Assembly (NCBI GenBank): GCA_014730075.1
Contig: WJIX01000240.1
Coordinates: 1 to 33,609 of the forward strand
DNA length: 33,609 bases
Source of the DNA: a bacterium
GTDB taxonomy: Bacteria; Krumholzibacteriota; Krumholzibacteriia; Krumholzibacteriales; WJIX01
Reading direction: 5' to 3'
Shown one piece after another: positions 1 to 33,609 of this stretch. The notes under the pieces were generated by a model, which saw only the letters and a list, made by a program, of their open reading frames with translations, was not told the DNA's origin and ran no database searches. Each line of letters opens with the position of its first letter. Within the stretch, counting starts at the first letter, position 1. A program made the position numbers and the translations under genes.

Positions 1-852
1 GCGGTGTGCGGTGTGAGCGCGGTGGTAAGCTCAATTTTTCATTCACCCCTGGGCGGAGCTCTTTTTGCCGCCGAGATAACCAGAAAGAACTCTATCATAT
101 ATCCCCACCTGTTCCCGGCCATCCTTACCGGGTGCGCGGCAGTCTATGCCTCCTCCCTGTTTGGCCAGGACCCCGTATTCGCCCTCTCGGCGCCCCCATT
201 TGCCAACCGGATCGATCATATCCTGCTCTGTGTACTGGCCGCCATCATCAGCGGGGGAGTGGGGATCCTCTTCATTGCCTCATTTAATCGAATGAAGGAA
301 TCATTCCAGATATTGCCTTTCAGGCAGCCGGCGCAGGCAGCTCTGGCCGGGATCATTCTATCTCTGATCTGGGCAGCCGGGGGGCTCGATATCCTGGGCA
401 CATCCATTCCCCTCTTCAACAGTCTCGCCTCCTGGGACAGCTCGGCGTTGAGTTCGATCCCATTTTACCCTGGTAATATATTCCTTCTTGCCGCCCTGCT
501 GCTGATACTCAAAATGACTGCCACCTCCATTACGGTTGGAAGCGGTCTCAGCGGGGGAGTGACCGGGCCACTGATTGTGATGGGGGCCTGTTTCGCCGCC
601 CTCTTCTGCGCCGCATTCGGTATTGCCGGAGGAAGCGCGGCCTACTTCGCGGTTCTATGCGCCTGTATCAGTGCCATACTCTCCTCCGCTCTCAACATAC
701 CGATAGCGGCGGCCCTGATAGCTGTGGCGGTTTTCGATCATTCCTATATCATACCCTCAGTGGTAGGAGCTATTCTTCCCTTCTTCATATTCAAGGGCAA
801 GACTGTTTTCGTATACCCCGGTTTGGAGGAGCAGCTCGAGAGGACCGGGTAA
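1..852 (+). CDS. CLC-family chloride channel/transporter, 5' truncated by window edge
   Basis: Translation has CLC hallmarks: 'SSIFHSPLGGALFAAEITRKN' and 'GSGLSGGVTGPLIVMGACFAALF', with several hydrophobic helices. The reading frame runs in from the window start. Confidence 0.88.
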   Translation, partial: AVCGVSAVVSSIFHSPLGGALFAAEITRKNSIIYPHLFPAILTGCAAVYASSLFGQDPVFALSAPPFANRIDHILLCVLAAIISGGVGILFIASFNRMKESFQILPFRQPAQAALAGIILSLIWAAGGLDILGTSIPLFNSLASWDSSALSSIPFYPGNIFLLAALLLILKMTATSITVGSGLSGGVTGPLIVMGACFAALFCAAFGIAGGSAAYFAVLCACISAILSSALNIPIAAALIAVAVFDHSYIIPSVVGAILPFFIFKGKTVFVYPGLEEQLERTG

Positions 853-1168
853 TAACCGGAAACAACCCTCAACCAGAAGGAATATCGCTGAACCGCCGGG
901 GAGTATGATAACCACCCCCCCCGCTCAGGGGTAACTTTTCCTTAATCACTATCCCGGACTGGTGATAAATCCCCAGCACAGGATCAGATTCATTCCTCTC
1001 AGCCCCGGCCAGGTGGGCCGGAAGCATGGCTTTAGCTGCTGTTATAATAGAAGTTACAGAAAGACAGTAGTTTCCGGCAGGGATAGAGGCCGGTATTAAT
1101 GATAACGGAATAAATATTGTATTGTTAATCGGGCGTGGAAATACGGACTGGCAGAAAAGGAAGCAAAG

Positions 1169-1516
1169 ATGTCGGTTAAGAACCTGACAAGACATACCAT
1201 GCTGGGACATACACTGCTGACACTGAGCAGGAATTTCCCCAGGACTCTCAAGCATATCAACCAGTTCGGTATTCCCGAAGGTTACGCCCTGTGGATATCT
1301 CCCTGCAGCGCCATCTACACGGTGGGAATGAATAATCCGGTGGATATCGTATTCCTTGACAAAGACCGGAGGATCATAAAGATTCTCCGGAACTTCCCCC
1401 CCAGCTGTTTCGCCAGGACAGATTCAGAGTCAATCGGCGCCCTGGAGCTTCCTCCAAACCGTCTTGCCCAGACCAACTCCTTTCTGGGTGACAGAATCAA
1501 GCTTGAAATAGATTAG
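1169..1516 (+). CDS. DUF192 family protein
   Basis: Pattern 'LWISPCSAIYTVGMNNPVDIVFLDKDRRIIKILRNFPPSCFA...ALELPPNRL' matches the DUF192 core (CxxxHTxGMxxPIDVVFLD...VLELPAG). Confidence 0.8.
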   Translation: MSVKNLTRHTMLGHTLLTLSRNFPRTLKHINQFGIPEGYALWISPCSAIYTVGMNNPVDIVFLDKDRRIIKILRNFPPSCFARTDSESIGALELPPNRLAQTNSFLGDRIKLEID

Positions 1517-1555
1517 TCCCCGCGACCGGCGAAAGTTCCCTGATCCTGATCAATC

Positions 1556-2692
1556 TCACCAGTATCCTAAACCAGCGTATCCCACCCAATGGCGGAGGGT
1601 GCTGATATTTGTCATGCCCAGCCCCAGAGTGCGATCCGGATCTGCAGGAGCATCCAGGCTGGTGCCATAACGGAGCAGAAATCCTTCCGGTTTTTCCCGT
1701 CCCGAGAGCTCGCAGAGCTCGAGCAGGGTCCGCAATCCAAAAGGTATGGAATAAACCCCGCACCAGGTAACCTTGTAAGGCCATTCAAGGTCGTCCCTTT
1801 CCACCAGCTCCCTGAACCTGGACAGCCCGGCCCGGTCGATAATACCTGTAAGAGAGGAGTCTATTATCTTCATCTCCTGTTCCAGAGCCCTCTGGTAACC
1901 CTCGCGGTCCGTCCCGAAAGGAGCGTAATTTCTTCCACCCCATTTGCGGTCGCCGTAATGTACGCAGTCTGCGGAAATCAGGACCGCCAGGTCCTCTCCG
2001 AGAACCCAGCCCCGCCGATTCATCTGCTCTTTAAGGGCTGAAGCGGTCAGGCCCGCCAGCTTTCCCTGAAGCTCCCCCTTTAACCTGGTGACCAGGACAG
2101 GGACTATTCGCAACTCTTCAGCTTCCGGCCCACCGAACCCGGGAAACTGCAGGAAGGGAATGAAAGACTCGATCGAATGCTCGCCGGCATGCAACCCATT
2201 ATCAACCATTACATATTCTCCGGGAAGGGCGGCGATCAGGTCTTCTCTCAGCCCGGAAACCTCGCAGTTTCCGTAAGGCCCCTTCCAGGCGTCGTAACTG
2301 TCAAAAACGAGCCTGCCTTCGATCCCGGCGCGGCGGCAGGAGTGGCACACCCCGAAGATAACCACCACCGGAGCCTTCACCCTCTTCATTACCTCCAGGT
2401 AGACCGGCCCGGCATAGAGGTAATCGTCGTGCGGGCAGATTGCAGCTGTCATTACACCTTCAGGAAGGCCCTCCGTCGCCTTCGCGCCGGAACGGCTACG
2501 CCCGTACCGGCCCGCCATTTCGACCACCAGCTCCACCTGTGCGGGTGAAGTGGCATAACCCACGGTATCAACCGGCATTCTAACCGAACCCTGTTCCGCC
2601 GCGAATGTATGAACCGGGGTGATTAACCCGTCCCGTAGGATTAAATTCAATACAGCCAGCAGGGATAAAGTTAACAATATCTTCTTTCTCAT
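1556..2692 (-). CDS. MEMO-family (AmmeMemoRadiSam system protein B-like) protein with N-terminal signal peptide
   Basis: 'GVMTAAICPHDDYLYAGPVYLEVMKR..VVVIFGVCHS', 'DNGLHAGEHSIESFIPFLQ' and 'LISADCVHYGDRKWGG..YAPFGTDREGYQ' are MEMO-like. Preferred start at 2692 (MRKKILLTLSLLAVLNLILRDG) with upstream GGAGG; the ORF track extends to 2725. Confidence 0.85.
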   Translation of the reverse strand: MRKKILLTLSLLAVLNLILRDGLITPVHTFAAEQGSVRMPVDTVGYATSPAQVELVVEMAGRYGRSRSGAKATEGLPEGVMTAAICPHDDYLYAGPVYLEVMKRVKAPVVVIFGVCHSCRRAGIEGRLVFDSYDAWKGPYGNCEVSGLREDLIAALPGEYVMVDNGLHAGEHSIESFIPFLQFPGFGGPEAEELRIVPVLVTRLKGELQGKLAGLTASALKEQMNRRGWVLGEDLAVLISADCVHYGDRKWGGRNYAPFGTDREGYQRALEQEMKIIDSSLTGIIDRAGLSRFRELVERDDLEWPYKVTWCGVYSIPFGLRTLLELCELSGREKPEGFLLRYGTSLDAPADPDRTLGLGMTNISTLRHWVGYAGLGYW

Positions 2693-2840
2693 CCTGATAC
2701 CTCCACGGATGCCGGCTCCCGGCATTCTTCGCCGATATTCTCAAGCCCTGATTACAGAAACAGTATCATGGATAGGATGATAACTCCAATTGCCCGCGCT
2801 GTCTTCAATTTTATCTTACCCTCAGCGGTCAGGGCATGTA

Positions 2841-2846
2841 TAATGG
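2841..2846 (+). promoter_or_regulatory. Possible -10 element (TATAAT) upstream of the class II aldolase
   Basis: Exact TATAAT about 30 bp upstream of the ATG at 2877. No convincing -35 (TTACCC at 2816 with a 19-bp spacer). Confidence 0.35.
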
Positions 2847-2876
2847 TATTGTTTTGTCACAAAGGGAGAGGGCAGA

Positions 2877-3506
2877 ATGCCAGGTAATATCAGAGAGGAA
2901 ATAGCGGAAATAACCCAACGGCTCTACCGCAGGGGGCTCACCACCGTATCGGGAGGAAACATCAGCGCCAGAGGGGGAAACGGTTCAATATTCATTACAA
3001 GGTCAGGGCCCGACAAGGGAATGCTCACCGGGGAGGATATCTGCGAGATATCATCCGGGGGGGATATTCTATCAGCAGGGCTCAATCCCAGTATGGAAAC
3101 CGGAATGCATCTGGCAATATACCGGCGGCGGCCTGATACCTGCGCGATAATTCATAGCCACCCCACAGTGGCATGCGCCTTCTCAGCCACCGACAGAGAG
3201 ATCGACACTACCCTTACAGGCGAGACATACCTGCTGCTCGGAAAGATCGAAAAGGTGCCGGGGGAGACCATGGGCTCGGAAGCTCTGGCAGATGAAGTGG
3301 GGAAGGCGGCCGCAGGCTCCGATGTAATAATGATCGGAAACCATGGGCCGGTCTGCCTGGGAAGATCCCTGATGGAGGCCTACAATAGAACGGAAGTTCT
3401 GGAACAGGCAGCCAGAATGACACTGGCCGCTCATATGCTGGGAAACTGCAGTAGGCTCTCAGCGGAAACCCTCAGGCATATAGATTCTATTTTCAGGGGA
3501 AGCTGA
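2877..3506 (+). CDS. Class II aldolase / L-fuculose-phosphate aldolase family protein
   Basis: 'RGLTTVSGGNISAR', 'GMHLAIYRRRPDTCAIIHSHPTVACAFSA' (zinc ligands HSH) and 'MIGNHGPVCLG' (third His). SD GGGAGAGG. Confidence 0.88.
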   Translation: MPGNIREEIAEITQRLYRRGLTTVSGGNISARGGNGSIFITRSGPDKGMLTGEDICEISSGGDILSAGLNPSMETGMHLAIYRRRPDTCAIIHSHPTVACAFSATDREIDTTLTGETYLLLGKIEKVPGETMGSEALADEVGKAAAGSDVIMIGNHGPVCLGRSLMEAYNRTEVLEQAARMTLAAHMLGNCSRLSAETLRHIDSIFRGS

Positions 3507-3532
3507 AAAAAAGCATATCCGGGACAACCCGG
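3506..3532 (-). terminator. Candidate intrinsic terminator of the histidine kinase gene
   Basis: On the minus strand: CCGGGTTGTCCCGG hairpin (3519-3532), 6 nt, then TTTTTTT (3512-3506), immediately after the kinase stop codon. Confidence 0.45.
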
Positions 3533-4627
3533 TCAACCGGCTGGCAGTAGAATCTCCACGGAGGTCCCGCTTCCCGGACTGGTATTGACCGAGAGCTCCC
3601 CGTGGTGCCTCTTTATTATGCTTTCGGCAACCGGAAGCCCCAGGCCGACCGAACTGCCCTTCTTCCAGGTACTGTAGAAGAGCTCCAGGCACTTCTCCTT
3701 CTGCTCTGCGCCCATCCCGCATCCGCTGTCTTCAACAACAACCCGGTAATATTTCTGCTCCCTTTCCCCCAGCATCTTTACCACTCCGGTCAGCTTGAGC
3801 GTTATCTCTCCCTGCTCCTCTATCGCCTCCCGGGCGTTGTAGCATATATTCAGTATGGCGTTCTCGATCTTCTCTCTCTCCACCATGACGAAACAGTCCT
3901 CTCCGGGGAGCTCCGTTCTTACCGTAATGCCCTCCGGGAATTCCTTCCGCAGGTAGCTTTCTATTCCTCTGATAATATCATTGAGCGATTCCCTGTTCCG
4001 ATCTCCGATCTTCTGGTTGGTAATATCCTGCATCCTCTTTATATAATCCCCTATCTTGCCTGATATCTCCAGGATCTCCTTCAGGTCTGAACTGACCGAT
4101 TTGTCATCATCGGTTGCCTCCAGCGCTAGGGCCGCGACACCGCTGACTCCGTATAGATAGTTGTTGAGGTCATGGGCTACGCTCGAGAGTATCACTCTGG
4201 CTTCTTCGACGTCGCGGGAACGGAGCAGCTCTGATGAGATGGATGTCCCGGTGTCGGCGATCATCCCCACTCCTGCGATCCCCTCTATCCTTCCATCATG
4301 AGAGTAAACCGGTTCCAGCGCAAAATTGAATGCCCCGTTTTCTTCTTCTCCATCCGCGGGGACCGAGACCCGTAACTCCTCTCCACCCTGCACCCGTCGC
4401 TCCGCATCGCCGGGAAATACCGATATGGACAGGTCTTCATCGGTAAGGCCGACCACCTCTTCCCTCTTCAGCCCGGCAATATCGCGGTAAGGCCTGTTCG
4501 CATAAAGGTACTTGCCCTCTCTGTCCTTGATGAACAGGGCAAATCCCAGTTTCTGCGATGCCGACGCCAGGGCCTGGATCAGTTCCGGACCTGCCGGGGC
4601 GGTTCTTCCATTCTGCGCTTTACCCAT
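3533..4627 (-). CDS. PAS-domain sensor histidine kinase, orphan (no adjacent receiver gene)
   Basis: PAS region 'LFIKDREGKYLYANRPYRDIAGLKREEVVG'; H-box 'VAHDLNNYLYGVSG'; N-box 'ILNICYNAREAIEEQ'; 'VEDSGCGM' and 'KKGSSVGLGLPVAESIIKRHHGEL'. Confidence 0.92.
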   Translation of the reverse strand: MGKAQNGRTAPAGPELIQALASASQKLGFALFIKDREGKYLYANRPYRDIAGLKREEVVGLTDEDLSISVFPGDAERRVQGGEELRVSVPADGEEENGAFNFALEPVYSHDGRIEGIAGVGMIADTGTSISSELLRSRDVEEARVILSSVAHDLNNYLYGVSGVAALALEATDDDKSVSSDLKEILEISGKIGDYIKRMQDITNQKIGDRNRESLNDIIRGIESYLRKEFPEGITVRTELPGEDCFVMVEREKIENAILNICYNAREAIEEQGEITLKLTGVVKMLGEREQKYYRVVVEDSGCGMGAEQKEKCLELFYSTWKKGSSVGLGLPVAESIIKRHHGELSVNTSPGSGTSVEILLPAG

Positions 4628-4735
4628 ATCCTCGCCAACTGCCGTTTCTGAAAACTCAAATGGTGGATCCAGTTATAATATCGGCCAACCGGATAAAACC
4701 TTAACCTTACAACTCATCCAGCGGGGCGGGGCAGG

Positions 4736-5863
4736 TCAGTTGCTCAGGGTCATCATTACCCGGATAGCCTCCTCGAAATCACTCCTGGTGATAACTCCCA
4801 GAAGACTCCCCTGGTTATTTACAACCGGGTATGATTCATACTTCCGGGCATTGATCAGATGAAAGACCCTTGCCGGGGAGCTGCTCAACCCTATCACATA
4901 ATCGGTAAGATTGGTGTTGATAACATCCTTTACTTCCAGCTCGGGCCTCTTCTCCGGATCAATCTTCTTGACGTCGCCGATAGTGACTATACCCAGCATT
5001 CTCCCATCAGAGACTACCGGGAAGAAATAGGAGTGGTACTTCTCGAAATATTCATCCATCAGGGTCTGCAGATCCATGGTCAGGCCTACCGTAACCACAT
5101 TCTTCCTGACCAGATCCGAGATATCAAGCCTCTTCATAACCTGGTGGTAGAGGATGGCTCCGTAACTTCTAATCGCTGCCTGCCTCAGAAAGGTACCTAT
5201 TATCATCAGCCAGATCCCGCCGATGAAGTTTCCGTAGAATATCAGGCTGAAGAGGCCGAGTCCTATGAGAAAAAGCGCGAAGTACTTGCCTATCCTGCTG
5301 GCTATATCGGTCGCCCTTACGATATTCTTCTTTCTGTACCAGATAATCGCCCGCAGGATCCTGCCCCCGTCCAGCGGAAAGCCGGGGACCATATTAAACA
5401 GGAAGATTACTATATTTATATAGACCAGCGATTCGAACAGTACCGACAGAGCCCGGATGGAGCGAAAAAGCAGAGAAAGCAGGAAGAACAGACCTGCCAG
5501 GACAAGGGTCATGGCCGGCCCGGCTGATGCCATTTTCAGCTCCACCACCGGGTCCTCCACCTCGTTCTCCATGTGGGCGACTCCACCGAACATGAACAGG
5601 GTTATCTTTCCTATAGGAAGGCCATTTTTCTTGGCCACCAGCGAATGGCTGAACTCGTGCAGCAGGATGGAAAGGAAGAGAAAAAGGGAAGCGAAGAAAG
5701 CCATTATCCACAGCTGGGTGGTTGAAAAGATCCCGGGATAGCTCTCCGAGTAGAACCCCGTGGCGAAACTCCAGGTCATCAGTACCAGTATGACCAGCCA
5801 GCTGATATGGACCTGTACCGGTATGCCCCAGAGTTTGAAAAGGTGAAGAGACCTCTTAAACAT
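4736..5863 (-). CDS. Site-2-protease-type M50 membrane metalloprotease with C-terminal CBS pair
   Basis: HExxH 'LLHEFSHSLVA', 'NMVPGFPLDGGRILRA', then two CBS-like repeats ('VTVGLTMDLQTLMDEYF..YFFPVVSDGRMLGIVTIGDVKKI' and '..ARKYESYPVVNNQGSLLGVITRSDF'). Confidence 0.92.
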   Translation of the reverse strand: MFKRSLHLFKLWGIPVQVHISWLVILVLMTWSFATGFYSESYPGIFSTTQLWIMAFFASLFLFLSILLHEFSHSLVAKKNGLPIGKITLFMFGGVAHMENEVEDPVVELKMASAGPAMTLVLAGLFFLLSLLFRSIRALSVLFESLVYINIVIFLFNMVPGFPLDGGRILRAIIWYRKKNIVRATDIASRIGKYFALFLIGLGLFSLIFYGNFIGGIWLMIIGTFLRQAAIRSYGAILYHQVMKRLDISDLVRKNVVTVGLTMDLQTLMDEYFEKYHSYFFPVVSDGRMLGIVTIGDVKKIDPEKRPELEVKDVINTNLTDYVIGLSSSPARVFHLINARKYESYPVVNNQGSLLGVITRSDFEEAIRVMMTLSN

Positions 5864-5884
5864 GTGAACTCTTTCAGGTACGGC

Positions 5885-6259
5885 TCAGGAAGATGGCTGC
5901 AGCTCATCCTCGCTGTAATAACCGGAGAAACGGTTGGATTCGTCGACTCTGATGAAGAGGGGGTACCTCCGGTCCTCGGTCCACGCGAAGGTCATTATAT
6001 CCACGGCATCGCCCTCCTTGACCAGGTGCGCGGCAGCTCCGTTCATACAGATAACCCCCGAACCACGCCTGCCCTTAATCACGTAGGTCTGTAATCTGTT
6101 GCCATTGGTCCTGTCCACCACCAGCACATTCTCCTGCTCGCTCAGGTCAGCCTTCTCGATGAGGTCTTCATCTATGGTTATACTACCCACGTACCTCAGG
6201 TCCGCCTGGGTAACCCTGGCGTTCATTATCATTGACTTGAGTACGAGTCTTTTCATCAT
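5885..6259 (-). CDS. PanD-like pyruvoyl aspartate 1-decarboxylase family protein, divergent
   Basis: 'VTQADLRYVGSITIDEDLIEKADLSEQENVLVVDRTNGNRLQTYVIKGRRGSGVICMNGAAAHLVKEGDAVDI' aligns without gaps to PanD, including G24-S25, R54, T57, Y58 and N72-GAAAH. Start at 6259 or 6256 after GAGGTGG; the ORF track extends to 6280. Confidence 0.88.
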   Translation of the reverse strand: MMKRLVLKSMIMNARVTQADLRYVGSITIDEDLIEKADLSEQENVLVVDRTNGNRLQTYVIKGRRGSGVICMNGAAAHLVKEGDAVDIMTFAWTEDRRYPLFIRVDESNRFSGYYSEDELQPSS

Positions 6260-6296
6260 ACCACCTCGGGCCAGAATCACAACTTCTCCTCGCTAT

Positions 6297-6326
6297 AATA
6301 TATCAAATTGTCACTCATGAAAACAA
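6297..6326 (-). promoter_or_regulatory. Possible sigma70-type promoter for the stand-alone panD-like gene
   Basis: Minus strand TTGTTT - 18 bp - TATATT about 40 bp upstream of the start. Confidence 0.35.
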
Positions 6327-6352
6327 GTGCGGCGTTCCCCCTGCCGGAGTAA

Positions 6353-8089
6353 TTACAGCTTCATCCCCTCTATCTCGGTAAGATAACGCACGAAATGATT
6401 ATCTTCGTCAACCAGGATATTGCTGAAGTTGCCGCCCGTCTCGCTGGACCAGGTAAAGGCCATGATCCCTATCTCGTCGCCCTCCCGGATATGGTTTGCC
6501 ACCGCGCCGGAGGCAACCATCCTGCCGGAGCCCGGCCTGTCGGACACCGCAAAAGTCTCCAGCCTGGCCCCGTTGGTAGCATCCACTATCAGGATCTTCT
6601 CATACTGGTCGATATTTGCAAGTTTCATGATCTCCCCGTCTATCCTCAGGCAGTCGCTCATCTCCGGCTCGGTCCCGGTGATACTGGCCTTGTGGACCTT
6701 TGACTTGATTACCAGCCTGTCAGTGGTATCGGAGATGATGAACTTGGATTTGCCGGCGGGAGTCAGAGGTATCTCAGTGACTATCAGGAAGTTTACATGC
6801 ATATTGGCACCGCAGCAGTCCGATATCTTCTTCCTGAGGATACCGGTATTTTCATCTTTCCACCCCTGTTCCGGAACGATCCTGAAATCTATGGAGTTGA
6901 GCGCCTTCTGCTCTATCTGGAACCTCCTGATCCCGGGGACTGACCTGGACAGGCTGGTCCAGAAGAAACCGCCCACCGATTTTCCGTCCGGTGTCCTTAT
7001 GTTATCAAAGCTCCTGCCCTCCACCCGCTCCAGCAGGGGCAGCCCCCTGCCGCACTCGCATTTACGCCCGGCGGCTACAGCCACGTCCCCGGTCCGGTAA
7101 CGTATAAACGGCATGTACATATTCATCAGGTCGGTTACCACTATCTCACCCGCCTCCCCCGGACGGGCCGGCCTCCCCTCCTTATTTATCAGCTCCACCA
7201 GGTGTAGATCAGAGGCGATATGCAGGCCTCGATGCTCCTGGCACTCGAAGGCGACATCGGCAAACTCCCTGCTGCCGTAACTGTTATAGATCGGGGCGTT
7301 GAAGACCTCCTCAATCAGTTCTCTCTGCTTGGGATACAGGGTCTCCCCGCCTGTCACCACCGCCTCCGGCTTATGCAGGTTTATTGATTTCCTCCTGCAG
7401 TAACCGGCGAACTGGACCAGCGCGGATGGGTACCCGATTATCAGTTCAGGCTTGAAGGAGCGTTCCATGGCCGCGTATTTCTTCATCCTCGAATCAGACA
7501 TATCGAAAGTTGATATCAGCCTGGTATTATTGAAGTAGCTCCTGACTCTCCTGATTATACGTTCCTTCAGGCTCAGGTCCATATCCACACCCCAGAATTT
7601 CAGCTCCCTGGTACCTATATCAATCCCGGCTATCCGCAGCTGCCTCAGACGGTTGGCCCTCCGGAAAGGTATGGCGGCCCGGTCACAATAGAAATAGAGC
7701 GGAGCGCCGGTAGACCCGCCGGTACTGGAGGGATAACCGTTGCGAAGAGGGTCTCCGGTAATCAGCGACCGGGAATTGTCTTTTATCACATTCCTGGTCA
7801 GGTATGGTATCTTACGGAAATCATCCATATCCGAGATCTGGCGGACATTTATCCCCCTCCTCTTGAACAGCTCGCGGTAATAAGGAACATGAACTGACAC
7901 CTGTCTGAGAAGTTCCTGAAGCCTTCTCCACTGGAGGTCCTCGATTTCCCCGCTGGAGAGATACTGGTTGCCCTCCAGCTCCTCCAGGATAGCCAGGATC
8001 CGGTCCCTCTTGAATCCCCGGTAGATCGGATAGATCACATTTCTGACAAATGACGGAATCAGCGGCATAACAAATTCCCGGTTAAACAA
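6353..8089 (-). CDS. CapK/PaaK-type adenylate-forming enzyme with C-terminal PanD-like domain
   Basis: N-terminal ~455 aa: 'YYRELFKRRGI', 'SSTGGSTGAPLYFYCDR', 'YGSREFADVAFECQ', 'YMPFIRYRTGDVA'. C-terminal 121 aa align without gaps to the neighbouring PanD-like protein. The true start may be 8068 (MPLIPSFVRN). Confidence 0.9.
   Translation of the reverse strand: MFNREFVMPLIPSFVRNVIYPIYRGFKRDRILAILEELEGNQYLSSGEIEDLQWRRLQELLRQVSVHVPYYRELFKRRGINVRQISDMDDFRKIPYLTRNVIKDNSRSLITGDPLRNGYPSSTGGSTGAPLYFYCDRAAIPFRRANRLRQLRIAGIDIGTRELKFWGVDMDLSLKERIIRRVRSYFNNTRLISTFDMSDSRMKKYAAMERSFKPELIIGYPSALVQFAGYCRRKSINLHKPEAVVTGGETLYPKQRELIEEVFNAPIYNSYGSREFADVAFECQEHRGLHIASDLHLVELINKEGRPARPGEAGEIVVTDLMNMYMPFIRYRTGDVAVAAGRKCECGRGLPLLERVEGRSFDNIRTPDGKSVGGFFWTSLSRSVPGIRRFQIEQKALNSIDFRIVPEQGWKDENTGILRKKISDCCGANMHVNFLIVTEIPLTPAGKSKFIISDTTDRLVIKSKVHKASITGTEPEMSDCLRIDGEIMKLANIDQYEKILIVDATNGARLETFAVSDRPGSGRMVASGAVANHIREGDEIGIMAFTWSSETGGNFSNILVDEDNHFVRYLTEIEGMKL
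6356..6718 (-). other. PanD-like domain encoded at the C-terminus of the CapK-like protein
   Basis: 'RLVIKSKVHKASITGTEPEMSDCLRIDGEIMKLANIDQYEKILIVDATNGARLETFAVSDRPGSGRMVASGAVANHIREGDEIGIMAFTW' matches the adjacent PanD-like protein position by position. Confidence 0.85.
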
Positions 8090-8343
8090 ACATTACTTAA
8101 GAGTATATTTTAAGTTATAAAAGTTCATTGTCCAGTTGAAATATTTCAGGGCAGAGCGTCCTCGGCAATTTCCTTCCGGCCTCATTCTTTCCTCCCGGCG
8201 CTGTATTCCCCACCGCAGAAAAATATTCCCCCTTAACTGAGCTCTCACTTCCAGCGGTTGCAGCCGGAACAGAAAAGGCCCAATAATATATTATACAGCA
8301 ATCTGTTAGGTGCGCCAACATCCCGCCGCTCAGGCATCCAGAG

Positions 8344-8359
8344 TGGCAGTGATCTTGCG
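8344..8359 (+). promoter_or_regulatory. Candidate sigma54 (-24/-12) promoter upstream of the flippase/sulfotransferase pair
   Basis: TGGCAGTGATCTTGCG: GG-N10-GC spacing and TTGC box, about 230 bp upstream of 8586. Confidence 0.45.
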
Positions 8360-8585
8360 TAAACCGATATCTCCCGAAGGGGCATGATACGCATTATCCT
8401 CCGGGATCTCCGGTGATATATTTTCAGCTGCCGGAGATAAAAACACTCTTTGCCAACCGGGGTAAAGAATGATAATAGTTATACCAGCCGCCATGATAAC
8501 TCCGGCAGCCATACCGGATCTATCGGCGCGGGGAACGGAGCTGTAGAAGCAGCCGGTTCAGCAACCTATCGACTGCGGGTGAAAA

Positions 8586-10055
8586 TTGAGTGGATACACA
8601 CTGAGAAAACATGCCTTCATCCTGTTTGTGGGAAAGTTCCTGGCTACCGCCCTGATGTTTGTGGTTCCGCTGGTACTGGTAAGGGTTCTCTCCAAGAATG
8701 AATTCGGGATCTACAAGCAGGCAATGCTCCTGGTAACGTTCTTCACCTCCATGCTCCAGTTCGGGATCACCCAGTCCCTCTATTTCTTCTACTCGCATGG
8801 GGATGACAACAGGAAGCTGATATCCCAGACCTTCTATATCTTCCTTTTCATCGCCGCCCTCTTCTTCCTGCTGTACTGGGCCTTTTCAGGATATATCCCT
8901 TCGCTGATAAAGGGGCTGGATACTCAGGGGGTGATCAGGAACACCGGGATCTACATAGGGCTCTTCTTTCTCACATTCTTCTTCGAGACCCTGCTGATAC
9001 TGGAACGGCAGCCGAAGAAACTGCTGCTGTTTCTGGTACTGGACAACAGCGCCAGGACAGGATTTGCCATAATCTTCGCCTTTATATATAACGATGTCTC
9101 CATGATCCTTTTCGGCCTGATTCTATACGGGCTGATCAAACTCGCCGTGGTAGTGATATATCTGTCGGCCAATTACGGTTTCCCCATGGGTATGAGGGGG
9201 ATCAGCCGGGCGGATGTGATGAAGCAGGTCAGGTATGCCGTCCCCCTGGGAGGTGGCAGGCTGATCGGAGATATAGGAAGGAAAGCGGACAGGTTCATAC
9301 TGACCGCCTTCCTGAGCGCCTCCGGTTACGCGGTATACACGGTTGGCACTCTCAGAATGCCTCTGGATATAGCCTATCTCTCCATCGGGAATACAGCCCT
9401 TCCCAGGATCACCGAGTACTACAGGGAGGGGCGCAAAGACCTGATGGCGCAGCTCTGGCACAAGGTGATCTTTTACTACTGCCTGTTCACCATCCCCATC
9501 GTGATATTCTGCGAGGGGTTCGCCGATGAGATCATCACCTTCCTCTTCACCGACGAATATATCGAGGCTGCGGCGGTATTCAGAGTTTATGTACTGATAT
9601 ATCTCGGTTATATGATGGCCCGCGGATCCATACTGAAGGCAAGCAACAATACCAGGTACGCCTTCAGCGCCAATCTCTACTCCATGATATCGGGAGTTGC
9701 GCTGGGGATAGTGCTGATCAGGTATTTTGGTATTATGGGAGGTGCCGCCTCCGCCGTTCTGGCCTCCTCGGTCAATGTTTTCTATCAGGTCTATAAATCA
9801 AAGAAGATACTCAACCTCTCATTCGGGAAGTGGCTCCCCTGGAAGAGGATGATCATTATCACACTCCTGTCGGCCGCCGCCATGGTTCCAGCCCTGGGGA
9901 TCAGGCTGCTTACAGGAGGGAACATATACAGATTAATGGCTGGATTCGCAATATACTCGCTGGTCCTGATACCGCTGATGAACTGGTTCAGGCTTATCAG
10001 TATCTCCAGTATCACGTCTAAGATCAGAGAGAAGATAGAGGGAGTCAAGAGATGA
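8586..10055 (+). CDS. Wzx-type oligosaccharide flippase / polysaccharide biosynthesis membrane protein
   Basis: 12-14 TM-like segments; 'MSGYTLRKHAFILFVGKFLATALMFVVPLVLVRVLSKNEFGIYKQAMLL' and 'DRFILTAFLSASGYAVYTVG' are typical of the MATE/Wzx superfamily. TTG start codon. Confidence 0.88.
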   Translation: MSGYTLRKHAFILFVGKFLATALMFVVPLVLVRVLSKNEFGIYKQAMLLVTFFTSMLQFGITQSLYFFYSHGDDNRKLISQTFYIFLFIAALFFLLYWAFSGYIPSLIKGLDTQGVIRNTGIYIGLFFLTFFFETLLILERQPKKLLLFLVLDNSARTGFAIIFAFIYNDVSMILFGLILYGLIKLAVVVIYLSANYGFPMGMRGISRADVMKQVRYAVPLGGGRLIGDIGRKADRFILTAFLSASGYAVYTVGTLRMPLDIAYLSIGNTALPRITEYYREGRKDLMAQLWHKVIFYYCLFTIPIVIFCEGFADEIITFLFTDEYIEAAAVFRVYVLIYLGYMMARGSILKASNNTRYAFSANLYSMISGVALGIVLIRYFGIMGGAASAVLASSVNVFYQVYKSKKILNLSFGKWLPWKRMIIITLLSAAAMVPALGIRLLTGGNIYRLMAGFAIYSLVLIPLMNWFRLISISSITSKIREKIEGVKR

Positions 10056-10825
10056 TAATAGTTCTTCTGGGAATGCATAAGTCGGGAACCACTCTGCTGT
10101 CCAGGATGCTTCATGAATCGGGGATCAATATGTGCGAGGACCCCACCCGGATCAGTTCCTATGATGCCGGAAACAAATATGAGAGGCTTGAATTCCTGAT
10201 TTACAATACCGCCATGCTGGATATCAGGATATCCACGTTCAGCTCCGACATCGTGGAGACCGCGAACGACCTCTCCATCTCCAGGCACCCCCGGACCCTG
10301 GCCGGGCTGCTGGAAACCAGGATAGAGGAACTGAGCTCCGAGCACCCTGCCTGGGGGTTCAAGGACCCCCGCACCTGCATGACCTACCGCGCCTGGAGGG
10401 AACACCTGCCCCCCCACCGGGTCCTGGTCTCCTTCAGAAATCCATATGAAGTGGCGGCACATCTGACCAGGTCGGTGAGGAATATAAGGATGCTTAAGAG
10501 AATCGGAAGGACCGCCGGCGGGCTTAACTCCTGGTACCTGCACAACCGGAATATCCTGGAGTACTACCGGGAGAACGGCTCTGATTTCTTCTTCATAGAC
10601 TACAACAGATTCATGAGCGAGGAGGGCGACGGATATATTGACAGGATCTCCGAATTCTGCCAGATCGAAATCAGTGACCTGAGAGACAGGGACCTCTACC
10701 GTAACCGGATGGAAACCCTTACCCTGGCTCAGAAGATTGACCGGGGTGTCGGTTCGGTCTTTATCCGTGGAAAGGTGGAGCGGGTATACCGCCAGCTCAG
10801 AGAAATAGAAAGGGCTCAGTTCTGA
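10052..10825 (+). CDS. Sulfotransferase family protein (P-loop)
   Basis: 'IIVLLGMHKSGTTLLSRMLHESGI' PAPS-binding-like P-loop and 'WGFKDPRTCMTYRAW..LVSFRNPYEVA'. ATGA overlap with the flippase stop. Confidence 0.82.
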   Translation: MIIVLLGMHKSGTTLLSRMLHESGINMCEDPTRISSYDAGNKYERLEFLIYNTAMLDIRISTFSSDIVETANDLSISRHPRTLAGLLETRIEELSSEHPAWGFKDPRTCMTYRAWREHLPPHRVLVSFRNPYEVAAHLTRSVRNIRMLKRIGRTAGGLNSWYLHNRNILEYYRENGSDFFFIDYNRFMSEEGDGYIDRISEFCQIEISDLRDRDLYRNRMETLTLAQKIDRGVGSVFIRGKVERVYRQLREIERAQF

Positions 10826-10953
10826 TCCCCTCTCCCGCAGCAAACGAATCACTGCTTGCCTGAAGATGCGAATAGATATAGAATCCCCCCTTATACAGAT
10901 GAATACAGCCTTCCCTTAAGATATTGCGGGGATTATCCCGGAGAGGAGAAGTC

Positions 10954-12531
10954 ATGAACAGATTCAGAAAGATCATATTAATCATACCGCTGGTAATGAT
11001 AATATCACCGATTCTTGCCGGAACAGGGTTCGCCTGCACTACATTCATCGCCGGGAAGGGAGTTACCGCGGACGGCTCCATCCTCTTTGCCAAGACGGAG
11101 GATGACTCCGGCATTTACAATGATTACCTCTGGTACATTCCCCCGGGAGAGCATGAAGAGGGGGATACCATAAAGCTGGTGGGCGGAGGCAGCATACCCC
11201 AGGTGGAGAAGACCTACGGCTACTTCTGGGACCAGCCTCCCGGCACCGAGTACTCCAACGCGGTTGTCAACGAATGGGGTCTGGCGCTCGGAAGCGATGC
11301 CTGCCCATCCCGGGAGGATTCCATAGAAGAGGTCCGGCGGCGCGGGGATATCACGGAAGGGGGGATAGGGTGGCGGCTGAGGATTATCCTGGCCGAGAGG
11401 TGCAAAACCGCCAGGGAGGCGGTAGAGCTTGCCGCCCGGCTCCTGGACAGGTACGGTTACCGGGGATCAGGACGCACCCTTAATATTGTGGGCAGGGAGG
11501 AAGCCTGGATGCTTCAGATGGTCAGGGGCAGGCAGTACGTGGCCCGCCGGGTCAGGGATGACGAAGTTATCCCCCTGGCCAACACCTATACCATCCGCCA
11601 GGTAGATATGGACGACCGCGACAATTACCTCTGCTCGCCCCGCCTGATCAGCTACGCCGAAGAACGTGGCTGGTATGACCCCGGCTCTGACGGAGAGTTC
11701 GACTTTGCCAGGGCTTATGCTTCGAGCAATACCCGCACCGACCCCAGAAATACCCGCAGGCAGTGGATAATCGCGAAGATGGTCGATCCCGGATTCCCTC
11801 TCACCGTGGAGGAGGCGGACGCCGGAAAGATGCCGGTATCGGTCAAACCGGCCCGTGAGATCACTCTGGGCGACGCCATGGAGATAATGAGGTCGCATTA
11901 CGAGGCGACCTCACTGGATGATTCCGGGGGATACCAGAGCTCACCCCATCGCAACAGCAGCCGCCCGATCTGCACCTACAGGAGCCACCGGACTACCGTA
12001 ATCCAGCAGAGGGAAGATATGCCCCGTGAGATCGGTACGGTGATCTGGAGGGCACTCTATCAGCCCTGTACCAGCTGTTTCGTGCCCTGGTACCTCTGCG
12101 CCACCGATATACCGAAACCGTTCCAGGCTGTGCGCCCCCCCGCCCCGGAGCAGGACCTCCATGATTATCATTTCAATATGCCCTCTTCGGTAAATGAATT
12201 CGATATCAGCTCGGCCTCCTGCCTCTTCGGCCTGATGGCCAACCTGGTGGATACCGATTACGGCAACCTGATAGATTATGTACGGGGCCGGTGGGAAGAG
12301 TTCGAGAAATTCCAGTTCGATATGCAGGGCCCGGTGGAGAAGACAGCTCTGAAACTGTACCGGGAAGACCGTGATGCGGCTCTTCGTTACCTCAGCGACT
12401 ATTCACGCTCCCGCGCTCTCAGGTCCCTGGAGGTGGCCGAATCGATGGTAGAGGTTCTTAAAACCCGGCTCTGGAAGGCAGAGCATGGGAAGAAGTTCGA
12501 ACCGGCCCGGGAGGGCCGGCAGGGACTTTAG
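10954..12531 (+). CDS. Peptidase C69 (dipeptidase, Ntn-hydrolase) family, secreted
   Basis: Signal peptide ending '..TGFA' then 'CTTFIAGKGVTADGSILFAKTEDDS', 'EWGLALGSDACPSRE' and 'QPCTSCFVPWYL'. SD GGAGAGGAG before the ATG at 10954. Confidence 0.88.
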   Translation: MNRFRKIILIIPLVMIISPILAGTGFACTTFIAGKGVTADGSILFAKTEDDSGIYNDYLWYIPPGEHEEGDTIKLVGGGSIPQVEKTYGYFWDQPPGTEYSNAVVNEWGLALGSDACPSREDSIEEVRRRGDITEGGIGWRLRIILAERCKTAREAVELAARLLDRYGYRGSGRTLNIVGREEAWMLQMVRGRQYVARRVRDDEVIPLANTYTIRQVDMDDRDNYLCSPRLISYAEERGWYDPGSDGEFDFARAYASSNTRTDPRNTRRQWIIAKMVDPGFPLTVEEADAGKMPVSVKPAREITLGDAMEIMRSHYEATSLDDSGGYQSSPHRNSSRPICTYRSHRTTVIQQREDMPREIGTVIWRALYQPCTSCFVPWYLCATDIPKPFQAVRPPAPEQDLHDYHFNMPSSVNEFDISSASCLFGLMANLVDTDYGNLIDYVRGRWEEFEKFQFDMQGPVEKTALKLYREDRDAALRYLSDYSRSRALRSLEVAESMVEVLKTRLWKAEHGKKFEPAREGRQGL

Positions 12532-12541
12532 AAAGATCTCT

Positions 12542-15500
12542 CTACTCCAGGCAGGAGAACCATCCGCCCTCATGAATGATTATTTCATCCGGGCGCGAGA
12601 CCGGACCGGTAATCCGGTATTGGTATTCGGCGTCGATCCTCATCCGGCAGGTTGCTACCCCGCCGGGGATTCCCAGCTTCAGGAAAGGGCCTGAGTAGCG
12701 GGCAAAGTAATATGGTGATGGGACTTCCTCAGGTATCTTTATACTTCCTGCGTATCCCCCGGTGGGCAGAAAGAGAAACAGCTTCCGGTCAAAGAAATTA
12801 TTACGGCAGATTATCACCCCCCTGTCAGAAAGGGCGCTGAGCCTGAACGGCACCTTCATGCCATCATTTACCGCCGCTTCCAGCCCCGACGCGGGCACAA
12901 AGCCCGCCCTGCCCCCCTGGTTGATCATCAGACCCCTGTCCGGGTCCCACGCCGTTATAACGGTTCTCCGGTCCATTCCGCATACTGCGATAAGTGCGGG
13001 ATTGATGCCGGTTTCCATCCTCTCCGTGAATATTTTCCGCTCCGGGTGATAGATTATAATCAGGCCTCTGTCCCCGTCAGATATATACAGCAGATCTCCA
13101 TCCGAAGCGATATCGGAAGGTGTTAATCCATAGCTGCCCAGGTCCAGGATACGGCCGGGACCTTCCTCCGACGAGATCTCGAGGACTTCCCGGTTGTTAT
13201 TATCAAAAGCGAATACCCTTTCCCCGCAAACGGCGAATTCACTTATATTCCTGAGCGGATTGCCGGGAGAGGGCCTTGCTATCCTCTCGGCTCCGTCCAG
13301 GAAATAGCGGACCCCCGCCGGCCCGATCTTTACCTGCCGGTCACCGTAGAGAAATACAGGGTTTCCCCCTGCCACCTCCTCCATGGAGCATTCTCCGGCG
13401 TAATCAAGATATGCCGGATTCATTCTAACCTCTATCGTTTCACCGGACACCCGGAATACTCTCTCTGCTACCGAGGGTAGAAAACCTCTTCCGGAAAAGA
13501 CGAAGATATATCGCTTGCCGCTCCGCAGGCCCATGAGCTTCCGCACCGGCCCCTGGTATATCACCGTATTCAGATCGCTCATTACGGTGAGGTTGATATC
13601 TGACAGCGCCGCTCCGGCTACCTCAATATTGACCCTGACATCATCGCGCAGGTAGGCGAACTCCGCCGGCCCGCGCAGTCTATCCCTGTTCTGCATCTTA
13701 ACTGACCATGGATGAAGAAGGGTGGGCGGCTGCACACAGGCGCTCCAGAGCTCAAGTGAGCGCTCCAGCTGATCGAGGATCAGCCCGCGGGTAAAATTGC
13801 CTTCACTCTCGCCGGCTCTCAGCATATCGTACCTTACGCAGAGAGGGCCTATCTCCGGGCCGGAACATTCCGCCCCTGCAGCTTTCTTTTCCCAACCGGC
13901 TTCTCTGAGAAGCGGGAGCATCCAATTCATTCCATCTGCTGCCTCTGTCAGGCAGGCGCTCCGGGCCAGAAGATTGTGGTCTGCACCCTCCCTGGCCTGG
14001 TAACCGATTATATAAGCGGCCCTGGGATCTACCGAACTGATCCGGCTCAATTCCTCCCTGGACCGGTCCAGGAACCTTCCCCTTACCTGTCTTTCCATTA
14101 CCGCCCGGTAATACCTGGCCTCATTCCGGTAACGGGCGGGCCAGTGATCTATCCGGTCACCGGCCAGTATCTCTTCCAGCACCCTGTCCAGGGCATCGCG
14201 GTTGTCCGGAGAGCCGTTTCCGTCGGTGTCTCCCAGGGGGGCCGAGTTGATCAGGGAGAATGCCCGGAGGAGGGATAGCTCGGCTTCGGCCTCATCACCC
14301 GGTGCCGGCATCCTGTCCCCGGCAACCCTGAAAAGCATATATGCCGCGGTGTATAGAATTCTTCTCTTTCTCTCCTGTGAACTGCTGAGCCTGGGAATGC
14401 AGTTGGCCATGGTCATGGCTGCGGATCCTGCCTTTCTGCATTCTTCACTGCTGCAGGCCGCACTGTAACGTGATAGCAGAAATTCAAGATTCGATTCGGA
14501 GGGGAATCTCTTCCCCGACCGGCTGCCTTTATCCGCCAGCGGCATCATCCGGGAGAGAAGCTCCAGCCACCTGTACTCCGGCCTATCCGGAATCGCCCTT
14601 CCCGGCTGCTCCGCTGACAGAATATCACAGTAGGCCCTTCGGAGGTGCCGGCGGTGTGACAGAACCGAATCGATTCCGCCGCCGTTGACACTCCGGGGAC
14701 TGCTTCTGAAGAGACCGGCGGGCAGATTCTCCAGCAGGCGGCTGCCGGAGAAGAATTTATTCTTGTCCTTCTGAAGATAGCCGTTCATCGCGGACAGGTC
14801 GCTCCAGAGTCTCGCCTCCCCGGTCAGCCCTCCCGCTCCGCCGGCAGGAAGATTGGCTATCAGGGCCCTGCTGGCTATGATAATATCACTGCGGCCCCCC
14901 TCCAGCCGGTCGATATCAAGCCCGCCGAAGAGATTGAATCTTCCGGCCAGCTGTTCCTGATTAAGGCGGGCGAGCTCCCCCCTGTTTTTGTCGATCCACT
15001 GATTTACCCTTCCCGCCGCCCTCTGAAGGAGCGAAAGATCCGCCAGGTACCTGGCCTGCCCTGCTGCCGGAGTACCCTCCAGCTTTGCGGCCACCTGCTC
15101 AGCATACTCCCTTATCTTCGCAAATTCAGAATCCAGCTGTTCCATAGTCATTCTCTCCAGGGCGGGTATCCCCGCCGGGAGCTGACCGGAACCGGGCTGA
15201 TCCTCACTTTTCATAAAGTGGTAAGCTCTGGCTAAACGGGCTTTCAGCCACCTGCTATAGAGGTGGTAGAAATGAGCGGCCTTCCCCACAGCTTCCCGTA
15301 ATTTCAGACCTGCGAATATCTCTTCCGCTTCGGAGGCCGCGCGGTATCCCTCCCCGCTCGGCATGAGCGAATCAAGTGCCTCCTTAGCCCTGGCCAGGAC
15401 CGCGTAACCGCGCAGGAACCGGCGCTGGTACTCCAACCCACGGCTGTCAGGCCGGTCCAGGATCTCAAGCGCCCGATCCAGCCCGGCAGCTTCTCCCCCG

Positions 15501-15964
15501 CTGTGGTATGAGCGTATTCCGCACCAGGCCACCATATACGCGGCAAAATCCTTCTTGGCCGGATCCAATCCAGATTCCCCGCTAAGGCTGACTTCCCGGA
15601 ACAGCTTGGCTGCGACGGCAAAATCGGCAGCCTCGCCTGTGGCTATTCCCCTGATATAATAGAGATATGCCTGGATATATTTCAGGGTCCAGACCTGGTA
15701 TTCGGAGAGGCGCCCCGCTGACGAAAGAACACTGTCCAGCTCTGATATCCGTACCTCCATATCCGCTTCCGGAACCCTGGACGGGTCCTCCACGAAGGAG
15801 CCGACCATCCTGACCGATCTCTCCATAACCCCGGAGATATCCTCCTGGCATAAAGCGGAAGTGCCCGTAAGCAGGGAACCCGCCAGAATGATGCTCATAA
15901 CCGCCATCCGGAAAAACCGTGTGGCATTGCCGGCAGAGTTGGTATTCAGTTCCCTCAATATCAT
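12542..15964 (-). CDS. Large secreted helical-repeat (TPR-like) protein with C-terminal beta-propeller-like region
   Basis: 1140 aa. N-terminal signal 'MAVMSIILAGSLLTGTSALCQ'; long helical repeats; C-terminal NHL-like repeats ('LTPSDIASDGDLLYISDGDRGLIIIYHPE'). Last gene of the stator operon. Confidence 0.65.
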   Translation of the reverse strand: MILRELNTNSAGNATRFFRMAVMSIILAGSLLTGTSALCQEDISGVMERSVRMVGSFVEDPSRVPEADMEVRISELDSVLSSAGRLSEYQVWTLKYIQAYLYYIRGIATGEAADFAVAAKLFREVSLSGESGLDPAKKDFAAYMVAWCGIRSYHSGGEAAGLDRALEILDRPDSRGLEYQRRFLRGYAVLARAKEALDSLMPSGEGYRAASEAEEIFAGLKLREAVGKAAHFYHLYSRWLKARLARAYHFMKSEDQPGSGQLPAGIPALERMTMEQLDSEFAKIREYAEQVAAKLEGTPAAGQARYLADLSLLQRAAGRVNQWIDKNRGELARLNQEQLAGRFNLFGGLDIDRLEGGRSDIIIASRALIANLPAGGAGGLTGEARLWSDLSAMNGYLQKDKNKFFSGSRLLENLPAGLFRSSPRSVNGGGIDSVLSHRRHLRRAYCDILSAEQPGRAIPDRPEYRWLELLSRMMPLADKGSRSGKRFPSESNLEFLLSRYSAACSSEECRKAGSAAMTMANCIPRLSSSQERKRRILYTAAYMLFRVAGDRMPAPGDEAEAELSLLRAFSLINSAPLGDTDGNGSPDNRDALDRVLEEILAGDRIDHWPARYRNEARYYRAVMERQVRGRFLDRSREELSRISSVDPRAAYIIGYQAREGADHNLLARSACLTEAADGMNWMLPLLREAGWEKKAAGAECSGPEIGPLCVRYDMLRAGESEGNFTRGLILDQLERSLELWSACVQPPTLLHPWSVKMQNRDRLRGPAEFAYLRDDVRVNIEVAGAALSDINLTVMSDLNTVIYQGPVRKLMGLRSGKRYIFVFSGRGFLPSVAERVFRVSGETIEVRMNPAYLDYAGECSMEEVAGGNPVFLYGDRQVKIGPAGVRYFLDGAERIARPSPGNPLRNISEFAVCGERVFAFDNNNREVLEISSEEGPGRILDLGSYGLTPSDIASDGDLLYISDGDRGLIIIYHPERKIFTERMETGINPALIAVCGMDRRTVITAWDPDRGLMINQGGRAGFVPASGLEAAVNDGMKVPFRLSALSDRGVIICRNNFFDRKLFLFLPTGGYAGSIKIPEEVPSPYYFARYSGPFLKLGIPGGVATCRMRIDAEYQYRITGPVSRPDEIIIHEGGWFSCLE

Positions 15965-15977
15965 CAGCTCCTCTCTC

Positions 15978-16691
15978 CTATAGATTGATAAAATCGTCGG
16001 AGACGAAATCCTTGAATCTCTTATTGTATTTCCTGTATATCCTGTCGGTCCCCTCGGTGAAATTTACCGTGGGAGGCCGCCAGGGGTTGCGGTAGATCAC
16101 CGGTATCAGGTTGACGGCATGCCTCCCCACTCCGGTGGGCCCATAGAATACGCTTCCCGAGCTGCTTCTGATCCCCTCTATTTCCGTTACATTTATGGCG
16201 GTCCTTCTCGATTCCGGGTAGAAAACCACCTCGAATCTGAAACTCTCTATGGGGCATACGTAATAATCTTCCAGCGTGTTTATCCACTGCTCGACCGCTT
16301 TCTTAAGTCCGGGCGGAGCCTTTTCAGGGAGTTCGAAATAAATCTCCAGCTCCCGGTAATCCCTGTTCACCACCTCAACGGAGAGGCATATGGAGGACCC
16401 TATTCCTGAAAACTCCCTGAGCTCGGTGACCGGCATTTTCTCGTAATCCCGTACATGGGGATGGACCACTACCGGACCTCCCAGCAGGTTGATTCCGGCG
16501 GTCCCGAATTCCTCCCGGTCATAGATGGAGCTGTATTTGAAGACTGGCCGGGTATTTATCTCGGCAGGCAAAAACGAGAAGATCAGAACGGCCGCCAGGA
16601 CCGCTCCCGCGATTGCGGGGACGAACCTTACCAGCTGCCTGACAGATCTCTCCAGGTATATCGCTCCCTTTTCCTTCATGAAATCAGCCAT
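15978..16691 (-). CDS. Single-pass membrane-anchored periplasmic protein in the TonB position of the operon
   Basis: Short cytoplasmic N-terminus, one TM ('FVPAIAGAVLAAVLIFSFL'), periplasmic domain with a TonB-CTD-like pattern ('YFELPEKAPPGLKKAVEQWINTLEDYYVCPIESFRFEVVFYPES'). Its start overlaps the ExbD stop. Confidence 0.6.
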   Translation of the reverse strand: MADFMKEKGAIYLERSVRQLVRFVPAIAGAVLAAVLIFSFLPAEINTRPVFKYSSIYDREEFGTAGINLLGGPVVVHPHVRDYEKMPVTELREFSGIGSSICLSVEVVNRDYRELEIYFELPEKAPPGLKKAVEQWINTLEDYYVCPIESFRFEVVFYPESRRTAINVTEIEGIRSSSGSVFYGPTGVGRHAVNLIPVIYRNPWRPPTVNFTEGTDRIYRKYNKRFKDFVSDDFINL

Positions 16692-17325
16692 CTTTTCTGA
16701 TCACCCTGCCTTCCAGGTCCAGGTTTACCATGCTCAGGCGGTGGAGGAGCTGGTCGATCGAATCCATGGTAATCACCTCATGCCTGGAGACCCCTTCCTT
16801 TCTGCAGACCCTGATCACCCGGTGCACGGAAGAGAACCTTTCGCCACCACCGCATAGAATTACCGCCCTGTCCGGGTTGTTCCTTCTCAGGGACTCGGCC
16901 AGGTGTTCGGGGTTCTGGTACAGGCCGCTCTCCACCAGAAAGTAATCCAGCCTCATCCTGATATCATCTATCTTTGACTGGATACTTCCTCCCCCTTTCA
17001 GTATCCGCTCGATCTCTCCCGAAAGCCCTTCAAAATCAAGGTCGGGGCTGTGTGAATTGGCGGCCCCGCTCATCTGGAGATAGCAGGTCCTGGAGAGACC
17101 GCCGCTTCCAACCGGGAGAACCGCTATAAGAGCCTTTCCCCCCGCCTTATGCCGGCTGTCCATCATTTCGATACCATAGGTACCCTCCAGGTCTTCGCTG
17201 CCGCCCAGGGCCGCTGAAATATTAAGGGTAACCAGGAAGAATATCAGAAGAAGAAAAATCACGTCGATAAGTGGCACCAGCTCGATTCTTCTTCTTGATT
17301 CACCTGTCTCGAGGTTACTGCCCAT
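16684..17325 (-). CDS. ExbD/TolR family protein (second copy)
   Basis: 'RRRIELVPLIDVIFLLLIFFLVTLN' TM with conserved Asp; C-terminal 'NPDRAVILCGGGERFSSVHRVIRVCRKEGV'. Confidence 0.9.
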   Translation of the reverse strand: MGSNLETGESRRRIELVPLIDVIFLLLIFFLVTLNISAALGGSEDLEGTYGIEMMDSRHKAGGKALIAVLPVGSGGLSRTCYLQMSGAANSHSPDLDFEGLSGEIERILKGGGSIQSKIDDIRMRLDYFLVESGLYQNPEHLAESLRRNNPDRAVILCGGGERFSSVHRVIRVCRKEGVSRHEVITMDSIDQLLHRLSMVNLDLEGRVIRKDG

Positions 17326-17357
17326 TTATATCCTGTCCTCCATATATTTACTTATCC

Positions 17358-18071
17358 TTATACCTTCATGGCGTGAATCCGTATCCCGCCGATATCCACA
17401 CCCCTTCTCTCCAGAACCCGGAAAGCCGACTTGACAAAGAACATATACATATCCTCCGGCATCCTGATGTGGATCCCCGGACTGTCCCCGCCACCTATCA
17501 ATCTACTCATCGAATTGATCTTTCGCTCCAGCTCCTCTTCCTCCCGCTGGCTCAGGGCCCGGGGAGCAGCCGGCAGAAAATCGGGATAGAACAGGAAGAG
17601 TTCCCTGGCTTTTTCAATTATCAGTTCACCGGACATACCCTCTTCCAGCTTCCTTATCAGTCCCTCCGCGCTCTCCCTGAAGCCTGATATATCGGAATAT
17701 CCCAACCCCCCGCATACCGATACCATGAATCCATCCTCGGGGACCGGCTGAAAAACTCTCTCCATTCCAAGCTTCGCTGACAGCTCCATGAACGAACTTC
17801 TGAGATCCTCTATCATATCCCTTTTCATCCCATTCCCTTCGGCCAGGTCGAAGACATCGATCATAAGATAGCTCCCCTGAATCCTGTTGGGATTCTCAAT
17901 CACCGGCAACCTGGACTGCTGCTCTCCCTTTCCTTCGCCGGTATTGCCGCTTCCCAGGTTGGTAGACATGGTCACCAGAAAGAATATCAGGAGAATGAAT
18001 ATTATGTCGATCAGCGGGGTCTTGCCCGGCTCTCTTCTTGATATCCTGGTATTCATCGAAAATCTGTTCAT
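17358..18071 (-). CDS. ExbD/TolR family protein (first copy)
   Basis: 'KTPLIDIIFILLIFFLVTMSTN' TM with conserved Asp. Start placed at 18071 (MNRFSMNTRIS), 1 bp after the upstream stop; the ORF track extends to 18182. Confidence 0.9.
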   Translation of the reverse strand: MNRFSMNTRISRREPGKTPLIDIIFILLIFFLVTMSTNLGSGNTGEGKGEQQSRLPVIENPNRIQGSYLMIDVFDLAEGNGMKRDMIEDLRSSFMELSAKLGMERVFQPVPEDGFMVSVCGGLGYSDISGFRESAEGLIRKLEEGMSGELIIEKARELFLFYPDFLPAAPRALSQREEEELERKINSMSRLIGGGDSPGIHIRMPEDMYMFFVKSAFRVLERRGVDIGGIRIHAMKV

Positions 18072-18072
18072 A

Positions 18073-19395
18073 CTAAATCCTACCCCCCGCGGCGGCTCTA
18101 GCCAGACTCTCCTCAGATTTCTTCTCCACTCCGGATTCGGGCGAAACTGTACCCTCCCGGATGATATAATCTTCCTGCACAACCTGCGTGAGTGTATTCT
18201 CCACCGCGGAATCCACCCTGAGGGCGATCCTGGATCTTCTGAACTGAATCAGGTAGTAGAAAAGAAGAAAGAGTATCCCAACTATCAGGCCGAAAACGGT
18301 GGTGTTCAGAGCCAGATGGATCCCGCCGGAGAGATTCTCCAGCACCGCCCTGTTCTGCCCGGTTACAATAGTTTTTATCTTCAGATAGAGCCCCCCGAAA
18401 GAGTCGGAGATACCGATCACCGTGCCCAGGAGTCCCACCATCGGAGCCAGTACCCCGAAGCAGCGGATCATCTCTGCCGAGATCACCCAGCTCAACATCC
18501 TCCCCCCAGGTTCCAGCTCCCGGCTGAGCTGCCTGTTAACCCCCGAGTACATCCTGCTTCTCAATCTTTCGAGCTCGCGGCAGTTTCTGGCCGAATCGGC
18601 GCCGCCGGGATTCGAATGCAGCCTCCTGCGGTACTCATCCACGCCGGCCCTTATCTCCATCCGACTGAGCACAGGACATCCCTCCGTGGCCCTCTGCGCC
18701 TCCTCCAGCCCATCCGCATCCTTCACCTTTTCTGATGCGGCCGCCAGGTTCTCGAATTCACTCCCGTATAACCGGCGAAGGTGAACGTAAACGCTGAAAA
18801 GCCCCCATATAAGAATAATTATCAGGAGCGAGGCGATAACCCCTCCGTCGGAAACCGTCCTCCGGAGGCCAGCCAGGTTCTCCCGCACCGCTTTCCTGCT
18901 GCCCGGATATACCGTATCAGGCCTGGCCGTTATCTCCGCGGTCCCCAGCATGGGATCGCGGTTAAATCTTCTGCTGAACGGAGCCGATATGTCTCGATAT
19001 TCACCGCTTTCTTCCAGGGATACCGAAGCTGAAACGATCTCGCCCCGGTTGATGGTAAAATCGCCCAGGGATCTTCGGATCTTCAGATCACCTGAGTTTC
19101 CGACCGGGGACCCGTTGAAATAAACCGTGAAGGAGCACCCTTCCGGCTTCCGGATATCCCGGAAAAGAGGCTGGGCGAGGTCACCGCTCTCAATCTCCCG
19201 CCAGTTAAGGACCTCTTTGAGCTTCCACTCCAGCCTCAGCACACCGCTCCCGTCATTACGTTCGATTCCGGCATTGGTAATCTCCACTACGCAGTCCCTG
19301 CCCGCCCCTGAAGGTGATCCCGGCAGGGCCGCGAGCAGGATGGCCGCGAGAATCAAGCCCCCGGCCAATCCCTGATTTCTTTTTGATCTTCTCAT
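18073..19395 (-). CDS. ExbB/TolQ/MotA family protein with large N-terminal periplasmic domain (second copy)
   Basis: 'VLAPMVGLLGTVIGISDSFGGL' and 'SGGIHLALNTTVFGLIVGILFLLFYYLI'. Signal peptide plus ~150-aa extracytoplasmic region before the first ExbB TM. Confidence 0.92.
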   Translation of the reverse strand: MRRSKRNQGLAGGLILAAILLAALPGSPSGAGRDCVVEITNAGIERNDGSGVLRLEWKLKEVLNWREIESGDLAQPLFRDIRKPEGCSFTVYFNGSPVGNSGDLKIRRSLGDFTINRGEIVSASVSLEESGEYRDISAPFSRRFNRDPMLGTAEITARPDTVYPGSRKAVRENLAGLRRTVSDGGVIASLLIIILIWGLFSVYVHLRRLYGSEFENLAAASEKVKDADGLEEAQRATEGCPVLSRMEIRAGVDEYRRRLHSNPGGADSARNCRELERLRSRMYSGVNRQLSRELEPGGRMLSWVISAEMIRCFGVLAPMVGLLGTVIGISDSFGGLYLKIKTIVTGQNRAVLENLSGGIHLALNTTVFGLIVGILFLLFYYLIQFRRSRIALRVDSAVENTLTQVVQEDYIIREGTVSPESGVEKKSEESLARAAAGGRI

Positions 19396-19400
19396 CCCGG

Positions 19401-20981
19401 CTACGCCTCGTTGGTTATATCCACTATAAAGTTCTCTATGCTTGCCGCTTTCTTGCTGATGGTATTCTTGAACAGGTAGTACATGGTGAATGAAAGTATA
19501 CCCAGCACCAGCCCCACTATGGTGGTGGAGAGAGCGACATTGATCTCCCCTGAAAGCTCACTAATTATCTTGCTCTGGCTGTGAAGCCCGCCCAGTTTGC
19601 CAAAGGCGGTGGATATTCCCACCACGGTCCCGAACAGCCCTACCAGAGGGCTGATGCTGCCAATAGTCCAGAGTTTGTCCACAATCCTGTTCCTGCGGTC
19701 CACCTTGGTAACGATGACCCTGTCTATGGCCCTGTCTATCTCCTGAGAGGCCCACCAGTTATTCTGGTTGATCAGGTGGTTGTGCAGGCCGGCCTTGAGT
19801 ATCTCGAAAAGATCGAATCTCCTGTCAGCGATACCGCTGATGATCTCCTTGATCCTGGGCCTGGCATAGTCGTGCCATTCCCCGCGGGAGTCCGGGCCGG
19901 TGCAGATATCGGCAAAATCTTTCATATCATCCACTTCGACTCTCACCCTCTTCTCTTCCTGCCCGGTTATATCGTTACCGGAGCTGGCGGCCAGGCGTTC
20001 CACGTCCACCGATTTGCCCAGCACCTCTTTCACGAAGGGATAGTCAACAGCTTTCCTGATGATCTCCCCGGCACTTAGTTCCCGGCCTTCCCGGAGTCCG
20101 GCAACGAACTGCCGGATCTGCTCCTTCTGGGGGTCGGCCGCGCCGGTCTTCAGAATGATGCTGACCCAGCGGGCTCTCGCATCGGCCACCTTCCCGCCGA
20201 ACATCTGATTTACATCGGTAAATGGTATTATCCCGGCCAGCCGGCTGTCACCCGGTGACCAGGCGCTCATTGATGATTTTATGGCGCTGTAGAGAAACCA
20301 GAGAAACAGCAGGAATATCACCCCGAACACATACTGGAAAAGGTGCTCGTAGTGGTCCATATTATGCCAGATGGTGTAGACTATCTCCCCGATACCCTTG
20401 CCCGCAGGTTTTCCCATGGAGGGGGGTATCTCAGTCAATTCTATTCTCCCGGCATTAATCCCTCTTGCCGCCACCAGCCGGGATGGCCGGTCATGAGGCA
20501 ACTGGTATCCCTCCCTGAGGGAGGTCATTGCCCTGGCGCTGATCTCTATCCTGGGCCTTCCCTCACCCCTGCCCGGCTTGACCACCGTGAAATCAAGATA
20601 ATTGGGGCCGGCTCCGGGGTCCACGGCACCACCGGTGTAATTCCAGCTGTCCACAATCCCTGATACGTATTCCCACATCTCAGCGGGTCCGCTGCGCAGG
20701 CTCTCTACCAGAATGGCAGTCCTGTAAACATCACCGCTTTCTCCAATATAGGCCCGGACTGTTACACGCCCCGGACTCATTGAATTCAAATCCAATTCAT
20801 CCTGCGCGGGAGGGTCCAGCCTGAAATCCGCGGCTGCCAGGCCGGAGGACTGAACAACTAATATCGCCGTCAGAACCAGCGGCACCAGAACCCGGGTGTA
20901 AACTCGCGTCGTTTTCATCTTAACCTGCCTTCTCCGATTCTCAGCGGCCCGCCGTACCGGCTTTCTGACCCGCGGCATCAT
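19401..20981 (-). CDS. ExbB/TolQ/MotA family protein with N-terminal TonB-CTD-like periplasmic domain (first copy)
   Basis: 'SPLVGLFGTVVGISTAFGKLG' and 'SGEINVALSTTIVGLVLGILSFTMYYLF'. The likely true start is 20918 (MKTTRVYTRVLVPLVLTAILVV signal). Confidence 0.92.
   Translation of the reverse strand: MMPRVRKPVRRAAENRRRQVKMKTTRVYTRVLVPLVLTAILVVQSSGLAAADFRLDPPAQDELDLNSMSPGRVTVRAYIGESGDVYRTAILVESLRSGPAEMWEYVSGIVDSWNYTGGAVDPGAGPNYLDFTVVKPGRGEGRPRIEISARAMTSLREGYQLPHDRPSRLVAARGINAGRIELTEIPPSMGKPAGKGIGEIVYTIWHNMDHYEHLFQYVFGVIFLLFLWFLYSAIKSSMSAWSPGDSRLAGIIPFTDVNQMFGGKVADARARWVSIILKTGAADPQKEQIRQFVAGLREGRELSAGEIIRKAVDYPFVKEVLGKSVDVERLAASSGNDITGQEEKRVRVEVDDMKDFADICTGPDSRGEWHDYARPRIKEIISGIADRRFDLFEILKAGLHNHLINQNNWWASQEIDRAIDRVIVTKVDRRNRIVDKLWTIGSISPLVGLFGTVVGISTAFGKLGGLHSQSKIISELSGEINVALSTTIVGLVLGILSFTMYYLFKNTISKKAASIENFIVDITNEA
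20577..20771 (-). other. TonB C-terminal-domain-like segment at the N-terminus of ExbB
   Basis: 'GRVTVRAYIGESGDVYRTAILVESLRSGPAEMWEYVSGIVDSWNYTG...NYLDFTVV' follows the G-x-V-x-V...G-x-V...V..S...W.Y...F pattern. Confidence 0.5.
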
Positions 20982-20982
20982 G

Positions 20983-23073
20983 CTACCTGGGCCAGAAGAT
21001 CCCGTCGGCGCCGCTGTTAGTTCTGTAGAATTCGACTATCTTGCCCGCGGCCTCCCTGAGCTGTTCTCCGGTGGCCGCACCGTCTATATGAGCGCTTAGA
21101 ATATTGAATGCCGATCCCCCGGTAAATCTCTCCAGCGGATCGGAGAGCATCTCCCTGATCCGCTCCCTCTCCATCTCGCCGCCTCTTACGATCTGAATGC
21201 AGTTCTTCAGGAGAATGGCGTCGTCGGCGATTATTCCGTCAGGGATGAAAGGGGTTGCCGGGTAGTATGAAAGGGCGAACACCCCCGATTCGTTCCGCCC
21301 GATAACCTGGTCCAGAAGATCCACATCTTTTTCTCTTATGCCCAGCAGGAACTCCAGGTATACCCTCAGGTAAGCTTCATTTCTGATTCCAGGCCGATCA
21401 GTCCGTAAGACCTTTTTGAGCGAGGCTGTCTCGACGGGGTCCGAAAGGGCCAGGAAATAGTGCCTGTCCCATTCGCTGAACGCCCTGTTCCTCGAGGCCA
21501 GCCCCTTTTCTGACACCACCTCATCCACCTCATCTCCCCTTCCGGCCAGTATCAGGTCTGTAATATAGTAGCGCAGTGCTTCGATGTTATCTGTCCTGGT
21601 TAATCTATCCAGCCTCCCGGCGCAGTCATCAAGAAAACTGCCGAATTCGCCCCGCCAGTTGCGGAGGCTCTCCTGCAGGTTGTCACTCCCACCGGAAGGG
21701 ACCTTGTTCTCGATAACCAGTTCCCGGTAATCCTCCACCGCTCTCCTGATCCTGAACAGCCAACCGGTGATCCCCAGTATGAATTCATCATATCGGTTGT
21801 GATTCTCGGAGCCGGCCGCCAAACTGTTCCTGAGTTCTCTTCCGATCCTGTAATAACCCCTCCTGCTGCTTCCGGATGCCGCGCTGTCCGGGTGGGCCAG
21901 GGCCGGGTCCCTGGGATAATTCATGAACCTTCTTATCAGGTTGCTCGGGGCAGCCGATCCAAGATCGGCCCCCGGCTCCTGCACCTCGCTCTCCGGCGAT
22001 CCGGGGCCGAATACCATCCGCAGAGAGAGGAAATTGGCCGATGAGAGAACCGGGTGAGGCCTCTGAGCGAAATCCAGGCCTATGAATCCTTTCCATCCGA
22101 GAAGTGATATATCACAGCCCCGGAGTCCGAATCCCCACGAGTAACCGCTCTCATCGCCGCTCTCCGCGGAGAGGTTGACTCCTCCCCTCATGGAGAGCAT
22201 AAAATCTCCGTACAGGGGAAGCTGGTACTCGCATCCGATTCTGTGGTCCTCCTCGCGCCATGATGACAGGACCCTGTCGAACTGGTATGAGGCGACAAGC
22301 TTTCCCGGTACCGAAGGTATCCTTATATCGCTGTTGCTGAGCCCCAGGCTGAATGAATTGGGGTAATCCTGTTCACTCCTGAGCAGCTCCTCGCCGGTTG
22401 CGGCGTGATATACCGCTCCAAACCTCCAGGGCATGAGATGCCTTATGGGAACAATCCCCAGAAGAGACCACCTGGGTGGATTTATCAGCTGGGCCATTAT
22501 CCCGAAATCCGCTCCGGCGCCCCAGTCACTGTATCCGTTGAGTTCATGGTTGAAAGCGATAAGGTTGACGCCTGCGGCCAGCCTGCCCAGATGGCTTATC
22601 CGGTCGTATGCCGCCGAGGCAGAGAGAGCCATCTGACTGTCGTCGAAGCTTCCTCCCAGAAACCGGTCGTCCGCGCTGTATGGTTCGAATCCTTCCATCC
22701 TGAATCCCAGCAGGCCCAGCCCGAAAGCAAGCTTGGACTCCCTGTCCGGGAATCCGTAACAGGGATAACCAGCCGCTCCGTAGAGCAGCCGGGAGTCCAG
22801 ATGCAGTTCGGTCTGCATGAACTGCAGGGAAGGGCGGCTCAGCTGAGCCAGACCGGCCGGGTTCCAGAATACAGCGGTGGCATCGTCCGCCAGCGCGGTA
22901 TAGGCCCCTCCCATTGCCATCGCCCTGGCTCCCGCTCCATACCTAAGGAATTCTCCTCCGCTGCCGGCTTCTCCACTTCCGGCACGCGCGGCCCCGGCTC
23001 CTGCCATAATGGCCAGCGACAGGAGTACAGGGAGGATAAATCCGGTCCTTGACATAAACTTTCTTCTATTCAT
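20983..23073 (-). CDS. PorV/UPF0164-like outer-membrane barrel protein with extra C-terminal helical region
   Basis: 'GGEFLRYGAGARAMAMGGAYTALADDATAVFWNPAGLAQLSRPSLQFMQTEL' is the PorV/PorQ/UPF0164 N-terminal signature. ATGA overlap with the upstream gene. Confidence 0.85.
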   Translation of the reverse strand: MNRRKFMSRTGFILPVLLSLAIMAGAGAARAGSGEAGSGGEFLRYGAGARAMAMGGAYTALADDATAVFWNPAGLAQLSRPSLQFMQTELHLDSRLLYGAAGYPCYGFPDRESKLAFGLGLLGFRMEGFEPYSADDRFLGGSFDDSQMALSASAAYDRISHLGRLAAGVNLIAFNHELNGYSDWGAGADFGIMAQLINPPRWSLLGIVPIRHLMPWRFGAVYHAATGEELLRSEQDYPNSFSLGLSNSDIRIPSVPGKLVASYQFDRVLSSWREEDHRIGCEYQLPLYGDFMLSMRGGVNLSAESGDESGYSWGFGLRGCDISLLGWKGFIGLDFAQRPHPVLSSANFLSLRMVFGPGSPESEVQEPGADLGSAAPSNLIRRFMNYPRDPALAHPDSAASGSSRRGYYRIGRELRNSLAAGSENHNRYDEFILGITGWLFRIRRAVEDYRELVIENKVPSGGSDNLQESLRNWRGEFGSFLDDCAGRLDRLTRTDNIEALRYYITDLILAGRGDEVDEVVSEKGLASRNRAFSEWDRHYFLALSDPVETASLKKVLRTDRPGIRNEAYLRVYLEFLLGIREKDVDLLDQVIGRNESGVFALSYYPATPFIPDGIIADDAILLKNCIQIVRGGEMERERIREMLSDPLERFTGGSAFNILSAHIDGAATGEQLREAAGKIVEFYRTNSGADGIFWPR

Positions 23074-24107
23074 TTCAGTACTGCTACCTTGCATTTATAA
23101 TCTCTTTCTCCCTCTATCACGCAGATATATCCTCCATTTGACACTATCCTGCCCCTGCCGTTTCTTCCATCCCATGAGATCTCGTTCCAGCCGCGCCCTC
23201 CATTGTCCGATTTCTTCAGGACCAGGTTGCCGAACCTGTCATACAGATAAACAGTCACCCTGCGGGGCCCGTTCAGCCTGTAGACAATATTTGCTTTCTC
23301 TCCCCTTTCCGGATTGAACGGATTGGGATAGCAGTGGGCTCCCTGCTCATACATTATTTCTGTCCGTAATGGAGTGCTGCGGTTGCCCGCCCGGTCAACC
23401 AGGCAGGTATAGAGGACCTTGCGCTCGTAACCGGCTGATAACCTGTAGCTGACCGAACCGGAGAATGAGCCAGAGGGGTAATCTCGAACCACCCCGCTGA
23501 AACTGCTGTCTCTTTCAGCCAGCCGGATCAAATCGCATCCGCTGCTGTTGGCATTGTCCCAACCCTGGTAATCTATCTCTATTTCCGGCCTGGAAACCCA
23601 GACCCCACCCCCGGCCGAACCGTTAACGGCCAGTGATATAATCTCCGGAGCGGTGGTATCAGCCACCGTACTGACGGTCTCCGCCGAGGGGGATATCCTT
23701 CCCTGTTCATCCACCGAATAAACCCGGCAGTAGACCGTATCCTCCACGGAGAGATGCACCGAGCAGGAGCTGATTCCGGAATCCCACAGGCTGCAGGTCA
23801 GTACCGTATCGAAATCTTCTGAATCTGAAGAGACCACCCAGTAGTGGGCTATCTCCCCGTTTATTTCCGGTTCCCAATCTATCTCGATGCTGCCCAGGTG
23901 ACCGGTATAGGGATCCAGCTCACTGACAGAAGGAGCGGGAAGCAGGTGGTTTACCTCGAATGAATCGGGGGGAAGACAGACCAGGGGGCCGAGAAGCAGG
24001 CTCCGGCCGGGAGATCTCTCCTGACAGAAGCTCGCTGCAGCCAGCCCGGCAAGGACTGCCATTATTAATAACATAATCAGGAAGCAATTCTTTCTCAAAA
24101 CGGTCAA
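23070..24107 (-). CDS. Secreted protein with Ig-like segments and C-terminal PNPFNP/FlgD-like (T9SS-type) domain
   Basis: Signal peptide; C-terminal 'HCYPNPFNPERGEKANIVYRLNGPRRVTVYLYDRFGNLV..WDGRNGRGRIVSNGGYICVIE'. Confidence 0.82.
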   Translation of the reverse strand: MTVLRKNCFLIMLLIMAVLAGLAAASFCQERSPGRSLLLGPLVCLPPDSFEVNHLLPAPSVSELDPYTGHLGSIEIDWEPEINGEIAHYWVVSSDSEDFDTVLTCSLWDSGISSCSVHLSVEDTVYCRVYSVDEQGRISPSAETVSTVADTTAPEIISLAVNGSAGGGVWVSRPEIEIDYQGWDNANSSGCDLIRLAERDSSFSGVVRDYPSGSFSGSVSYRLSAGYERKVLYTCLVDRAGNRSTPLRTEIMYEQGAHCYPNPFNPERGEKANIVYRLNGPRRVTVYLYDRFGNLVLKKSDNGGRGWNEISWDGRNGRGRIVSNGGYICVIEGERDYKCKVAVLK

Positions 24108-24114
24108 CTCCTTG

Positions 24115-27100
24115 CTATCTGAGCAGAATCATCTTTCTTGTCTCGGTGCGCCCGGCGGCGGTAAGCCTGTAGAAATAGACTCCGCTGGACACCATCCTGT
24201 TCTCGCTGTTTCTCCCGTCCCAGGGGATCGAATACCTTCCCGAATTCTTTCGCCCCTCTGCAAGTTCTCTCACTACCCTTCCCCTGACATCGTATACAAC
24301 CAGCCTTACTTCGGCGGAACAGGGCAGGTCGAAACTTATCATGGTTATCGGATTGAAGGGATTGGGATGGTTCTGGTACAGGCGGAACCCGCCCGGGGCG
24401 GTATCGTAACCACGGCTGAGCTCCGGTGGTTCTTCTCCGTCGGGGTACCGGAAAACCTTCGACCAGCAGCTCTGGTAATCTCCCCTGTACGCCTTGATGT
24501 GAAAATAGATGGTATCGTTCTGAATAAAATCAGTGCCGGTATTGAAAGTGTACTCCCTGACTCCCGCATCCTCTATAATCGCCACCGCCTCATCCTCCAG
24601 GAATTTCATCAGTTCGGTCCCCAGATAACCGCTGTAATTTGAGCATTCTGCTATGAAACCGTCAACAGGCTGCTCGCCGGGGTACTGCCATATGATCTTT
24701 CTGGCGCTGATCGCTCTGACACTGTCCGGTGCGGGAAGCACCTCCAGGCAGCTGACCCCGTTATTGCCGTTCTGCTGATTGCCCAGCCGGTCCACCGGCC
24801 TCACGGTATACTGGAACAGGCAGTTATTGGCCTCTACCGCCCGAACTCCCCTGTCCACGGCGAAGGTGTCGGTTACTGCGGATATAAGTTCGAAATTCTC
24901 TCCGGGGGAGGACCTGTATACGGCGTAATGGCCCATCCCGCTTCCCGGCAGAACATCTTCCGTCCCGGTCCAGGACAGGAATACATCAACGCTGTCAGGG
25001 GCGCTGGATGAATCAGCTCTCACCGCATAGACCGAAAGTCGGTCAACCGGCCAGGGAGGATTCTCATCGTGGACAGCCACGGCGGGCTGATCCGAAAAAC
25101 ACTCCCCGTACTGGTCCGACCAGGGGGATTCATTACCCCACCTGTCCCTTCCCTTTACCCTGCAGTACAACTGGTAGGTGGAAGGGTTCAGGAGTGAACT
25201 GACATCGAGGCGGGCACCCATTTGGCCGGCCGGCAGCCAGCCGCTCTCACAGACCTGGCTGAAACCAGGGCTGTTGCTGACCTGTATCAGGCAGTATTCT
25301 GCGCCGCGGCTCTTCTGTGCCGCCTCGCAGCCAGTCCCGGCCCACTCCCAGCCTATCCGAACCGAATCTCCGGCGAAATAGATCCCTCCCCGGGTACTGA
25401 CCCGGGGGGTATAAGCCCATGCGGGAGAAATCGCGGCGCTGCAGCTGTCCGCTGCCGCGCTCTGGCCGGAACGGTCTACCGGTGATATCCGGTAGGTGTA
25501 AATGTAATCCACATCCAGGCTGTCATCCCTCATGGAGTATATCGAGTCGGGAGGATTGTAGGGCACCATCCAGGTCCTGTCATTCCCCTCACCTCCGGAG
25601 CGCTCAATCCTGAAATGCTCCACTATTCCGGGCATGGAACCATACTCCCAGTGAAGGTCCATGATTCCGCTCTGGCGGTCAGCGCCAGGCTCGAGGGGCT
25701 GGGGCTGAAGGGTAAAACTGGACACCCCCTCCGGCTTGCTCTTGAATGGTATGATGCAGGGTGCCGACCACTGCGATTCCAGTCCCGGGCTGCCGGCAGT
25801 TTCTCTGACCCGGACACTGTAATACCCGCTCTGGTAGGCACAGTATCTTATACCGGTGTCTCCTATTCCATAGATGGTAGTGTCAACGCCCGCTCCTTCG
25901 GAGGTGACGTGCATCTGGTAGCTCAGTTCCGTCCCAATGCTGGGCCGGGGAGCTGACCAGCTGAGGTCAATACACCTGTTCTCCCAGAGTGGCGAATCGT
26001 CACAGGAGATGACCGGGGCTCTGGCGCAGTATGCCTCGGCCTGGCTGTTTCCGGTTTCTCTGACATTTCCCAGCAGGTCCACCGGCTGTACTGAGAAACG
26101 GTAATACTTGTAAGTGGTGTCATCCTGGAATGGTACGCAGGCGGAGGTGTCAGGTGTTTCGGCCACCAGCAGGGAGTCTGACCGGGAAAGGTACTTCCAG
26201 ACCCTGTAACCGGCCACTTCGGTAATCCGGTCCTCCGGCTCGGACCATGAGAGTTGGTAGCCCCCGCACCCCGCCGAAATCCCGGTGGCGGCAAGATCCA
26301 GAACCGGCTGACTGGGGCTGCTGTCCCTGGTCAGGAAACGGGGTGATGACCAAAGGCTCTTGAGGCCGTCATTATATTCCGCCTTTACTCTGATCCTGTA
26401 AAACCCCTCCGTGGGAAGGGGAAGCTTGAAGATATATGAATCGGTGTTGTAGAAGCTTATTGTGTCGTCCCCGCATTCAAAGATGTAGCTGTTGAGATTG
26501 CCGTTGTCGAAATCCGGGTCAATCTGTACTGACACCGTATCATCCCGCACGAAGCAATCTTCACCCACGGAGAGATCACATTCGGGATAGAGGTCTGGTC
26601 CTGAGGGTATCCGGGCGCAGGTATAATCTCCCTCTTCCGGGAACTGATAATTGCGGATATTGCCCACCCTGTCCACAGCCCCTACAAAGTAGCAGCATTC
26701 ACCGCCGTCCATGAGGTTCTGCTCCGCCAGCGTATCACGGAAGGTTTTACCCCGGATATCAATCGCAGCCGCCTGGAAGGAAGAGCCGGGTAACCTGCGG
26801 TAGATCCGGTAGCTTTCCAGGCCGCTCTCCCGGTCCACCGTCTCCTCCCAGCTCAGATCCATGCAGTAAGCTTCCGAGTCCCGGGTCATCCCGGGTGTTA
26901 CCGTAAGGTTCAGTACATCACCGGGTGGAAAGATATCCATTTCCAGGGTGTCGCAGGAATTCGGCCGCAGCGGTGAACACGAGAATTTGCTGATATTCCC
27001 CACCGAGTCCCTGGCCCTGGCCCTGAAAAGGTAAAGATGCCCATTAACAAAACTGGAATCACTGCCGGGCGGAAGCAGGTTGAAGCCGTTCTGGACCCAG

Positions 27101-28677
27101 GTGGAGTCGCATTCGATCCAGCCGCTCCTGAAGAATTTGCTCCCCGGCATCCACTGGGAGTCGAAGAACTTGATGCTGTCTCTGGCACATTCAAACTGGA
27201 TGAAATTGGCGGCCGCCAGCCCCCGGCAGGCAGACCTTCCACGGGCCTCTCCCAGCACCCCTTCCTTGAATGCAAACCGGTCAGCATAGATCCCGTTTAT
27301 ATCATCGAAGATTTCCACCGCCGGAACGCAGGGGGGAGTGGCATCGGGAACTACGGGGCCGGTAATATCGGACCCTCCGGCGAGCCCCACCCGGTCTACT
27401 GCCCGTACCAGATAGCGGTAGAGCTTCCCCTCCTCCAGGCCGGTACCAGCTGTAATGCTGTCAGTGTATCTGTAGTATCTATCAGGTCCGTTTCCCGGCA
27501 GGGCAGCCACAGTGGCAATCACCTCCGCGGGCAGCTCTCTCTCTTTTCTGGATATTTCATAGTACTCCACCCCACTTACCTGGTCCTTCACGCCATACCA
27601 GCCGGTACGTATCACCCCACCGGAATCCGCCTCCGCGGTGAGGGTGGTAATAGCCGGGGGAGCTGAGGCATCCTGAGTTGTGTAGGTGGTATCCGATACC
27701 ATGGTATCGCTGCCGCTGGAGAAGAACGCGGTTACATAAAATCCATAGGTTGCACCGTCCATCAGGTCAGACTTGTCCTCGCACCTGTTCCGGTCAGAAT
27801 CGGATGGGCTCTTCATCATCATCGGCTCGGATGAGCCGGGATCCTGTATGTTGAAATAGTATATATCGTGATCATAGGCGCTGCAGTTTGGCCGGTAGCA
27901 GATCCGGTTGGTGGTCCCCCGGCTGAAATCCGGTTCCTCGATGATCTCCACCCGGTCATCCAGGCAGCCGCAGTCCAGAACCTGCAGATCCAGTTCCGCG
28001 GTATGCAGAAAGCTGTTTTCCTCCACGGTCACCAGCAACCGGTGCATACCGGTATCCGAGTATGAGGGAACCCAGCTGAACTCCCTGCAGAGAGGATCTC
28101 CCTCCACCTGGTCAAGCCCCGCTCCGTTATCCATGGGATAGCCGGAGATATACCATACCGGCTCCGGATCGCCGGGGCAGTTCCGGTCCGGCTGGTAACA
28201 TACCTGGAAGTTGATCTCTTCGCCGGAACAGGCAGAGAGTTCGGATGGCGCTGATATCTCTCCTCCTCCAGCTCCCGGCTCTACCACCACATAGAAGGCA
28301 AGCTCGTCGTAGACATCGCCAGCTTCAGCCCTGAAAACAATCCGGTAGGTTCCCCTGTCACAATCGCCCGGATTGACCGTCATCTCATCGGAAATGGTGC
28401 AGTTGCCGCAGTTATCAGTTACGTTGTCCCACCCCTGGATAAAGGATGGAAGAGATTCAGCGTATAGATTTATCTCTCTGGCCTGATAATGATAGAAGTG
28501 AGCTGAAACAGTCAGGGCACTCTGGCCAGACTCTACCACCCGGAGGGTATCTGGCGGGTCGGTATAGATCTCGATATGGCAGGCCGGCTCGGCCCTTTCC
28601 GCCTGAACTGAAACGGATACAAGTAGAACTGCTGTTAACAGGACAAGGAACGCCCTGAGCTTTTTTCTGCTATACAT
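24115..28677 (-). CDS. Giant secreted multi-FnIII-like surface protein with C-terminal PNPFNP/FlgD-like sorting domain
   Basis: Signal peptide 'LRAFLVLLTAVLLVSVSVQA'; repeated FnIII-like units ('..VDRVGNI..', 'YRIYRRLPGSSF', 'LSWSEPEDRITEVAGYRVWK'); C-terminus 'FRLYQNHPNPFNPITMISFDLPCSAEVRLVVYDVRGRVVREL...WDGRNSENRMVSSGVYFYRLTAAG'. Start placed at 28677 after TGGAGGGTCC. Confidence 0.88.
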   Translation of the reverse strand: MYSRKKLRAFLVLLTAVLLVSVSVQAERAEPACHIEIYTDPPDTLRVVESGQSALTVSAHFYHYQAREINLYAESLPSFIQGWDNVTDNCGNCTISDEMTVNPGDCDRGTYRIVFRAEAGDVYDELAFYVVVEPGAGGGEISAPSELSACSGEEINFQVCYQPDRNCPGDPEPVWYISGYPMDNGAGLDQVEGDPLCREFSWVPSYSDTGMHRLLVTVEENSFLHTAELDLQVLDCGCLDDRVEIIEEPDFSRGTTNRICYRPNCSAYDHDIYYFNIQDPGSSEPMMMKSPSDSDRNRCEDKSDLMDGATYGFYVTAFFSSGSDTMVSDTTYTTQDASAPPAITTLTAEADSGGVIRTGWYGVKDQVSGVEYYEISRKERELPAEVIATVAALPGNGPDRYYRYTDSITAGTGLEEGKLYRYLVRAVDRVGLAGGSDITGPVVPDATPPCVPAVEIFDDINGIYADRFAFKEGVLGEARGRSACRGLAAANFIQFECARDSIKFFDSQWMPGSKFFRSGWIECDSTWVQNGFNLLPPGSDSSFVNGHLYLFRARARDSVGNISKFSCSPLRPNSCDTLEMDIFPPGDVLNLTVTPGMTRDSEAYCMDLSWEETVDRESGLESYRIYRRLPGSSFQAAAIDIRGKTFRDTLAEQNLMDGGECCYFVGAVDRVGNIRNYQFPEEGDYTCARIPSGPDLYPECDLSVGEDCFVRDDTVSVQIDPDFDNGNLNSYIFECGDDTISFYNTDSYIFKLPLPTEGFYRIRVKAEYNDGLKSLWSSPRFLTRDSSPSQPVLDLAATGISAGCGGYQLSWSEPEDRITEVAGYRVWKYLSRSDSLLVAETPDTSACVPFQDDTTYKYYRFSVQPVDLLGNVRETGNSQAEAYCARAPVISCDDSPLWENRCIDLSWSAPRPSIGTELSYQMHVTSEGAGVDTTIYGIGDTGIRYCAYQSGYYSVRVRETAGSPGLESQWSAPCIIPFKSKPEGVSSFTLQPQPLEPGADRQSGIMDLHWEYGSMPGIVEHFRIERSGGEGNDRTWMVPYNPPDSIYSMRDDSLDVDYIYTYRISPVDRSGQSAAADSCSAAISPAWAYTPRVSTRGGIYFAGDSVRIGWEWAGTGCEAAQKSRGAEYCLIQVSNSPGFSQVCESGWLPAGQMGARLDVSSLLNPSTYQLYCRVKGRDRWGNESPWSDQYGECFSDQPAVAVHDENPPWPVDRLSVYAVRADSSSAPDSVDVFLSWTGTEDVLPGSGMGHYAVYRSSPGENFELISAVTDTFAVDRGVRAVEANNCLFQYTVRPVDRLGNQQNGNNGVSCLEVLPAPDSVRAISARKIIWQYPGEQPVDGFIAECSNYSGYLGTELMKFLEDEAVAIIEDAGVREYTFNTGTDFIQNDTIYFHIKAYRGDYQSCWSKVFRYPDGEEPPELSRGYDTAPGGFRLYQNHPNPFNPITMISFDLPCSAEVRLVVYDVRGRVVRELAEGRKNSGRYSIPWDGRNSENRMVSSGVYFYRLTAAGRTETRKMILLR

Positions 28678-28777
28678 GGACCCTCCATTATATGATCTCT
28701 GGAAAATTTGAGGCCGAATGATACTTCCCTCCCGCACATGATACAGAATTCCGACACCAATGACTGACTTCTCGATT

Positions 28778-28793
28778 CGCAATAGGTATGCCC
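28778..28793 (-). promoter_or_regulatory. Candidate sigma54 promoter for the stator/PorV-like operon
   Basis: Minus strand GGGCATACCTATTGCG: GG-N10-GC with GCAT and TTGC boxes, about 100 bp upstream of the first gene. Confidence 0.5.
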
Positions 28794-28848
28794 ATCAGCG
28801 GCTCTGATGTGCTGATATGCAACCTGTTTGAATTATGTTGCTTACAAA

Positions 28849-28885
28849 AACCTGAAAAATACCGGCGGTCTGAAGGGAGGCCGGT
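28849..28885 (-). terminator. Possible intrinsic terminator or leader hairpin
   Basis: Minus strand ACCGGC-N13-GCCGGT followed by ATTTTTC. Confidence 0.35.
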
Positions 28886-28985
28886 GGTAGGAAAAATTTG
28901 CGAGGTTGCCGGACATTCTTTTCGGGTAAGCGTTCTGATAAAAAGGGGATGGAAGACCTCTCCGGCACCTGCCCCTTAGGTTAGT

Positions 28986-29026
28986 CCGGAAAAAAGAGAG
29001 GGGGAAGCACATAGACCGCTTCCCCC
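28986..29026 (-). terminator. Intrinsic terminator of the lipoprotein gene
   Basis: Minus strand GGGGGAAGC-N9-GCTTCCCCC (9-bp perfect stem) followed by TCTCTTTTTT. Confidence 0.8.
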
Positions 29027-29055
29027 GGAAATACTCACTTTTATGAGACGAACCG

Positions 29056-29952
29056 TTACCGGCAAATGGTATCGATCTGGGCAGTATCCCAGCAGGAGAG
29101 CTCCCCGCCGTTGTAATCCGGCCAGCTGATACTTCCTGATCCGTCCTGATACCAGATTATCGATCCGGTTGCTCCCTTAGAGGCATCATAGTACTCTATC
29201 GACCCTGATTCCTCTGTTTCACTGAAGGTCAGGGTACTGCCCATGGCCGGATCCGATACCCTGTTGACCAGGAAAGTCACCGAACCACTGCTGCCGGAGG
29301 TATTCTCCCAATTCACCCTGATCGTTTCCTCACCGGGAGTGGACATGTCCTGACTCTCGGAGGCATACTGAACCGGGCCTTCCTCTGCCGGTTCATAGAA
29401 CTGCCACCACCCTCCACTTTCATCATTGAGCATCTCTCCCTCGAACCAGAGGAAATGGTCCATCGGGGAGCCGGTATGGCTGCTGGATACCTCCATCCTC
29501 CAGGTTGAATAATCTTTGCCAGGTTTTCCATAAAGGAATATGCTGTACTCGACACCCTCTTCCATGAATATATAAGTCCACAGCCAGCTGCCGTCATCCT
29601 GCCTCTGGGGCACAGAATGCGAGGCCACGGCAAAAGCAGCCACCGGATCGACCATCGCCGAGTAGACCACCACTTCCAGGTACAGCGCCCTGACCGCCGC
29701 ATTAAGAAAATTCTTTCTGAACACCTGTTCGGATTCGATATCATACCCTTCCGTTCCGGCGGCGTATACCTGCTGCCGGTCTATACCGGCGGAATGGAAC
29801 AGGCCCAGGTCCATAGACATCGATTCAACCGGCGGAAGGACGGGGGCTTTCTGATCCTCCAGCGGCCCCACGGTATCTTCGCCGGAACAACCGGTCAGGG
29901 CCAGAAGGATAAAAAGGGATAGAACGCCGAGTATCCGTCTTCTCTTTCTCAT
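29056..29952 (-). CDS. Lipoprotein of unknown function
   Basis: Start at 29952 'MRKRRRILGVLSLFILLALTGCSGEDTVG' with a clear lipobox (LTGC); the ORF track extends to 30024. Confidence 0.78.
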   Translation of the reverse strand: MRKRRRILGVLSLFILLALTGCSGEDTVGPLEDQKAPVLPPVESMSMDLGLFHSAGIDRQQVYAAGTEGYDIESEQVFRKNFLNAAVRALYLEVVVYSAMVDPVAAFAVASHSVPQRQDDGSWLWTYIFMEEGVEYSIFLYGKPGKDYSTWRMEVSSSHTGSPMDHFLWFEGEMLNDESGGWWQFYEPAEEGPVQYASESQDMSTPGEETIRVNWENTSGSSGSVTFLVNRVSDPAMGSTLTFSETEESGSIEYYDASKGATGSIIWYQDGSGSISWPDYNGGELSCWDTAQIDTICR

Positions 29953-30007
29953 TTCAGACCTCCTCAAGGTTAAAACTGAAGTAACTCCGTTCACACCCTC
30001 TTTAAAT

Positions 30008-30023
30008 GGCATATAGCATGCCA
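30008..30023 (-). promoter_or_regulatory. Candidate sigma54 promoter for the lipoprotein gene
   Basis: Minus strand TGGCATGCTATATGCC: GG-N10-GC spacing, about 56 bp upstream of the start. Confidence 0.5.
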
Positions 30024-30107
30024 CCCGCCAAATTATAAGTGGTTGTCATGAAATGAGTTATAAAACAAATACAGGGGCCTGCCTGTGAGCTTAATTCACA
30101 CCTGTAT

Positions 30108-30149
30108 CTATAAAAATACGCGGCGGGTGAAGTTCATTCACCAGCCGCG
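30108..30149 (-). terminator. Intrinsic terminator of the barrel-protein gene
   Basis: Hairpin arms 30119-30131 and 30137-30149 (13 bp, one mismatch, 5-nt loop), then minus-strand TATTTTTATAG. Confidence 0.75.
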
Positions 30150-30182
30150 CACCGGCAGGATAATCCGCTATACCCGCTTCTT

Positions 30183-30806
30183 TCAGAATGAATAGGAGAA
30201 GGTGAGGCCGAAGGAGGTCTGCGCTCCCTCCTCATCTATCGCGGTCTGGTAACTGAGCTCCCCCAGGGAAACCTTTCCCTCATCATACCTGATCATATTG
30301 TGAGTGAGATCTATCCCCATCGCGAAATGCTCCGAGAAGAAGTACCTGAAACCGGCGCCCAGGACGATCCCTCCGCCGCTGATCTCCGCTGAGGCGGCAT
30401 CTTCTTCCACCCGAAGGGAGTACCCCCCGAATCCCCCCTTGAGGTAAGGCCGGAATGGCCGGTCCGGACAGAACCGGTAGACACCCAGGATATGAAGCAT
30501 AGCAAAGTAGGCATCGATACTGGTCTCCACTGTTTCGTGCTTCGCCCCGCCAAGCCCCAGTTCCAGGGCGAAAGTGGGATTGAACCTGTAGCCAAAATCG
30601 AATTCAATCCCTCCCCCGTCATCCTCGAAGAAGGGCTGGTCCTCCTCATCCACATGCAGGGAAGAGCCTATCATCTTCAGTCCCAGGTATATTCCGCTTT
30701 CATCCTCCATCACCGGCTCCCCCCGGGCATCTGAAACTGCGAGCAGCAGAATAATAAAAACTGTTACCAGGAAACCTCTTATGGTTTCAGCTGTTGAATT
30801 CTCCAT
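30183..30806 (-). CDS. Small outer-membrane beta-barrel protein
   Basis: Signal peptide; alternating strands 'GIEFDFGYRFNPTFALELGLGGAKHETVE', 'RPYLKGGFGGYSLRVEE', 'GAGFRYFFSEHFAMGIDLTHNMIRY'; C-terminal '..SFGLTFSYSF' ends in Phe. Confidence 0.8.
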   Translation of the reverse strand: MENSTAETIRGFLVTVFIILLLAVSDARGEPVMEDESGIYLGLKMIGSSLHVDEEDQPFFEDDGGGIEFDFGYRFNPTFALELGLGGAKHETVETSIDAYFAMLHILGVYRFCPDRPFRPYLKGGFGGYSLRVEEDAASAEISGGGIVLGAGFRYFFSEHFAMGIDLTHNMIRYDEGKVSLGELSYQTAIDEEGAQTSFGLTFSYSF

Positions 30807-30866
30807 TCCCGGTCAGCTCCTTTCCAAAAATGAGTAACTATCATTCATATCTCTATCATTTATTAA

Positions 30867-30882
30867 AACAATTTACGTGCCA
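30867..30882 (-). promoter_or_regulatory. Candidate sigma54 promoter for the barrel-protein gene
   Basis: Minus strand TGGCACGTAAATTGTT: matches TGGCACG-N4-TTGC except GC to GT at -12; about 60 bp upstream of the start. Confidence 0.5.
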
Positions 30883-31000
30883 TTTCAGGGTTCCGGACAC
30901 TTTTAAGAAATTATCGGTTATTCTATTATTATTAATCATTTTATGGCGGAAGCACCATCGGGAACATTTTCCCTGTTGCCCTGCCATCTGTAACTTTTAT

Positions 31001-32452
31001 TCACTGTCTGTCTCTGGAAAGGCCATAACGGGCGATCTTCTTGTGGAGATTGGTCCTTCCCAGGCCAAGGCTCTCCGCTGCCCGGGTAACATTCCAATCA
31101 CTCCTTTCCAGGGCGGCCAGGATAATCCTCTTCTCGAAACTCTTCTTAGCGTCACTGAACGGCAGCGATAAATAGTCAGAAAGTTCGGGGGGGTCATCCC
31201 GGCCGGATGAATCCTCCCCGGATCGGTCATCCCTCTCGCTTCCGGAGCTCACTGCCACGGAAGGGGAGGCCGGGGAAGGCTCTGTCCGGGCTCTTTTTAT
31301 TTCGTCGCTCAGATCACCCGGGTATATGGTTCTGCCTCTTGCCATAATCAGCATCCTCTCCACCTGGTTCCTGAGCTCCCTGACATTACCGGGCCAGTGG
31401 TACCTCTTCATCAGCTCCAATACTCCCGGGTGAAGTTTCTTCATGGGCAGGCCATTTTCCCCGCAGTAGCTCTCCATAAATCTTTCGACCAGGAGTGGTA
31501 TGTCGGAAGGGTGTGACCTGAGGGGGGGTGAGTGGATAGGAACCACATTGATCCTGTAATAGAGGTCCTCCCTGAAATTGCCTTTCTCTGTTTCCTGCTC
31601 AAGGTTCTTGTTGGTAGCGGAGAGGACCCGGACATCCACCCTGAGAGCGGTGTTGCTTCCCACCCTGGTGATCTCACCTTCCTGCAGGGCCCTGAGGACC
31701 TTGGCCTGCACCCGCATGCTCATATCACCCACTTCATCAAGAAAGAGTGTGCCGCCGTGGGCGGCCTGGAATTTCCCCTTTCGGGATGATACCGCTCCGG
31801 TATAGGCCCCCTTTTCACTTCCGAAAAGCTCCGCCTCGATAAGCTCCTCCGGTATGGCCGCGCAGTTTACCTTGATGAACGGCCCTCCCGCCCTGGAGCT
31901 TCTCTGGTGAATCTCCCTGGCGATCAATTCCTTGCCGGTCCCCGATTCCCCCCTTATCAGCACCCTGGCATCGGTAGGCGCCACCCTGTTGATCTTTTTC
32001 AGAATCGCCGAGAATTCCTCGCTCTTTCCAATGAACTCACTTCTGCCGCTGACCCTGTCCCGGAGCTTCCTGTTCTCCTCGGAAAGGTTAATCAGCTCCA
32101 GGACCTTCCCGGAGGTAAGCAGGATCTTTTCCTTTCCGCAGTCCTTTTCAAGGAAATCGTAGGCCCCCAGCTTGGTTGCTTCCACCGCCTTCTCCACGGT
32201 GGCCTGCCCGGTGAGTATAATAACCATCTGATCGGGGAACCTGCTTCGGATCTCCTTGAGCACCTCTATCCCGTCCTTTCCGGGCATGGCAAGGTCCAGA
32301 TAGATCAGGTCGAAATGCTCTTTTGACAGCATACCGATCGCCTCGTCTCCGGAAGCTGCAGAAGCGGTGTCCCAACCGTCATTCCGGTGAATCATCTCCA
32401 CCGTCTTCCTGATATTGGGCTCGTCATCTATTATCATCATCCGTTTTGACAT
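31001..32452 (-). CDS. NtrC-family sigma54-dependent response regulator (REC-AAA+-Fis HTH)
   Basis: REC 'MIIDDEPNIRKT..LIYLDLAMPGKDG'; AAA+ 'GESGTGKELIAREIH', 'GSEKGAYTGAVSSRKGKF', 'GGTLFLDEVGDMS'; C-terminal Fis-type HTH 'NVTRAAESLGLGRTNLHKKIARYGL'. Confidence 0.96.
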   Translation of the reverse strand: MSKRMMIIDDEPNIRKTVEMIHRNDGWDTASAASGDEAIGMLSKEHFDLIYLDLAMPGKDGIEVLKEIRSRFPDQMVIILTGQATVEKAVEATKLGAYDFLEKDCGKEKILLTSGKVLELINLSEENRKLRDRVSGRSEFIGKSEEFSAILKKINRVAPTDARVLIRGESGTGKELIAREIHQRSSRAGGPFIKVNCAAIPEELIEAELFGSEKGAYTGAVSSRKGKFQAAHGGTLFLDEVGDMSMRVQAKVLRALQEGEITRVGSNTALRVDVRVLSATNKNLEQETEKGNFREDLYYRINVVPIHSPPLRSHPSDIPLLVERFMESYCGENGLPMKKLHPGVLELMKRYHWPGNVRELRNQVERMLIMARGRTIYPGDLSDEIKRARTEPSPASPSVAVSSGSERDDRSGEDSSGRDDPPELSDYLSLPFSDAKKSFEKRIILAALERSDWNVTRAAESLGLGRTNLHKKIARYGLSRDRQ

Positions 32453-32469
32453 ATACTCTGCTCCTTCTC

Positions 32470-33609
32470 TCAGATGGAGTCCCTCTGCTCCCCGGTTGAC
32501 CTGTTTCCGGCAGGATCCAGGGGAAGAATCAAGGTGAACCGGGCACCCCCGCCTTCAATATTCCGGGCTTTTATATCCCCGCCGTGCATCAGTATGATAT
32601 TCTTGACCACAGAAAGGCCCAACCCCGTTCCGGCGCCGCGGGTGGTGAAATAAGGTTCGAAAATCTTCCCTATGATCTCTTCCGGGATTCCCGGGCCACT
32701 GTCGGAAAATTCCAGCCTGGCCTGCTCGGCGTCGGCGGTGATCCTGATCTTTACCGCCACATCATCTTCCCCCTCCGAGGCAGCTATTGAATTGTCCAGC
32801 AGGTTTATCAGTACCCGCTTTATCTTATCACGGTCGAAACGGAATTTTCCTGAGTACCCATTTGGATCAACCTCAGCCCTGATCCCGGGGTACATTCCAA
32901 CCACATCCAGGGCCAGCTCCCGGAGAGACCATTCCCCCATGGTCAATCCCGGCATCCTGGCGAATGATGAAAATTCCCGTACCAGCCTGTTCAGGGAATC
33001 GAGCTCGTCACGGACGGTCTCCGCCGAAGATTCCAGGAATTCCCGGTACCTTTCATCTTTCCCCCCGTACTGGTCCTTCATTTCCTCGACCGTAAGCCTT
33101 ATGGGCAGAAGCGGATTCTTTATCTCATGGGCCAGGTGGCGGGCTATCTCCCTCCAGGATGCCATCTTCTCCATATCTATTATCCGCCTCCTCTGCCGGT
33201 TTATCCTCTTTACCATGAGGTTGAAGCTCTTCACCAGCTTCCCGATCTCACCCCCCGGATTCATTCTGATCTTCACCCCGTCGCTTCCTGAAGCGAAATC
33301 GGAGACCGCCTTCTCCAGTTTCCGGATTGGAGCGGCCAGGCGTTCTGAGAAGATGAATGCCAGGACCAGTGAAATAACCAGCATCAGCGCGTATATTATA
33401 ATGAAGGGATAAAGAAAGCTGCGGCTCAATTCATCCTCGGCCATCCGCAGCGTGGCGAAGGTCCGCCGGAAGGCGAGCAGGCTCTCTGCCTGCTCCAGGA
33501 ATTCGGGATCGATCCTGCCGTAGATCAGGACCGGCCTTTCCCCTTGATAGGTAAGCGCCAGCTGGATTGCCTTATCCGGTGTCTCATAATAAATCATGCC
33601 CTCCTCCCC
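32470..33609 (-). CDS. NtrY-like membrane histidine kinase with HAMP, N-terminus beyond the window
   Basis: TM + HAMP 'FIFSERLAAPIRKLEKAVSDFASG', H-box 'EIARHLAHEIKNPLLPIRLTVEEM', 'INLLDNSIAASE', 'DSGPGIPEEIIGKIFEPYFTTRGAGTGLGLSVVKNI'. ORF opens at 33597 but the frame probably continues upstream. Confidence 0.92.
   Translation of the reverse strand, partial: GEEGMIYYETPDKAIQLALTYQGERPVLIYGRIDPEFLEQAESLLAFRRTFATLRMAEDELSRSFLYPFIIIYALMLVISLVLAFIFSERLAAPIRKLEKAVSDFASGSDGVKIRMNPGGEIGKLVKSFNLMVKRINRQRRRIIDMEKMASWREIARHLAHEIKNPLLPIRLTVEEMKDQYGGKDERYREFLESSAETVRDELDSLNRLVREFSSFARMPGLTMGEWSLRELALDVVGMYPGIRAEVDPNGYSGKFRFDRDKIKRVLINLLDNSIAASEGEDDVAVKIRITADAEQARLEFSDSGPGIPEEIIGKIFEPYFTTRGAGTGLGLSVVKNIILMHGGDIKARNIEGGGARFTLILPLDPAGNRSTGEQRDSI

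Follow-up and report, generated by a model that had tools for sequence, protein, structure and literature searches.

Two neighbouring genes of a Krumholzibacteriota contig appear to encode an aspartate decarboxylase (PanD) whose active site is divided between them. The first gene, F, fuses a CapK/PaaK-type adenylate-forming enzyme to a PanD-like domain, and the second, S, encodes a stand-alone PanD. Judged from sequence, and with a probability of roughly two in three, F and S are PanD paralogues that work only together, share an active site and constitute the only β-alanine-making PanD of one order of this phylum. The pair lies in the window, the 33,609-nucleotide stretch of contig WJIX01000240.1 (assembly GCA_014730075.1) that was analysed, with the following features:

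6353..8089, minus strand: F, the CapK-PanD fusion gene, an open frame of 578 codons without stops
6353-6355, minus strand: stop codon of F
8068 (ATG) or 8089 (TTG, the mechanical ORF start), minus strand: start options of F
6740..8068, minus strand: CapK/PaaK-type adenylation domain of F, from NCBIfam and PDB sequence matches and motifs
6356..6718, minus strand: PanD-like domain of F, with a predicted PanD fold and without a pyruvoyl site
5885..6256, minus strand: S, a stand-alone PanD of 123 aa with its ATG at 6256; the mechanical ORF reaches GTG 6280
4736..5863, minus strand: M50 site-2-type protease with CBS domains, the next gene after S in the window and in most relatives

Judged by its homologues, F is probably translated from ATG 8068 (571 aa) and not from TTG 8089. 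The adenylate-forming domain occupies residues ~1-450 and the PanD-like domain residues ~456-578. The Pfam model Asp_decarbox matched residues 459-565 with an E-value of 1.2e-20 and 74 bits (cut-off 25). The Pfam AMP-binding match was weak (22.6 bits, under the cut-off of 29.9), and residues ~40-450 affiliated with the PaaK/CapK-like group with best E-values of 3e-40 (NCBIfam) and 1e-37 (PDB sequence search). These matches bear out the naming of both domains in a preliminary description of this DNA, which also placed the PanD-like span correctly at 6356-6718; the missing cleavage site of the F domain and the stand-alone S at 6256-5885 were absent from it. The fold predicted for the F domain had a pLDDT of 92.5 (alignment of 41 sequences), and its 40 PDB matches at E <= 0.001 were all PanD. 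Structures were predicted for single chains, and the domain arrangement of full-length F (pLDDT 60) was left out of consideration.

The fusion was intact in 17 of the 25 genomes of the order, with partial copies in most others, and none was found outside the order in the related genomes searched. Among 58 related genomes, the same stop-free two-domain protein of ~573 aa occurred throughout the order (families f1 and f2) at 52-62% identity, and outside the order CapK and PanD were present only as separate proteins. A search of 146 genomes returned matches spanning 571-573 positions inside the order and matches stopping near position 450 outside it; the ten matching genomes beyond the class had CapK-only matches. 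In G002, G009, G014, G016, G019 and G021 the copy was interrupted, be it at a contig end, by a run of N or by an internal gap. No fused copy was seen in two of the order's 25 genomes, G017, with the CapK part at a contig end, and G023, which is 61% complete. When GTDB as a whole was scanned with the fused domain, most matching contigs were labelled Candidatus Krumholzibacteriota. The recognisable fusions carried the labels Krumholzibacteriota, 'bacterium', UBP1 or, once, Latescibacterota, and the remaining matches were ordinary one-chain PanDs; the GTDB scan with the whole F protein as query gave no matches. A Planctomycetota locus with a long open frame (L112) was judged not to be a fusion. 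One genome of the order, G007, holds a second intact CapK-PanD fusion (L039, G007:C148) without an adjoining S and with glycosyltransferase-like genes beside it.

The fusion is thus real, as the preliminary description had proposed, since the same stop-free two-domain protein recurs in other genomes of the order with dN far below dS in both halves. A frameshift or a chance fusion is excluded by these conserved full-length copies. For the PanD part of F, comparisons of close pairs gave a dN of 0.02-0.15 at a dS >0.5. Its dN/dS was ~0.04-0.14 where dS was finite, with similar values for S and the CapK part, which rules out that the PanD domain of F is a pseudogene.

S starts 96 bp after F in the window and directly follows F throughout the order wherever the sequence beyond F is readable. 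The two genes are co-oriented neighbours, with a gap of 34-182 bp in 18 of 19 pairs; the single long gap, 1,171 bp, was seen at L049 (G022:C262). S scored above the curated panD model TIGR00223 (118.9 bits, cut-off 106) and matched the M. tuberculosis PanD 2c45 with an E-value of 6e-28. No further PanD above the Pfam cut-off was detected in the F/S-bearing genomes of the order. The S sequences formed a single clade (support 100/99), as did the F sequences (100/100), and the branching of the two clades largely agreed; a sister relationship between them was neither demonstrated nor rejected (AU p 0.39).

The residues of the two PanD chains differ in a reciprocal manner. Lys9, His11, Tyr22, Gly24, Pyr25, Arg54, Thr57, Tyr58, Gly73, Ala74 and Ala75 are among the strictly conserved residues of PanD, and Lys9* and Arg54* belong to a different subunit from Pyr25, Thr57 and Tyr58 (PMC3314653); Arg54* is likewise contributed by the neighbouring subunit in a further study (PMC6969166). 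The relevant positions in the window are:

6698..6700, minus strand: K464 of F, equivalent to PanD Lys9 and present in every fused domain read; H466, equivalent to His11, is also kept
6650..6655, minus strand: D479-C480 of F, in place of the Gly24-Ser25 cleavage site
6551..6553, minus strand: F513 of F, in place of Tyr58
6509..6511, minus strand: S527 of F, at the Asn72 position, where most relatives have Cys
6230..6232, minus strand: Met9 of S, where PanD has the catalytic Lys9; Met also stands at the His11 position
6182..6187, minus strand: Gly24-Ser25 of S, at which self-cleavage and pyruvoyl formation are expected

All 18 S proteins have Met9 and Leu or Met at position 11, and hence have lost Lys9 and His11, and all 18 keep Tyr22, Gly24, Ser25, Arg54, Thr57, Tyr58 and Asn72. 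The 17 fused domains without exception retain Lys9, His11 and Arg54 and carry Asp24 for Gly24. Position 25 is Cys in 13 of them, Ser in two and Gly in two, and none retains Tyr22, Tyr58 or Asn72. Since Lys9* and Arg54* belong to the neighbouring subunit in published structures, F has kept the residues that act in trans and S those that act in cis; Arg54 is present in both chains, so that one of the two expected trans residues has not been lost in S. The full complement stood in one chain in all 36 aligned PanDs from other lineages, a uniformity that at Lys9 and His11 is partly a matter of selection because the pattern by which these sequences were partly gathered favours those two residues. 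Lys9 and His11 were also present in all ten other Krumholzibacteriota PanDs, which were found by Pfam search.

With Asp24 and without Tyr58 and Asn72, the F domain is unlikely to have a working pyruvoyl site. According to their PDB titles, the E. coli PanD mutant S25C is processed and H11A is unprocessed. Cys25 alone would therefore not preclude cleavage of F, and S, with Leu or Met at position 11, may cleave itself poorly unless F helps. F also fell short of the curated model TIGR00223, with 56.8 bits (61.4 for the domain alone) at the cut-off of 106. The earlier suggestion of amino acid decarboxylation by the fused domain finds no support in these residues, as Gly24, Tyr58 and Asn72 are missing in all copies read and Ser25 in most. 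Because the F domain is without the cofactor-site residues, any decarboxylation must come from S, which in turn is probably unable to work by itself. Positions 25 and 72 are hydrogen-bonded neighbours in the PanD zymogen. Both are Cys in most fused domains (C480 and S527 in the F of the window), and a thiol pair or a metal site is conceivable there.

The heteromeric PanD is favoured because the reciprocal loss follows the published cis/trans division, which the other explanations do not predict. S would be cleaved at Gly24-Ser25 and carry the pyruvoyl group together with Thr57, Tyr58 and Asn72. F, tethered to the CapK-type enzyme, would be the neighbouring subunit that lends Lys9, Arg54 and probably His11 across the interface. 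Were the chains to alternate as S-F-S-F in a ring, each of the two S-to-F interfaces would form a whole active site, and both F-to-S interfaces would be inactive. F would also help the maturation of S in trans, and the pair would convert aspartate to β-alanine.

Instead, the F domain might be a ligand-binding pseudoenzyme that tunes the CapK activity by binding aspartate or β-alanine via Lys9 and Arg54, with S as an independent homotetramer. The carboxylate-binding Lys9 and Arg54 are exactly what F retains, together with the fold. However, this explanation leaves the invariable loss of Lys9 and His11 in S and the strict pairing of F and S unaccounted for, and we consider it unlikely.

The biosynthetic setting also bears on the function of S. 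The genes panC and panB were each present in 55 of 58 genomes, the genome of the window among them (G000:C14). A PLP decarboxylase of PF00282, a broad family and a possible alternative source of β-alanine, was found in five of the 25 genomes of the order and in all 23 PanD-less relatives outside it. The genome G001 (two contigs, 97% complete) contains panB, panC, F and S, and neither a further PanD nor a PF00282 protein was found in it. Given that panB and panC are present, no other PanD was detected and PF00282 is mostly absent, the F/S pair is the likely β-alanine source of the order, although β-alanine could come from elsewhere. The PF00282 proteins of the PanD-less genomes outside the order suggest that, across the phylum, one β-alanine source has been replaced by another.

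This setting speaks against a homomeric, neofunctionalised S that decarboxylates another substrate by means of its pyruvoyl group, next to an F domain that only tethers or oligomerises CapK. Lys9 pairs with the α-carboxylate of the substrate (PMC3314653), so its loss could shift the specificity, and S still scores above the curated PanD cut-off (118.9 against 106). Yet F would then have no need of Lys9 and His11 in every copy, and genomes with panB and panC would be left without another PanD and mostly without a PLP decarboxylase. This explanation is improbable and ranks behind the pseudoenzyme. Decay of the fused domain to a remnant, or a sequencing frameshift as the source of the fusion, would agree with the missing cofactor site and is nevertheless hardly credible given the intact stop-free copies in many genomes, a dN/dS well <1 and the invariant Lys9, His11 and Arg54.

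The CapK part of F contains the motifs SSTGGSTG (121-128), YGSREF (271-276), YRTGD (331-335) and AGKSKF with the C-terminal lysine K447. Their conservation was read across 16 fusions, and three f1 relatives have Gln for the Glu of YGSREF. Since no equivalog cut-off was reached among the named subfamilies (PaaK, FlxY, DVU_1553; 138 vs 300 and 134 vs 520 bits), the substrate is not readable from the family match. The CapK domain is probably a functional adenylating enzyme held beside a β-alanine source. Adenylation beside a β-alanine source is the chemistry of PanC. The CapK domain could in principle replace PanC by activating pantoate, with the PanD part supplying β-alanine for pantothenate, and its adenylation motifs would suit this role; the normal panC and panB in nearly all genomes of the order, including that of the window, make such a replacement highly implausible.

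The surroundings of F point to the cell surface. In several f2 genomes a glycosyltransferase, a polysaccharide deacetylase, F, S and the M50/CBS protease follow in this order; the f1 order is F, S and the M50/CBS protease. Upstream of F in the window are a flippase and a sulfotransferase gene in divergent orientation. Two gene pairs resembling, by eye, ExbD/ExbB-type transport parts were seen at 16684-20981. A close CapK paralogue without PanD is part of a polysaccharide cluster in G009 (L160 7310-8473, G009:C65), and a second one occurs in G011 (L051). The L160 paralogue has its stop exactly where the PanD domain starts in the fusion. The neighbouring genes and the paralogue in the polysaccharide cluster support a surface-glycan role for the CapK part, whose substrate, activated for such a glycan, may be β-alanine or a different carboxylate. 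The surface-polymer link drawn in the preliminary description thus fits as far as gene context is concerned, with the glycosyltransferase and deacetylase in one family and the CapK paralogue in the polysaccharide cluster. Only tentatively do we extend the heteromeric PanD to an S2F2 complex that would be needed for maturation and catalysis, with F giving Lys9 and His11 in trans, and from which β-alanine would be handed to CapK for glycan decoration. If so, vitamin B5 supply and envelope modification would be joined in one complex.

If the main reading is true, the pair represents a heteromeric aspartate decarboxylase for which two genes each supply part of one active site. It would be a clean example, from bacteria, of complementary degeneration ending in an obligate complex, and one that can be traced by residue. 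It would also connect β-alanine with the type of adenylating enzyme that occurs in polysaccharide clusters, so that the substrate of one CapK-type enzyme becomes testable. For annotation, the pair is a warning, as the fused domain would be named an active PanD even though it is without the cofactor site, and S is probably not self-sufficient.

Neither a CapK-PanD fusion nor a heteromeric PanD was found to be described in the literature searched, and the novelty that the fusion had seemed to have is in agreement with this. The CapK/PaaK-type acyl ligases BT_0428 (PDB 4r1l) and PaaK (2y27) have the adenylation motifs and the C-terminal lysine in common with the N-terminal four fifths of F, and their matches end at about F residue 450. 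The PanDs of E. coli and M. tuberculosis share with S the fold, sequence, cleavage site and most active-site residues, and their active sites are located at subunit interfaces as proposed for S and F. Known PanDs, however, are homotetramers with all catalytic residues in one chain, whereas here these residues are divided over two genes, one of them fused to CapK. A second protein at the PanD interfaces is known from PanZ/PanM, which is required for cofactor formation (PMC4410942); PanZ belongs to the GNAT family and occurs in some Gammaproteobacteria, whereas F is a PanD paralogue. The nearest parallels to F and S are the trypanosomatid pairs of an enzyme and its dead paralogue. AdoMetDC and its prozyme combine a pyruvoyl decarboxylase with a catalytically dead paralogue, as S and F would do; AdoMetDC is a different enzyme, and its heterodimer is activated by relief of autoinhibition, whereas for S and F a shared site is predicted and the dead partner is fused to CapK (PMC5201418). 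In trypanosomatid deoxyhypusine synthase, an impaired and a dead paralogue form an active 2:2 tetramer, and the human homotetramer has interface active sites (PMC3663545). The enzyme and the lineage differ, and the pairing of S and F is predicted from sequence only. By their residues, S and F likewise place a dead paralogue beside an impaired one, as in prozyme-type pairs.
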